A stretch of 54,073 nucleotides of DNA from Nitrososphaera sp. Lineage in GTDB: Archaea; Thermoproteota; Nitrososphaeria; Nitrososphaerales; Nitrososphaeraceae. This document shows, one piece after another, positions 1-54,073 of this stretch. The DNA is taken from the NCBI GenBank assembly GCA_029263715.1, contig JAJUFP010000011.1, positions 1 through 54,073 on the forward strand. The letters run 5' to 3'. The position numbers and the translations under genes are program-made. How positions within the stretch are numbered: the stretch's first letter is position 1; the number at the start of each line of letters is the position of its first letter. The notes under the pieces are model-generated. The model saw nothing but the letters and a program-made list of their open reading frames with translations. It ran no database searches and was not told the origin of the DNA.

Positions 1-1
1 A

Positions 2-403
2 GTCTTTGACCAGTCCCTGATCAATGTCCTAGAGAGTCTTCCAAGAGCTACTTATACGGACGATATCACAAGCATGATTAACACATTCAAGACCTTGTGG
101 ACCAACAACGGCTGGGATCCCAACGAGCTTTGGTTCCTGCTGTATCCGACACATCCGTACGACAATCCAACGGACCAAGCAGCAAATGAATTGCTTTACG
201 ACGATGCAAGAGCGATAGCCGAAAGCATGGATCAAGTAATAGCGATTGACTGGCGAGGCCTCATCACACCGGCTGAAATGCTTTCATTGGGCTACTACTC
301 AGAAGACGGCACCGCTCAGACCCACAGGCATCTGACGGAAATTGGTTACGAAAAGACGGCGGAACTTGCGGTTGCAGCAATGGAAGTATCGGGTTCTACC
401 TGA
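2..403 (+). CDS. C-terminal part of an SGNH/GDSL-type hydrolase (5' truncated by window edge)
   Basis: The frame is open from base 2, so the gene starts outside the window and only about 133 C-terminal residues are visible. The end reads DGTAQTHRHLTEIGYEKTAE. This resembles the last conserved block of SGNH/GDSL esterases, in which an Asp and a His two or three residues apart complete the catalytic triad and are followed by a Gly-Tyr pair. An ATG at 74 lies inside the same frame and is unlikely to be the true start. The substrate cannot be told. The family call rests on one block and is moderate. Confidence 0.55.
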   Translation, partial: VFDQSLINVLESLPRATYTDDITSMINTFKTLWTNNGWDPNELWFLLYPTHPYDNPTDQAANELLYDDARAIAESMDQVIAIDWRGLITPAEMLSLGYYSEDGTAQTHRHLTEIGYEKTAELAVAAMEVSGST

Positions 404-558
404 CACAAAACATAAAGCTGTCCTTTTGTTTATTATACTTGCCAATCTTTGCAGTGGGACGCTCGGGATTGTGGCAGTAGTTCGGTCGAGTCAGCACCGG
501 TGGTTTCCATTTTCCACCGGGGTTTTTATACTAGTTCTTTTGTCTAGCCTTTGTGGTA

Positions 559-1167
559 ATGGTCAAGCGGGCCGTTACAATCCTTCTGCTTACTAACATC
601 GGCCTGGTCTCTGCCTTTGCTGTACCTCAGCTGTCTCAATACATCCCTATCTCAAAATCTATAATTGCTGACTGCTTGCGAACCTATGACAAGAATATCC
701 AAGAAGACGACAAGATTGCAGTCCTTGAACTGACAAACAAGGTTCGTGACCAGTATCATGACTTTGACTGTGCTTTAGAATCTTATGCTATTCTTGAGCA
801 GTTCAAGGAAACCAGGACAAACGCCAAGCTCGGGATAACCGAGATCTTCTTTTATCAAGATACTTCCCAGAAAGCCTGGCCCTATGTCATCGAGATGATG
901 AAATATGAAAAGGATCCGACATTGCTTTCAAACGTCTACGTGGCCCAAGGAAGAATCTATCTTGCAGATGAAAACTATGCCAGAGCTGAAGAATCCTTTC
1001 AGACTGCCCTAAAGCTTGACCCTGACAATGAATTTGCCATGATCGCTTACGGCGTTCTCAAATACAAGACCGGCGATATATCAACAGCCATCGAGTATTT
1101 CAAACAGGCAAGGGCTGACTGGCAGAATATAGTTATCGGCCTAAACAGCGGGCTTGATATGTTATAG
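559..1167 (+). CDS. Exported or membrane-anchored TPR-repeat protein
   Basis: About 202 residues. The N-terminus (MVKRAVTILLLTNIGLVSAF) is a basic stretch followed by a hydrophobic segment, which looks like a signal peptide or anchor. Residues about 125-185 contain tetratricopeptide-type helices (YVAQGRIYLADENYARAEES, then a second unit with AMIAYGVLKYKTGDISTAIE). TPR units are protein-interaction scaffolds. The partner is unknown. The start is ATG 559; an in-frame GTG at 553 is the alternative. No operon partner is obvious, since the next gene is separated by a likely new promoter. Confidence 0.7.
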   Translation: MVKRAVTILLLTNIGLVSAFAVPQLSQYIPISKSIIADCLRTYDKNIQEDDKIAVLELTNKVRDQYHDFDCALESYAILEQFKETRTNAKLGITEIFFYQDTSQKAWPYVIEMMKYEKDPTLLSNVYVAQGRIYLADENYARAEESFQTALKLDPDNEFAMIAYGVLKYKTGDISTAIEYFKQARADWQNIVIGLNSGLDML

Positions 1168-1260
1168 TTAATTAGATTTACCCTTTTCTCTTCGTGGTTT
1201 TTGACTGATAGTTTAGGACAATCAGAAGACATATTAACAGTTTCAAAACGTTATTCTGGC

Positions 1261-1425
1261 ATGATGAATTGTCCTGCCTGCGGTGCAGTGATGGTGTGGC
1301 TAAACGGCTCTGTTCTCCACGATCCGCCAACCAAGTACTATACATGCAGAAAATGCGGGCTGGATGCTGTCAAACTGCCTGACGGTTCGATAGAAATGAA
1401 CCAGGCAGAGCAGGCTGCCCAGTGA
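1261..1425 (+). CDS. Small zinc-ribbon protein
   Basis: About 54 residues starting MMNCPACGAVMV, with a CPAC knuckle near the N-terminus and a CRKC knuckle about 25 residues later. This is the typical four-Cys zinc ribbon found in many short archaeal proteins. An in-frame TTG at 1201 would add 20 residues. AT-rich TATA-like stretches lie about 25-35 bases before both candidates, so the start is undecided. The function is unknown; such proteins are often regulators or parts of larger complexes. Confidence 0.65.
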   Translation: MMNCPACGAVMVWLNGSVLHDPPTKYYTCRKCGLDAVKLPDGSIEMNQAEQAAQ

Positions 1426-1797
1426 CTTTTTGCCTGCTGAAGGTTCTGTAACATTGGCTTGTGTTTTTCACCAAACGTCCTAACAGCAGGTGCTCAAAAT
1501 TCTTAAATGCAAACCACATGTGGCCTCTGCCATGGAATTGGAGAATATGTCCGAACTACGTGAAAAAAGGACTTTTAATCTCAAGAGCTATGGAACAGAC
1601 CGGCGTGGCCTGTCCAAATGGGTACAAACTCGTTCAGTGCAACCTGGATAGCGTTTGAATTAAAAAACGCCTTTGTTAGCAGGCAAGGTCCACCACAAGA
1701 TCATTCCTGCTCTGGCAGGCCACAGCGTACGACGGCAGTAGGCTTTAGAATGATATGATGAAGCTTAAAATATGCAGCGCCGGCTCGATCATCTGTT
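1426..1797. other. Intergenic region before ilvD
   Basis: About 370 bases without a supported gene. A 65-codon plus-strand frame at 1461-1658 has no recognisable domain, unusual composition (many Trp, Cys and Asn) and no obvious promoter, so I do not call it. The 3' end carries the probable ilvD promoter. Confidence 0.5.
1763..1774 (+). promoter_or_regulatory. Probable TATA box of ilvD
   Basis: The A/T stretch CTTAAAATAT lies about 25-30 bases before the ilvD ATG at 1798. That places the expected transcription start at or next to the start codon, the leaderless arrangement common in this lineage. Inferred from spacing and composition only. Confidence 0.45.
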
Positions 1798-3477
1798 ATG
1801 GAGCTTCCAAGCAGAAAAGTTGTCGAGGGTACGGCAAGAGCCCCCCACAGGGCGATGTACAAGGCCATGGGTCTTACAGACGAGGATCTCAATAGACCAA
1901 TTATCGGTGTTTCTTCTACCTGTAACGAGGCCACCCCATGCAACATACACCTTGGCCAGCTCGCCCAGAGCGCCAAGCGGGGTGTGACAGATTCTGGCTG
2001 CACTCCAAGAGAGTTCACGGCCATAGCCGTCTCTGATGGCATAGCCATGGGCCATGAGGGCATGAAGGCCTCCCTTGTAAGCAGGGAGATAATTGCCGAC
2101 TCCATCGAGGTCATGGTCAGAGCGCACGGCTACGACGGCATTGTTGGCATCTCTGGCTGCGACAAAAGCCTTCCCGGCACATTGATTGGGATGGCAAGGA
2201 TGAACCTCCCCTCGATTTTCGTTTACGGCGGCACCATAATGCCCGGCGTGTGGAACGGCAAGCAGGTCACCATACAGGACGTGTACGAGGCAGTGGGCAC
2301 GTACGACGCTGGCAAGATGAGCCTGCAGGAACTGCTGAGCCTGGAAAATGTGGCCTGTCCCACGGCCGGCTCGTGTGCAGGCATGTACACCGCCAATACC
2401 ATGGCCTCGGTAAGCGAGGCTATTGGCATGTCGCTGCCAGGAAGCGCATCGCCTCCGGCTGAAAGCGAGAGGAGGCACGAGATCTGCTACAACACCGGCA
2501 AGGCCATAATGAACCTCATCGAGCAAAACATCCGGCCCAGGGATATCATGACCTTTGAAGCCTTTGAGAACGCGATAATGATGGCCAACGCCATCGGCGG
2601 ATCCACAAACGCGGTGCTTCACCTGCTAGCTATTGCCAGGGAAGCCGGAGTCAAGCTGAACCTTTCAGACTTTGAGAGGATCCGCAAGCGCACGCCACAC
2701 ATTGCAGACATGAGGCCGGGCGGCACCTACGTCATGCTTGACTTAGACAAGATAGGCGGCGTTCCAGTCATACTCAACGCATTGCTGAAAAAAGGTCTGC
2801 TTCACGGCGACGTGATGACCGTCACCGGCAAGACAATGAAGGAGAACATCGAGTCCATCAAGTTTGATTTGAGCGCAGGAAAGGAAAAGGTGGTCAGACG
2901 CCTTGAAGAGCCCATAAGCCCGGTAGGCACCCTCAAGATCCTCAAGGGCAGCCTTGCTCCGGACGGCGCGGTGGTCAAGGTGGCCGGCGTCAAGAGCAAA
3001 AAGTTTGTCGGCAAAGCAAGGGTATTTGATGCAGAGGAAAAGGCGTTTGAAGCCGTCTCCAAGAGAAAGATCAAGGAAGGCGATGTCGTGGTTATCCGAT
3101 ATGAAGGGCCCAAGGGCGGGCCGGGTATGCGCGAGATGCTGGCAGTCACCGCGGCTATTGTAGGCCAGGGACTGGGCGAGAAGGTGGCCATGGTGACTGA
3201 CGGCCGGTTCTCCGGTGCCACAAGGGGATTTATGATAGGCCACGTTGCCCCGGAAGCCATGATTGGAGGCCCCATCGCCCTGGTAAAGGAAGGCGACGAG
3301 ATTGTCATCGATACCTCCACAAGCAAGATAGACCTGATGGTCTCAAAGGCCGAGCTTGCCAGAAGGCAGAAAAAGTGGAAGCCCATCAAGCCCCACTACA
3401 AGACCGGTGCGCTGGCCAAGTATGCGTCGCTGGTCCAGTCCGCCTCGGAAGGGGCCGTAACTCTTCCCAAGATTTAA
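1798..3477 (+). CDS. ilvD: Dihydroxy-acid dehydratase
   Basis: 559 residues, normal family length. IlvD removes water from 2,3-dihydroxy-3-methylbutanoate or -pentanoate, the third common step of valine, isoleucine and leucine synthesis, using an Fe-S cluster and Mg2+. Visible family signatures are [12 protein letters not shown] near residues 40-51, GCDKSLPG near 120 (cluster Cys and the carbamylated Lys region), [17 protein letters not shown] near 190-208, and [10 protein letters not shown] near the C-terminus. The gene is complete. It precedes trpE on the same strand with a gap of about 40 bases, so the two may be co-transcribed. Confidence 0.97.
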
Positions 3478-3516
3478 ATGACTTGTAGGCCCAAGGCAAG
3501 GAGAGAATGAACCAAG

Positions 3517-4902
3517 GTGGTAGCTTTTGGCCGTCTGGAACTGGACGGCAGCATCAAGATACACCGGCTAGCCACGACTGAAGACCAGTACAGCATATTC
3601 AAAAAGATCTATTCTGCCTACGACAATGTCTTTATCCTAGAATCCCTGGTGGGGCCAAAGGAACTTGCAGAGATGTCGGTTATCGGCTTTGATCCAGAGA
3701 TCACGGCAACCTGCGATTTCAGGAAATTCACAGTGCGCGACAGGAAAGGCAAGGTAAAGCAGCAAAAGGTGTCAGACCCCCTGTCTCAATTGCGTGAATT
3801 GTTGCCCAAGGTAGACGACCAGCGCTTTAGGTACGTTGGCGGCGCCGTAGGATACATCAGCTACGACGCCATCCGGTTCTGGGAGCGCCTTCCGGTGGAC
3901 AAAAAGAAGACCAAGAACAACTTTCCCATCATGGAGTTTGGGATATACCCAGACGGCATACTTTACAACCACAAGGAAAACCAGGGGTACTATTTCCATC
4001 TTGGAGATTCACGGCTTGACGAAGTGCAGGCCAACCTTGCCAAGACAGCCGGCCAGTCAGAGCCATTCAAGCACACCATCCCACGCCGCAACATGACAAA
4101 GGGGCGTTTTGTAAGGATGGTAAAGAAGGCCAAAAAGTACGTCTACGACGGCGACATCTTCCAGGTGGTTCTATCAAAGAACATGAAATTCAAGGTCAGA
4201 GGAGACCTGCTGAGCTTTTACGAGTCGCTGCGGGAGGTCAACCCCTCTCCGTACATGTACCTGCTCAAGATGGGCGAAAACTGCATAGTCGGCTCAAGCC
4301 CGGAAATGCTTCTTCGGGTGACTGGCGATTACGTCGAGACATTCCCCATAGCAGGTACAAGGCCCATAGTATCAGACGAAAAGAAGAACGAGGAGCTCCG
4401 ATTGGATTTGCTGAAAGACGAGAAGGAGCTGGCAGAGCACACCATGCTTGTTGACCTGGCAAGAAACGATGTAGGCAGGGTCTGCAAGTTTGGCACAGTC
4501 AAAGTTGACGAGTTGATGACAGTCAAGAGGTTCAGCCACGTCCAGCACATAGTATCCCATGTCACCGGCAGGCTGCAGGACAGCTACGACTCGTACGACG
4601 CCCTCCGGGCGGTGTTCCCGGCCGGCACGGTCTCCGGCGCGCCAAAGGTGCGGGCAATGGAGATAATTGACGAGCTTGAGCCAGACCTCAGGGGGCCGTA
4701 TGCAGGAGCTCTTGGGTACTTTTCATTTAACGGCTCGTGTGATTTTGCCATAACCATACGCTCGATCTTTATCAACAAGCACGACGCCTACGTTCAGTCT
4801 GGAGCCGGCATAGTGATGGACTCGGATCCAGAGCGCGAATGGGACGAGACAGAGCACAAGGCAAACGCCCTGATTGCTGCGCTCAGGGCTGCAGCAAAAT
4901 AG
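3517..4902 (+). CDS. trpE: Anthranilate synthase component I (chorismate-binding)
   Basis: 461 residues from a GTG start. TrpE converts chorismate to anthranilate, the first step of tryptophan synthesis, normally with a glutamine amidotransferase partner (TrpG), which is not in this window. The N-terminus has an ILES stretch with downstream EMSVIGFDPE, resembling the LLES tryptophan-feedback site. The C-terminal catalytic domain has FPAGTVSGAPKVRAMEIIDE and GALGYFSFNGSCDFAITIRS, the chorismate-binding signature. The LLES-like feature favours TrpE over the related PabB. It converges with thrC. Confidence 0.88.
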   Translation: MVAFGRLELDGSIKIHRLATTEDQYSIFKKIYSAYDNVFILESLVGPKELAEMSVIGFDPEITATCDFRKFTVRDRKGKVKQQKVSDPLSQLRELLPKVDDQRFRYVGGAVGYISYDAIRFWERLPVDKKKTKNNFPIMEFGIYPDGILYNHKENQGYYFHLGDSRLDEVQANLAKTAGQSEPFKHTIPRRNMTKGRFVRMVKKAKKYVYDGDIFQVVLSKNMKFKVRGDLLSFYESLREVNPSPYMYLLKMGENCIVGSSPEMLLRVTGDYVETFPIAGTRPIVSDEKKNEELRLDLLKDEKELAEHTMLVDLARNDVGRVCKFGTVKVDELMTVKRFSHVQHIVSHVTGRLQDSYDSYDALRAVFPAGTVSGAPKVRAMEIIDELEPDLRGPYAGALGYFSFNGSCDFAITIRSIFINKHDAYVQSGAGIVMDSDPEREWDETEHKANALIAALRAAAK

Positions 4903-5133
4903 CGTTTTTGCTCAATTTTGTTAAGGACAAAAAGCCCTTTTGTAAGTATTTTGTGCTCGGTTACTGCATAAATGGCGTCGTTTTCGCTATCTGGCTGCAG
5001 GATCATTGTCCTCGACTACATATCCAGTATCGATACTAGGACTTTATTATCAAGTCTATAACTGTGAATTCAACTTCATATCTGTAAGACCGATACCATG
5101 ATTATAGTTTTGCACTTGTCCAGATGGCAGCAA

Positions 5134-6474
5134 TCAGTGGCTTGTTGGAGGCCTTGCAAACATGTTGGCCGGGTTCATGTGGTACTCCACAGCAAGGGCA
5201 GCATCTTTCTGCCTTCCGGTGAGGATGCCCACGACAACGTCGTCGCGCTTTATCACGCCTTCCTTGCGCAGCTTTCTGATGCCGGCAGGAACTGCCCCTG
5301 ATGCCATCTCACAGTCAAAGCCATTCAGCCCCACAATGGACATGCCGTCGGCCATCTCTTGATCGCTTACCTGCGTCACGACGCCGTTGGTAAAGTCCAT
5401 GGTACGCAGAGCCTTGGCGATGTTGGCCGGCCTTCCTATCTGGATTGCAGTGGCGTGGGTCTTGGGCCTTATGCCCCTCTTGTCCAAAGACGCGTAGTAC
5501 CTGTCCACCATGCCCAGGTCGGGCCTTCCGCCGTTCCACCTCAGTGGCGTGCCTTCAAACAGGCCGTTGTAAAGTTCGTAGAATGTGTTGGCGCCGTCTG
5601 CATTTACAACTAGGACGCGGGGGATCTTTTTGATCCATCCCCATTCGTACAGCTCGATGAGGGCTTTGCCGCAGCTGGACGTGTTTCCAAGCGCGCCGCC
5701 GGGATACACAATCCAGTCCGGCGGATTCCAGTTAAGGTACTCCATTATCCTGTAAACGATGGTCTTCTGGCCCTCCAGCCGAAACGGGTTAACAGAGTTT
5801 ACTGTGTAGCCCCCAGTCTCCTTGGCATTCTTGAGCGAAGCGGCAAGTGCGTCATCAAAGTTGCCCGGCACTTGTATTACCTGCGCACCAAACTGGAATG
5901 CCTGGCCCAGCTTGCCGGGGGCAATCTCGCCCTTTGGGATGTAGACGTCGCATTCTATTCCCTCGTTGGCAGCATACATTGCGGCAGACGCAGACGTGTT
6001 GCCAGTTGAGGCACAGATTATCTTCTTTACCTTAAGCATCTTGGCATGGGTGACGGCAGTCGACATGCCGTTGTCCTTGAACGAGCCACTGGGGTTGTAG
6101 CCCTCCGGCTGCAGGAAAAGGCCATCGTGATTCATGTCTGCATAGTCTGCGGCCTTGCTCATCTTGTACGGCTTTGAGAGCTTGCCTTCTGCGCCGTCCA
6201 GCGAGACCAGAACATTGGCGCATTCATCGAAATTCTCGGTATCGATCCCGGCAAAGTTTATGAGGTCTCGGAACCTCCAGACGCCGCTTTCGTTGTATAT
6301 GTTGCCGCCGTGGTTGCGCCGCTGAAAGAACTTTTCTACAAGGTCGCGGCCTGGCCTTGCGCTGTACTTGATGTCCAAAAGTGAGCCGCAGGAACATCGA
6401 TAAATGTCATTGGTTATTTCGTAAGATTTGCCGCAGTCCGGGTTTATGCACTTCTTGACCGCATGCTCTGGCAT
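5134..6474 (-). CDS. thrC: Threonine synthase
   Basis: 446 residues. This PLP enzyme turns O-phosphohomoserine into threonine. The N-terminus carries a zinc-ribbon-like four-Cys region (CINPDCGKSYEITNDIYRCSCG), followed by the PLP fold with the cofactor Lys in GYNPSGSFKDNGM. A Ser/Gly-rich phosphate-binding ASTGNTSASAAMYAA segment and PGGALGNTSS follow. It starts at ATG 6474 and is transcribed towards trpE; the 230-base convergent gap (4903-5133) shows nothing else. A complete, ordinary member of the family. Confidence 0.95.
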   Translation of the reverse strand: MPEHAVKKCINPDCGKSYEITNDIYRCSCGSLLDIKYSARPGRDLVEKFFQRRNHGGNIYNESGVWRFRDLINFAGIDTENFDECANVLVSLDGAEGKLSKPYKMSKAADYADMNHDGLFLQPEGYNPSGSFKDNGMSTAVTHAKMLKVKKIICASTGNTSASAAMYAANEGIECDVYIPKGEIAPGKLGQAFQFGAQVIQVPGNFDDALAASLKNAKETGGYTVNSVNPFRLEGQKTIVYRIMEYLNWNPPDWIVYPGGALGNTSSCGKALIELYEWGWIKKIPRVLVVNADGANTFYELYNGLFEGTPLRWNGGRPDLGMVDRYYASLDKRGIRPKTHATAIQIGRPANIAKALRTMDFTNGVVTQVSDQEMADGMSIVGLNGFDCEMASGAVPAGIRKLRKEGVIKRDDVVVGILTGRQKDAALAVEYHMNPANMFARPPTSH

Positions 6475-6511
6475 TACGATTGAGACGATTACGATTGCTA
6501 TTTAGGTGTTT

Positions 6512-6775
6512 TTACTTTTTCACGTTTTTCTCGTACATTTTCAAGACTTGCTGGATGACGCCGTCCATGTCGTCCTCCCTTACTTCCGGCGAGACGGCAT
6601 GCTTTAGTAAGTTGTTCACGGTGGAAGAGATCTCGGAGCTGACCTCGTCGAAGCTATCCATATCGCTGTAGCTTTGCTGGTAAAGCCGCCGCAGTTTCAT
6701 CGCGTACATCTGCGTTTGCTCATTTATGGTGATATTGTAACTGCGATTGTTTACCTTAATCTTCTCCTTGATCAT
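6512..6775 (-). CDS. Conserved-looking small protein of unknown function
   Basis: 87 residues, charged and predicted helical (MKLRRLYQQSYSDMDSFDEV, ending VIQQVLKMYEKNVKK). No Cys pairs, signal peptide or known motif is visible. It sits 37 bases before the thrC start on the same strand and could be its upstream operon partner. It is divergent from the cdvB-like gene across a 200-base promoter region. Codon use looks like that of its neighbours, so I think it is real, but no function can be named. Confidence 0.6.
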   Translation of the reverse strand: MIKEKIKVNNRSYNITINEQTQMYAMKLRRLYQQSYSDMDSFDEVSSEISSTVNNLLKHAVSPEVREDDMDGVIQQVLKMYEKNVKK

Positions 6776-6976
6776 CGTTACAGTAGCTGAGAATCAGTGT
6801 TTAAAAAACTTGTCTAACCTCATCATATTCTGAATTATCTGCATCAGGAAATTATCAGGTCGGCCTTGCAACAATCTGTAACTGCGGACTGCTGTTACCG
6901 CGGTTACAGGCCGGGCCAGTACATCTGGTCTTTTAGTCGTTGTCCAGAATCATTGCTAGGTGCCATAATAGTAAGA

Positions 6977-7624
6977 ATGTCATTTGGTAACAAATGGGTA
7001 AAACCCCAAGGAGAAAGCGTAGGACACAGGTTGATGGAAGGTATCAAGCCACAAGCACCGCTGAAACCAAGGATTGAAGAGGCGCAAAAGAAGCTGCAGA
7101 TGCAGATATCGAAACTTGACTCCATATCTGGCCGCATGCATGAAAAGGATCAGGTTATCTTCAAGCGCATAGTGCTGGCGATGCAAAGCCACGACGCACA
7201 GCACGCCAGAGTGTTGTCCGGCGAGCTGTCCCAGATCCGCAAGATGAGCAAGATGATAAACTCTGCCAAGCTTGCACTAGAACAGATACAGTTGAGGCTG
7301 AACACCATAACAGAATTGGGAGACGTTGTAGTGACCTTGAGCCCGGCCATGTCCGTGATAAAGGGACTTCAAAGCGGCCTTTCAGGCATGATGCCAGAAG
7401 CAGACCAGTCCTTTGCACAGATCTCAGACCTGCTTGGCAACATCATGACAGACTCGGGACAGATTCCAAACGGCGAGATAGGCGGCTTTACTGCTGTCAA
7501 CGACGACACGGCAAGGATAATGGAAGAGGCAAGCGCGATAGTAGAGATGAACATGAAAAGCAAGTTCCCAGACCTGCCGTCAAGCACTTCTTCTTCAAGA
7601 ATCCCAGAGGCCTCGGGCTTTTAG
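6977..7624 (+). CDS. cdvB: ESCRT-III-like cell division protein (CdvB family)
   Basis: About 215 residues from ATG 6977 (MSFGNKWVKP). The open frame continues upstream to 6866, but that part is Cys-rich and unlike the family. The body is long amphipathic helices: a basic first helix pair (KPRIEEAQKKLQMQISKLDS, then RIVLAMQSHDAQHARVLSGE), followed by ELGDVVVTLSPAMSVIKGLQ. This is the Snf7/Vps2 layout of archaeal CdvB proteins, which polymerise at the membrane during division. The C-terminus is Ser-rich (SSTSSSRIPEASGF) and acidic upstream, as expected for a regulatory tail. No cdvA or cdvC lies in the window. A paralogue, not necessarily the main CdvB, since this lineage usually has several. 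Confidence 0.82.
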   Translation: MSFGNKWVKPQGESVGHRLMEGIKPQAPLKPRIEEAQKKLQMQISKLDSISGRMHEKDQVIFKRIVLAMQSHDAQHARVLSGELSQIRKMSKMINSAKLALEQIQLRLNTITELGDVVVTLSPAMSVIKGLQSGLSGMMPEADQSFAQISDLLGNIMTDSGQIPNGEIGGFTAVNDDTARIMEEASAIVEMNMKSKFPDLPSSTSSSRIPEASGF

Positions 7625-7636
7625 GGCCCCTCTTTT

Positions 7637-7966
7637 TTACTTTTTTCCAGAAATCTTCTGCAGTTGCTTTTTGATCCTTGAGATCGTGGGGTAGCTGTAG
7701 CCCTTCTCTCTGTACGTGCGGATCATTGTCTTCCAGTTGTTGAGGCGCCACCTGGCCTGCTCTGGGCTTAGAAGGTGCGTCTCCGCCTTGATCATGCTTT
7801 TCCTTCCAGGCATCAGATATCCGCCTGTAGCAGCGGTATACCGGCTGTACGCAAAGCGCAGGCCAAACAGAATCTCTTCTTGAGGAAGCGAGTTTAGATA
7901 CATGGCCAGCTCCCTGCCCTGGTCTTCGGTCAGCCCGAGTTTGAATGCAAATTCCCTTGCAGGCAC
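7637..7966 (-). CDS. Unknown 109-residue protein next to bioF
   Basis: 109 residues from a GTG start (MPAREFAFKLGLTEDQ, ending SRIKKQLQKISGKK), mostly helical, basic at the C-terminus, without Cys pairs or membrane segments. It lies immediately downstream of bioF on the same strand. It has its own AT-rich TATA-like stretch (about 7987-7996), preceded directly by a perfect 30-base palindrome that overlaps the bioF stop codon. It may be a DNA- or RNA-binding protein, but no fold is recognised. Its position makes it a candidate for biotin-related function or regulation. Confidence 0.6.
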   Translation of the reverse strand: MPAREFAFKLGLTEDQGRELAMYLNSLPQEEILFGLRFAYSRYTAATGGYLMPGRKSMIKAETHLLSPEQARWRLNNWKTMIRTYREKGYSYPTISRIKKQLQKISGKK

Positions 7967-7996
7967 ACCAGCCTTTAGCCGGGCGTACTAATTAAA

Positions 7997-8026
7997 CATA
8001 TTTCTAAACTCGAGTTTAGAAATATG
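7997..8026. promoter_or_regulatory. Perfect 30-base palindrome, copy 1 of a four-copy family
   Basis: Both halves (7997-8011 and 8012-8026) are exact reverse complements; the core half-site is TTTCTAAACTC. It covers the last codons and stop of bioF and ends just upstream of the probable promoter of the 109-residue gene. Related copies are at 10204, 18931 and 19135. It could be an operator for a dimeric regulator, a recombination site or an RNA hairpin at the bioF 3' end. Confidence 0.75.
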
Positions 8027-9185
8027 TCAGGCCCAGCTTCTTGCCAGACTTTTCAAACGCGGCCAAGGCCAGGTCAAGGTGTTTCTGCGTATGCATCGAC
8101 GTCAGAGACACGCGGAGCCGCGCAGATCCTTTCCTGACCGTCGGGTATCGCACTGCCTGCGCAAAAACTCCCTGCTCTAAAAGATCCTGCGAAAGCATGA
8201 CGGCTTTTCTTTCGTCTCCCACAAGCACAGGAATTATCTGGCTTGCAGAATTGCCCAGTGAAAAGCCTAGTTTTTCCATTCCCCGCCGGAAATAATCGAT
8301 GTTGCGGTACAGTCTTTTCTGCAGGTTTCCTTTTTTTGCTATTGGTATTGCAGCCGTGGCCGCAGCGCAGAGATGATCAGGCAGGGCGGAGGTGTATATG
8401 AACTGCCTTGAGGTGTTGATCAAGAGTTCCCGGATTTTTGCGCTTGCTGCGACGTAGCCACCAAAGCAGCCAAGCCCCTTGCTCATGCTGCTGATGTGCA
8501 CGTCTGCCTCAACGCCAAAACTAGCAGGCGTTCCTGAGAAATTCGGGCCTATCACAAAGTCACCGTGGGCATCGTCAACGACGGTTATTGCATCATGCTT
8601 TTCTGCTACTGCACAGATTTCTTTTAGATTGGCGGCATCGCCATCCATGCTGAAAATGCCCTCGGTTACGACGATTTTTCTCCCTGCCGTTTGTCGCAAA
8701 AGATCCTCAAGGCGGGCAACATCGTTGTGGGCAAAAACCTTGATTTCGGCACCGCTTAGCCGGCAGGCGTCTATTATGCTGGCATGGTTCAACTCATCGC
8801 TAAAGATAGTCGAGTTCTTGTCCGCCATCGCGGTTATCACGCCCAGGTTTGCCGCATACCCTGTCGGGCAAACCAGGGCCGACTCTGTCCTGCGGTGAGC
8901 AGCCAAAAGCTCCTCAAGTTTCAGGATTTTGGGGTCATTGCCAGCTATGAGCCGCGAGCTGCACTGCGAGACCTGTCTTAACGCCCTGATGGTTTTTGCT
9001 ATCACACGCTTGTTCTGCGAAAGCCCCAGGTAGTCGTTTGAGCATAGGTGAATTGCTTGCCGGCCGTTGACAATTGCAACGGGACCCCGGACATCCACGG
9101 CCTTCAGCCTGCGGTACAGGTTGCTTTTTTCCAGCGATGCTAGTCTTTCGTCTATAAAATCAGTCTTGTGCTGCTTTGAGACCAA
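8016..9185 (-). CDS. bioF: 8-amino-7-oxononanoate synthase
   Basis: 389 residues. This PLP enzyme joins pimeloyl thioester and alanine to make 8-amino-7-oxononanoate (KAPA), the first committed ring-assembly step of biotin synthesis. Signatures are SNDYLGLSQN at the N-terminus, VDDAHGDFVIG (Asp/His at the cofactor), and the Schiff-base Lys in SMSKGLGCFGGYVAAS. The sister enzyme 2-amino-3-ketobutyrate CoA ligase looks alike, but overlap with bioB decides for BioF. Its start overlaps the end of bioB by 26 bases, implying one transcript. Confidence 0.93.
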   Translation of the reverse strand: MVSKQHKTDFIDERLASLEKSNLYRRLKAVDVRGPVAIVNGRQAIHLCSNDYLGLSQNKRVIAKTIRALRQVSQCSSRLIAGNDPKILKLEELLAAHRRTESALVCPTGYAANLGVITAMADKNSTIFSDELNHASIIDACRLSGAEIKVFAHNDVARLEDLLRQTAGRKIVVTEGIFSMDGDAANLKEICAVAEKHDAITVVDDAHGDFVIGPNFSGTPASFGVEADVHISSMSKGLGCFGGYVAASAKIRELLINTSRQFIYTSALPDHLCAAATAAIPIAKKGNLQKRLYRNIDYFRRGMEKLGFSLGNSASQIIPVLVGDERKAVMLSQDLLEQGVFAQAVRYPTVRKGSARLRVSLTSMHTQKHLDLALAAFEKSGKKLGLTYF

Positions 9186-10140
9186 TCTCTCTTATCATCG
9201 CTATATCCTTGTTGGGCTCGTTTCCGCCAGTGGTCAGGTAGCCGCCGGTGATAATGCCGTTGGCGCCGGCCTTCAGGGCAAGCCTGCCCTGGTCGTCCAG
9301 GTGGACTTCTCGGCCGCCGGCTATCTTTAGTATGGTCTTTGGAATGATAAAGCGCCAGACAGCTATGGTCTTGATGGCATCCATGGGCTCTATGGGCTCG
9401 TAGCCAGCCAGGGGCGTGCCCTCCCTTCCAATGAGGATGTTGATTGGAACCTCGTCTGGGTTCAAAGAAGCAATGGAAAATGCAAGTTCAAGTCTTTGTT
9501 TGACAGTCTCGCCCATCCCGATGATGCCGCCGCAGCACAGTTCAAGGCCTGCCTCCTTTACAATCCTGGCCGTGTTTACTCTGTCGGCAAAGTCATGGGT
9601 CGTGCATATCCTAGAAAAGTAACTTTCAGCTGCTTCCAGGTTGTGGTTGTAACGCTTGACTCCCAGCTCTTTGAGCCTCCTTGCCCGCTCAAGGGTGGTA
9701 AATCCAAGGGAGACGTTTACTTCAGTTCCAACCCGTCTTTTGACCTCGGTTATCGTCTCGCAGATCTGCTCAAAGTCCTTGTCTGGTGCGGCCCTGTACG
9801 CGCAGACAAGGCAGAAACTGGTTGCGCCGGTTTCTTTGGCGTGCATGGCCTGCTCGACTACTACTTCCTTTGGCAAAAGCGGGTACTTGTTAACGCCTGT
9901 CTCGTAAAACGTGGACTGGGCACAAAACGAGCAGTCTTCGGGGCATCTGCCGGACTTGGCATTGAGCAGTGCTTCAACATCCACCACATCGCCGTTGAAC
10001 CTGCGGGTGATGGTGTTGGCACACTCGGCAAGGGTCATGATGTCCTTTGTCGCAATCAGCCTTTCGGCCTCTTCAAAGGTTATCCTGCCTCCGTCCAGCA
10101 CCTTTTGCATGCAGCTGACGATAAATGCCGAATCTGACAA
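9160..10140 (-). CDS. bioB: Biotin synthase (radical SAM)
   Basis: 326 residues from a TTG start. BioB inserts sulfur into dethiobiotin to form biotin. The radical-SAM cluster motif CPEDCSFC (CxxxCxxC) is near residue 55, followed by NHNLEAAESYF and CCGGIIGMGET, which belong to the second-cluster and SAM-binding regions of the family. It is the first gene of a bioB-bioF unit. A TATA-like stretch about 25-35 bases upstream is framed by a BirA-type half-site pair, and the second copy of the palindrome lies farther upstream. Confidence 0.96.
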   Translation of the reverse strand: MSDSAFIVSCMQKVLDGGRITFEEAERLIATKDIMTLAECANTITRRFNGDVVDVEALLNAKSGRCPEDCSFCAQSTFYETGVNKYPLLPKEVVVEQAMHAKETGATSFCLVCAYRAAPDKDFEQICETITEVKRRVGTEVNVSLGFTTLERARRLKELGVKRYNHNLEAAESYFSRICTTHDFADRVNTARIVKEAGLELCCGGIIGMGETVKQRLELAFSIASLNPDEVPINILIGREGTPLAGYEPIEPMDAIKTIAVWRFIIPKTILKIAGGREVHLDDQGRLALKAGANGIITGGYLTTGGNEPNKDIAMIREIGLKAAQD

Positions 10141-10153
10141 TTTGGAATCGATG

Positions 10154-10186
10154 CTGTCAACTGGTAATTAAAACTTTGGTTTACAA
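10154..10186 (-). promoter_or_regulatory. BirA-like biotin operator overlapping the bioB TATA box
   Basis: GGTTTACAA at 10178-10186 is an exact copy of the conserved BirA half-site. The opposite half at 10154-10162 (CTGTCAACT) matches TTGTAAACC at 6 of 9 positions, and the spacer is exactly 15 bases. The spacer contains GTAATTAAAAC, the likely bioB TATA box 24-35 bases before its TTG start. Binding here would block TBP. BirA-type signals of this design are known from bacteria and some archaea; the second half is weak, so this remains an inference. Confidence 0.55.
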
Positions 10187-10203
10187 CTAGCGCTTTTCAG
10201 GTA

Positions 10204-10231
10204 ATGTTTCTAAATTCGAGTTTAGAAATAT
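10204..10231. promoter_or_regulatory. Palindrome, copy 2, upstream of bioB
   Basis: A 28-base dyad centred between 10217 and 10218, with two mismatched pairs and core half-site TTTCTAAATTC. It lies in the divergent region between bioB and the beta-propeller gene, about 30 bases upstream of the bioB TATA box. It belongs to the same family as the copies at 7997, 18931 and 19135. Confidence 0.7.
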
Positions 10232-10300
10232 CTCTTGAAAATATAGAAAATTTACTTTAGGCAGTATTGCAACCAACTGCACCGTAATCCTGTATCAATA

Positions 10301-11329
10301 ATGTTTTATAGATTCTTGTCCATACTAACCCAGATGCAGGCTGGAATCATTTCTGTCGTTGTTGCGTTAGTTCTAGTCGCAAGCATCTTTTCAATATCGC
10401 AGTCAAGTCCAGTCAAGGCAGAATCTTCCACCGTCAACTTTGTAACAAGGTTTGATGCTACAAAAGGCGAGCTTCCAGAAGGACTGGCTGTTTTCCTTGG
10501 GCGGAAATACGTAAGCATGGCGCCGCAGGTTCAGGCCTACAAGATAGACACCGATGGAAAGATGTCGCCGTACGGCATGTGGCCAAAAGCAAATCCCGGC
10601 GAAGCCTTCATGGTCGGCATGACCTTTGACAGTAAAAAGAACTTGTACGCAGCCCTACCATCATTTAACGAGCAGGTCAAGACTGGCGTATACAAAGTCT
10701 CGTCTGCAACCGACGAAGCCACATTGTTTGCAACGCACCCGGACATGAAATTCCCAAACGATGTCATATTTGGCAAGAAAGGCCGCATGTTCATATCCGA
10801 TAGTTTTGATGGAAGCATCTTTGTTGTAGAAAAAGACGGCACGGTCGGCAAGTGGCTTTCAAGCGACCTTTTGAAGGCAAACAGTACGAATTGTTCTGAA
10901 ACAAGGCTTGGCTTTGACATCGGCGCCAACGGACTTGCCTACTACAAAAACAATATCTATGTTGCCAATACCCTGGCCGCAACTATCCTAAAGATCCCGA
11001 TCAATGAAGACGGGTCCGCCGGAAACCCGGAGATATTCTTGGGTCCGGATTGCAGCAGTCTGGTTGGAATCGATGGAATTACAGTAGACAGGGACGGCGA
11101 CATTTTTGCCGCCATCAACCTGCAAGACAAGATAGTCAGGATTTCGTCAGATAAAGAACTAACCGTCGTTGCCGAAAAACAGGGAATGGACTTTCCGGCC
11201 AGCATAGAACTGGCAAGGCATACCGGCAAATATTCCCTTTATGTCACGAACTTTGGCTTTGTAAATGCAAACAAGGGTCTGGTTCCTGATACTGGAATAA
11301 TCAGGATAAGCGTAAACAACTATCAATAA
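10301..11329 (+). CDS. Exported beta-propeller (SMP-30/NHL-like) protein
   Basis: 342 residues. The N-terminus holds one hydrophobic segment (about 15-35, IISVVVALVLVASIFSISQS), a signal peptide or anchor. The rest is blade-like repeats: GMTFDSKKNLYAALPSF, FPNDVIFGKKGRMFISDSFD, IDGITVDRDGDIFAAINLQD and FPASIELARHTGKYSLYVTN. This is the pattern of six-bladed SMP-30/gluconolactonase or NHL propellers. The enzymatic activity, if any, is unknown. ATG 10301 is used; ATG 10334 is a shorter option. It shares a divergent region with bioB, but a role in biotin metabolism is not evident. Confidence 0.75.
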   Translation: MFYRFLSILTQMQAGIISVVVALVLVASIFSISQSSPVKAESSTVNFVTRFDATKGELPEGLAVFLGRKYVSMAPQVQAYKIDTDGKMSPYGMWPKANPGEAFMVGMTFDSKKNLYAALPSFNEQVKTGVYKVSSATDEATLFATHPDMKFPNDVIFGKKGRMFISDSFDGSIFVVEKDGTVGKWLSSDLLKANSTNCSETRLGFDIGANGLAYYKNNIYVANTLAATILKIPINEDGSAGNPEIFLGPDCSSLVGIDGITVDRDGDIFAAINLQDKIVRISSDKELTVVAEKQGMDFPASIELARHTGKYSLYVTNFGFVNANKGLVPDTGIIRISVNNYQ

Positions 11330-11628
11330 CTCGGCTTTTTTGGCCGTCCGGAGCGTGGGTTTTGGCCATGTTTTCTGGCAGTTTATGACCGCCAGATTTT
11401 CCGATGTACAAAGGCCCAGGAATCTGAAAACCGTCATAGCTTTTGGCAGACAGGACCGTTCAAAAAAGGACCGCTTTTTAGAATGTATGAAAATTAGCTC
11501 CGTTTTTTTACCTTTGATTTTGAGCCCTGACAGCATCGGTAGTTCAATAAAAACAGTCACCCTTTTTGAACGGCGGATTCCAATTTTTTGACCAACCGGC
11601 TGTTAAACCGTTCTAGGCAAAAAAGGCA
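11330..11628. repeat. Intergenic region with 14-base inverted arms before the recombinase
   Basis: About 300 bases without a convincing gene. CCGTTCAAAAAAGG at 11456-11469 and CCCTTTTTGAACGG at 11560-11573 are inverted copies with one mismatch and a 90-base spacer. The second arm lies about 55 bases before the recombinase start. Paired inverted sites next to a serine recombinase suggest an accessory or crossover site, or an operator for its own gene. This reading is inference. Confidence 0.45.
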
Positions 11629-12221
11629 ATGAAGTATGCCTTTGCGTACCTGCGGGTGAGCACCGAAGAGCAGACGGTCCAGAACCAGAAACTTGCCCTT
11701 GAAAAGTGGGCGCAGGAAAGCAACTACCAGATACTGGACTTTTTTGAAGATTCGGCCACCAGCGGCAGGATTCCGGCCACCCAAAGACGCGGCTTTCAGG
11801 ACATGCTGGAACTGGTCAGGACCGCGCCGGTTGATGCAATCCTGGTCTACGAATTATCCAGGGTGGGCAGAACCTTCTGGGACACCCTTGACGCTATAAA
11901 GGCCATTGAACAGTACGCGCCACTGATCTCCTGCTCCCCAAGGGAGTCTTTTCTTCAGACCACGGAGCCAAGCGTAAGAAAGCTGATGATTGGAATCCTG
12001 ACCTGGGTTGCAGAACGGGAGCGGGAGATGCTGGTGCAGAGGACCAAGGACGGCATGGTCCGGGCCAGAGCCGCCGGCAAGAGAATCGGCAGGCCGCAGA
12101 AACCCATCGACAAAAACCGGCTGATCTCGCTTCTTGCAGAAGGCCAGCCAAAGGCAAGGATTGCCAAGTCCTTGGGAGTTTCAAAAGCCACGCTGTACAA
12201 GGAGCTTCGGCAGGTGGCCGG

Positions 12222-12225
<4 letters not shown>
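11629..12225 (+). CDS. Serine site-specific recombinase (resolvase/invertase family)
   Basis: 198 residues. The N-terminal catalytic domain starts MKYAFAYLRVSTEEQTVQNQ, with the nucleophilic Ser in YLRVSTEEQ; the Arg-rich VYELSRVGRTF and EREREMLVQRTKDGM follow. After a GRPQKP linker the C-terminus is a Hin-like helix-turn-helix (LLAEGQPKARIAKSLGVSKA). This is the order of resolvases and invertases. It is not the IS607 transposase order, where the DNA-binding part comes first, and no tnpB is adjacent. The stop overlaps the bioA stop from the other strand. It sits inside the biotin island and could have shaped it. Confidence 0.9.
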
Positions 12226-14816
<2,591 letters not shown>

Positions 14817-14868
14817 GGCTTTTGAAAACAGAGTAGGTTTATTAAATCTGATTGTAAATATAAGTAAA

Positions 14869-15291
14869 ATGTCAAAGGTAGCAGTATCTTTAGGCCTGCT
14901 TATAGCATCGCTTGTACTTTTGATAATTTACGGAGCAGACGCCTCGGTGGCATCCTCAAGCCCCAACCACAGGGGCTTTTTGCCGCTTGACGAGTCGGTG
15001 AGGGGAGCAGGGTTTGGAGGCGGCGCCGTGGTGATGTCGATAATCGCTTTTGTCATAGGCCGAAAAGAGCCTTCATACATAATCACTATCCTGCTGTTTG
15101 TAAACGGCGGCCTTATCATTGCTGGAATGCTGGCCCTGATAGGCCAGGGAGCTCTGGCCTCGGAGAACGCGGAAGGCGCGATGCGCACCATTGGCACAAC
15201 GATGGGCCTTGGCGGAATACTCGTGGGACTTGGCGCATGGAAGGCTGCCAGTGACCGGCGCGTCGTTGGAAAGGAACAAGCCCAGAGATAA
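14869..15291 (+). CDS. Four-helix membrane protein of unknown function
   Basis: 140 residues with four hydrophobic segments, at about 5-24 (VSLGLLIASLVLLIIYGADA), 47-64 (AGFGGGAVVMSIIAFVIG), 70-92 (YIITILLFVNGGLIIAGM) and 105-125 (GTTMGLGGILVGLGAWKA), and a short basic C-terminus. No motif suggests transport or catalysis. The next small gene starts at the base after its stop, so the two are very likely translated together. Confidence 0.7.
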   Translation: MSKVAVSLGLLIASLVLLIIYGADASVASSSPNHRGFLPLDESVRGAGFGGGAVVMSIIAFVIGRKEPSYIITILLFVNGGLIIAGMLALIGQGALASENAEGAMRTIGTTMGLGGILVGLGAWKAASDRRVVGKEQAQR

Positions 15292-15414
15292 TTGACCAAG
15301 TGCACAAGATGCGGCATTGAAGCAGACAAAACGTACAGCTGCATACATACCGACGACAAAGAGACCTGCGTTGAATGCTATCAAGAGATACACTGGCTCC
15401 TTAACAACCAGTGA
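15292..15414 (+). CDS. 40-residue zinc-finger mini-protein
   Basis: A TTG start directly abuts the stop of the membrane protein gene. The product MTKCTRCGIEADKTYSCIHT is followed by a second half with CVECYQEIHW, giving two CxxC pairs plus extra Cys and His. This makes a compact zinc knuckle. Strict coupling, Cys spacing and the absence of other frames support a real gene, although it is very short. A function with the upstream membrane protein is likely but unknown. Confidence 0.6.
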   Translation: MTKCTRCGIEADKTYSCIHTDDKETCVECYQEIHWLLNNQ

Positions 15415-15458
15415 ATCAAGATAACTTTTTTTAACGATACCAACGTTTTTCAAGTTAA

Positions 15459-16145
15459 TTGAAAGCAGTGATACTTGCCGGCGGCTATGGTAAGCGTCTC
15501 AAGCCGCTGACGGATGAAAAGCCAAAACCGATGATAGAGGTACTGGGCACTCCCATCATAGAGTGGCAGATAAAGTGGCTATCAAAACACGATATAAAGG
15601 AGTTCATCGTCTGCGTCGGCTACATGAAGGAGCACATCATCAACCATATCGGAAGCGGGGCCAAGTTTGGCGTCAAGGTCGGCTACGCCGTCGAAGAAGA
15701 GCCGCTTGGGACAGGGGGCGCCCTCAAGAACGCCGAAAGCCTGTTGTCTGGCCAGAACGATTTCTTTATGATAAACGGCGATATACTGACCAACCTGGAT
15801 CCAAACAAACTGCGGGACGGCGGCAGCTCCAACGCCATAGCCCTGGTACCCCTCAAGAGCCCGTACGGCGTCGTCGAGATTGGAGGCGACTCCAAGGTGC
15901 AGCGGTTTGTTGAAAAGCCCAGCATCCCAGACCGGTGGATAAACGCCGGAGTCTATCACTTTACCAAGGAAGTGTTTTCTTATCTGCCGGAGAACGGCAA
16001 CATCGAGGTAACCGCCCTGCCGGCCATGGCAAGGGATGGAAAGCTGCATGCAACAAAGTACGAGGACGTTTTCTGGCGCTCCATCGATTCCCACAAGGAC
16101 ATCGATGAGGCTGCCAGGGAGATCAGGGAAGAAAGCACGTCATGA
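15459..16145 (+). CDS. Sugar-phosphate nucleotidyltransferase
   Basis: 228 residues from a TTG start. MKAVILAGGYGKRLKPLTDE with KPKPMIEVLG is the nucleotide-binding signature of mannose-1-phosphate guanylyltransferase- and glucose-1-phosphate thymidylyltransferase-like enzymes. EEEPLGTGGALKNA, MINGDILTNLD (metal Asp) and VEKPSIPDRWINAGVY complete the NTP-transferase fold. The C-terminal beta-helix of longer members is absent. The product would be an NDP-sugar for glycans; the exact sugar cannot be told. Its last 4 bases overlap the next start (ATGA), so it heads an operon. Confidence 0.88.
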   Translation: MKAVILAGGYGKRLKPLTDEKPKPMIEVLGTPIIEWQIKWLSKHDIKEFIVCVGYMKEHIINHIGSGAKFGVKVGYAVEEEPLGTGGALKNAESLLSGQNDFFMINGDILTNLDPNKLRDGGSSNAIALVPLKSPYGVVEIGGDSKVQRFVEKPSIPDRWINAGVYHFTKEVFSYLPENGNIEVTALPAMARDGKLHATKYEDVFWRSIDSHKDIDEAAREIREESTS

Positions 16146-17104
16146 GGGTCGGCTACAGCCTCGGACCGCTGCTCTCAGCAGACGAGGTTCTCTCCTGCGC
16201 CAGGATGGCCGACGAACACAACGTTGACTCTATCTGGGTGCCAGAATCCTGGGGCAGGGAGTCCTTTGCAACGCTTGGAGCCGTCTCGCAGGTCACAAGG
16301 CGTGTCAGGCTTGGCACGTCCATAATCAGCATCTTTGCAAGGACGCCGGCCACCGTGGCCATGGGCGCAACAACCCTGGACATGCTCTCAGGTAGCAGGA
16401 CGGTAATAGGCCTTGGGACCAGCACCGAGGCCATAGTGGAAAACTGGCATGGAGTCAAGTTTGAGCAGCCAGCAACAAGGATGAGAGAATACGTGGAATG
16501 CCTCAAACTGATGCTGAGCGGCGAGAAGGTCAACTACAATGGCCGATTCTTCAAGGTAAGCAACTTTAAGATCCTGCACACGCCGCCAAGAAAGCATGTG
16601 CCGGTCTTTGTTGCAGCGGTAAACAAGAACATGGTATCGCTGGCATCAGAGCTGGCCGACGGCGTGATTTTCTACCTTCGCCCGCTAGACGAGTTAAAGA
16701 AAACCGTCGCCCAGCTGAGGTCAGGGCGCAAAGATTTTGAGGTGGCCCTTTCCCTTATCTGCGCGGTCTCTAACAAGGAGCCAGACAAGGCAAGGGAACG
16801 GGCCGCAAGAACGCTGGCGTTTTACATCGCGGTTGGCAAGTATTACAGCCGGTTTTTGGCAGAAAACGGGTTCAGAGACGAGGTGGGCCGGATAACAGAA
16901 GAGTACCGCAAGAACGGCGGCGACGCGGCAGGCCGGCAGGTCACCGACAGAATGCTTGAATCCCTGACTATTTGTGGATCGTCTGAAGAATGCATCAGGT
17001 CTTTAGAGAGGTTTGTATCGGCCGGGATAACGCTTCCAATCCTGCAGACAAACCCGGTATCCGACGCAGAAGGTTCATTTAGGGAAATGCTGTCAACCTT
17101 CTAG
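16142..17104 (+). CDS. LLM-class F420-dependent oxidoreductase
   Basis: 320 residues, (beta/alpha)8 luciferase-like fold. Visible are VGYSLGPLLSADEVLSCARM, DSIWVPESWGRESFATLGAV, VRLGTSIISIFARTPATVAM and VIGLGTSTEAIVENW, all typical of F420-using members such as methylene-tetrahydromethanopterin reductase. This lineage makes F420, so it is the probable cofactor. The substrate is unknown. It overlaps the nucleotidyltransferase by ATGA and is one base from the thiolase, so it may reduce an intermediate handled by the thiolase/DUF35 pair. Confidence 0.85.
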   Translation: MRVGYSLGPLLSADEVLSCARMADEHNVDSIWVPESWGRESFATLGAVSQVTRRVRLGTSIISIFARTPATVAMGATTLDMLSGSRTVIGLGTSTEAIVENWHGVKFEQPATRMREYVECLKLMLSGEKVNYNGRFFKVSNFKILHTPPRKHVPVFVAAVNKNMVSLASELADGVIFYLRPLDELKKTVAQLRSGRKDFEVALSLICAVSNKEPDKARERAARTLAFYIAVGKYYSRFLAENGFRDEVGRITEEYRKNGGDAAGRQVTDRMLESLTICGSSEECIRSLERFVSAGITLPILQTNPVSDAEGSFREMLSTF

Positions 17105-17105
17105 G

Positions 17106-18197
17106 TTGCGCAGGGTAGCTATCGCGGCATCTCAGACAGCCCGGTTCACCAAGACTTCTGAAAAATCGATATTTGAGCTGGCCTGCGAGCCCTGCATAGA
17201 CATTGTCAAGTCTGTCCGGGATATCGATGCAGTCCTGCTTTCCACCTGCTCAACTGAGCAGTACAGCTCCACCATTGTATCAGAGATGCTGGGCATCAAA
17301 CCCAAGATCTCGCATAGAATTGACAACCTCTGCAATTCTGGCACCAACGCCATCGCATCGGCCTATTCCATGATCGTTGCCGGCCTGTGCGATTCGGCCC
17401 TGGTAATTGGCGCAGAGAAATCCGACAGCAAAGGCAACCGCCTGGTCTGGGACATCACCCGGGGATCGTTTAACTTTCCAGTGCACTGGGCGGCCATGTT
17501 TGCAAAGGCCCACATGGGAAGGTTTGGCACTACAGAGCAGCAGATGGCCGCAGTCTCGGTCAAGAACCGCAAAAACGCAGCCAAAAACCCAAACGCGCTG
17601 TTCCGCAAGCCGGTGAGCCTTGAGGAAGTCATGAGCTCAAGAAGGATTGCAGATCCCATAAAACTGCTGGACTGCTCCCTTGCCTGCGACGGTGCCTCCG
17701 CCGTGCTCTTGCTCTCGGAGGAAAGGGCAAAGAAGGTTGAGAACCCGGTCTGGATCAACGGGATTGGTCAGCAGACAAACTCGGCAAGTTTTGCTGGCGC
17801 TGCAGAGAACCTCTCGGCCCTGGAGACGGCCAGCCGCGCGGCACACGACGTGTACAGGATGGCCGGCGTCAGGCCATCGGACATTGACGTGGCAGAGGTT
17901 CATGATGCGTTTACCATCCTTGAGATAATGGCGTACGAAGACCTTGGTTTTGCCAAGAAAGGCGAGGGTGGCAAGTATGCCGAGAAAAACGAGATAGCAG
18001 TAAACCCCCGTGGAGGCATACTTGGCTGCGGCCACCCCATCGGCGCTACCGGTGTTTCTCAGGTATCAGAGATAGCATGCCAGCTGGCCGGAACTGCCGG
18101 CAAAAGACAGGTCAAGGATTGCAGGACGGGTCTTGTGCACAACCTGGCAGCCGCCGGCTCGTCTGCAACAGTCATGGTCCTGGGTGTGCAGAAATGA
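17106..18197 (+). CDS. Thiolase (acetyl-CoA acetyltransferase / SCP-x type)
   Basis: 363 residues from a TTG start. The nucleophile Cys lies in RIDNLCNSGTNAIASAYSMI near residue 76, the His in EVHDAFTILE, and the C-terminal Cys/His pair in GGILGCGHPIGATGVSQ. These are the complete thiolase catalytic residues. The length is that of the short archaeal class that pairs with a DUF35 protein, which follows at once. It could condense acetyl-CoA for isoprenoids (with HMG-CoA synthase, not in this window) or act on another acyl-CoA. Confidence 0.9.
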   Translation: MRRVAIAASQTARFTKTSEKSIFELACEPCIDIVKSVRDIDAVLLSTCSTEQYSSTIVSEMLGIKPKISHRIDNLCNSGTNAIASAYSMIVAGLCDSALVIGAEKSDSKGNRLVWDITRGSFNFPVHWAAMFAKAHMGRFGTTEQQMAAVSVKNRKNAAKNPNALFRKPVSLEEVMSSRRIADPIKLLDCSLACDGASAVLLLSEERAKKVENPVWINGIGQQTNSASFAGAAENLSALETASRAAHDVYRMAGVRPSDIDVAEVHDAFTILEIMAYEDLGFAKKGEGGKYAEKNEIAVNPRGGILGCGHPIGATGVSQVSEIACQLAGTAGKRQVKDCRTGLVHNLAAAGSSATVMVLGVQK

Positions 18198-18532
18198 GAC
18201 AGTTTCTAGACTACATCAAGGCCGGCAGGTTCCGAGTCCCTGTATGCACCTCCTGCAGGACAAAGGCCTGGCCGCCGTCGCCGTACTGCCCAAAATGCCT
18301 CTCAAGGACAGCATTTCGAAAAGTCAAAACTACAGGCACGCTGCTAGAGTTTTCATCATCCCACGTCAGGGATCATGAAGGCCTTTTCGGCGTAGTCGAT
18401 ATGGATGGAATAAGGCTTGTGGGCTCTTTTGATCCTGATGCAAGCCTTTCTGTGGGCATGAAGGTAAGGATGTCAAGGTGCGGCGTCAGCGATGCAGGCA
18501 CGCCGTACTACTGGTTTGATGTCGTCAAATGA
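18194..18532 (+). CDS. DUF35 zinc-ribbon/OB-fold acyl-CoA-binding protein
   Basis: 112 residues from ATG 18194, overlapping the thiolase stop (ATGA). The N-terminus has a zinc ribbon (PVCTSCRTKAWPPSPYCPKC), followed by an OB-like strand region (TTGTLLEFSSSHVRDHE, FGVVDMDGIRLVGSF). DUF35 proteins sit on thiolases in archaea and bridge them to HMG-CoA synthase by holding the CoA intermediate. That this one binds the adjacent thiolase is a strong inference from coupling. Confidence 0.9.
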   Translation: MRQFLDYIKAGRFRVPVCTSCRTKAWPPSPYCPKCLSRTAFRKVKTTGTLLEFSSSHVRDHEGLFGVVDMDGIRLVGSFDPDASLSVGMKVRMSRCGVSDAGTPYYWFDVVK

Positions 18533-18571
18533 ATGCTTAATAAATGCAAGGGTGGTACAAATCCTGATCAT

Positions 18572-18931
18572 ATGAGTTATGACAGGTTTGTTGATGAGCG
18601 GCTCCTCACCAGCCGGGATGCCCTAAACCGCATGCAGATAAAGATGAAGCTGGTCGAGATCGACGAAGGTGCAAGGGATTTTTCCCAGCGTTTTGGCCGC
18701 CGTGTCCTTGTTAAGAAGGTGCTGCTTACCATCAAGTATACAGAGACCCAAGAAGTGGAGGAAAAAGAGCTGGACATCGAAGAGATAGAAAAGAGGATAA
18801 GAAAGGAGCGCCTGTACAGCTCGACAAACAGGTGGCTTGCCCCAAGTGACATCAAGAACAATTATGTGGTTGCAAACAAGCACCTGGATCTGCTGGCCGA
18901 TGCCCTGGCTTTGGACATAATAAAGGTATGA
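18572..18931 (+). CDS. Unknown 119-residue charged protein
   Basis: MSYDRFVDERLLTSRDALNR, then FSQRFGRRVLVKKVLLTIKY and a long acidic/basic helix (EEKELDIEEIEKRIRKERLY). No known motif. The frame opens at ATG 18533, right after the DUF35 stop. ATG 18572 is preferred because an AT-rich CTTAATAAAT lies about 25-30 bases before it, as for leaderless genes here. The stop codon coincides with the first base of palindrome copy 3. The function is unknown. Confidence 0.6.
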   Translation: MSYDRFVDERLLTSRDALNRMQIKMKLVEIDEGARDFSQRFGRRVLVKKVLLTIKYTETQEVEEKELDIEEIEKRIRKERLYSSTNRWLAPSDIKNNYVVANKHLDLLADALALDIIKV

Positions 18932-18958
18932 TGTTTCAAAACTCGAATTTAGAAAGAT
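18931..18958. promoter_or_regulatory. Palindrome, copy 3 (imperfect)
   Basis: A 28-base dyad centred between 18944 and 18945 with three mismatched pairs and left half-site TTTCAAAACTC. It starts at the last base of the upstream stop codon. It faces copy 4 across a 176-base gap that holds no recognised gene. Confidence 0.6.
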
Positions 18959-19049
18959 TACTGAAGAACACCTGGGACCCATGTCACCGTCGCTAATTCG
19001 ATAATCCAAAATCTGCAGTTATTGGGAGATGTTTACGCTTGTTTGATTA

Positions 19050-19070
19050 TGTATCTAATCATTAGATACA
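19050..19070. repeat. Perfect 9-base inverted repeat, 3-base loop
   Basis: TGTATCTAA and TTAGATACA enclose TCA. It sits midway between palindrome copies 3 and 4, in a gap between convergent genes. It may form a small hairpin at the end of both transcripts or be a second operator type. Nothing else is seen in 18959-19134. Confidence 0.55.
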
Positions 19071-19134
19071 TTTAGCAGACCAGACTGAAGCAGGCTTTGA
19101 AGGCTGTCGGTCATTTTTTGAATAACTCAACTTG

Positions 19135-19156
19135 TTTCAAAATTCGAATTTTGAAA
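19135..19156. promoter_or_regulatory. Palindrome, copy 4 (perfect 22-base core)
   Basis: The two 11-base halves (19135-19145 and 19146-19156; left half TTTCAAAATTC) are exact inverse copies. It lies three bases past the stop of the winged-helix gene on the minus strand. As with copies 1 and 3, it is within a few bases of a stop codon. Confidence 0.7.
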
Positions 19157-19158
19157 TG

Positions 19159-19608
19159 TCATGAGATGGGTCGCTTCATCCACACCCGGATGGTTTCAAC
19201 CCAGAACGCCACAGTTCCTGCCAGGGCAAAGCCAATGGCGTAGACATCCAGGTTGCTGTAATTCAAGACAAGGTAGGCAATCAGCATGGTGGTGAAAAAT
19301 GCCGCAAAAAACGAAAGCCGGGGGACCGCTACGCCACCGACATTGACAAAGGCCTGCAGCACGCCCACCTGGACCTTTTGAACGACATAATATCTTCCGT
19401 ACTCATCCTGGTCTATGAGTGCCAGAGTTACCAGTTTTTCTATGTGGTAGTTGGCCACGCTAGGGCTTGAGAACTCTAGGTCGCGCTGCACTTCCCTGAC
19501 GCCAACAGGCTCTTTTCTTTTTATCATGTACATGTAGACCTGAAGGGTCTTGCCCTTCAGCTGATCTTCTATCCGGTTTTCAGAACGGGAATCGCTGTCT
19601 TTGTCCAA
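19159..19608 (-). CDS. Membrane-associated winged-helix transcription regulator
   Basis: 149 residues from a TTG start. Residues about 20-75 form a winged helix (LQVYMYMIKRKEPVGVREVQ, FSSPSVANYHIEKLVTLALI, DEYGRYYVVQ). Two hydrophobic segments follow at about 100-120 (LSFFAAFFTTMLIAYLVLNY) and 125-142 (IGFALAGTVAFWVETIRV). A DNA-binding domain tied to the membrane suggests signal-coupled control. Target genes are unknown. Palindrome copies 3 and 4 are nearby but lie at its 3' side, not at its promoter. Confidence 0.8.
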   Translation of the reverse strand: MDKDSDSRSENRIEDQLKGKTLQVYMYMIKRKEPVGVREVQRDLEFSSPSVANYHIEKLVTLALIDQDEYGRYYVVQKVQVGVLQAFVNVGGVAVPRLSFFAAFFTTMLIAYLVLNYSNLDVYAIGFALAGTVAFWVETIRVWMKRPIS

Positions 19609-19679
19609 GCCGTTGTGTCACGCAAACGATAATCTTTTGCAGTTGCCAAACGCTATAAAGCTATCGTGATGAGAAATAG

Positions 19680-19787
19680 CGCCGCTGATCAGACTCGAAC
19701 TGATGACCCACTGGTTAACAGCCAGTTGAGCTTCAAAGCACAATATCGCGCTTTTGGATTTGCTCTACCATGCTGAGCTACAGCGGC
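19680..19787 (-). tRNA. tRNA-Asn(GTT) with a 34-base intron at the D-arm/anticodon-arm junction
   Basis: On the minus strand the acceptor stem GCCGCTG pairs with CAGCGGC, followed by discriminator G. The D arm is GCTC-AGCATGGTA-GAGC. The anticodon arm ACTGG-CTGTTAA-CCAGT gives anticodon GTT (Asn). The variable loop is GGGTC and the T arm ATCAG-TTCGAGT-CTGAT. The mature form is 74 bases; the extra 34 bases (about 19728-19761) lie between the D stem and the anticodon stem. They contain an AAAGC/GCTTT helix compatible with archaeal splicing endonuclease recognition. The usual intron site is after position 37, so this one is non-canonical. CCA is not encoded. Confidence 0.9.
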
Positions 19788-19983
19788 GCACCAGTAAAGC
19801 AAAATCAAGCAGAAAATAAATGTTTAGCCCAGACTGCTTGGGCACAGCCCATCTGAAAGAGTGCCAGAAACACCATGTTTCTATCGGAAAATAACTTTTC
19901 CAAAGTCGCGATAAGACAGCCATGCCTGCAACCCGTCGCAGGCTAAAGGCAGCAGACACATACCCTTTAGAAGAAATTTTTTC

Positions 19984-20112
19984 TCAAACGTGCGTGTGGA
20001 TAGAGTCCTCGATTCTGCCGCACTTTTCGCATGCCCATGCAGCATGTTCATTGCACACTGCACATGTTTTTTGGGTCAACAACTCTTCCCCGCAACTCCT
20101 ACAGGACTTCAT
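19984..20112 (-). CDS. 42-residue zinc-ribbon mini-protein
   Basis: MKSCRSCGEELLTQKTCAVC, then WACEKCGRIEDSIHTHV. Three CxxC pairs (CRSC, CAVC, CEKC) in 42 residues make a double zinc knuckle. The ATG lies inside the 3' end of the upstream zinc-ribbon gene (14-base overlap), which implies translational coupling. The function is unknown. Confidence 0.65.
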   Translation of the reverse strand: MKSCRSCGEELLTQKTCAVCNEHAAWACEKCGRIEDSIHTHV

Positions 20113-20377
20113 CTCGTTTCCACCGGCTGATCGAGATCGCAAGTTCCTTTCGGATCTTGGAATATTTTGAGCGCCCGCCGATCTTGACCCTCAGACCGCA
20201 CAGGCCGCACTTTGGTCTGTTCAAGCACTCCAGGTCCAGATGATACAAGGGCTGGCTTTTGCATCTATCGCATCGGTAGTGCGTAATTGCTATTTTCACG
20301 CGTAGTGAAAGATCCAAGAAATTCATACTGCTTGAATGGCATATTTGCTTGGCAGTCTTTGTCATCACATCGTCCAT
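20099..20377 (-). CDS. Zinc-ribbon protein, unknown function
   Basis: About 92 residues from ATG 20377 (MDDVMTKTAKQ). An AT-rich CATATTATG about 25-30 bases upstream supports this start over the TTG at 20419. It carries HYRCDRCKSQPLYHLDLEC and then RPKCGLCGLRVKIGG, two CxxC pairs about 20 residues apart, and a basic C-terminus (YSKIRKELAISISRWKRDEV). It could bind nucleic acid. It overlaps the following 42-residue zinc-ribbon gene, so the two probably act together. Confidence 0.6.
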   Translation of the reverse strand: MDDVMTKTAKQICHSSSMNFLDLSLRVKIAITHYRCDRCKSQPLYHLDLECLNRPKCGLCGLRVKIGGRSKYSKIRKELAISISRWKRDEVL

Positions 20378-20419
20378 CCTGTCTTTGCTTGCTAAAGGCT
20401 CATAATATGACAAAGTCAA

Positions 20420-20807
20420 TTCCTATCCCTCAGATTTGGCATTACCCCTCAAATCAGCGCCAGAATAGACGTATTCGGACTGGAGCGATCTGTGTACGAG
20501 TACCTGTAGGCATTCGAAGGCAAGTTTGGTGTGCTCAAAAACACCTGCGAAAGCGTGGCTATTCTAGACATAGTGAAGGAAGATTTTTGCAGTTATATAA
20601 GAAGCGAACAAAGGATTGCACTGATTTACACTGGTTTGTATGATGCTATCCTTTTCTCCATTTGTTTGAGCATCATGACAGATGGTTTATGACGTGTAAA
20701 GTACAATTGCCATCAACCAAGAACAACAATTCAACCTCATCGTATTACTAACATATGCTATCCTTACACAGGTCAGAACCCGATCTTCACAGACAGAGGG
20801 TTAGGTT
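20420..20807. other. Intergenic stretch with a possible decayed frame
   Basis: No intact gene. On the plus strand one frame reads RIDVFGLERSVYEYL, a TAG stop, then AFEGKFGVLKNTCESVAILD and on to a TGA at about 20690. It looks protein-like on both sides of the stop, as expected for a broken gene, but no family is recognised. A 118-codon frame (20287-20643) in another register looks random. Confidence 0.3.
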
Positions 20808-21044
20808 TTAGCCCCCTATTTCGCGGATTCTTTCTGCGGCAGGCAACGCTTTATCCCATAAAACGTCGAATATGCCCTGCTGGTGTAGTACAAGCGGCAT
20901 AGAGCCCTCAAGAGGAGCCGCGGCGGCCATGTATTCCGATTCGCTGACAGCCATGCCACCCTTAATCCCGCTTAAGTGACGTAGTTCGTCTACCAGATCC
21001 ATCATTCGCTTGCATATTTCCTGCAAACAAGACACAATTCGCAC
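20808..21044 (-). pseudogene. Fragment of the conserved N-terminal region of a sensor kinase-like protein
   Basis: 78 codons ending DVLWDKALPAAERIREIGG and containing LRHLSGIKGGMAVSESEYMA. From memory, this block (ELRHL..IKG..AVSE.EY, then FD.LW.KA.PAE.RIREIE) occurs inside much longer PAS/histidine-kinase-like signalling proteins of Nitrososphaera. Here it is cut on both sides by stops, with no kinase, PAS or receiver domain. It is probably a relic of a larger gene, although a stand-alone small sensor domain cannot be excluded. Confidence 0.5.
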
Positions 21045-21078
21045 TGGATGTTAGTTTTTGAGAACTCTGACTAAATTC

Positions 21079-21093
21079 AAAAAGTAAAAAAGA
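21079..21093 (-). terminator. T-rich terminator after rpl6
   Basis: On the minus strand the sequence reads CTTTTTTACTTTTTG within 35 bases past the rpl6 stop. Oligo-T runs are the usual archaeal termination signal, which fits the end of the long ribosomal transcript. Confidence 0.6.
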
Positions 21094-21110
21094 GAATGTT
21101 TTGGGGATTC

Positions 21111-21659
21111 TTACATGCCGTCTTCGCGGGCGTAGATGTAAAGCCCGTCGAGGAAGACACGCTGATCCTTGTCCTTTATCTTGGTGGACAGCTCGATGTT
21201 TGCAGCAGTCTGGGAGACATCCTCAAGGCTTGGGCCCTTGACTACCACGTCCTCGCCAGCAACCTCCACTTTTGTGTTGTCGCCGACAATTCTAGAGACA
21301 CGGGGGGACCGTTCGCCAAAAAAGTTCTCCACATAGACTTCCTTGCCTTTCACTTTGACAGAGATTGGAAAGTGCGCAAATATGACCTTCAGCTTGTATG
21401 AGTAGCCCTTCTCGACGCCCTTTATCATGCTCTGGATGATGCTTCTTGCGGTATTGGTTACTGCCAGGTCCCGCTTCCTGCTGCCGTAGGGCTTGATGAC
21501 CACCTTGTTGCCTTCAACCGTGATGGTTGCTGGGATCTTTAGAAAGTCCTTGCGGACTGTGCCCAGCTTGCCCTTGCAGACAAGAACGTTGCCTTCCTTG
21601 GTTATCTTGACTGAGGAGGGAACCTCCACCTCGCCGATTATTTGCTGCTCAGTAGACAT
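21111..21659 (-). CDS. rpl6: 50S ribosomal protein L6
   Basis: 182 residues from ATG 21659 (MSTEQQIIGEVEVPSSVKIT); the frame extends 7 codons farther into rps8. L6 binds 23S rRNA near the sarcin-ricin loop. The two tandem RNA-binding folds are visible, with YSYKLKVIFAHFPISVKVKG and ENFFGERSPRVSRIVGD typical of archaeal L6. It overlaps rps8 by 11 bases. It is the last gene of the cluster here; L32e, L19e, L18, S5, L30 and L15, which follow in many archaea, do not. Confidence 0.96.
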   Translation of the reverse strand: MSTEQQIIGEVEVPSSVKITKEGNVLVCKGKLGTVRKDFLKIPATITVEGNKVVIKPYGSRKRDLAVTNTARSIIQSMIKGVEKGYSYKLKVIFAHFPISVKVKGKEVYVENFFGERSPRVSRIVGDNTKVEVAGEDVVVKGPSLEDVSQTAANIELSTKIKDKDQRVFLDGLYIYAREDGM

Positions 21660-22041
21660 AGCCGACCAACACTCCTCCAAGACCCTGCGCCTGCGCCTCG
21701 TGATGAGACATTATTCCCTGGCTTGTGGAGACCAAGAGTATGCCCATGTTGTAGGCCGGCAGGAACTGTCTTTCCCAGTCAAAGTACGCGTCCTTCTTGA
21801 CCGAAAAGCGCGGGGTAATGATACCACATTTGTTTATCTTTGCCAATAGCTGGATCCTGAATTTTCCGGCCCGGCCGTCGTCGATTTGCTCGAACTCCCC
21901 GATGAAGCGGTGTTTTTGCATAACACGGAGAACCTCGCTTGCAAACTTGGAGGCTGGGACCACTATGCATTCCTTCTTCCTTCTGGATTCGTTGTTGTAG
22001 ACGGTTGTAAACAGATTGGATAGAACGTTTAGCGCTGGCAT
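21649..22041 (-). CDS. rps8: 30S ribosomal protein S8
   Basis: 130 residues starting MPALNVLSNLFTTVYNNESR and ending with the conserved S8 tail TSQGIMSHHEAQAQGLGGVL. It is a primary 16S rRNA binder and assembly protein of the central domain. It is immediately downstream of rps14, the standard order. Confidence 0.97.
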   Translation of the reverse strand: MPALNVLSNLFTTVYNNESRRKKECIVVPASKFASEVLRVMQKHRFIGEFEQIDDGRAGKFRIQLLAKINKCGIITPRFSVKKDAYFDWERQFLPAYNMGILLVSTSQGIMSHHEAQAQGLGGVLVGYVY

Positions 22042-22049
22042 GATATCAC

Positions 22050-22229
22050 CTATTCATACTTGACGAACCCGAGGCTGTTGGCCACTTCCCTGAAGCATTG
22101 CCTGCACAACATCAGGTTGTATTTCCGGATAAGACCGTTATATGAACCGCATCGTTTGCACCATCGGGCACCTTTGCCGTGGGCAAGTTTCTTTCTTCCA
22201 GTTTCTTCGTAAGTTCTTGGTTTTGGCAT
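22050..22229 (-). CDS. rps14: 30S ribosomal protein S14 (zinc-binding type)
   Basis: 59 residues: [20 protein letters not shown], then [15 protein letters not shown] and [19 protein letters not shown]. The CxxC...CxxC zinc knuckle and the SLGF tail are diagnostic of short archaeal S14, a component of the small-subunit head. It lies between rpl5 (gap of one base) and rps8, as expected. Confidence 0.96.
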
Positions 22230-22230
22230 T

Positions 22231-22752
22231 TTACTGAACCTCCGCTCCGAACTGTTCTTTAAAGAAGTTTATGGCTTCTTCCTTTGTTATTCTGTGAGTT
22301 CTGCCTATCGGGCTGCTCTTCCTGCTTTTTCTTGCAATCCTGTAGCCTGGCCTGCTGAGAACAATGTTTACATCCATACCAAAAATCCCGATCTCTGGGT
22401 TGTACTTTGTACCTGGGATATCAATGTGTTCATGAATTCCAAGCGAGATGTTGCCAAAGTTGTCAAAGGAGCTTTCCTTCAAAGTATTCTTTTTGGCAGC
22501 AAGAACACGCTTTACGAAATCGACGGCTGTATCGCGTCGCAGAGTAACCAGCGCGCCGATGGGCTCGCCCTGATGTATGCCAAAATCCCTGACGGTCTTT
22601 TTGGCGCCGCGCACCGCTGGCTGGCGACCTGTCAGTTCAACTAGGGCCTTCTTGGCCTTTTCCATGGGCTCGCCGGACTTGCCGACACCGATGTTGATGA
22701 CCACTTTGTCTACGCTGATCCTTTTCATGCTGTTTTCGATAACTTGACTCAA
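22231..22752 (-). CDS. rpl5: 50S ribosomal protein L5
   Basis: 173 residues from TTG 22752; an ATG 8 codons later ([20 protein letters not shown]) is an alternative start. L5 binds 5S rRNA and helix 84 in the central protuberance. [20 protein letters not shown] and [20 protein letters not shown] are typical of archaeal L5. Confidence 0.97.
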
Positions 22753-22753
22753 T

Positions 22754-23467
22754 CTAGTTCACCTTGATTATTGGTTTGTCTTTGCCGACAACCATTACCA
22801 TGTCGACTGGAAGCTCCACGGACCGGTCCTCAAACGAGATCAGTGCGCGCCTTGGCAGAGAGAATATGCCGTCGCGGATGTCGTCGATTCTGCCCACCCT
22901 TCCTGCATTCTCGCCGGTGGTGATGAGTGCCATCGCACCCTTGTCAAAGCCCAAGTGATCCTTTACCTGCACTTCTGGAAGCTGCACAAGACAGGTGTCT
23001 CCCACCTTGAGGTTCATGTCGCTTATCAGCGTCTTGCCGTCATGGAATCCATACTGTGTTTTCTTGCCCTTTACGGTTACCTTGCTTGTCACCTTGACCA
23101 GCTTGACGTTCTTTTCTGCGTCCTCCACTGCTACTGGAACCAAAAGCTCCGAGTCCTTTGGCACAAGGCGGTAGGCCTGGCCTGATGCAAGCTCGACTAT
23201 ATCCATCAACCCCACAGCAAGATTGGGATCCCGCTTGACGACTCCGTCTACCTTGACCTTGCCGGCTTTGGTTATGATCTCGGATTCACGGGCGTTCTTT
23301 GTTATCTTGAGGGCGTCACGAAGAACCATGCCCAGAGGGTAGGACCGGTCTTTTGAATGCGGCCCTGGCTTGACGCGCATGACAAACTGGCCGTGCTTTC
23401 TTTTTATGTCCCAGAAGGCTGGTGCCAGCTGCCTCTTTACTCTTGTATCTCCACCTTTTTTACCCAT
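22754..23467 (-). CDS. rps4e: 30S ribosomal protein S4e
   Basis: 237 residues. S4e is found only in archaea and eukaryotes, which confirms the domain of the host. It starts MGKKGGDTRVKRQLAPAFWD, has the S4-type RNA-binding region (GKVKVDGVVKRDPNLAVGLM) and a C-terminal KOW-like GENAGRVGRIDDIRDGIFSL. Its ATG shares one base with the rpl24 stop (TAATG). Confidence 0.97.
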   Translation of the reverse strand: MGKKGGDTRVKRQLAPAFWDIKRKHGQFVMRVKPGPHSKDRSYPLGMVLRDALKITKNARESEIITKAGKVKVDGVVKRDPNLAVGLMDIVELASGQAYRLVPKDSELLVPVAVEDAEKNVKLVKVTSKVTVKGKKTQYGFHDGKTLISDMNLKVGDTCLVQLPEVQVKDHLGFDKGAMALITTGENAGRVGRIDDIRDGIFSLPRRALISFEDRSVELPVDMVMVVGKDKPIIKVN

Positions 23468-23823
23468 TACTTAGATCCCCCCGCTTTTGAACCGGAAAGC
23501 CTTGCAGAACGCATCTTGTCATCAAGATTAAGACTGGTAATCATGACGTTTGATGCATGGATTGGAACCTTGACGCTGCCGCCCTTGACTTTTTCTTTCT
23601 GCACACCTTCAATCTGCAGAGTTCCTGTTTTGGTGTGGACCAGCTCCACCTTGCCTTCCACACCCTTGTATTCGCCGCGCAGTATCTTTACCGAGTCGCC
23701 CTTGATGACCCGCGCGCCGCGCCGGTGGTACTGCTGGCGCAGGTTGTCTGAAAGGGTTGCCCCGATCATCTTGTCGCGCTGGTGTTTTGGAACGTTGATT
23801 AGTTTTGCATTAAGTTTTGCCAT
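23467..23823 (-). CDS. rpl24: 50S ribosomal protein L24
   Basis: 118 residues from ATG 23823 (MAKLNAKLINVPKHQRDKMI); an upstream in-frame GTG at 23832 would add three. A GGTGAG run before the ATG may serve as ribosome binding site. The KOW motif is VIKGDSVKILRGEYKGVEGK. L24 starts folding of 23S domain I. Standard position between L14 and S4e. Confidence 0.95.
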   Translation of the reverse strand: MAKLNAKLINVPKHQRDKMIGATLSDNLRQQYHRRGARVIKGDSVKILRGEYKGVEGKVELVHTKTGTLQIEGVQKEKVKGGSVKVPIHASNVMITSLNLDDKMRSARLSGSKAGGSK

Positions 23824-23832
23824 CAATCTCAC

Positions 23833-24273
23833 CTATACTATCATGCCTGCAAGGTTGGCTATTCTCGGCCACTTTTCTGCAGCCTCGCTTGCAACCGGGC
23901 CCTTGATGTCTGTTCCCTTGATCTCGCCTTCCGGAGTGACCAGCACTGCCGCGTTGTCCTCAAACGCGATGCGGACTCCGTTTGGTCTTTTGATCGGGTA
24001 TTTTTGTCGCACGATAACCGCGCCAAAGACCTGCTTTCTCAGCTCTGCCGGGCCCTTCTTGACGGTAACTGTGACAAAGTCTCCCACTGCCGCTGCCGGC
24101 TGTCTTGAATGCCTGCCCTTGTACCTGGTGACCTGCGCCACGCGGAGGATCTTTGCTCCAGTGTTGTCCGCGCACACCAGGTTTGCGGTAATCGGGATGG
24201 CTCTTGTTACGTACGGGCGGAACTCTTCAACGCCCTTGGCTGAAACTGCTCTCGACTTAGCTCCTGCTGCCAT
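23833..24273 (-). CDS. rpl14: 50S ribosomal protein L14
   Basis: 146 residues. ITANLVCADNTGAKILRVAQ and the GDFVTVTVKKGPAELRKQVF region are L14 hallmarks. It forms an inter-subunit bridge. The N-terminus overlaps the end of rps17 by 17 bases, showing tight coupling. Confidence 0.97.
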   Translation of the reverse strand: MAAGAKSRAVSAKGVEEFRPYVTRAIPITANLVCADNTGAKILRVAQVTRYKGRHSRQPAAAVGDFVTVTVKKGPAELRKQVFGAVIVRQKYPIKRPNGVRIAFEDNAAVLVTPEGEIKGTDIKGPVASEAAEKWPRIANLAGMIV

Positions 24274-24598
24274 TCTTGGTGTTCACCTCAATCACTACAA
24301 ACGATATGGTCTTTGAAAGCGGCTTGCATTCAGCTATCTTGACTTCGTCGCCTTCCTTGACATCGATGCAACCGGGAAGGTATGCATGGACCTTGGACCT
24401 GCTTCTCATGTACCTCTTGTACTTTGGCACTGGTCTTGGGTATTCTCTGGATACCACTACCATCTTTTTGGCCTTGGCGCTGACCACAGTGCCGGTTATC
24501 ATCTTGCCTCTTACTGAAAGTACCCCGCAGAAGGGACAGTACGCGTCTTCGCACGATCTTCTTGGGGGGACAACTGCAATTCCGATATTTCTTGCCAT
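24257..24598 (-). CDS. rps17: 30S ribosomal protein S17
   Basis: 113 residues. The archaeal-type N-terminal extension carries a Cys-rich stretch (CEDAYCPFCG), followed by the OB fold (MITGTVVSAKAKKMVVVSRE, HAYLPGCIDVKEGDEVKIAE). It binds the 5' domain of 16S rRNA. It lies 9 bases after the Rpp29 gene. Confidence 0.96.
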   Translation of the reverse strand: MARNIGIAVVPPRRSCEDAYCPFCGVLSVRGKMITGTVVSAKAKKMVVVSREYPRPVPKYKRYMRSRSKVHAYLPGCIDVKEGDEVKIAECKPLSKTISFVVIEVNTKNGSRS

Positions 24599-24607
24599 AC
24601 TAGATCA

Positions 24608-24874
24608 CTATAATCTCGATACCCGATTCTCAGGTTTTCCTATCAACGACGAACCACTTATAAAGCAAGCGCCGGACGGCGTGGAAACCTCGATCTTTGT
24701 AGCAGCCATCTTTGGTACCATCTTGACTGACTGGCCGGTCCTTATGGAAAGGGTATTTCTTGTTTCAAAAACAGTGATGCCTTCAAGACCAGCCAGTGTT
24801 GGATCCGTGGACTGGACGACCTTTGTTTTGAGGCCGACAATTTCATGGTAGAGAACGTTTTGTGGGGTTATCAT
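24608..24874 (-). CDS. rnp1: Ribonuclease P protein component 1 (Rpp29/Pop4)
   Basis: 88 residues: MITPQNVLYHEIVGLKTKVV, then GLEGITVFETRNTLSIRTGQ and FISGSSLIGKPENRVSRL. This Sm-like barrel is the archaeal Rpp29, a protein cofactor of the tRNA 5'-processing enzyme. Its place between L29 and S17 in the ribosomal operon is conserved across archaea. It overlaps the L29 stop by four bases. Confidence 0.93.
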   Translation of the reverse strand: MITPQNVLYHEIVGLKTKVVQSTDPTLAGLEGITVFETRNTLSIRTGQSVKMVPKMAATKIEVSTPSGACFISGSSLIGKPENRVSRL

Positions 24875-25092
24875 TTCGTCGTCTTGGCCTTCCTTTCGTT
24901 CATTAAAGTTAGAATGCGCGCAATGTCCCGGCGCATGTACTTTATCTGACCGGTCTGTTTCTTGAGCGTACCTTTGGACTTTTCTGAACGCGCCTTTGCC
25001 AGGTCTGCCTTTATCTCAGCCAGCTTGCCGGCAAGGTCGCCGTCATTCATTTCACGCAGAGCCTTGAGCTTAAGCCTGGCCACTCTGTTCAA
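24871..25092 (-). CDS. rpl29: 50S ribosomal protein L29
   Basis: 73 residues from TTG 25092; a GTG three codons later (ARLKLKALREMNDGDLAGKL) is equally possible. It is a two-helix hairpin protein at the tunnel exit, with DIARILTLMNERK at the C-terminus as in the family. The start lies inside the end of rps3 (23-base overlap). Confidence 0.93.
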   Translation of the reverse strand: MNRVARLKLKALREMNDGDLAGKLAEIKADLAKARSEKSKGTLKKQTGQIKYMRRDIARILTLMNERKAKTTK

Positions 25093-25762
25093 CTCCCTTT
25101 TCTTCAGTTACTTTGGCTTCAGCAGCCTCCGTGGTTGCACTCGGTGTTGGCTGTGCAGGTTGGGCAGCAGCGCTTTCAAGCATCTGGAATTCCTGGGGAA
25201 GATCGGCCTTTGAAGCGATGCGAAGCTGTATTCCCATCAGCCCCATCTTGGTGAGGACGTGTGTTATTCCGGTTCGAACTATCTTGCCGGCCACATCGCC
25301 GCTTTTTGGGACCACGCCCAGGGTGTGTTTCTCAAAGTGAGCTCGCTCCGTGCGAAGCTTGCCGGATATCGTTACCTCGACTCCGAGGGCCCCAGCGTTC
25401 ATTATGGTGTTAAGCGACCACATCGAAGCACGGCGGAATGCGGTTCCCCGCTCTATTAGTTGCGCAATCCTGTTGCACATGATCTGCGGGTTGAGTTCCG
25501 GGTTTGTTATTTCAAGGACAGATATCTGTGGGTTTGCAAGGCCAAACCTCTGGTCGAGCTTGGCCATCAAGTCCTTGATGCCTGAGCCCTTCCTTCCGAT
25601 TACAAGTCCAGGCCTTGTAACGTACACTGTTATCTTGGCGCCAACCGGATTCTTTTGAATCTCGACGCCGCCAAAACCTGCATCCTTGAGTTGCTGCGAA
25701 AGGAACTCGTTTATCTCCATGTTACGGTAGTTGTTCTTCATCACGTTCTTTACGGCGCTCAT
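25070..25762 (-). CDS. rps3: 30S ribosomal protein S3
   Basis: 230 residues. The KH domain is clear (YVTRPGLVIGRKGSGIKDLM), followed by the C-terminal S3 fold (AFRRASMWSLNTIMNAGALG) and a low-complexity Ala/Pro/Glu tail from about residue 195. S3 lines the mRNA entry channel. It overlaps rpl22 by four bases and rpl29 by 23. Confidence 0.96.
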   Translation of the reverse strand: MSAVKNVMKNNYRNMEINEFLSQQLKDAGFGGVEIQKNPVGAKITVYVTRPGLVIGRKGSGIKDLMAKLDQRFGLANPQISVLEITNPELNPQIMCNRIAQLIERGTAFRRASMWSLNTIMNAGALGVEVTISGKLRTERAHFEKHTLGVVPKSGDVAGKIVRTGITHVLTKMGLMGIQLRIASKADLPQEFQMLESAAAQPAQPTPSATTEAAEAKVTEEKGVEQSGQA

Positions 25763-26232
25763 TGTGAACTTGCCTCCCTTGCCACCAGCTCAACGTGAAC
25801 AAGAGTATTGAAACGGGGGCTTGACCTTCCCATGGCGCGGGGCTGGAACCTTTTCAGCTTTGTTCCTTTGTGCACGGCAGCGCTGGCAATCCTCAGCCGG
25901 TCAAGGTCCATGCCTTTGTACTCGGCGTTGGACTCTAGATTGTCCAAAAGCCGGATGAATTCTCTGGCAGCCTTCTGCGGGTACCTGCCTGCAAAGAATC
26001 CATCCTGGATATTTGAGCGATGGGCAACCTCGTTGTTGTACCGCCGGTACGGCACGGCAATGTTGCGTGCAACAACGTTTTCAAGAAACTCCCGGGCCTT
26101 GTCTATGGACATCCCCTTTATTGCAACGGCGATCTCGCGGGCATGCTTGTGGGAGATGTCTTTCTCGCGAAGCGAAGCGCGGACATGACGAGACTTGTCA
26201 AAATTTTGGAAAGAATAAGAATATTTTGGCAT
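25759..26232 (-). CDS. rpl22: 50S ribosomal protein L22
   Basis: 157 residues from ATG 26232 (MPKYSYSFQNFDKSRHVRAS); a GTG three codons upstream overlaps rps19. DISHKHAREIAVAIKGMSID and the AMGRSSPRFNTLVHVELV C-terminus are typical of archaeal L22, whose loop lines the peptide exit tunnel. Confidence 0.95.
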   Translation of the reverse strand: MPKYSYSFQNFDKSRHVRASLREKDISHKHAREIAVAIKGMSIDKAREFLENVVARNIAVPYRRYNNEVAHRSNIQDGFFAGRYPQKAAREFIRLLDNLESNAEYKGMDLDRLRIASAAVHKGTKLKRFQPRAMGRSSPRFNTLVHVELVAREASSQ

Positions 26233-26237
26233 GTCGA

Positions 26238-26645
26238 TCACTTTAGCGGGACATACAGACTGGATCTGGAAGCGCCAACTCCCGGAGCTCCGTGAACCAC
26301 TCTCTTGTTTGTTATTGCGTATTCTCCGAGGTAGTGTCCGATCATCTCTGGCTTGATAACCACCTGGGCAAATTCCTTGCCGTTGTGGACGTGTACTGTG
26401 AGGCCAACCATGTCTGGAAGAATTATCATGTCGCGGGCATGGGTCCTCAGCTGACCCTTCAGCTTGCCCTCGCGTGCCAGCTTTACTTTTTCGCGCAGCT
26501 TGCGTTTCTCATCGTTCATGTACGTGCCCACGCGCTTGTCCAGTGACCTTCGCTGCCGGGCATTGAGAAGCGGCAAAAGATGCTCTATCGATAAAGTCTG
26601 CAACTGTTCGGGAGTATAACCCTTGAACTTGAATTCACGAACCAA
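26238..26645 (-). CDS. rps19: 30S ribosomal protein S19
   Basis: 135 residues. THARDMIILPDMVGLTVHVH and MIGHYLGEYAITNKRVVHGA are the classic S19 signature, with the archaeal N-terminal extension (FKFKGYTPEQLQTLSIEHLL). It is located in the small-subunit head. In most archaea rpl2 would lie just upstream; here only a 53-base gap separates it from rpl23. Confidence 0.97.
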   Translation of the reverse strand: MVREFKFKGYTPEQLQTLSIEHLLPLLNARQRRSLDKRVGTYMNDEKRKLREKVKLAREGKLKGQLRTHARDMIILPDMVGLTVHVHNGKEFAQVVIKPEMIGHYLGEYAITNKRVVHGAPGVGASRSSLYVPLK

Positions 26646-26698
26646 CTATATCACTCCTTCCTCGTTTGCTGTTCCATTTTTAAATCTAACGAGTGTCA

Positions 26699-26986
26699 TC
26701 ATACCAATCCCAGCTTTGTTGCCAAGTCTCTGGCAGCTTCCGGTGTCTTGAATTTGACAAATGCCTTCTTGCCCTGCATCGTGCGCGCGGTGTTGACCTC
26801 CTCGGCCTCGGCCTCGTACAGTATGCGAATGGCCTCGATTATTTGGTTCTTGGTGGCCCGCTCTGAGACTTTGAAGGACAGCTTGTTTTCCTTCTCTATC
26901 TGGTTGTACGTTTTTTCTGTAACATACGGTGCGATGATCACCGATACTGCTTCTTCAGCAGTCATAGACTTTGCTTGATTACTCAT
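26699..26986 (-). CDS. rpl23: 50S ribosomal protein L23
   Basis: 95 residues with VIIAPYVTEKTYNQIEKENK, NQIIEAIRILYEAEAEEVNT and KKAFVKFKTPEAARDLATKL, as in archaeal L23, a tunnel-exit docking site for signal recognition particle. It overlaps rpl4 by four bases (ATGA). Confidence 0.96.
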   Translation of the reverse strand: MSNQAKSMTAEEAVSVIIAPYVTEKTYNQIEKENKLSFKVSERATKNQIIEAIRILYEAEAEEVNTARTMQGKKAFVKFKTPEAARDLATKLGLV

Positions 26987-27789
26987 CTAACCATCTCCAT
27001 TATTTTGTGAACTGGAGCCTGCATGCTCTTCATCTGCTCGATCGCGTTTTGCGAAAACACTGTCAACCTTATCGGCTTTGAGCCCGGTGCAAGGTCCAGG
27101 ACGCTTATCTCCTTGGCACGCTTGACCTCAACTCCGGGTATGGACTTGATGGCAGTGGCCTTGGCATCGTCGCCCACGACTATCAGGGCGCTGGTGCCTG
27201 ACCGGCCCGGCCTGCCCCTGCGCCTTGATGTGCCTGAACGTGGCTTTCTTGCCGCGTACGCACGGGCAAGATCGTCGCCAAGACCCAGGGCAACAAGGGC
27301 CTTTTCCAGGTCCTTGGATTTTGTTATCGACTCGATATCGTTTGAAACTACCAGCGGGAGTTTTACCTCGGATCCGATTTTGTGGCCGCGCTTTTCAACA
27401 AGCTCGCGGTTTGCCGTTGCTGCAACAGCAGAGCACAAGGCAAGTTTGTTTTCCTTGTGGTTGACCTGCTTGTAGATTATCTTCCATGATTCTGGCGGGT
27501 GTGCAACTCTTCCGTGACGTACACCGGCGACTTCTGCTGCTTGGCCTGCCCTTGGAAATCCTTCGCCGCGCGCCCTTGCCAGCCTTGCAATTCCAAGGCC
27601 AGTGTTACGGGATTCAGCGCTGACGTTTTCTCCGGCTGCCGGATACCTTCCCTGCCTCTGATAGGTGTGGGACAGCAGGTTGACGTACACCTTGTGTATG
27701 ACTTCTGGCCGGTATGGCGTGTCAAACACTACCGGAAGTTCTACGTCGCCGGCCTGCTTGCCGTCGATTCCTAATATGCTGGCTTTCAT
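26983..27789 (-). CDS. rpl4: 50S ribosomal protein L4
   Basis: 268 residues. VFDTPYRPEVIHKVYVNLLS, then a basic tunnel loop (RQGRYPAAGENVSAESRNTG), HPPESWKIIYKQVNHKENKL and a C-terminal KEISVLDLAPGSKPIRLTVF. This is the long archaeal/eukaryotic form of L4. It overlaps rpl3 upstream by four bases, so L3-L4-L23 are translated as a coupled set. Confidence 0.96.
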   Translation of the reverse strand: MKASILGIDGKQAGDVELPVVFDTPYRPEVIHKVYVNLLSHTYQRQGRYPAAGENVSAESRNTGLGIARLARARGEGFPRAGQAAEVAGVRHGRVAHPPESWKIIYKQVNHKENKLALCSAVAATANRELVEKRGHKIGSEVKLPLVVSNDIESITKSKDLEKALVALGLGDDLARAYAARKPRSGTSRRRGRPGRSGTSALIVVGDDAKATAIKSIPGVEVKRAKEISVLDLAPGSKPIRLTVFSQNAIEQMKSMQAPVHKIMEMVR

Positions 27790-28781
27790 TCAGATACTAC
27801 CTCCAGAACTTTTGGCTCAAGGACCTTCTTTGGAACATTGCGTATGGGGTGCCTCATCTTGATAAGGCGCTTTGGAACGCCGGGGATGGAGCCCCTGACT
27901 ACGATGTAATCGCCATTTACAAGGCCAAAGTGCTTGAAGCCGCCCTTTGGATTGATGGACTTGCCGTCCTTTTCAGTGTTGGACATTATCAGGATGCGCT
28001 TGTTGTACTCTGTTCTCTGGTGGAATCCCCTCTGACCCTGCCTTGCCACAGTGTACATGACTACTGCCGGCGAGATTGGGCCCAGCGTACCGACTGCACG
28101 CACGCTCTTTCTTGATTTGTGCTGCTTTCTTTTTACGCCAAACCTTGTGATCGGGCCTTCGATACCCTTGCCGCGGGTTATGCCAAAGACGTCGATGTTC
28201 TGTCCAAGCTGGAAGATATCGCTTGCCTTGACTTCCTTGCCCAGAAGGTTCTTGACGTATTCAAATTGCGATTTGACGTCCTTGCCGGAAACTGCGAGTT
28301 CAAAAACAAAAGGCCTCTTTTGAGAAAGACCAATAGAATGCGGCATGACTGCAACAATTGCCATGACAGAGGCTGTCTGGCCCAGCAAGCCCTCTGCCTT
28401 TGAGACGGCATCGTCTGCCTGCTTTACCTCGACTAGGCGTGCAAGCTCCTTTGGCAGATCCTTGGCATAAGCATCAAAGATCGCATGCTGGCCGTACAGA
28501 TCCTTCTTGTAGCCGCGCATACCAATTATCTTGATAGGTGGAGTTGCAATAACCGTCGCAGTGTTCAACAAATGCTTGCCAAAATTCGGAGTTTTTTCTC
28601 TATCATCTATCGTCAGGACATGAATCCCGCCGACCTTGAAACCAGCATATCCAAGAAGAGCAGTCTTTTCCCCAGTAGCCTGAGGCCAGGTCCTAACTCT
28701 TGCCTCAAGACTCTTGGCTCTTGCCCTTGGCCTAAAGGCGACACTACCTCTTCTCGGGGCGCTATACTTACGATGACCCAT
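27786..28781 (-). CDS. rpl3: 50S ribosomal protein L3
   Basis: 331 residues, archaeal length. It starts MGHRKYSAPRRGSVAFRPRA and has TRGKGIEGPITRFGVKRKQH, VGTLGPISPAVVMYTVARQG and QRGFHQRTEYNKRI, the conserved tip of L3 that reaches the peptidyl transferase centre. A good TATA box lies 26-37 bases upstream, so the L3-L6 cluster can be transcribed on its own. Confidence 0.97.
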   Translation of the reverse strand: MGHRKYSAPRRGSVAFRPRARAKSLEARVRTWPQATGEKTALLGYAGFKVGGIHVLTIDDREKTPNFGKHLLNTATVIATPPIKIIGMRGYKKDLYGQHAIFDAYAKDLPKELARLVEVKQADDAVSKAEGLLGQTASVMAIVAVMPHSIGLSQKRPFVFELAVSGKDVKSQFEYVKNLLGKEVKASDIFQLGQNIDVFGITRGKGIEGPITRFGVKRKQHKSRKSVRAVGTLGPISPAVVMYTVARQGQRGFHQRTEYNKRILIMSNTEKDGKSINPKGGFKHFGLVNGDYIVVRGSIPGVPKRLIKMRHPIRNVPKKVLEPKVLEVVSE

Positions 28782-28806
28782 AGATACTGCAAAACTCTGC
28801 CGTGCC

Positions 28807-28818
28807 CATTAATAAGTT
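28807..28818 (-). promoter_or_regulatory. Probable TATA box of the ribosomal operon (before rpl3)
   Basis: Minus-strand AACTTATTAATG lies 26-37 bases before the rpl3 ATG. Transcription would start at or next to the ATG (leaderless). Inferred from position and A/T content. Confidence 0.5.
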
Positions 28819-28836
28819 ATTGTGAAAAAATTGATC

Positions 28837-29673
28837 CTAGTTTTTCTGAAGCGAGTTGTTCAAAATTGCCAGTGTCCCAAGCACAGCTTCCTCAAGCCGT
28901 ACCGTCTCCGTGGCTTGGTTTGGAAACATGTTGATGGCGAATTCCGGCTTGATGCTGCCGCCCTCTCTTGCCAAGATCTCTTGCACGCCGTGCTTTGGAG
29001 CTCCAAATACCACGAGCAGGTTCTGCGCGTCCTTCAGCCGCTGCGTCAGCTTGGCCTCGATGTTACGAAAGTAGCTTCCCTTTCTTGAAGTGATTATGAA
29101 CTCTGTATTTTCCACGCTGCTCAGCAGCTTTGACAGAGACGGTACTTCCTTTACTTCGTAGCCCCAGTAATCGGTTATGTCCGAGTCAGCCGCTTCAGCA
29201 GCGCGTAGGTGCGGGTATCCGGACGTGAAACGGACATTGACCTTCTTGCCCTCATGGCCGGAGCCGTCAAAGGGGACAAGAGATCCAAGGCCGGCCTCCA
29301 CGTACAGCGACCCCTTGACCTTTACAATCACTCCGGTCCGGATGTCACCGGGCTTGACAGTCTTGATGTCCTGGGCCGGCTTGTGGTGCGGCGCCTTTAT
29401 TGGGTGCAGTATGCCGGCGTATTCAAGCTGCGTCATCTTTGGATACAGTATCTTGCGTAAGTACTGTGGCGTGTCCAGATACCGGAGAACGGTGCGCAAA
29501 AGAAGCGGGTCTTCTTTTTCAAATTCTGACACAGGGTCGTGGTAGACGAATATCTTTTTCACGCAAAAGATCGAGCAGGCCCGGGCAAACTGCCCTATCT
29601 TGATGCTCTTGTCGCGTTTTGTCTGCTCGTCGGATAATGATGAGTCGGGTATTGCCACCCAGATGTTGAGCAT
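28837..29673 (-). CDS. SPOUT-fold RNA methyltransferase (C9orf114/Sfm1-like, DUF171-type)
   Basis: 278 residues. The N-terminus MLNIWVAIPDSSLSDEQTKR with CVKKIFVYHDP is followed by an inserted OB-like domain (KPGDIRTGVIVKVKGSLYVE). A C-terminal SPOUT knot follows, with LLVVFGAPKHGVQEILAREG and NMFPNQATETVRLEEAVLGT. The last block is the SAM-binding trefoil knot of these enzymes, which methylate ribosomal RNA or protein. The archaeal gene is often beside rpl3, as here, so a role in large-subunit maturation is likely. It lies three bases after the redoxin gene. Confidence 0.88.
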   Translation of the reverse strand: MLNIWVAIPDSSLSDEQTKRDKSIKIGQFARACSIFCVKKIFVYHDPVSEFEKEDPLLLRTVLRYLDTPQYLRKILYPKMTQLEYAGILHPIKAPHHKPAQDIKTVKPGDIRTGVIVKVKGSLYVEAGLGSLVPFDGSGHEGKKVNVRFTSGYPHLRAAEAADSDITDYWGYEVKEVPSLSKLLSSVENTEFIITSRKGSYFRNIEAKLTQRLKDAQNLLVVFGAPKHGVQEILAREGGSIKPEFAINMFPNQATETVRLEEAVLGTLAILNNSLQKN

Positions 29674-29675
29674 GG

Positions 29676-30338
29676 CTATTCGCTTAGCAATCCCTGTATT
29701 ATGGGCTCAAGATGCCCGCTTGATCCAAACAGCATTTGTCGCAGGTTGCCCTTCCTGTCAATCAGGATGGATGATGGCGTACCCCGCAGGGCATACTCTT
29801 CAAAGGTTTTGGCAGAATACTCTTTGTGTGAGAGATAGTCCTTAACCCGGTTTTTCAGGTCTGCCTTGCTTCTCTCGCTGTACGACCTGTACTCTGGGAA
29901 GGTCTGTTCTATAAAGTCCAGCACCTTGTCATCGGTCAAGGGTCCGGTCTCTTTTTTCAGCACATCCATTCCAACTGGGAACGGGATCTTGTACGGCAGT
30001 TTGTTGCCATCCTTCAGCTGTCCGTACATGGCAAGGGCGCGGTATGTCTCGCCTATCACCTCGCCGGTGGTCAGCAGCTTTTGGAGGTTTTCAAGGGTGT
30101 TCTTGTCGTAATCCTCAAAGGCCGTGGCCATCCCAAGGACTGTGAGCCCCTTGTCCTTGTAATTGTTGTACAGCTCTATGGCCTCCGGTATTCCGTACAG
30201 AAAACAGCCGGGGCAGTTAACCTGAAAAACCTCAACCAGGACCACGTTTCCCTTTTCTTTGTCGATGTTTGTGGGTTTTCCCTGCACCCATGTAGAAATA
30301 TTGAGGTTGGGTGCCTTGGACCCTATCTTGACTGCCAT
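29676..30338 (-). CDS. Thioredoxin-fold redoxin (AhpC/TlpA-like)
   Basis: 220 residues. KIGSKAPNLNISTWVQGKPT starts the thioredoxin fold, with the active-site pair in QVNCPGCFLYGIPEAIELYN (CPGC) and the cis-Pro region in ALRGTPSSILIDRKGNLRQM. A roughly 90-residue helical insertion separates the two, longer than in classical TlpA. No signal peptide, so it is cytosolic. It may serve as a peroxiredoxin or disulfide reductase. It lies between psmA (49-base gap) and the SPOUT gene (two-base gap). Confidence 0.85.
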   Translation of the reverse strand: MAVKIGSKAPNLNISTWVQGKPTNIDKEKGNVVLVEVFQVNCPGCFLYGIPEAIELYNNYKDKGLTVLGMATAFEDYDKNTLENLQKLLTTGEVIGETYRALAMYGQLKDGNKLPYKIPFPVGMDVLKKETGPLTDDKVLDFIEQTFPEYRSYSERSKADLKNRVKDYLSHKEYSAKTFEEYALRGTPSSILIDRKGNLRQMLFGSSGHLEPIIQGLLSE

Positions 30339-30386
30339 TACGATACCTTTTGAAGTCAGGTGTCTAAATTAACCTTACCGTGATTC

Positions 30387-31124
30387 TCAGGGAGTTCTCT
30401 TGCTTGCCCTTTCCCTGGCCAAGGCGGCGTACTTTTCAATCTCTTCATCTTCCACCTTGCGCATGATCTTGCTCTGGGTGTCGATTATGGCCATCTTCAA
30501 GTTCCTGGTGGTGGTCTTGTCCTCGCTGACAAGGTAGATGCCTTCGATTGCCAGAGCGGCGGCATCTTCAATTGCGCCATCCAACTTGTAGGTCTTTTCA
30601 AGGAAGTCGGTAACCTGGTCGCTTCCTGCTCCGATGGCCACTGCATCGTAGGCGATGTACGTTCCGCTTGGGTCTGTCAGGAACAGCGCTGTTCCGGTCT
30701 TGTCAACGCCAGCCAGGATGAGGGCAACGCCAAACGGCCTCAGTCCACCGTACTGGGTGAGCTGCTGGGCCATGTCAGCGACGTTCTTTGCAACTCCCTC
30801 AACGTCCACCGGTTCGTCGTAGATGAGCCGGTTGCTCTGCGCGAAAAAGCGTGCATGATCCACCTGGGCTCTTGCGTCAGGGATGTATCCTGCCGCGGCG
30901 ACGCCGATGTGATCATCGATCTGGAATATCTTTTGGGTAACGTTGGATACCTGCAGTTTTCTTGTCTTTTCCTCGACTGCCAGAATAACGCCATCCTTGG
31001 CCTTGATGCCTATTGCCAGTGTTCCGCGTCTTACGGTCTCGATAGCATATTCTACCTGGTAAAGTCTTCCATCTGGAGAGAATACTGTAATTGCACGGTC
31101 ATAGCCGGCTGCTGCTGGTAACAA
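30387..31124 (-). CDS. psmA: Proteasome subunit alpha
   Basis: 245 residues from a TTG start. AAAGYDRAITVFSPDGRLYQ followed by VEYAIETVRRGTLAIGIKAK is the diagnostic alpha-subunit N-terminus that gates the 20S core, and IGVAAAGYIPDARAQVDHAR supports it. The catalytic Thr of beta subunits is absent, as it should be. A TATA-like stretch at about 31149-31160 puts the transcript start next to the TTG. It heads the psmA-redoxin-SPOUT-ribosomal gene run. Confidence 0.96.
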   Translation of the reverse strand: MLPAAAGYDRAITVFSPDGRLYQVEYAIETVRRGTLAIGIKAKDGVILAVEEKTRKLQVSNVTQKIFQIDDHIGVAAAGYIPDARAQVDHARFFAQSNRLIYDEPVDVEGVAKNVADMAQQLTQYGGLRPFGVALILAGVDKTGTALFLTDPSGTYIAYDAVAIGAGSDQVTDFLEKTYKLDGAIEDAAALAIEGIYLVSEDKTTTRNLKMAIIDTQSKIMRKVEDEEIEKYAALARERASKRTP

Positions 31125-31228
31125 TTCATCCTAGCTTTTTCGGATCGTTTAATTTAAGTTTTAGGATTGTTTTGGCTTTGTGTAAATAAGCTAGGTCTGT
31201 TAAAAAAAAGTCCACATCTTGTCAATCG

Positions 31229-31252
31229 TTTGTTAAGCACGTCCTTAACAAA
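31229..31252. repeat. Inverted repeat with TTGTTAA half-sites, upstream of psmA
   Basis: TTTGTTAAG and CTTAACAAA, exact inverse copies, are separated by six bases, about 105 bases before the psmA start and behind the hydrolase gene. A near copy lies at 32539-32558, and the core TTGTTAACAA occurs at 33661-33670. It is either an operator or an RNA hairpin for the hydrolase transcript. Confidence 0.55.
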
Positions 31253-31284
31253 TAGTACTTTTCACAAAGGCCTTCTGGCTGTAA

Positions 31285-32394
31285 TTATTGCATATCGTTT
31301 TCTGTCGCATTATGTTGCCTCAAAAAGTCCATAACAACAGATTTAGTATCTTGGTGATGCCCCAAAAGGACGTGGCCTCCGCTATCAAATTCAATGTGCT
31401 TTGCATTAGGAATTTTCTGTGCAGCGTACAGGCTATGGGAGGGATTGACAAGAGTATCATCTTTGGCGTTGATGACCAGCGTCGGTATATTGATTTTGTC
31501 TAACGAATAATTAATCAAGATAAAGTTAACCCTGTCATTTAGCATACCTGGTTGGCGTGGGCTAATTGGATTCATTGAGGGAATGAAGGTATCTGAAACC
31601 CAAGACTTATCCTCTGGACTTAGTTTTGCCTGCACCTCTGGAGTCACGCCCAAAAATGAAAGCAACTGAGGCTGCAAATACTTGCCAACAAACCAGAATG
31701 CAAAATCAGACTTGAAAAAATGGTTGTGGATTACCTCGTCCATAAACTGCATTGGTGGTTCCTTATGGACAACGGCAGATGTTAGAATGAGTACTGATAT
31801 CTTGTCAGGGTGCCGCAGTGCAAACTCGATAGACGATGGCCCGCCAGCAGAGAACCCAACAACTGCAACCTTTTTGATGTTCAGCTTGTCCATCAATTCT
31901 GCGTATGCATCAGCCTGTGCTGCAAACGATGATTTTTGATTGCTGTCGTCGTTGTCTGGCAGAGGAGTATTCAAGAAACCAAATCTTGAAGGAGCAATTA
32001 CACGAAACTGATCACTATCGTCCCCCAAGAATATTTGTGATAACAGAATTCCCTGATCATAGCCGCCTCCTGCTCCATGCACTACCAATACGGGATAGCC
32101 ACTCCTGATATCGGCATACTCCAGAGGGCCATAAGCAGTGTTTACGACCCCACTACCTTTTGTGATGCGCTCCTGCGCAGTCGCCATATCGGCCTGAAAG
32201 CTCTGGTACAAGAAAACAACTACGACAGTTGTCACTGCGCTGAGAGCGGTTCCAACCATGAGTGAATTTTTTGCCGATGTGTAATCCCGTTTTCTTAACT
32301 TAAAGAACACAGTCAGCCCGCCCATTACTTGAAAGAAGACAGGCAGTAGATACCATAATGGGCTACTTTTTCTTCTTTTAGATTCTGAAGCCAC
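31285..32394 (-). CDS. Membrane-anchored alpha/beta hydrolase
   Basis: 369 residues from a GTG start. Two hydrophobic N-terminal segments (about 12-33, PLWYLLPVFFQVMGGLTVFF, and 45-66, LMVGTALSAVTTVVVVFLYQ) are followed by an alpha/beta hydrolase domain. Oxyanion loop VLVVHGAGGGYDQG, nucleophile elbow VVGFSAGGPSS (Ser), acid near LVINAKDDTLVNPSH and His in FDSGGHVLLGHH complete a catalytic triad. The substrate is unknown (ester, lactone or lipid are possible). It is flanked on both sides by TTGTTAA-type inverted repeats. Confidence 0.85.
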   Translation of the reverse strand: MASESKRRKSSPLWYLLPVFFQVMGGLTVFFKLRKRDYTSAKNSLMVGTALSAVTTVVVVFLYQSFQADMATAQERITKGSGVVNTAYGPLEYADIRSGYPVLVVHGAGGGYDQGILLSQIFLGDDSDQFRVIAPSRFGFLNTPLPDNDDSNQKSSFAAQADAYAELMDKLNIKKVAVVGFSAGGPSSIEFALRHPDKISVLILTSAVVHKEPPMQFMDEVIHNHFFKSDFAFWFVGKYLQPQLLSFLGVTPEVQAKLSPEDKSWVSDTFIPSMNPISPRQPGMLNDRVNFILINYSLDKINIPTLVINAKDDTLVNPSHSLYAAQKIPNAKHIEFDSGGHVLLGHHQDTKSVVMDFLRQHNATENDMQ

Positions 32395-32538
32395 AAGTTT
32401 TCGTGTGTGTTATGGAAGACAACGATACTTAACAAGCAGGCATGCAGTGCAATACACAGCGTAACCTGATGCAAATTTACCAGAATTCGGTTGCATGTGT
32501 TGAATGTCACTAGCGAACATCTGTTAAAAAATTGGTCA

Positions 32539-32558
32539 TTTGTCAAGTTCTTAACAAA
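32539..32558. repeat. Second TTGTTAA-type inverted repeat, between hydrolase and DUF371 gene
   Basis: TTTGTCAAG and CTTAACAAA (one mismatch) are separated by two bases in the divergent region. It lies about 145 bases before the hydrolase start and 95 before the DUF371 start. It shares half-sites with 31229-31252. Confidence 0.5.
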
Positions 32559-32652
32559 AGGCACTATTTGCACAAGACCGATTGTTTTCCACGCCGGCCG
32601 TTTTGGCGCTATCCAGCTTGATTTTAATAACGTCTCTGCACAGCATTGCACG

Positions 32653-33069
32653 TTGGTACAGGACGAGATAATTTTCTACGGCCACCCAAACGTCCAGTCG
32701 CTTCACAGCCGGACCGTCGAGATAACAAAGGAAGAGAACCTGACTCTGAGGGGCGACTGCATCATAGGCGTGCGTGCCGCAAAGGCCTGTGCAGACCTTG
32801 ACGAGTCTTTAAAGAGCAGGCTGATGAGCGATTCAAAGATAAGAATAGAGATAATGGCCGGCAGCTATACCTACGAGATCGTTGGAAGCGGCGACAGCCG
32901 GCTTACTTTGAAAAACAAGCACGATATCGTGATCAGAAAGACCAACTTTGTCTGCCCACGCACGCTCCTTGTAAGGTGCGACAAGGCATCCTCGGACCTG
33001 CCCCGGGGCATGGTAGAGATCTTGAAGGACCCAGCAACAAAAGGGATATTCAGGATCACGGCAGAGTAG
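32653..33069 (+). CDS. DUF371 family archaeal protein
   Basis: 138 residues from TTG 32653. The frame is open back to 32491, but the family starts near IIFYGHPNVQSLHSRTVEIT, and a TATA-like TTTTAATAAC at 32622-32631 fits a leaderless start at 32653. EENLTLRGDCIIGVRAAKAC is the characteristic family block. It is known as a conserved archaeal protein without proven function. It converges with the ArsR-type gene; the two stops are adjacent. Confidence 0.85.
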   Translation: MVQDEIIFYGHPNVQSLHSRTVEITKEENLTLRGDCIIGVRAAKACADLDESLKSRLMSDSKIRIEIMAGSYTYEIVGSGDSRLTLKNKHDIVIRKTNFVCPRTLLVRCDKASSDLPRGMVEILKDPATKGIFRITAE

Positions 33070-33603
33070 TCACTTTTGCGGATTCTTTGTCAGAACCTCG
33101 CTGTATTCCTTGCTTTCGATGGCCCTTGCCAGCGCCGCGTTCAGGATCTCGGCTGCCAGAAAACCGGCGCATTTGTCGTTTTTTCCAACCAGCGCAGTAA
33201 ACCTCTTGTCGCCATGGATGCCCTTCATTATTTTCAGTAGCTTGTTTCCGACATCGTCTATCAGCCTGTCGGCCTTTTTCAAGTCCGCTGATGCATCGCA
33301 GTCGTAGACCTTGATGGTTGCCGAATAGTACTTCATCACTGCGCCTCGGACCTCCACCATCCGGGCCGTCTCCACAAGGCCGGCTTCCTTTAGCATTTCA
33401 AGGTGGTGCCTTATCGTGGTGGTGGCTTTTTTGTGGCCAGAGCCGTCCAGTGCTTTGGCGATCTCTTCTGCAGTCATGGGTTTGTGGCCAAGCATGTCCA
33501 GCATCTTGATTCTTGTTGGATCGGCCAAGCCCTGAGCAGAGGAAGGATCAAGCGTGCTTACTTTTCTTACCCTGATCTCTTTTTGAAATATTGTATCTGA
33601 CAT
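33070..33603 (-). CDS. ArsR-type winged-helix transcription regulator
   Basis: 177 residues from ATG 33603 (MSDTIFQKEIRVRKVSTLDP). The winged helix is at about 25-95: GLADPTRIKMLDMLGHKPMT, EEIAKALDGSGHKKATTTIR and HHLEMLKEAGLVETARMVEV. The remaining 80 residues form a helical effector/dimer domain (CDASADLKKADRLIDDVGNK, GKNDKCAGFLAAEILNAALA). No metal-binding CVC box is seen, so it probably senses something other than arsenic-type metals. A TTGTTAACAA palindrome lies about 60 bases upstream, a possible self-operator. Confidence 0.85.
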   Translation of the reverse strand: MSDTIFQKEIRVRKVSTLDPSSAQGLADPTRIKMLDMLGHKPMTAEEIAKALDGSGHKKATTTIRHHLEMLKEAGLVETARMVEVRGAVMKYYSATIKVYDCDASADLKKADRLIDDVGNKLLKIMKGIHGDKRFTALVGKNDKCAGFLAAEILNAALARAIESKEYSEVLTKNPQK

Positions 33604-33660
33604 CACCAAAAAATTCCGCCTATAATAGTAAAGCACGGTTATCAGATTTTGTTGTTTAAT

Positions 33661-33670
33661 TTGTTAACAA
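33661..33670. promoter_or_regulatory. TTGTTAACAA palindrome upstream of the ArsR-type gene
   Basis: A perfect 10-base palindrome about 60 bases before the ATG, just beyond a TATA-like TACTATTATAGG on the minus strand (about 33617-33628). It shares half-sites with 31229-31252 and 32539-32558. Confidence 0.45.
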
Positions 33671-33729
33671 CATAACTATCACCATGATTTTGATAAGCCA
33701 ATAGTGTTTACATTAGTATCTAGATAGTC

Positions 33730-33773
33730 TTGCTATCATCATCCTCATATCATTACTGATTTTATGATAGCAA
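33730..33773. repeat. Perfect 10-base inverted repeat with 24-base loop
   Basis: TTGCTATCAT (33730-33739) and ATGATAGCAA (33764-33773). It lies in the 286-base gap between the ArsR-type gene and purC, which holds no supported coding region (a 79-codon frame at 33713-33952 overlaps the purC end and looks random). A hairpin downstream of purC is possible. Confidence 0.5.
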
Positions 33774-33890
33774 TAAAACGCGGCGTCAATTTTTGCCATT
33801 GGCAACGCCCACTGCCCGCCAGATGGCCCCTGACAAGCACGGATAGGCGCCAGAATGTCTAGAAATACGATACAGGAATTGAGCAGAAAT

Positions 33891-34730
33891 CTACAGCTTT
33901 CTCCCACTGATTCTTTCGTAGGCCAGAATGTAGCGCCGGCCAAGCTCGGCAACTATCTCTGGGGCCACCGCCGGCGGGTCAGGCTTTCTTCCTTCCCTTG
34001 CAAGCCGGTCGACTTCGGCCTTGAATCCGGTCTTGATGAGCCAATCCCGCAAAAGCTGTTTGTCGTAGGCTTCCTGCGTCCTTCCAGGCTGATAATCGGC
34101 CTTGAGCCACAGGCGGTACTCGTCAGGACCAAGCGAGTCTCCAAGAATTATGTTTCCCTTATCGTCCTTTCCAAACTCGAATTTGACGTCGGCGATGATA
34201 AAGCCGGCCCTGTCAGCTATCTGGCTCATCTTTTCATACAGAGAAATCGATGCCTTTTCAAGATAATCGTATTCTGTCGCGGTCAGGATTCCTGATGAGA
34301 CTACCTGCGCTCTGTCTATTGGCAGGTCGTGTTCCTCGGACTTGGTCGTTGGGTCAAAGATCGGTCGTGGAAGTTTTCCGGCCAGCACCGGCTTGAAATC
34401 AGCCGGAAGATCCTTTCCAAGGCGGCTTTGATACCGGTCTGCCAAGCTTCCGTAGAAATAGCCGCGCACCACGCACTCTACCGGTATCATGGTCAGCCTT
34501 TTGACGGCCATCTTGTCCTTGTCCACAACTTTGATCATGTGATGCGGCGTGCCAAGGGATTCAAACCAGAACTCGCCAAACCTGCAAAGGACCTCGCCCT
34601 TTCTTGGGATGGGCGTTTTCATCATGACGTCAAAAGCAGAAACGCGGTCGGAAAAGTGAAACAGTATGTTTCCGTCATCAAGCTCGTAGATGTCCTTTAC
34701 TTTGCCTTTGCGGAGCAGCCTCAACACCAC
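33891..34730 (-). CDS. purC: SAICAR synthase (phosphoribosylaminoimidazole-succinocarboxamide synthase)
   Basis: 279 residues. PurC joins CAIR and aspartate with ATP in purine synthesis. LLRKGKVKDIYELDDGNILF and SDRVSAFDVMM open the fold; PVECVVRGYFYGSLADRYQS and IIADVKFEFGKDDKGNIILG follow. It is divergent from purK over 70 bases, so both adjacent purine units can share a control region. Confidence 0.95.
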   Translation of the reverse strand: MVLRLLRKGKVKDIYELDDGNILFHFSDRVSAFDVMMKTPIPRKGEVLCRFGEFWFESLGTPHHMIKVVDKDKMAVKRLTMIPVECVVRGYFYGSLADRYQSRLGKDLPADFKPVLAGKLPRPIFDPTTKSEEHDLPIDRAQVVSSGILTATEYDYLEKASISLYEKMSQIADRAGFIIADVKFEFGKDDKGNIILGDSLGPDEYRLWLKADYQPGRTQEAYDKQLLRDWLIKTGFKAEVDRLAREGRKPDPPAVAPEIVAELGRRYILAYERISGRKL

Positions 34731-34801
34731 AGCCTCGTTCTCAATAGAATATCTGCCTTTTGAAAGACTTTTAACGGCGATTTTCAGATCTTTGCTGTCC
34801 G

Positions 34802-35992
34802 ATGGTTGACAGTCGAGTTCTTGCGATAAACAGGCCCATCTGCGTGGGCATCATAGGCGGCGGACAGCTGGGCAAGATGATAGCCCACGAAGCAAGGCGG
34901 ATGTCCCTTAAAGTCATTGTTCTGGACCCCACCGAGGGCTGCCCGGCATCCAGGGTCGCCGACGAGCAGATAGTGGCCGACTTTAAAGACGAGCAGGCCA
35001 TAATGGACCTTGCCGGCAAATGCGATGTTTTGACTTACGAGATAGAGCTGGCCAACTCCTCTGCTTTAAAACAGCTAGAGTCCAGGAACTACCCTGTCAG
35101 GCCGGCCCCCGAGTCGCTTCGGATAATCCAGAACAAGTACAGGCAGAAATCGTTTCTAAAGAGCAACAAGATTCCTGTCGCCGAGTTTGAGCTTGTCAGA
35201 TCTGAAGAGCACCTGCAGGAGCTGTGCAAAAAGTTTGGATATCCGGCGGTCTTGAAGGCCACCGAGGACTCGTACGACGGCAGGGGCAACTTTGTGATAG
35301 CGTCCAAGGACAGGATTCCAGAGGCCTTTAGGTATTTTGCTGGCCGGGAGTGCATGCTGGAAAAGTTTGTGCCGTTTACCAAAGAAGTCTCGATAATGGT
35401 GGCCCGCAACCCAAGCGGACAGATAGAATCCTTTCCCGTAGTTGAAAACATACACAAGCAAAACATACTTGATACCACCATAGCGCCGGCCGCAATAAGC
35501 CGCAGCGTGAAAGCAAGGGCAAAAAAGATTGCGGAAAAGACCATGGCGGTCTTGCACGGGGCCGGGATCTTTGGAATAGAGATGTTTGTCACAAGAAAAG
35601 GCGAGGTTCTGGTAAACGAGATAGCGCCAAGGCCGCACAATTCCGGGCATTACTCCAACGAGGCCTGCTCTATATCGCAGTTTGAGCAGCATCTTCGGGC
35701 CGTGCTGGACCTGCCGCTGTCCAAGCCGGAACTGCTGCACCCCGCTGTCATGGTCAACATACTTGGGCCAGACGGACTGGACGGACCGTACGCAGTCGAC
35801 GGACTGGACAGGCTGTTTGCGATTCCCGGCGTGAAACTTTACATCTATGGCAAAAAGATATCCAAACCAAGAAGAAAGCTGGGCCACATAACCGCGACGG
35901 GCCGGACGGCTAGGCAAGCTTTAGAAAGGGCCACAAAGGCAAGGCAAGCAATAAGGCTCGTACCAGCCGTAACGGAGGCAAAGCAGAATTGA
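34802..35992 (+). CDS. purK: N5-carboxyaminoimidazole ribonucleotide synthase
   Basis: 396 residues. ATP-grasp enzyme that carboxylates AIR to N5-[24 protein letters not shown] is the N-terminal signature; [20 protein letters not shown] binds [23 protein letters not shown] and [20 protein letters not shown] are the metal/substrate block. The stop overlaps the TTG of purE (TTGA), which couples the two consecutive enzymes. Confidence 0.96.
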
Positions 35993-36510
35993 AAAAGCCG
36001 CTTGTAGGCATCATAATGGGAAGCGATTCAGACCTTCCAGTCATGAAAGAGGCCGCAGAGTTTCTTGATTCCATGGGTGTTCCAAACGAGGTGACCGTCG
36101 TCTCGGCCCACAGGACGACAAAGAGGATGGTATCGTATGCCCAGGACGCCAAAAAAAGAGGAATACAAGTCATAATAGCAGGAGCCGGCGGGGCCGCGCA
36201 CTTGCCAGGCATGGTAGCAGCCCTTACGCCGCTACCGGTCATTGGTGTTCCCATAAAGACAAAGAGCTTGGACGGCCTTGACTCGCTTTTGTCCATAGCC
36301 CAGATGCCGCCAGGCGTTCCGGTTGCCACGGTGGCCATCAACGGCGGCAAGAATGCCGGGATCCTGGCCTGCCAGATGCTGTCTGTCAAGCACCAGGACG
36401 TTGCAAAAAAGATAGAGAAATTCAAAAAAGAGATGGAAAGTGCAGTCCTTCAAAAAGCAGGCAAGCTTGAAGCCCTTGGCTTTAAGAAATACCTGGAAAG
36501 CATGAAGTAA
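35989..36510 (+). CDS. purE: N5-CAIR mutase, class I PurE
   Basis: 173 residues from a TTG start. Moves the carboxyl group of N5-CAIR to give [44 protein letters not shown] and [20 protein letters not shown] are the class I PurE motifs, with the catalytic His in SAHRT. Presence of purK confirms the N5-CAIR route. Confidence 0.96.
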
Positions 36511-36561
36511 CGGCGATTGCCGCAGTAGTGTTTATTTGGCTGCTGTATTCTACCCTTTGAC

Positions 36562-36849
36562 GTGGAGCACGCTCATACCGAAAGTCATTCCAGTTCCCAC
36601 GAAGAGCACGGTCATGAAGAAGGCGAGCCGATAGTCGTCAAGATGCTAAAGCCCAACGAAGTACTTGCAAAGGATCTAAGCGAGTACGGGATCGTGGCCG
36701 AGGCCCTAGAACCGGGTTCCCATCCTCTTGAAGGAAAGCCGTATTACAGCCACAAGTTTGGTCTGAACTCCAAGTTCACCACAAACCGAGGCATGATCAG
36801 AGTCAGCGGCAAGAACTTTGACCTGATCCAGGTCCTCCAGAGGAATTAG
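36562..36849 (+). CDS. His-rich small protein of unknown function
   Basis: 95 residues from a GTG start. A TATA-like TGTTTATTTGG about 25-33 bases upstream supports the start. The first 22 residues contain six His and many Glu (EHAHTESHSSSHEEHGHEEG), a likely metal-binding tail. The rest (VVKMLKPNEVLAKDLSEYGI, FTTNRGMIRVSGKNFDLIQV) looks like a small compact domain. No family recognised. The next gene starts 12 bases after the stop, so the two form an operon. Confidence 0.6.
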   Translation: MEHAHTESHSSSHEEHGHEEGEPIVVKMLKPNEVLAKDLSEYGIVAEALEPGSHPLEGKPYYSHKFGLNSKFTTNRGMIRVSGKNFDLIQVLQRN

Positions 36850-36860
36850 GTGAGACAGAA

Positions 36861-37247
36861 ATGCCGATGCAGGATCCAACACCCATCCCCTACGGAGCGC
36901 TGGATTATTACCAGATCCACTACATCGTCCAGACCGGCGCCATCGATACCGAGCAGTTTCTGGCAAGATGCGAGCCCATCACCAGGGGCCACTTTAGCAA
37001 CAAAAAGGTAGTCGATGTCAAGTGGACCGGTGTAGGCATGCTTGTAGACGTGCTGAAGCAGGATCAGCATCTGACAGAGTTGCTGAAGGAAGTTCTCCTC
37101 CACGAAGGGGAGATAAGGATAGACCCGCTGGATGATCATGTCCGGATCTACGGGCGATGGAACCACGACGAGAACCTCAAGGCAAACCACGCCATGGTAG
37201 AGATAGCAGACATCATAGCAGGTCACATCAAAGCTTTGTCCAAGTAG
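36861..37247 (+). CDS. Unknown 128-residue protein
   Basis: MPMQDPTPIPYGALDYYQIH, then VVDVKWTGVGMLVDVLKQDQ, EGEIRIDPLDDHVRIYGRWN and ANHAMVEIADIIAGHIKALS. A mixed alpha/beta globular protein with no Cys pairs or membrane segments. It follows the His-rich gene with a 12-base gap; both precede the tandem SDR gene but are separated from it by a probable promoter. The function is unknown. Confidence 0.6.
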   Translation: MPMQDPTPIPYGALDYYQIHYIVQTGAIDTEQFLARCEPITRGHFSNKKVVDVKWTGVGMLVDVLKQDQHLTELLKEVLLHEGEIRIDPLDDHVRIYGRWNHDENLKANHAMVEIADIIAGHIKALSK

Positions 37248-37257
37248 GCCATCTCGT

Positions 37258-37269
37258 TAGCTTTAATAG
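37258..37269 (+). promoter_or_regulatory. Probable TATA box of the tandem SDR gene
   Basis: TAGCTTTAATAG lies 34-45 bases before the TTG start at 37303, predicting transcription from about 37293 with a very short leader. Position-based inference. Confidence 0.4.
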
Positions 37270-37302
37270 TCCTAGAGGCTTGCCAAACTCCCTGAATACC
37301 GA

Positions 37303-39093
37303 TTGAGTAATTTGAAATTTGAGGGTAAAACCGTTGTAGTTACTGGAAGTGGGACAGGCATTGGCCAGGCCATTGCCAAGAAATTTGCTGAAAACGGCGC
37401 CAACATCGCCATCATGGGAAGAAGAAAAGAGCCGCTGGACCAGACGGCCAAGATCCTCAACGACATCATCAAGGCCGCAGGTTCTTCTGGCAGGGTTGCA
37501 ACCTTCCCAGGAGTCGATGTCTCCGACGAGGCGGGCATCAACTCGATGTTTGAGGGTATCAAGAGCCAGTTTGGCAAGGCAGACATCATCGTCAACAACG
37601 CCGGGGTCTCCGGCCCGGTCAAGACTTTTACCAACGCCAGCGTCCAGGAATTCCGAGAGTGTGTGGCCATCCACCTTACCGGCACCTTCTGGACCACCGC
37701 CAGCGGGCTCAAGGCCATGGATAAGGGCGGCAAGATAATCACGATCTCCACGTTCTTCTCCGAGGAAAACCGGTACGAGCAGAGGCCGTACCGGTTCAGA
37801 ACGCCGTACACGGCTTCGCAGGGTGCCAAGAACCGGCTTGCCGAGGCCCTTGCCTGGGAGCTGGCAGAGCGTGGCATCAGGTCCATAGCCACCAACCCCG
37901 GTCCTGTTCACTCGGACAGAATCTACAAGACCGTTTATCCAAAGGCGGCGGCAGAGTTTCTCCGGGTGGGCGGATACCCCGGCCTTGCATCCACAGAGAT
38001 CGAGGTCGTGACGGCAAAGGCGCTGCCGTACCTTGGCGATGCAGAAGACGTTGTGGCCAAGGCGGTAAGAGAGACGGCAGCCGAGATAGCCAAGAGGAGG
38101 GGCCAGCAAGACGAAGAAACCGTCAAGAAACTATCCGAGGTCGTTGCCGGGGCTCTGGCCAAGATGCAAGAGATTGCAGAAAAGATACAGGGCAACACCA
38201 GCAAGATGATAGTCGACAGCGAGTTTCTGACCCAGGATGAAGTGGCCGAGATGGTTATGAACCTGTCCGACGAAAAGATAAGCAAGCTCATCAACGGCCG
38301 CGTGATTCCAAACGACAGGGTGTTTTATCCCGTCAAGCCGATAATAGGCACAGCCGTCGACAACTCTGATCCGCAGCTTGCCGGAAAGGTGATAGTTATG
38401 ACCCTGACATCCTCTGCACAGAAGGATATCGACAGGGTCAAAAAGATTGCCCAGATGGCGCAGTCGGCAGGCGCAAAGCAGGTGATAATACTAACAAACA
38501 ACTTTAACGACCTGCCGCAGTTCAAGGAGTTCCACAGCCACGCCATTAACCTGCTGGACGAGGACAGGGTGAGGGGGATCTTTAACGTTGCCAGGACCAA
38601 CTTTGGCGAGATAGGCTCTGTGATACACTTTACCGGCGACTACGACTACAACACTGCCTTTAGCACCATGTCCAGAAAGCAGTGGGACGATCTGGTGGAC
38701 AACTTTATCTACACTCCGGGCCTCATAGTCAGAGAAGCCGTCAACGCCATGGCCTCGCCGGGTGCGGTAGAGGAGCCATCCAAGTACAAGGGCTCCAAGG
38801 GCACCGTAGTCATTGTCGGCCCAGATGCGCCGGTCGGCAAAAAGATCTCTGGCGTTCTGCGGGCAAGGGCCGACGTTTTCAGGGGAGCCCTGAGGCCGTA
38901 CACTGCCACCGTGAACCAGGAGCTGGGAGACGTCCTTGGCTCGTCCATCAAGCTGCACCTGGTGCTGGCTGGAAACAGCGAGGGAGCCGAGCCAAACGCA
39001 GAAAGACTGCACAGTTCGGTGCTGAACCTGGCGGCCGGCGCTTGTCTGAAGCGCAATGAAGCCATATTCTACATCGATGAAGCAAGGGCCTAG
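37303..39093 (+). CDS. Tandem short-chain dehydrogenase/reductase protein, related to the N-terminal half of malonyl-CoA reductase
   Basis: 596 residues from a TTG start. The first SDR domain (1-260) has the dinucleotide motif VTGSGTGIGQAIAKKF, the NNAG turn (IVNNAGVSGPVKTF), IITISTFFSEENRYEQRPYR and GIRSIATNPGPVHSDRIYKT. The usual YxxxK reads Y-T-A-S-Q, so the catalytic Lys is Gln. A linker of about 90 helical residues leads to a second, degenerate Rossmann-like half (GKVIVMTLTSSAQKDIDRVK). Single SDRs are about 250 residues. This architecture and several blocks resemble, from memory, the N-terminal half of bifunctional malonyl-CoA reductase, which reduces malonate semialdehyde. A role in 3-hydroxypropionate/4-hydroxybutyrate carbon fixation is therefore possible, not shown. 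Confidence 0.8.
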   Translation: MSNLKFEGKTVVVTGSGTGIGQAIAKKFAENGANIAIMGRRKEPLDQTAKILNDIIKAAGSSGRVATFPGVDVSDEAGINSMFEGIKSQFGKADIIVNNAGVSGPVKTFTNASVQEFRECVAIHLTGTFWTTASGLKAMDKGGKIITISTFFSEENRYEQRPYRFRTPYTASQGAKNRLAEALAWELAERGIRSIATNPGPVHSDRIYKTVYPKAAAEFLRVGGYPGLASTEIEVVTAKALPYLGDAEDVVAKAVRETAAEIAKRRGQQDEETVKKLSEVVAGALAKMQEIAEKIQGNTSKMIVDSEFLTQDEVAEMVMNLSDEKISKLINGRVIPNDRVFYPVKPIIGTAVDNSDPQLAGKVIVMTLTSSAQKDIDRVKKIAQMAQSAGAKQVIILTNNFNDLPQFKEFHSHAINLLDEDRVRGIFNVARTNFGEIGSVIHFTGDYDYNTAFSTMSRKQWDDLVDNFIYTPGLIVREAVNAMASPGAVEEPSKYKGSKGTVVIVGPDAPVGKKISGVLRARADVFRGALRPYTATVNQELGDVLGSSIKLHLVLAGNSEGAEPNAERLHSSVLNLAAGACLKRNEAIFYIDEARA

Positions 39094-39154
39094 CCCCACT
39101 TCCAATTCTTTTTCAATACTACCAATCTTTTCAGCTGAATTATCGCCGGCCAAT

Positions 39155-39925
39155 TCATCTTGCTGAAAACCAGTCTGCAATGAACTTGACGGCCACGGCA
39201 ATAAGCACGATCCCAAGCATGCGCTGCAGGAGCACGTCCTTTACAGAGCGAGACCACTTGGCACCGATCTGTGCGCCCACAAACGCCCCGCCGGCCAGGG
39301 CCAGCGCGTAGACATAGTCGGGGTGCCCCAGTGCGGCGTGGGTAAAGACTCCGGTCAGCGATGTTATCAGCAACGTCAGCTGCGATGTGGGGGCCGCGCG
39401 GTGCATCGTCATTCCAAGGGCCAGCAGCATCATCGGGACAAAGATGATGCCGCCTCCTACGCCAAACAGGCTGGATATTATTCCGGCCGCAAAGGTGCTT
39501 CCGTAGACTGCCGCACGGAAGGCAGGTCTGCCATTTGGCTGGCTTTTTTCTTTGAGTATGGAATTTCGGTAGACGATGTAAATCCCGACCAGTATCAGAA
39601 GGATACCAAAGTACAGCTTGAAATCCGGTGCAGAGATTGAGCCTGATATGAACGCGCCAAGTATGGCCCCCGGTATGGCAAAGGCTGCCATTTCTAGGCC
39701 GGTGCGGTAGTCGATTCGCTTCTGCCTTGAGTACGCCATGGTGGACGAGACGCTGGTCGATGTTACAGCAAAGAGGCTAGTGCTGGCTATCTGCTGGGGC
39801 GGCAGCCCGATGAACGTGAGGGCCGGTACCATGATGATGCCACCTCCCACGCCGAGCACCGAGCCCAGGGTGCCGGCTCCAAGTCCGACAGCGATGAGTA
39901 TGACAGTGGTGAGGATATCAAGCAA
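39155..39925 (-). CDS. TauE/SafE family membrane permease
   Basis: 256 residues, about eight membrane helices. The two halves repeat the family motif: LGVGGGIIMVPALTFIGLPP near 25 and FGVGGGIIFVPMMLLALGMT near 160, both followed by a Thr/Ser-rich helix (TSLFAVTSTSVSSTMAY; TSQLTLLITSLTGVF). The family exports or imports sulfite, sulfonates or other small anions; the substrate cannot be assigned. It is transcribed away from the SIMPL gene region and converges with the SDR gene. Confidence 0.88.
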   Translation of the reverse strand: MLDILTTVILIAVGLGAGTLGSVLGVGGGIIMVPALTFIGLPPQQIASTSLFAVTSTSVSSTMAYSRQKRIDYRTGLEMAAFAIPGAILGAFISGSISAPDFKLYFGILLILVGIYIVYRNSILKEKSQPNGRPAFRAAVYGSTFAAGIISSLFGVGGGIIFVPMMLLALGMTMHRAAPTSQLTLLITSLTGVFTHAALGHPDYVYALALAGGAFVGAQIGAKWSRSVKDVLLQRMLGIVLIAVAVKFIADWFSAR

Positions 39926-40007
39926 CCGACTGACACGTTTCCCTTCTAGGCCATGTCTTAAAACGTGAATGCCTTAAAACTTTAATGCTTTAACTGCCTC
40001 ACGGCAC

Positions 40008-40014
40008 AAAAAAA
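40008..40014 (-). terminator. Oligo-T terminator after the SIMPL-domain gene
   Basis: A run of seven T on the minus strand starts 13 bases past the stop of the SIMPL gene, preceded by a C/T-rich stretch. Typical archaeal terminator. Confidence 0.5.
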
Positions 40015-40026
40015 GAGAGGGCGGGA

Positions 40027-41154
40027 CTACCTTGAGATCTCGAACTCCACTACCGCGCTTACAGACACATCAGTAAAGCCAGGGTTATAGAAGCCCGGAG
40101 ACTGCATGAAATTTACCCCGCGATAGTAGATAGGGTAGCTGCCGTAGTACGGGTTGTAGCCGCTCTGCCCGACGATCTCTATGCTCTTTATCGACCTTAC
40201 ATGAGCGCCCAGAGATTCTGCGATCTCGCTGGCTCGGCTTTCAGCATTGCTGATGGCGTTTTGTGTCAGCTCTTTTCTGGCTTGTTCAATCTGTGCATCA
40301 GATATGGTTGTGGTAATGTTGTCTATGTTGCCATTTTCTTTCTGGATGGCGTCTTTGACAGCTTCTAGGTTTTCAGCACTGGTCTTTACCAGAATCTGCG
40401 TGTATGTTTGGTATGAAGAGTACTGTGGATACCCATAGTACTGCGGGTTTACGTAAAAGTTTGTCTGCTGTATGTCGCTTTCAGAGATTCCTGCTTCCTT
40501 TAGGATCCCCACCAGCTTTTTGTATTTGCCGACGTATTCATCAAGTGTTTCCTTGAGCTTGGCAGGCTGTGTGCTGAGGTTTACCCCAATTATCAGTGGC
40601 TTTTGCTCAGATTCTGTTTCTGGCGGCAAAGTTCCGTCTGGTTGCATAACGCCGCTTGCTTCTAGCAGCCTGGCTGAATATATCGGGTCCAGGTAGACGC
40701 TCTCAAATCCATACCCTTCTTCGACGAGCTTGCTGACCAGTGGCGAGAGGCTGTCAACACTGGTGTGAACTGCTATGGTAGAGTAGATGCTAAATGTGAC
40801 ATCGCTTGGATACTGGCCCGGTCCACTGTAAAACGGATTGAGGTACTTTTGGCCTACGGTCACCGTCGTGTCTTCTGAGACGGCCGTTACAGCCTCTGTT
40901 ATCTGGGCAATGTATTCTTCCTGTTCCGCCAATGCCTGTATTGCATCTGGTTGTGGCTGGGATTGTCTTGAGACGCTGAACATGACCTGGTCTGGTGTGA
41001 TAGACATGCTTGCATCACCAGTCACCTTGATGGTAGAGCCTGCAGCGACGCTTGCCTGGGCAGACGCTTCTTGAAGGCCCACCTTGCCTGCTGTAAGCAT
41101 CGGCACAGCAACAGCAGCTATAGCCAATATTGCTGCAAATGCCGCTGCCTGCAT
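40027..41154 (-). CDS. Exported SIMPL-domain (DUF541) protein
   Basis: 375 residues with a signal-like N-terminus (AAFAAILAIAAVAVPMLTAG). The mature part begins IKVTGDASMSITPDQVMFSV, as in SIMPL proteins, and has ARKELTQNAISNAESRASEI and AESLGAHVRSIKSIEIVGQS, the typical C-terminal family block. The middle holds an insertion rich in Tyr, Pro and Gln (NPQYYGYPQYSSYQTYTQI). SIMPL proteins lie in the cell envelope; their function is poorly known. The start may lie a few codons upstream of ATG 41154, since no basic residue precedes the hydrophobic stretch. Confidence 0.85.
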   Translation of the reverse strand: MQAAAFAAILAIAAVAVPMLTAGKVGLQEASAQASVAAGSTIKVTGDASMSITPDQVMFSVSRQSQPQPDAIQALAEQEEYIAQITEAVTAVSEDTTVTVGQKYLNPFYSGPGQYPSDVTFSIYSTIAVHTSVDSLSPLVSKLVEEGYGFESVYLDPIYSARLLEASGVMQPDGTLPPETESEQKPLIIGVNLSTQPAKLKETLDEYVGKYKKLVGILKEAGISESDIQQTNFYVNPQYYGYPQYSSYQTYTQILVKTSAENLEAVKDAIQKENGNIDNITTTISDAQIEQARKELTQNAISNAESRASEIAESLGAHVRSIKSIEIVGQSGYNPYYGSYPIYYRGVNFMQSPGFYNPGFTDVSVSAVVEFEISR

Positions 41155-41335
41155 CTTGTTGCCTTTACTATTTTTCAGAATATCCTTTCACCTTGCTGTT
41201 TGGACTGACATTGGCAAATACTTAAGATTTTGCCAAAACGAAGTCAATGATTACCAGATGCTTCAAGCCGTCACTTTTGAAACTGGATTGGACAAAATCT
41301 TAAATGCTGTGCATCAATTAGAACAGTCGGACAGG

Positions 41336-42544
41336 ATGAGGATTTCTTTTTCTGCATTCTTTGCAATGATATTGATTTCAGCTCTTGGATTGGCAGAGGC
41401 ATCTGCCAGCTCTTCTGCAACCATCATGAAGATAATTATTCCTCAGGGCGCATCTGTCCAAGGAAATCTTGCCTATGCACCCGTCAACGCCATGGTACCT
41501 GCTGGAAGCCTGATAATCTGGGAGAACTTTGATTCGGTTCCTCACACAGCTACCTCTGGAATCGGGCCGGAGGATGCAAATGCTGGAAGGCTTTTTGATT
41601 CTGGAATAATGAATTCCAGGCAGCGATTTCAAATGTCAACCATCGGTCTTGACCCCGGAGTCTATGACTACTTTTGCGTACTCCACCCGTACATGCTGGG
41701 AAGATTTACAATAGTAGAATCGGTAAATGAGCAGAAAACATTCCCGCTTACTATAAACGGCAGTACTTACGACATTGAATATTCTATCACTGGCGGCCAG
41801 TTGATTGGCCTTGCATCCGACAGGGATGCGGCAACCATTACAGCGGTTATTTATTCAACAGACGAGGGAAACCTCAAGATAAAACTTCCAACCGATGTAA
41901 TTCGTGAATACCTAGCATTTGGAGGCAATGCCGTTGAATTCTCAGTCTTTACCGACGGCGTACCTGCTGATGTTGAAGACATAGTTATCACAGAAGACAA
42001 TAGCACGCTTTCAATTAACTTTGAAAAAGGTACAGAGATAATCGACATAGTCTTGCCGCAAACGCTTCCCGGCTTGTGGAAGACTGAACAGTTCATAATA
42101 GACGGCGAAGCTTATCCAATAAGATACGCGATTACCTCTGGCCAGGTTGAGAGCATGTTTGTGGATCTGCCTGCCAGAGCCCTCATGGTTACAGTGAATT
42201 CAAGTGAAGCAGGCCAACTGACTGTGGAACTTCCAAGAAACATAATTGATTCTAGACAAGACAATAATGTTGACGTACGATATCAAGTCTTTGTGGGAAG
42301 GTTGACAGAGAATGAAGGAGTCATGCCTGCCACATTTCAGGAAATAGAGAAAACAGACCAGAAAAGAGTACTGATCATCGATTATCCGGGAGACAGCCAA
42401 TATCCATCCCTTATCGTGATAGATGGTACACACGTTATTCCAGAGTTTGCTTCGCTTGCTGTACCGGTGATGTGGGCATCAATCGTCGGCACCATAATAG
42501 CTGCAAAACGTTTTGCATCAAACAAAAATCAGAATGGATTTTGA
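41336..42544 (+). CDS. Surface cupredoxin with C-terminal PEF-type anchor
   Basis: 402 residues from ATG 41336 (MRISFSAFFAMILISALGLA, a signal peptide); a TATA-like TCTTAAATGC lies about 30-40 bases before it. Residues about 35-135 are a plastocyanin-like domain with type I copper ligands in SVPHTATSG and YDYFCVLHPYMLGRF (His, Cys, His, Met). Two similar beta-rich repeats follow (TINGSTYDIEYSITGGQL; IIDGEAYPIRYAITSGQV). The end, HVIPEFASLAVPVMWASIVG plus a basic tail, resembles the archaeal PEFG-CTERM surface sorting signal, with Ala for Gly. It is probably an extracellular electron carrier or copper-binding surface protein. Confidence 0.85.
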   Translation: MRISFSAFFAMILISALGLAEASASSSATIMKIIIPQGASVQGNLAYAPVNAMVPAGSLIIWENFDSVPHTATSGIGPEDANAGRLFDSGIMNSRQRFQMSTIGLDPGVYDYFCVLHPYMLGRFTIVESVNEQKTFPLTINGSTYDIEYSITGGQLIGLASDRDAATITAVIYSTDEGNLKIKLPTDVIREYLAFGGNAVEFSVFTDGVPADVEDIVITEDNSTLSINFEKGTEIIDIVLPQTLPGLWKTEQFIIDGEAYPIRYAITSGQVESMFVDLPARALMVTVNSSEAGQLTVELPRNIIDSRQDNNVDVRYQVFVGRLTENEGVMPATFQEIEKTDQKRVLIIDYPGDSQYPSLIVIDGTHVIPEFASLAVPVMWASIVGTIIAAKRFASNKNQNGF

Positions 42545-42607
42545 ATGCCCAGTCGGCTGTGCAGTAAATGTATTAGCGAAAAAGGGGGGCGTTGCAGCCC
42601 AAGCCCA

Positions 42608-42823
42608 TCATGACTTGCAGAACGGATCATTGGCTTGCTCCGCGGTTATCCATCCCCTACCGTAGCAGCAGAGGCACTTTTCCTCCACACGCCGTGGTAT
42701 CGAAATGCAAGAAGGGTTGGAGCTATCCGGTGAGCATTGGACGGCGCCGGTCCCAAGGCATGAAGGGCACCTAATAATTTTAGAGGGTGCAACGCCTTTG
42801 TTTTCTGGAACTACCGTCGACAT
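42608..42823 (-). CDS. DnaJ-like zinc-finger protein
   Basis: 71 residues with IIRCPSCLGTGAVQCSP and KCLCCYGRGWI, two CxxCxGxG-type half-sites like those of the DnaJ central zinc domain. It lacks a J domain and so is not a co-chaperone by itself. Similar short proteins occur in this lineage. The gene is isolated, 64 bases past the cupredoxin stop and convergent with it. Confidence 0.6.
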   Translation of the reverse strand: MSTVVPENKGVAPSKIIRCPSCLGTGAVQCSPDSSNPSCISIPRRVEEKCLCCYGRGWITAEQANDPFCKS

Positions 42824-42994
42824 GCTATGTTAATTACGTCGATCGCCGATATAAGCATGATATCCGTTTGTTTTGCCACGCATGAGCGCAGCGATTCACA
42901 ACATCATTGACCAATAAACGTCGGTAGTTATTTTTAACTTGTAACCTGACGCGCATTATTATTTATACATAGCCTGAAAAATGATGAAGGACTT

Positions 42995-43228
42995 ATGGTG
43001 TGTAAAGGGATCTGTGAAAGGCATAAAGCGGTAAAACCCCTGCCAACCGTGAGTAGGTATCTTATAGGCCAAAAGAGATGCCAGATGTGCTGCCAGTTCA
43101 TCATCTGGGATGGAATCTGGTGCCCCTGCTGCGGCATGAGACTTAGGGAACGCCCAAGAAGCGCAAGCGACAGAAGGAGACTCAGGTCGCAGAAAGCATT
43201 CAACGAGAACCTGCTTGTTCTTCAATAG
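42995..43228 (+). CDS. Cys-rich zinc-finger protein of a lineage-typical family
   Basis: 77 residues: MVCKGICERHKAVKPLPTVS, RYLIGQKRCQMCCQFIIWDG and IWCPCCGMRLRERPRSASDR. From memory, several paralogues with CKGIC, QKRCQxC and WCPCCGxRLR occur in each Nitrososphaerota genome. They are probably nucleic-acid- or protein-binding zinc fingers, function unknown. A TATA-like TATTTATACATA (about 42960-42970) lies 25-35 bases before the ATG. Confidence 0.8.
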   Translation: MVCKGICERHKAVKPLPTVSRYLIGQKRCQMCCQFIIWDGIWCPCCGMRLRERPRSASDRRRLRSQKAFNENLLVLQ

Positions 43229-43255
43229 GTTTGTGTCAGGATTGCTGAAGGCATC

Positions 43256-43279
43256 AGGGGGCACTCTAAGAACCCCCCT
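43256..43279 (+). terminator. Possible hairpin after the zinc-finger gene
   Basis: AGGGGG (43256-43261) pairs with CCCCCT (43274-43279) across a 12-base loop, 28 bases past the stop. It is not followed by an oligo-T run, so termination or RNA stability is only a suggestion. Confidence 0.35.
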
Positions 43280-43319
43280 AGAATTAGTTTAAATCTGTGC
43301 CGATGGTATCTGCGACAAT

Positions 43320-43688
43320 TTGAGCAAGCAAAAAGAGATAGCAATTTCATTTTCCGAGAAAGAGATCGCTCCCAACCAGGAGCTGCACGGCCTGGTGACA
43401 ATAAACTATGCCGGGCGGTTTGACAGCGTTGTGATAAACTCGCAGATCGAAAAGTCAAGCGATGTTTTTACCTACAGCCTGCTTAACGGCAAAAAAATAA
43501 ACCACCCATACGCCCGGCTTTCCATCTTCAAGGCAGAGCTTGGCGGCAGGACCAACGTTGAATTCGTCGCAAGCACAAAGCACGTTCCTGCCGGCGACTT
43601 TTCAAACGTCAAGTTCAGGGCAGCCCTCATTCAGGAGCACAAGGAAATATTCAGCGATGTGGTTTTCATAAAAGTAGTGAAGGGTTAG
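43320..43688 (+). CDS. Unknown beta-rich 122-residue protein
   Basis: TTG start with TTTAAATCTG about 25-30 bases upstream. It is beta-rich: EIAISFSEKEIAPNQELHGL, VTINYAGRFDSVVINSQIEK, RTNVEFVASTKHVPAGDFSN and IFSDVVFIKVVKG. The alternation resembles arrestin- or Ig-like sandwich folds, but the assignment is weak. No signal peptide. It converges with the cupredoxin gene of complex III with a 4-base overlap. Confidence 0.6.
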   Translation: MSKQKEIAISFSEKEIAPNQELHGLVTINYAGRFDSVVINSQIEKSSDVFTYSLLNGKKINHPYARLSIFKAELGGRTNVEFVASTKHVPAGDFSNVKFRAALIQEHKEIFSDVVFIKVVKG

Positions 43689-44152
43689 GCAAAGTTCTCC
43701 ACTATCACGACCTTGCCCTTCATCCAGGGGTGCGGCTCACAGTGGTAGGGGTATTCGCCCACCTTTGTGAAGACGAATTCAAACTCCTCTCCTGGCATTA
43801 CAAAGCCGCCTTCTTCGTTAGCTAGCGAGTCAAACTTGCCGTTGATGATGTCCACGTAGCCGTCGTCTGATGTAACGGTGTGCGGGACAGAGTCCTTGTT
43901 GGTCCATATCACCCTGTTGGATATTTCAATGGTACCGCGGGCTTCAGCAGGGACAAAGTTTTTCACCTGTGACGGGATGGCTGAACCCTCTACAATATCA
44001 ACGTGTGTAGATTCTGGCGGCTCGAGGATCTCCTCTTTGAGCTGTGGTTTTGCATTGGCCTGCGGAACATAGACGAACTGATAGTAACCGATGCTAACGG
44101 CAACTGCAACTACAAAGGTTATGAGACTGATTCCGCCGGCGTGGTTTACCAT
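43685..44152 (-). CDS. Membrane-anchored cupredoxin next to cytochrome b
   Basis: 155 residues. The N-terminal anchor (GGISLITFVVAVAVSIGYYQ) is followed by a plastocyanin-like domain. The copper ligands are His in DSVPHTVTSDDGYV, Cys and His in YPYHCEPHPWMKGK, and Met in the same segment. It lies 39 bases after cytochrome b on the same strand and is probably part of, or the electron acceptor for, the bc1-type complex. In ammonia oxidisers blue copper proteins replace cytochrome c as carriers. Confidence 0.9.
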   Translation of the reverse strand: MVNHAGGISLITFVVAVAVSIGYYQFVYVPQANAKPQLKEEILEPPESTHVDIVEGSAIPSQVKNFVPAEARGTIEISNRVIWTNKDSVPHTVTSDDGYVDIINGKFDSLANEEGGFVMPGEEFEFVFTKVGEYPYHCEPHPWMKGKVVIVENFA

Positions 44153-44191
44153 TCGATCATCATGCCCTCATTTTTCAAATATAAAGTTATG

Positions 44192-45787
44192 TCATGTCTT
44201 CCGGACATCCGGCTTATCGTGTGGACTTGTCTCTGGACCTGCCGATGCAGTCTTGGCCGGTGGGTTGGACCCTGCCTGTTTTTGTGGCGGTAGCTGTGCT
44301 GGCTGCTCTGCAACTGCCTTTGCCGGAGTGGCCGTTGGCGGCGCGGCAAGCGGCTTTTCTGGAGGAGGAATGGCAGTTGGCTTGGGCGCAGCCGGTGCAG
44401 GCTTTGCAGCCGGTGGCGTGGGCTTTGGTGGCGGTGCCTTTGCCTGTGCCCTGCCGTACCTGTAGATGTGGAACATGCCGGCAAAGACCAGCATCATTAT
44501 GCCTACCAGGAACAGCGAGTAGTTCTTCATGCCGCCCAGCAGTGCATAGTACGCGGCTATGTTGAGGTATACCTGGAATCCAAGGAGCACGATAAAGAGC
44601 GCATAGATCCATTTCTGAGACAGATCTATGGACGACTTGCCGGCCTTCTTTGGTTGGGCCTTTGCATTGGCCTCCGCGTGCTTGGCCAGCTTTATCATCA
44701 TGTATGTGAATCCAAACGAGAGCGGCACCAGCAGGATCATGACCAGATAGAAGAATATCGGGTCGATGACAAGCCTCTCAAGCAGAGCCTTGTTCCTGCT
44801 CGGGTCGATGTAAAAGCCCCAGTACGTGGTGACGATGATCTGCGCAAGGCTGGTGATACCAAAGGCCGTGATGATAGGCCGGTCCTTCCAAGAGAATTTC
44901 TTGTACCTGTCGACAAATGGTATGAGCAGCAGCGCCCCGATGAACAGGCCGGGCCATGCCACACCGGTTACGAACTTGTCGTACATTGTACGCAAGAAGG
45001 CATACAGTCCTGTAAGGTACCATTCCGGAACCGTGATACCAGGCGGCACGTTGGGGTCGAACTTGAGACCCATGCTTACAGGGAACACACCGCCGGTGAG
45101 CATGATCGCGCCGGTTATTGCCATGACCATGGGGACATCGAAGACCAAGAACCTTGGGAAGTGAACCACCATCAGACCCAGCAGGGCGATGGGGAGCATA
45201 AACACATGGAACACGTAGAATCTCAGGATAAAGTCGTGGAATCCGGCCCCAAAGAACGCGTCACGCATCTGCGGCCCCATGATGGGTATGGAGTTGGTCA
45301 GCGACGCCGCAATGGAGATTGCCAGCTCAGCACGCTCGCTGAATATGATGTCGTATCCAGTGAATGCTTCGAGGATCGTAAGAACGCCAAGTATGATGCC
45401 GGTTACCCACAGTATCTCGTTTCTGATCTTGTACCTGCCACTAAAGTACTGGTAGTACATGTGCAGTATAGCCAGCATGACCATGCCGTTGGAAGCGTGG
45501 TAGTGTATGTTTCGTATGTGGAACCCGTACGGGATGGTGTCGTTGATGTTCTTGACGCTGTTCCAGGCCCTATCCAGAATCGGTTCGTACCAGAGCATGA
45601 GCAGGGCTCCGGTGATGCCCAGTATGATGAATACGATGAATGTGAGCATGCCAAGAAATCCAAGGGGGCTGACGAACCTTCCAGGGAAGGTGAACTTCAT
45701 CCCCATGAATATAGTTCTCTCTACGCCGGCGTACGTCCACCGGAAGAATCTTACCAGACTGTTTTCATACGTTAAGGAAGCGCCCAT
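44192..45787 (-). CDS. Cytochrome b subunit of a bc1/b6f-type complex
   Basis: 531 residues. Haem-ligand His are in IHYHASNGMVMLAILHMYYQ (H-X13-H) and FHVFMLPIALLGLMVVHFPR (H-X14-H), and the quinol site in GITVPEWYLTGLYAFLR (PEWY). Eight to ten or more membrane helices run to about residue 450. The last 85-90 residues are a Pro/Ala/Lys low-complexity tail (KAPPPKPTPPAAKPAPAAPK), unusual for the family. It takes electrons from quinol and passes them to the Rieske protein. Its start overlaps the Rieske gene by 23 bases. Confidence 0.93.
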   Translation of the reverse strand: MGASLTYENSLVRFFRWTYAGVERTIFMGMKFTFPGRFVSPLGFLGMLTFIVFIILGITGALLMLWYEPILDRAWNSVKNINDTIPYGFHIRNIHYHASNGMVMLAILHMYYQYFSGRYKIRNEILWVTGIILGVLTILEAFTGYDIIFSERAELAISIAASLTNSIPIMGPQMRDAFFGAGFHDFILRFYVFHVFMLPIALLGLMVVHFPRFLVFDVPMVMAITGAIMLTGGVFPVSMGLKFDPNVPPGITVPEWYLTGLYAFLRTMYDKFVTGVAWPGLFIGALLLIPFVDRYKKFSWKDRPIITAFGITSLAQIIVTTYWGFYIDPSRNKALLERLVIDPIFFYLVMILLVPLSFGFTYMMIKLAKHAEANAKAQPKKAGKSSIDLSQKWIYALFIVLLGFQVYLNIAAYYALLGGMKNYSLFLVGIMMLVFAGMFHIYRYGRAQAKAPPPKPTPPAAKPAPAAPKPTAIPPPEKPLAAPPTATPAKAVAEQPAQLPPQKQAGSNPPAKTASAGPETSPHDKPDVRKT

Positions 45788-46376
45788 ATCCCACTATACC
45801 GTTTTTATCAGGACTCCATACCGGAGGAAGTATCCATATATTTCCATCTTTGTCAACCTCGACGTCCAGCTTTGGAAGCACGTTTGACGGCGGCCCTTGA
45901 AGCGATGCAGGACCTGCAAAAGCCTTGCCTGTGAGAGGATCATACATGCTGCCATGGCAAGGGCACTCGCCTCTCTTTCTTCCATCTTCGGGCCAGTACT
46001 TCCACAGACACCAGAGGTGTAGACACACCATGCTGTAAACTCTAAAAGCAGAAGCGTCGGTTTTGTCCCCGCCAAGCTCCTTTGGCAGGCGGATGATCTG
46101 CCACGTGCGGAAGGCCTCGTTGTTAAGCGCAGGGTCGGGGCTCATCGGATACACAATAGCCTCCGAATGGTTAACCGGAAAATCCTTAACGTTGGCCTGG
46201 ATTCCACCTTTCAGCGTGACTGGCTGTCTTTCGGCGGCAGTTCCGGCCGGATTGGGGAGAAATTTGCCCCATTCAACAAAAGGTGTAAAAGTCATGACGG
46301 TACCGGCGGCTGCCATCAGCTTGAGGAAGTCGCGCCGGGACACCTTTCCTCCCGTAACCGGAGGATTCTGAGCCAT
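45765..46376 (-). CDS. Rieske iron-sulfur protein
   Basis: 203 residues. The twin-Arg signal SRRDFLKLMAAAGTVMTF shows export of a folded Fe-S protein. The 2Fe-2S ligands are in VCLHLWCLWKYW (Cys, His) and GECPCHGSMYDPLTG (Cys, His). The spacing between the two boxes is typical, with a charged DGRKRG insert. With cytochrome b and the cupredoxin it forms the quinol-oxidising complex that feeds the terminal copper carriers. Confidence 0.94.
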   Translation of the reverse strand: MAQNPPVTGGKVSRRDFLKLMAAAGTVMTFTPFVEWGKFLPNPAGTAAERQPVTLKGGIQANVKDFPVNHSEAIVYPMSPDPALNNEAFRTWQIIRLPKELGGDKTDASAFRVYSMVCLHLWCLWKYWPEDGRKRGECPCHGSMYDPLTGKAFAGPASLQGPPSNVLPKLDVEVDKDGNIWILPPVWSPDKNGIVGYGRFLNV

Positions 46377-46422
46377 ACTAGGAAAACACTCCGAGAATTA
46401 CTTAATAAACGTTTGTCCAAGG

Positions 46423-46917
46423 TCAGCGGGCCTTCGGCTTCTCGGCCCACGAAGTGCCGTCCAGCTTGGCGTACTTCAGGTATGCTCCGGATCTGTCCGC
46501 GCCAGAAACATTGACGTTCTGCATGTTTGCCTCAACGAAAACTGTCTGGGACATTCTGGTGCTGGTCATATCGGCGTCCTGCAGGTTTGCCCACATAAAG
46601 TTGGTCCTTGTCAGGTTGGCGCCGGCCAGCTTGGCGGCCTTCATCTCGCTGTACATAAAAAGCGTCTCTGTCAGGTTCGCACCTTCAAGGTTCACGCCAC
46701 CAAGATCTGCCTGAACAAAGTTGGCTCCAGTCAGATCAGAACGGGAAAAGTTTGCCCCAGAAACGATGGCACCGTTCAGGTAAGCCCCTGACAAATTCTT
46801 GCCGGAAAAATCCTTGCCGGAAAAGTCAAGTTTGAGAGTAAGGTTGTTCATCCTCCACGCGTTGAATTCCTGCACCTTTCCTTCCAGCAACAAATTTAGA
46901 CCTTCTTCATAGCTCAT
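46423..46917 (-). CDS. Pentapeptide-repeat protein
   Basis: 164 residues from ATG 46917 (a GTG three codons upstream is possible). From about residue 30 on it is A(D/N)LxX repeats: FSGKNLSGAYLNGAIVSGAN, FSRSDLTGANFVQADLGGVN and LEGANLTETLF. These fold as a square beta-helix. Such proteins can mimic DNA or act as scaffolds; no specific job is visible. It lies 46 bases before the Rieske start on the same strand and may be co-transcribed with complex III. Confidence 0.85.
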   Translation of the reverse strand: MSYEEGLNLLLEGKVQEFNAWRMNNLTLKLDFSGKDFSGKNLSGAYLNGAIVSGANFSRSDLTGANFVQADLGGVNLEGANLTETLFMYSEMKAAKLAGANLTRTNFMWANLQDADMTSTRMSQTVFVEANMQNVNVSGADRSGAYLKYAKLDGTSWAEKPKAR

Positions 46918-46961
46918 GCTTAGCACGCCCCTTCATGGTCCCTGACGCTATATATTCAATT

Positions 46962-48020
46962 TTATTGCAGCCAGGGGTTGATGCCCTTCTGAAACCGCAG
47001 GGAATCTATCAGGCCCTCTGCATAACCTATGCTGAGGACTGCAAGCTCATGCTTGCCCTGCCGGAGGAACCTTTCGGCGTCAGAGATGTAGTACTCGGCG
47101 TTGTCCAGAACCTCGAACATTCCCTTGTTGTCGCTTTCTGACCGGAGAATGTTTCTCATCTGCTGCGCTGCCTCCTTGGCCTTTGGGGCGTACCTGTCAA
47201 CCATCTGGGCCGAGATCCTCCTGATTGCCTGCGTGTTGTCTGTGGGGGTGTCGATATTTTCAGTCAGTAAAGCCATGGCATCTTCTTCAGTAAAGTGAAG
47301 TGTACCAGGAATTATCACCGAATGTGGACCGGAGCCAAAATCTATGCCTGCAAGGGACTTGACTTTGCCAGAAGCAAGCCGCTGGTCGTCTGCGCCAACC
47401 CGCGATGCAACCACGGCAAAGGTGTTTTCAGAAAACATGCCCTGGCGCTGGTCGTTTTCCACATCCAGCAGCATCTTGAAGATGGTCTCAGGCCCAAGGA
47501 AAAACGGCGTGGCCTTTTCATCGTAGCTGTATTCTGCAAGTATGAGGGTGTGGTTTCCTGCAAGAAGGTTGTCAAAAATGGTGTTGTAAACGCTTATCGC
47601 GGATTTCGGCTCAGACATCATGGTGACGGTCCGGCCGAATTTGTACATGTGCAGGCCGGTCTGGCCCATGATGGATGCGATGCCGGATGCCGCGTGCAAA
47701 ACTCCGGTTTTGATGGATTTTTTTGCCGCTCTGATGCGTAGCTCGCTGTGGGTTGTGGCGATCAAAGGGTCTCCGTATGTGACCAGGGCCACTTTTCTTG
47801 ACGCCGCTGCATCCAAGATCTCCCTTCCGTCTTCGACAAACCACCGCTGCACGGGCCGGACCTGTTTTCCAAGCAGCGAGGCAAGGCTGGCCATATCGCT
47901 GTCAGAAAGCAGGCTGGTGAACCTTTCAACGTATATCAAATCGCAGTCTTTGAGCACCTCGACGGCGGCAAGGCTGAGCCCCTTGTAGCCGTTGATGCCG
48001 GTGCCTACAAACCAGAGCAT
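46962..48020 (-). CDS. dph5: Diphthine synthase fused to a DUF357-like C-terminal domain
   Basis: 352 residues. The first 260 are Dph5: MLWFVGTGINGYKGLSLAAV, ALVTYGDPLIATTHSELRIR and ASGIASIMGQTGLHMYKFGR. The enzyme methylates the modified His of elongation factor 2. Dph5 is normally about 255-290 residues. The extra C-terminus reads FEVLDNAEYYISDAERFLRQ then GKHELAVLSIGYAEGLIDSL, matching the archaeal DUF357 helical domain (from memory). A TATA-like ATCATATAGC is about 25-30 bases upstream of the start. Confidence 0.9.
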   Translation of the reverse strand: MLWFVGTGINGYKGLSLAAVEVLKDCDLIYVERFTSLLSDSDMASLASLLGKQVRPVQRWFVEDGREILDAAASRKVALVTYGDPLIATTHSELRIRAAKKSIKTGVLHAASGIASIMGQTGLHMYKFGRTVTMMSEPKSAISVYNTIFDNLLAGNHTLILAEYSYDEKATPFFLGPETIFKMLLDVENDQRQGMFSENTFAVVASRVGADDQRLASGKVKSLAGIDFGSGPHSVIIPGTLHFTEEDAMALLTENIDTPTDNTQAIRRISAQMVDRYAPKAKEAAQQMRNILRSESDNKGMFEVLDNAEYYISDAERFLRQGKHELAVLSIGYAEGLIDSLRFQKGINPWLQ

Positions 48021-48051
48021 GCAACCAAGAGGCCTGGCCAGCTATATGATC

Positions 48052-49176
48052 CTACTTTTTGCTCTGCCTTTTGATGTGGTGTATGCGCGAAAGGTGGAAC
48101 AGCGCCCTGCTGAAAACCTCGATGCTGGAGACGAATTCGTCGATGTTGACGCGCTCATCGGCGGTGTGGGATGCATGGGGGTCTCCCGGTCCGTACGTGA
48201 CTACCGGGACCTTGAAGCTGTTGCCCAGCACGTTCATGTCGCCGGTACCGGTCTTGCGAAGAAGTACGGGCCTCTTTTTGCACACGTCAAGAACTCCAAG
48301 GGAGAGGGCCCTGACCAGGGCAGATGAGTGGTCCGCCTCAAAAGGCTCAGTCTTGTCCTCTATGCGGTAGGTGGCCTTGACTCCCTTCTGAGCGGCCACC
48401 TTGGTTATGACGTCGTCTATTATGTTGAGGACATTCTGGCACGTGGTGGTGGTAGGAACGCGCATGTCTATGGTTACCTTGCACTTTTGCGGCGTTACGT
48501 TGTGGCTTGATCCCCCGCTTATCTCTGTAAGGCTGCAGGTGATGGAATGGGCCTTTGTTTCAGCAGTGCCCACCCGTTCAATCTCGGCTTTTATGGCCTG
48601 CCAGAAATCATACATTTCTTCAACAGAATTCTTTGCCAGCCATGGTGCGCTAGCGTGCGCGCTGTCGCCGACGTCGCAGGTCAGCCTTATGGCAAGCCGG
48701 CCCTTGTAAGCGATGGTGATGTTTTCAATGCCGCTGGGCTCGCCAAACATGGCGTAGTCTATAGCCATCTTGCTCTTGACCAGGTGCTTGACTCCTGTAG
48801 CGTTGCCTTCCTCGTCGACCACGCCGGCAAAGATGACGGTCCCGCTCTGCTTTGGAAATTCCGAGGCTGCCAAAAGCATGGCGATCAGCGGGGCCTTGGC
48901 ATCGGACGCGCCCCTTCCGTAAAGGTGGCCGTCCTCGATCCTTACAGGCACCTGGCCGGGAACCGTGTCCATGTGGCCGCAGAGTAGTATGCGGGGCTCG
49001 CCGGTCCCCTTTGATGCGATGACGTTGCCGGCGCTATCTATGTTGACCTGCTCAAAGCCCAGCTCGTTGGTGCATTTCTCCTTGATAAAGCTGGCAAGGG
49101 CCGCCTCAGACCGGGAAGGCGTGTAGATCTCAAGGGCCTTCTGTAACAGCTCTACAGCATAACTTGGCGATACCAT
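48052..49176 (-). CDS. lysK: [LysW]-lysine/ornithine hydrolase
   Basis: 374 residues, M20 metallopeptidase family. Metal ligands are in ILLCGHMDTVPG (His, Asp), GRGASDAKAPLIAM (Asp) and GVVDEEGNATG (Glu pair). In LysW-dependent pathways it releases lysine or ornithine from the carrier protein, the last step. It lies five bases after lysX on the same strand, so the identity is secure by context; ArgE/DapE would look similar in sequence alone. Confidence 0.88.
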   Translation of the reverse strand: MVSPSYAVELLQKALEIYTPSRSEAALASFIKEKCTNELGFEQVNIDSAGNVIASKGTGEPRILLCGHMDTVPGQVPVRIEDGHLYGRGASDAKAPLIAMLLAASEFPKQSGTVIFAGVVDEEGNATGVKHLVKSKMAIDYAMFGEPSGIENITIAYKGRLAIRLTCDVGDSAHASAPWLAKNSVEEMYDFWQAIKAEIERVGTAETKAHSITCSLTEISGGSSHNVTPQKCKVTIDMRVPTTTTCQNVLNIIDDVITKVAAQKGVKATYRIEDKTEPFEADHSSALVRALSLGVLDVCKKRPVLLRKTGTGDMNVLGNSFKVPVVTYGPGDPHASHTADERVNIDEFVSSIEVFSRALFHLSRIHHIKRQSKK

Positions 49177-49181
49177 GCTGT

Positions 49182-50063
49182 TTACCTTCTTTTCAGGTTA
49201 AGGGCGTAATCAATCATCATGCCGGGTATGTCAACGCCGGTAACCCGCACGGTGTTTTTGAATTCCGTGGTGTTGTTCACTTCATGCACCATCAGGCCGT
49301 CCTTCTTGCTCTCCATCAGGTCTACTCCAACTATCTGCCCGCCCAGCGCTTTTGTTGCTTTCATGCATATCTCCTCAAGCTCGCCGGTCACCGGGCAGGT
49401 TTCGGCGCGCCCTCCAAGGGCCATATTGGTCTTCCACTCGCCGTCGCCGGAATACCGGTAGATCGCCGCAACAACCCTGTCGCCCACGACGATGGCCCGT
49501 ATGTCCCGTGGCGGGCGCTCGACAAACTCCTCAAAGTAGTAAATGTGGTAGATGGGAAACATGTGCTCCCTGTCCTCGATGACGGCCCGCGCGGCATCCT
49601 TGTCGCGCAAAAGGCCGATCATCCTGCCCCAGCTTCCGACGGTAGGCTTTATGACGGCAGGATAGCCAAACTCCTCAAGGGCTGCCACGGCAGCATCCTC
49701 TGAAAAAGCAGAAATAGCCTTGGGTGTTTTTACGCCGGCCTTTTCAAGCTCCATGTGGGCAAACAACTTGTTGCCGGTTATGGTGGCCACCCTCAGCGGG
49801 TTTATGACATGGGCGCCAAGACCCTCCAGTGCGGCGGTGGCGTGCACACTCTTGAAGTAGCTGACGCTACGCTGCAGGATTACCCTGTCGGCATAGCGTT
49901 CCCCGTCGTTTAGGCGGATGACAAGACTCTTGATGTCAATGTTCTCAACGTCGACGCCCTTTTTCCTGGCAGCCTCGTACAGGGCCTTCTCTTCCCACCT
50001 TATGGTGTCATAAAGGATGGTCAGAGGCTTGTTTGAGGTGTTGTTTGCCTGACTTGCATTCAC
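49182..50063 (-). CDS. lysX: LysW-2-aminoadipate / LysW-glutamate ligase (LysX/ArgX)
   Basis: 293 residues, ATP-grasp ligase of the RimK group, from a GTG start that overlaps the lysW stop. ITGNKLFAHMELEKAGVKTP, YPAVIKPTVGSWGRMIGLLR and MVHEVNNTTEFKNTVRVTGV are family blocks. It attaches alpha-aminoadipate or glutamate to the C-terminus of LysW through its amino group, protecting it during later steps. Whether it prefers aminoadipate (lysine), glutamate (arginine) or both cannot be read here; argH in the cluster hints at both. Confidence 0.9.
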   Translation of the reverse strand: MNASQANNTSNKPLTILYDTIRWEEKALYEAARKKGVDVENIDIKSLVIRLNDGERYADRVILQRSVSYFKSVHATAALEGLGAHVINPLRVATITGNKLFAHMELEKAGVKTPKAISAFSEDAAVAALEEFGYPAVIKPTVGSWGRMIGLLRDKDAARAVIEDREHMFPIYHIYYFEEFVERPPRDIRAIVVGDRVVAAIYRYSGDGEWKTNMALGGRAETCPVTGELEEICMKATKALGGQIVGVDLMESKKDGLMVHEVNNTTEFKNTVRVTGVDIPGMMIDYALNLKRR

Positions 50064-50227
50064 TGGCCCCAGTCCTCTCCGACAACCTGAGCCGGTTTGA
50101 TATCAAATCCGGTGCCGGACTTGACCAGCTCGTAGCTGGCGCCGCAGTCCGGGCACGAAACGATCTCGCCCTCAATCGAGTCGGAGGGGATCTTGATCTC
50201 TGCATCGCATTCTGGACAATTGACCAT
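50060..50227 (-). CDS. lysW: Amino-group carrier protein LysW
   Basis: 55 residues: MVNCPECDAEIKIPSDSIEG, EIVSCPDCGASYELVKSGTG, then FDIKPAQVVGEDWGQ. The N-terminal zinc ribbon (CPEC, CPDC) and an EDWG tail identify LysW. In known LysW proteins the last residue is Glu, whose side-chain carboxyl carries the substrate. Here the last codon is CAG (Gln) followed by TGA. The four coding bases around it also start lysX. It is too short for usual gene length cut-offs but clearly real. Confidence 0.93.
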   Translation of the reverse strand: MVNCPECDAEIKIPSDSIEGEIVSCPDCGASYELVKSGTGFDIKPAQVVGEDWGQ

Positions 50228-50233
50228 TTACTA

Positions 50234-51469
50234 TTACTCCTTCTGGCTAACCTTCAGCGGCGCGTCATTAAGTATCTTTCTCTCAAGCCTTTCGTCCAGG
50301 TACAGCTCCAAAATGTCGCCCATCCTCAGTTCCTTGAGGCCCCGTGCAAGCTGCTCTGCCTCGTGCTTGGTGGTTTCAAGCCCAAGCAGCGACAGAAGAT
50401 ATGCCGCTCCGTTCTTACCGGCAAGCTCGCCAAAGACTATCTTGCGGCGGTTGCCCACCAACTTGGGCTCCAGTATCTCGTAGGCTGCCGGGTTGCGCAG
50501 TATGGCCGCAAGGTGTGTTCCGGCCTTGTGCTTGTACGCGCTGTCGCCGACAATCGGCTTTGATTCCGGTATCGGCATGTCTATGTATTCAGATATCGTC
50601 CTTGAAAGGTCCTTGAGCATGTGCAGGCGCAGGTCGTTGTTGTTCTTGTAGACCAGCGACAGGGCAACTGCCGTCTCTGACAGGGACGGGATGCCGGTGC
50701 GTTCGCCGTATCCATCGATGGTGGTGTGGATCTGGTCTGCGCCGGCCTCGCATCCGGCCAGGGCATTGGCCAGAGCAAGTCCCACGTCGTTGTGGCAGTG
50801 GACATCCAGCGATGTCCTAGAAGTATCAATTTTATCGTAAACCATCTTGACAAGGCTGTACATGCCCCTTGGCCGCATGATGCCCACGGTGTCAGGAATG
50901 CTTATCCTTTCTATGCCGCGTCTGTTCATCTCCTTGCACATATCTATCAGGAATTCCGGCTCGGTCCGGCTTGCGTCTTCCATGGTGAACCGGGCCTTGA
51001 GGCCGTGGGCCTTGATGTAGTCGGCCACTTCAAGTGCCCTGATCTTGGCTTCCTCCCGGCTGATCTTTAGCTTGGCAGCAAGGTGGATGTCAGATATACC
51101 CATGTAAGTGGCGACCCATGTTGCCCCGCAGTCGATGGCAACGTCCACGTCTGATTTGATGGCTCGCACGTGGGCCATGATATCGGCCCGCAGGCCCTGC
51201 TTGATTATGGTCTTGGTGGCCTCTGCATGGTCGTGCGAGACAATGGGGCTTATCTCTATCTGGTCGACTCCAAACGAGTCAAGCATCCAGGCTATCTGGA
51301 TCCTCTGCTTTATGGTAAACGACACACCGGGGTGCTGCTCGCCCTCCCGCAGGGTGCTGTCCAGAATCCTTATCTTTTTGCCGGATGTTGCGGCGTCCGT
51401 GCCGCCCAGCCGGTTGTACATGTGCGCATAATAGTTCGGGTCGTCTGATTTTAGTGACATTTCTTGCAA
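50234..51469 (-). CDS. Homocitrate synthase-like enzyme (LeuA/NifV family)
   Basis: 411 residues from TTG 51469; ATG 51460 (MSLKSDDPNYYAHMYNRLGG) is an equally good start. IRILDSTLREGEQHPGVSFT, VDVHCHNDVGLALANALAGC-type metal site (LDVHCHNDVGLALANALA) and TIDGYGERTGIPSLSE belong to the DRE-TIM family. The LeuA leucine-regulatory domain is absent. Beside lysW-lysX-lysK it is most likely homocitrate synthase, the entry of the aminoadipate lysine pathway. 2-Isopropylmalate or citramalate synthase cannot be excluded from sequence alone. It lies six bases before lysW. Confidence 0.82.
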   Translation of the reverse strand: MQEMSLKSDDPNYYAHMYNRLGGTDAATSGKKIRILDSTLREGEQHPGVSFTIKQRIQIAWMLDSFGVDQIEISPIVSHDHAEATKTIIKQGLRADIMAHVRAIKSDVDVAIDCGATWVATYMGISDIHLAAKLKISREEAKIRALEVADYIKAHGLKARFTMEDASRTEPEFLIDMCKEMNRRGIERISIPDTVGIMRPRGMYSLVKMVYDKIDTSRTSLDVHCHNDVGLALANALAGCEAGADQIHTTIDGYGERTGIPSLSETAVALSLVYKNNNDLRLHMLKDLSRTISEYIDMPIPESKPIVGDSAYKHKAGTHLAAILRNPAAYEILEPKLVGNRRKIVFGELAGKNGAAYLLSLLGLETTKHEAEQLARGLKELRMGDILELYLDERLERKILNDAPLKVSQKE

Positions 51470-51489
51470 GGCTTAACTGGTTTCGGACA

Positions 51490-51500
51490 CGATATAAACT
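51490..51500 (-). promoter_or_regulatory. Probable TATA box of the homocitrate synthase-lysW-lysX-lysK operon
   Basis: Minus-strand AGTTTATATCG lies 21-31 bases before the TTG start at 51469. The 150-base gap to argH contains no other feature. Confidence 0.5.
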
Positions 51501-51619
51501 TTCTCGCAACTGTTATAGCGAATTCCAGAGCCGTTTGCGACAAAAAACGGTTCAAGAAACCAGGAAAAAAGCGGAATTCGACCTTGCCATGGGCATTACT
51601 TGCGGTACCAGTCGCGATT

Positions 51620-53095
51620 TTATGAACCCAGGTACTTTTCGACTTCCCTTGCAAGGTTTTCAAACGACCCTTGCACGAACTTGGAACGCTTGTGCACACC
51701 TTCCCGGTAGCCATCCAGTTTTGCGATGTCTGCCTTGATCATGGCATCCTGCTCTTGGGGGTTGGGCGATCCTTCTGACGTGCGGTATTCTAGCGACCTT
51801 TCCGGCGTCATATCCTTAACAATCCTTGCTAGCTCGCCGGCTTCCAGCTCGATTTTGGCGGCCTTTATCACCGATTCAATGTCCTTGGGATCCAAGTCAG
51901 CAAGCGGCCTGCCGCTCTTGGCGGCCTCTGCAACCAGGGCGCCCACTATCTTGTGGGCCATGCGGAAGGGCAGGTGCTTTTTGGTTACAAGCTGCTCTGC
52001 AATGTCAAGCGATACCGCATAGCTGTTCTTTGACACATCGTACATCCTTTCTTTGCGCACCTGCAGCGTCCTTATCACGCCGTCCATTATCTTGACGGTG
52101 CCAAGCGCTGTTGCCGATGCATCGATAATCAGCGGCTTTAGGTCCTGCAGGTCGCGGCTGTACCCAGAAGGAAGGGACTTGACAATGCCAAGCATCGAGA
52201 TCAGCTTGCCGGCAACCACCGGGGCTTTGGACCTTGTCAGCTCCAGCGGGTCGGGGTTCTTTTTCTGCGGCATCGCGCTTGACGTCGAGCTGTACCGGTC
52301 GGCAAGCTCGATGAACCCAAACTCGCTGGTAGACCAGATTATCAGGTCCTCTGCCATCCTTGCCAGGGTGGTAGTCAGTATCGCCAGGTCTGAAACGTAT
52401 TCTATGAACGCATCGCGAGAGGTTGTTGCGTCAACAGAATTCCGCACAAGGCCGTCAAAGCCCAGAAGGACGGCTGTCCGTTTCCGGTCTATCTTGATGC
52501 TGGTTCCGCCTATCGCGCAGGCGCCAAGAGGCGACTGGTTTACCCTTCCAAAGGACTGGTAGATGCGCTCAAGATCCCTAAAGAGGGCGTCGGCATAGGA
52601 CAGCAGGATGTGCGAAAAACTGCCAATCTGGCCCTGCTGCAGGTGCGTGTAAAGCGGCATGAAGGCATCCTTGTTTTCAGAGGCCTTCTTCAAAAGTCCG
52701 TCTATCAGGTCTATTATCGCTGTGCATACTGAGTTGATGTCGTCGCGTACCTTCATCCGGATGTCAAGGACCACCTGGTCGTTACGTGACCGGGCAGTAT
52801 GCATCTTGCCCCCCGCGTCCATGCCGGCGTTCTTTATCACAAACGCCTCCAGAGCCTCGTGGATGTCCTCTGCATCCCCCGTCTCAATATTGCTAGGGTC
52901 TTTTTTTGCCTGCTCAAGGGCAGCCAGGATTTTTTTCAGCTCTGGCTGGCTGATGTGACCCATTTCATGAAGCATTATGGAATGGGCCTCGCTTCCAACA
53001 ATGTCGTAGTAAAGTATTGACTGGTCGTGGCTCATGGAGGACAGGAAGTTGAGCACGTCGTCGTCCAGCTTGCCTTTGGGCCTAGAGCGGTACAC
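51620..53095 (-). CDS. argH: Argininosuccinate lyase
   Basis: 491 residues. Splits argininosuccinate into arginine and fumarate. TARSRNDQVVLDIRMKVRDD, THLQQGQIGSFSHILLSYAD and the fumarase-superfamily signature SSAMPQKKNPDPLELTRSKA are all present, as is the catalytic Ser-containing loop. It is upstream of the lysine genes on the same strand but separated by a promoter. Its presence fits shared lysine/arginine synthesis through LysW. Confidence 0.96.
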   Translation of the reverse strand: MYRSRPKGKLDDDVLNFLSSMSHDQSILYYDIVGSEAHSIMLHEMGHISQPELKKILAALEQAKKDPSNIETGDAEDIHEALEAFVIKNAGMDAGGKMHTARSRNDQVVLDIRMKVRDDINSVCTAIIDLIDGLLKKASENKDAFMPLYTHLQQGQIGSFSHILLSYADALFRDLERIYQSFGRVNQSPLGACAIGGTSIKIDRKRTAVLLGFDGLVRNSVDATTSRDAFIEYVSDLAILTTTLARMAEDLIIWSTSEFGFIELADRYSSTSSAMPQKKNPDPLELTRSKAPVVAGKLISMLGIVKSLPSGYSRDLQDLKPLIIDASATALGTVKIMDGVIRTLQVRKERMYDVSKNSYAVSLDIAEQLVTKKHLPFRMAHKIVGALVAEAAKSGRPLADLDPKDIESVIKAAKIELEAGELARIVKDMTPERSLEYRTSEGSPNPQEQDAMIKADIAKLDGYREGVHKRSKFVQGSFENLAREVEKYLGS

Positions 53096-53812
53096 GTAAT
53101 TGGCAAGACCTGTGTTTTATTTTAATATTCAACAATGATGCTGCCAAAAAGCATGTGCAGTTTTATGCTATGGCAATACTGAAAAGACAGAGTTAGAGAT
53201 CGTTGGCATAGTTAGAGAAATGCAAAAGGATGGCCAGCGTATTCTAGTCTTGAGGATTATTCGATAACCGGAATGTCACTTTACTTCCCACAGGCACTGA
53301 CTCTCCTGCAGCTGGCCCCTAGTCACGCACCCAGCTGTTCGGTCCTAGAGGAGCCCCGGAATATGAGAACCGGAGTCCAGCGGATGTATTATTTGTTCAG
53401 TGATGTAGCTGACTGTTCTCTAACGTCTGGTACGGCACCATCTTTTGAGGAATTGGGATTGGTTGAACCATTTGTAATCAAACGCAAATCATTTACTATG
53501 CTCACACGGCGTGCAGTGGCGAACACGGATCCCCGCTGGATTGGATTTTGTCTAACAACAGCGCCAACATTACTCTAGGGCTGCCAACTATTTGGAAAGC
53601 GAATGATGTGATACAGGTCTTCATCTTGATTTATAGCAGCTACATGTAGATTTTGTCCAATGAGGGCACAAGCAATTGCTTTGATATAGCCAAGATTAAG
53701 TGGGCAAAGGAAGTCTCTGTTACCAATTACGGAATAGCTTTTGAAGATGAAAAGTAGTGAGTTATTCTCAATCTCGGCTATGTCAGCTTTGAGAATCCCC
53801 TTTCGGATTTAA
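53096..53812. other. Decayed or non-coding stretch near the right edge
   Basis: About 715 bases without an intact gene. A plus-strand frame at 53273-53578 (101 codons) has no recognisable motif. Another plus-strand register gives protein-like pieces broken by stops, e.g. NQTQIIYYAHTACSGEHGS and then LDWILSNNSANITLGLPTIW, about 53475-53625, suggesting a decayed surface-protein gene. Base composition is more A/T-rich than in the genes to the left. Confidence 0.4.
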
Positions 53813-54073
53813 TTATACGGCTATAGAGGGGCTTTGGCTTGTCCATACATTAGGTATCTGTTGCTGATCTGCCCATCTATTACCATCGTACGTGGTAAAC
53901 CATATTGTCTCATCGTTGCCCGATCCTTTCCACACCATGAATAGTTTGTCGTTGTATACGGCTATAGAGGGGCTTTGGCTTGTCCATACATTAGGTATCT
54001 GTTGCTGATCTGCCCATCTATTACCATCGTACGTGGTAAACCATATTGTCTCATCGTTGCCCGATCCTTTCCA
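53813..54073 (-). CDS. C-terminus of a beta-propeller-like repeat protein (truncated by window edge)
   Basis: On the minus strand a frame enters from the right edge and ends in TAA at 53813-53815, giving at least 86 residues with no stop. It reads WKGSGNDETIWFTTYDGNRW, ADQQQIPNVWTSQSPSIAVY, NDKLFMVW and then the same again. The 47-residue unit, with a Trp-Lys-Gly start and an IWFTTYDG strand, looks like lectin- or sialidase-type propeller blades. The last unit stops after SPSIAV, a few residues short of a whole blade. Probably a secreted or surface protein. Confidence 0.65.
   Translation of the reverse strand, partial: WKGSGNDETIWFTTYDGNRWADQQQIPNVWTSQSPSIAVYNDKLFMVWKGSGNDETIWFTTYDGNRWADQQQIPNVWTSQSPSIAV
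53814..54073. repeat. 141-base tandem repeat, identical over at least 119 bases
   Basis: Bases 53814-53932 recur exactly at 53955-54073, a period of 141 bases (47 codons) that keeps the minus-strand reading frame. No difference is seen over the 119 comparable bases. The repeat probably continues past the window end. Confidence 0.9.

Follow-up and report, generated by a model that had tools for sequence, protein, structure and literature searches.

We identified a strictly conserved palindromic DNA motif that forms a single chromosomal cluster in many ammonia-oxidizing archaea, and that occurs four times in the sequence analyzed here (the window, a stretch of 54,073 nucleotides from Nitrososphaera sp.). 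Because the sites are few and strict, lie in one chromosomal region and remain intergenic whatever genes flank them, they resemble a centromere-like cluster, and an arrangement of this kind is also seen in ParABS-like systems. We give roughly even weight to the proposal that the cluster has such a role and that its sites are bound by a homodimer, most likely of an orphan protein of 109 amino acids (aa) whose gene is linked to the sites in the loci read.

The four palindromes had been reported in a first-pass annotation of the window, and all were located with 22-base cores (Table 1), where shuffled windows lead to an expectation of 0.00-0.01 matches. Copy 1, previously described as perfect over 30 bases, is in fact perfect over 32, and the perfect 22-base core of copy 4 was confirmed. 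The core had not been seen elsewhere in the 54 kb, and this observation extends to the whole assembly. At up to three mismatches, the 1,920,121 bases scanned (1.92 Mb in 14 contigs, 93.57% complete) contain exactly the four window sites, all within 11 kb, and a reversed-pattern control with the same threshold gives 0 matches. A search of the window against Rfam returned no match. As reported, two copies flank bioB-bioF, and three copies (1, 3 and 4) lie within a few bases of the stop codons of called open reading frames (ORFs). Specifically, site 1 overlaps the bioF stop at 8016-8018, the core of site 3 begins 3 bases past the end (18931) of a 132-aa gene, and the core of site 4 ends 3 bases before the stop (19159) of a 149-aa gene. 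Site 1 is, in addition, 35 bases 5' of the 109-aa gene (called start 7966), which is located 3' of bioF on the same strand.

Table 1. Palindromic sites and neighboring genes in the window
Feature	Position	Strand	Remarks
Site 1	7996..8027 (core 8001-8022)	.	Perfect 32-base palindrome; overlaps bioF stop
Site 2	10204..10231 (core 10207-10228)	.	Core begins 67 bases 5' of called bioB start (10140)
Site 3	18931..18958 (core 18934-18955)	.	In gap of two converging genes
Site 4	19132..19159 (core 19135-19156, perfect)	.	In the same gap as site 3, 201 bases from it
CdvB / ESCRT-III-like cell-division gene	6977..7624	+	Converges on 109-aa gene; assigned by phmmer to PDB and Pfam Snf7
109-aa orphan protein	7637..7966	-	Candidate site binder, from linkage and family range; C-terminus KGYSYPTISRIKK
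bioF	8016..9185	-	Neighbor of site 1; not a constant neighbor of sites
bioB	9160..10140	-	Neighbor of site 2; not a constant neighbor of sites
Serine recombinase, domesticated	11629-12225		Lies among the sites

Among 400 genomes of the class, the motif was found in 255 and the 109-aa protein in 250, in each case only within four families of one order (labeled f1, f2, f3 and f5); a reversed-motif control matched in just 3 of the 400. For the 220 genomes that are at least 90% complete, the corresponding counts are 161 and 168. The copies number 1-5 within about 22 kb, and in all 18 genomes examined, one cluster holds every match with at most one mismatch (an additional two-mismatch match in G009, 445 kb away, was left out and taken as chance). 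The co-occurrence of motif and protein largely reflects shared ancestry. Genomes G062 (98% complete) and G056 (97%) have sites and no detected 109-aa gene (a 19-kb stretch of G062 was also checked), and 20 of 80 named 109-aa loci have no site with up to two mismatches in the locus DNA examined.

When relatives are included, the consensus extends beyond the 22-base core to 28 bases (ATR-TTTCWAAAYTC followed by GARTTTWGAAA-YAT), with the motif halves ATRTTTCWAAAYTC and GARTTTWGAAAYAT. The half-sites vary almost independently: in 248 sites, positions 5, 6 and 9 are identical between halves at frequencies of.548,.722 and.669, respectively, versus.480,.677 and.540 expected. Such near-independence supports a site for a dimeric protein, and not an RNA hairpin. 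When two sites are less than 130 bases apart (29 pairs, which are not independent of one another), their spacings group near 60, 70-71 and 81-82 bases, which is suggestive of helical phasing.

The sites avoid genes and, overall, have no preference for promoters. Of 271 sites that either fall in a gene or have a called gene on each side, only 7 are within a gene, in loci of which about 80% is coding according to our ORF calls. A site is present in 132 of 612 tandem gaps, 36 of 158 convergent gaps and 40 of 235 divergent gaps. Counts of sites by orientation leave out 16 of 287 sites with a missing neighbor, and the loci (L035-L174) include some genomes twice, with 265 distinct contexts among the 287. 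The association with biotin genes is lineage-specific. No site precedes bioB in the loci read from f1 genera g4, g5 and g9, nor in those f2, f3 and f5 loci that have bioF or bioB nearby (L128, L147, L167, L066 and L173). In Nitrosopumilus-type f2 genomes, the sites occupy the same chromosomal neighborhood, beside ribosomal-protein genes and away from bio genes. Although the motif recurs widely in related genomes, its association with biotin genes does not. The earlier suggestion of an operator for a dimeric regulator is upheld by the half-site statistics as regards a dimeric protein site; as a biotin operator it was rejected, because the association with the bioB promoter is not conserved.

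The 109-aa protein has no match in Pfam above E 0.019, no significant match in NCBIfam and no match among PDB sequences. An AlphaFold model (pTM 0.54) consists of helices only; compared with PDB folds, it has no match at E<=0.001, and fold searches gave nothing significant. Judged from its sequence, the C-terminus looks helix-turn-helix (HTH)-like. In the 200 bases upstream of 109-aa genes, a site with up to three mismatches is present in 51 of 102 cases, 43 of them at 20-59 bases, and the other half of these genes have no upstream site. The presence of a site in front of this gene in many lineages suggests autoregulation. Residue 96 is S in most rows of the alignment. It is H in 6 Nitrosocaldus-type rows and Y in 6 Nitrosocosmicus-type rows; among their half-sites, the frequency of A at motif position 6 is 0.11 and 0.54, respectively (each set includes one genome twice, and locus L045 was left out). 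With two independent shifts, and with some S genomes also varying, these data hint weakly at covariation between protein and site specificity.

A second recurrent neighbor is a CdvB-family gene. Of 64 loci, 56 have one no more than 2.5 kb away, on the opposite strand every time; the other 8 have no CdvB gene nearby. With phmmer, the window's region 6965-7624 matches PDB entries 9s97 ('Cell division protein B2', E 4.8e-37) and 9s9j ('CdvB', E 1.4e-19). At E<=1, Pfam Snf7 is found in 8 of the 10 family members, with a best value of 5.8e-07, and the window's own protein, at 0.06, falls below the cut-off. In 10 genomes searched for a ParA-like partner (PF13614), none was found close to the sites. 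The nearest match on a contig with sites is 29 kb away and covers 39 of 177 positions (G136), and the others are on other contigs or at least 75 kb away. All ten genomes have some PF13614 match above the cut-off at other positions, which leaves room for a different partition system, and in 5 of them the matches above the cut-off are partial (four genomes with 39-41 of 177 positions, and G136 with up to 128).

The cluster has a characteristic position on the chromosome. In 23 single-contig genomes, its distance to the best Cdc6 match is 0.459 +/- 0.019 of the genome (G154, in 6 contigs, is left out; 8 of 24 genomes have 2-3 Cdc6 matches, of which the best-scoring was taken). This terminus proximity may be inherited, because the distances of the SSU rRNA gene and amoA from Cdc6 are likewise fairly stable. 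The SSU rRNA position is that of the first listed copy, which in G009 is at.082, with further copies at.436 and.485. Because of noise, raw skew could not place the terminus, and TA skew was used in corrected form. In all three genomes measured (G113, G042 and G076, which are distinct from the window's own genome), the sites lie about 40-67 kb from the TA-skew switch, taken as the terminus. For G076, a coarse fit gives 0.45 (sites at 0.452), and a finer local fit, with 656-692 kb unsampled, moves the switch to ~700 kb, so that the sites are 62-67 kb away. For G008, the optimum of corrected TA skew is broad, extending over 0.6-0.8 of the genome with the best value at 0.70 and the sites at 0.603, and does not resolve the terminus. 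GC skew switches at 761 kb in G113 and at 497 kb in G042, with a sign opposite to that in G113 and with 4 of 200 permutations equally good.

Several other explanations were weighed. Two had been raised in the first-pass annotation, and we regard each as very improbable. RNA hairpins working at transcript ends would account for the placement of three of the window's four copies at or almost at stop codons; moreover, for copies 1 and 2 folding is better than in nearly all shuffles, and for copy 4 less clearly so (z -6.0, -2.5 and -1.7, respectively). However, copy 3 has no folding advantage over shuffles (z 0.25), many sites are upstream of genes, and on these z scores and the half-site statistics we rejected the hairpin reading. 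Crossover sites for the domesticated serine recombinase would fit the window, where the gene lies amid the sites. Its product is 66-80% identical to six aligned f1 sequences, and at E<=1e-30 the recombinase is present in 56 of 62 f1 genomes. Within the order, however, it is confined to f1, where it mostly adjoins bioA; at that threshold, none of the f2, f3 or f5 genomes drawn has it, and the motif in those families is equally strict. The sites are thus not accompanied by a cognate recombinase in every carrier, as a serine resolvase res site would be.

The sites might instead be dif-like or Ter-like, serving chromosome-dimer resolution or replication termination. We consider this improbable. 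Phages that use dif carry one copy of it, as do the small circular elements described below. Such sites would be needed for want of XerA, which is absent from Thaumarchaea according to Cortez et al. 2010 (PMC2958812). The cluster is also near the terminus, and in G076 the GC skew switch is at the sites (632 kb), though this signal is weaker and not significant (52 of 200 permutations are equally good). However, dif or a fork trap is expected at the switch itself, from which the sites are displaced in all three genomes. Multiple copies in one chromosome would recombine, a symmetric center gives no direction, and the serine recombinase is not common to all carriers. The remaining explanation, which is possible but in our view unlikely, is that a local transcription factor (either the 109-aa protein or a different one) uses the sites as ordinary operators to regulate itself and its neighbors, so that the clustering merely represents a small local regulon. 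It is consistent with the sites in front of 109-aa genes, with a site 34-78 bases before bioB in 30 of the 34 cases where bioB is the downstream neighbor, as in Nitrososphaera, and with a site before the Nitrosopumilus zinc-ribbon gene F040, the distance being 91-93 bases in 28 of 54 cases and 152-175 bases in 25 of 54 (some genomes are counted twice for both genes). Against it, 51 of 264 sites with two neighbors are in convergent gaps, which carry sites as often as other gaps do; the flanking genes change between families, whereas the chromosomal region is constant; and no further site is found in the window's own genome (<=3 mismatches) or in the 18 genomes (<=1 mismatch).

Under the centromere-like reading, dimers of the 109-aa protein would occupy each 28-base site and adjacent sites would cooperate. 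The resulting complex would flag this part of the chromosome, close to the terminus, to be segregated, folded or attached near the Cdv (ESCRT-III) division machinery, and the site before the 109-aa gene would provide autoregulation. We infer binding by this protein, its dimerization and a role in segregation or anchoring. The motif is also present in a 4-kb circular virus-like family, with a site in 11 of 34 members, in two different gaps; this fraction may be too high, because the fetching profile was built from ten site carriers. A 127-aa protein of these elements has no copy in 400 genomes of the order, in a search that had no positive control and so shows little. A broader interpretation, arguable but doubtful as a whole, is that an undescribed lineage-wide anchoring system of ammonia-oxidizing archaea combines a terminus-proximal centromere-like cluster with a new protein family, is coupled to Cdv division, uses no ParA-type motor, and has been borrowed by 4-kb circular viruses or plasmids for maintenance or hitch-hiking. 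Given a strict site and a candidate binder, in most cases next to a CdvB gene, chromosome separation becomes a testable question in this abundant group, and a cis-element shared by chromosomes and small circular elements could be tried in vectors for ammonia-oxidizing archaea.

The sites can be compared with several known systems. Like the operators of BirA and BioR, they precede bioB in some lineages, but, compared by genomic association, they are not conserved with bioB. SegAB of Sulfolobales also involves a small archaeal site-specific protein (here a candidate), palindromes clustered near and upstream of its own gene, and a role in the chromosome (here a proposed one). SegB is a ribbon-helix-helix protein with a ParA-type partner, and its sites are mostly intragenic and chromosome-wide (PMC12284271, PMC11381335, PMC5120986), with a 13-bp motif, TCTAGASTCTAGA (PMC12284271). 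By contrast, the present sites are 28 bp long, almost exclusively intergenic and restricted to a single locus, and the candidate binder has an all-helical model and no partner close by. Their motif does not match the SegB consensus as given there, and no SegA/ParA-type ATPase adjoins the candidate binder in the ten genomes, both of which speak against SegAB. AspA of plasmid pNOB8 is described as a winged-helix protein of 93 aa; it binds a 23-bp palindrome in front of the gene that encodes it, and the genes for ParB and ParA lie alongside (PMC5120986). The 109-aa gene likewise encodes a small protein, a candidate binder, and has a palindrome upstream; it differs from this account of AspA in having no sequence or fold match and no ParB or ParA neighbors in the loci read. 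The predicted helices-only structure likewise argues against an AspA-ParB-ParA system. Few strict palindromes in one region, with a candidate binder encoded nearby, recall bacterial ParB-parS, but the present cluster is near the terminus and no ParB match was seen. parS is 16 bp long, and chromosomal parS sites are near the origin. In comparison with E. coli matS, shorter sites that are scattered across about 800 kb, the sites described here number 1-5 within about 22 kb. Both are palindromes of the terminus region, and MatP-matS links the chromosome to the division machinery, a connection of the kind that we propose here.

Four palindromes lie in the window where the first-pass annotation had placed them, and shuffled controls yield essentially none. 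The whole-genome scan that the annotation called for was carried out on the 1,920,121 bases of this genome (14 contigs, 93.57% complete), allowing the motif TTTCNAAAYTCGARTTTNGAAA no more than 3 mismatches. It returned four matches, all in the window, and the reversed motif gave no matches at the same tolerance. The sites and other features of the region are listed in the following table.

Features of the region, in forward-strand coordinates of the window
Feature	Position	Strand	Remarks
CdvB/ESCRT-III homologue	6977-7624	+	PDB 9s97, E 4.8e-37; converges on the 109-aa gene
109-aa protein	7637-7966	-	candidate binder
Site 1	7996-8027		perfect palindrome, 32 bases; folds
Site 2	10204-10231		folds
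Serine recombinase	11629-12225		usually adjoins bioA; 66-80% identity in six relatives aligned; looks domesticated
Nucleotidyltransferase, luciferase-like monooxygenase, thiolase and zf-ChsH2-like genes	15459-18532		near biotin genes in many loci of the window's family; any tie to a pimelate precursor route is speculative
Site 3	18931-18958		same convergent gap as site 4; does not fold
Further perfect inverted repeat	19049-19071		ATGTATCTAAT C ATTAGATACAT; between sites 3 and 4
Site 4	19132-19159
149-aa protein	19159-19608		by eye, winged-HTH start and membrane end; no Pfam match; adjoins sites in five loci of genus g1 and one of g3

The motif is widespread among relatives. With up to 2 mismatches, it occurs in 64 of 70 genomes of the window's family (f1), mostly in two to four copies each, and 3 of 70 match the reversed control. 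With up to 1 mismatch, it was found in 255 of 400 genomes drawn from the class (161 of the 220 that are at least 90% complete; reversed control, 3/400), and all 255 belong to four families of one order, f1, f2, f3 and f5. When 84,980 named species genomes were scanned for the 109-aa protein, 220 stretches were retrieved. The titles among the best 80 of these are Nitrososphaera, Nitrosocosmicus, Nitrosopolaris, Nitrosopumilus, Nitrosopelagicus, Nitrosotalea, Nitrosotenuis, Cenarchaeum and Nitrosocaldus, together with unnamed Thaumarchaeota and Nitrososphaerales. Because of these titles, and because AmoA was found in all 23 single-contig motif carriers tested, the range looks like that of the ammonia-oxidising archaea, as judged within the class for the motif and among named species genomes for the protein. 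One cluster holds all matches in each of 18 genomes tested; G009 has one additional 2-mismatch match, within an ORF 445 kb distant, that is probably due to chance. The site cluster is real, strict and conserved in ammonia-oxidising archaea.

The cluster also holds a constant chromosomal position. Its distance from the best Cdc6 match is 0.459 +/- 0.019 of the genome (range.397-.486) in 23 single-contig genomes; the corresponding values are.202 +/-.068 for amoA and.366 +/-.084 for SSU rRNA (first listed copy, 22 genomes). Since these control genes likewise hold their distance from Cdc6, the constancy may be partly inherited. A single origin has been mapped in N. maritimus (PMC4010727), and we assume that it is located at Cdc6. 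The terminus was estimated from TA skew at fourfold sites, corrected for gene direction, with 200 permutations. Switch points are 746 kb for G113 (sites at 703-707 kb), 449 kb for G042 (396-407 kb) and ~700 kb for G076 (634-639 kb), with 0 of 200 permutations as good in each; GC skew gives a weaker, mixed signal (761, 497 and 632 kb, respectively). The cluster is therefore terminus-proximal, ~40-67 kb from the TA switch in these three genomes, and this offset speaks against a dif or fork-trap site. The Nitrosopumilus-type genome G113 shows very strong TA strand asymmetry at fourfold sites at ~736-772 kb (L225-L230), with a sharp switch ~78 kb from the Cdc6 antipode.

The proposed binder, the 109-aa protein, occurs in 250 of 400 class genomes (168 of the 220 at least 90% complete) and is confined to the same four families. 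A hand count that takes the two draws, by their handles, as the same 400 genomes gives 233 with both motif and protein, 17 with the protein only, 22 with the motif only and 128 with neither. Many misses are incomplete genomes, and 4 of the 17 protein-only genomes show the motif once 2 mismatches are allowed; in G062 (98% complete) and G056 (97%), sites are present without a detected 109-aa protein. Because the association is mostly one of ancestry, it supports, rather than proves, a link between protein and site. Among 57 aligned sequences, 23 columns are invariant, nine of them within GYSYPTIxRIKK near the C-terminus. The predicted structure is confident and all-helical (pLDDT 90.9, pTM 0.54), and searches of Pfam, NCBIfam, PDB sequences and PDB folds found nothing significant; from the sequence and helices, we read the protein as HTH-like. 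Of 102 copies of its gene, 51 have a site in the 200 bases upstream, and in 43 of these the distance is 20-59 bases; by called starts, 38 of 65 sites are 31-38 bases before the gene. This suggests autoregulation in f1, f3 and f5. In 60 of the 80 named loci, the available DNA includes a site; the nearest is at a median of 47 bases, at most 150 bases away in 37 loci and at most 3 kb away in 58, with a maximum of 7.2 kb. In ten Nitrosopumilus-type single-contig genomes, the nearest site is ~11-14 kb from the 109-aa gene. A CdvB-family gene lies within 2.5 kb of the 109-aa gene in 56 of the 64 named loci with at least 2.5 kb of sequence past the gene, on the opposite strand in all 56. Polymerisation is known for N. 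maritimus CdvB, perhaps another paralogue (PMC3684127).

Several readings of the site were weighed, including those of the first-pass annotation. An RNA hairpin would demand far stronger agreement between halves than is seen. In 248 non-redundant sites (up to 2 mismatches), whose consensus reaches ATR at either side for 28 bases in total, the halves agree slightly above chance at variable positions (.548,.722 and.669 vs expected.480,.677 and.540), statistics that are informative solely at free or mismatched positions, the sites having been gathered with the motif. A crossover site for the serine recombinase is not supported by the distribution of the enzyme, which is present (E<=1e-30) in 56 of 62 f1 genomes and in none of the f2, f3 and f5 genomes, where the motif occurs; more distant relatives appear in seven genomes of f19, f21 and f22. 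Nor do the sites track biotin genes: the region stays the same and its gene content varies. In f1, sites surround bioB-bioF, the 109-aa gene and a thiolase operon's end, but the loci read from genera g4, g5 and g9 lack a site before bioB. Nitrosopumilus-type sites lie among genes F041, F040, F042 and F045 and a PNPox-like gene, adjoining ribosomal L6-S8 genes; Nitrosotalea-type sites flank the 109-aa/CdvB pair, and f5 sites lie between L6 and the 109-aa gene. Five f2, f3 or f5 loci (L128, L147, L167, L066 and L173) have bioF and bioB nearby, yet no site precedes bioB. The site is very probably not a biotin-specific element. In G026, bioB and the serine recombinase are separated by a ~10-kb region (L050:9700-19900) whose ORFs have few relatives among the loci read. 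The region may be a mobile-element insertion, and it includes one exact site, within a called ORF.

Only 7 of 271 sites within a gene or between two called genes are intragenic, at a coding fraction of 0.80. The site is very probably protein-bound. The main rival to a centromere-like or anchoring role is purely local regulation, to which the annotation's dimeric-regulator operator belongs. The sites ahead of the 109-aa gene favor it. A pure operator, however, predicts few sites in convergent gaps, yet these carry them in 36 of 158 cases (tandem, 132/612; divergent, 40/235), including the window gap with sites 3 and 4. A centromere-like or anchoring function of the cluster is the best explanation, with about an even chance of being correct.

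A family of small circular elements of 4.0-4.6 kb, filed as viruses in IMG/VR (L255-L264 and L265-L295), includes carriers of the site. The exact motif was found in 10 of 2.9 million contigs, each of 4.1-4.4 kb, and a profile of their common 127-aa protein retrieved 34 contigs, all with direct terminal repeats. Eleven have a site (the same ten, and one with one mismatch), a share that may be inflated by a profile built from site carriers; in the remaining 23, even the best match has at least 5 mismatches. Site occurrence is scattered over the tree, with one clade having it in a convergent gap and another in a divergent one. The family has no relatives in the libraries tried: among eight element proteins, the single hit was a weak one to a PHROG of unknown function, and one protein compared with 50,697 phage records had none. 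If the hosts are ammonia oxidisers, such a plug-in site would be easier to reconcile with maintenance through a host protein than with regulation of host genes.

PF13614 matches exceed the cut-off in all ten genomes tested; where they share a contig with the sites, all are more than 25 kb from them. The matches are longer in G175, G000, G113, G042 and G007 and partial in G076, G128, G115, G155 and G136, so this search revealed no full-length ParA-type protein in the latter five. Among the open-licence PubMed Central papers listed, no title or abstract opening describes such a site. SegB, AspA, ParB-parS and MatP-matS are the closest systems in presumed mode of action, but those of their defining sequence and fold features that were tested are absent here.
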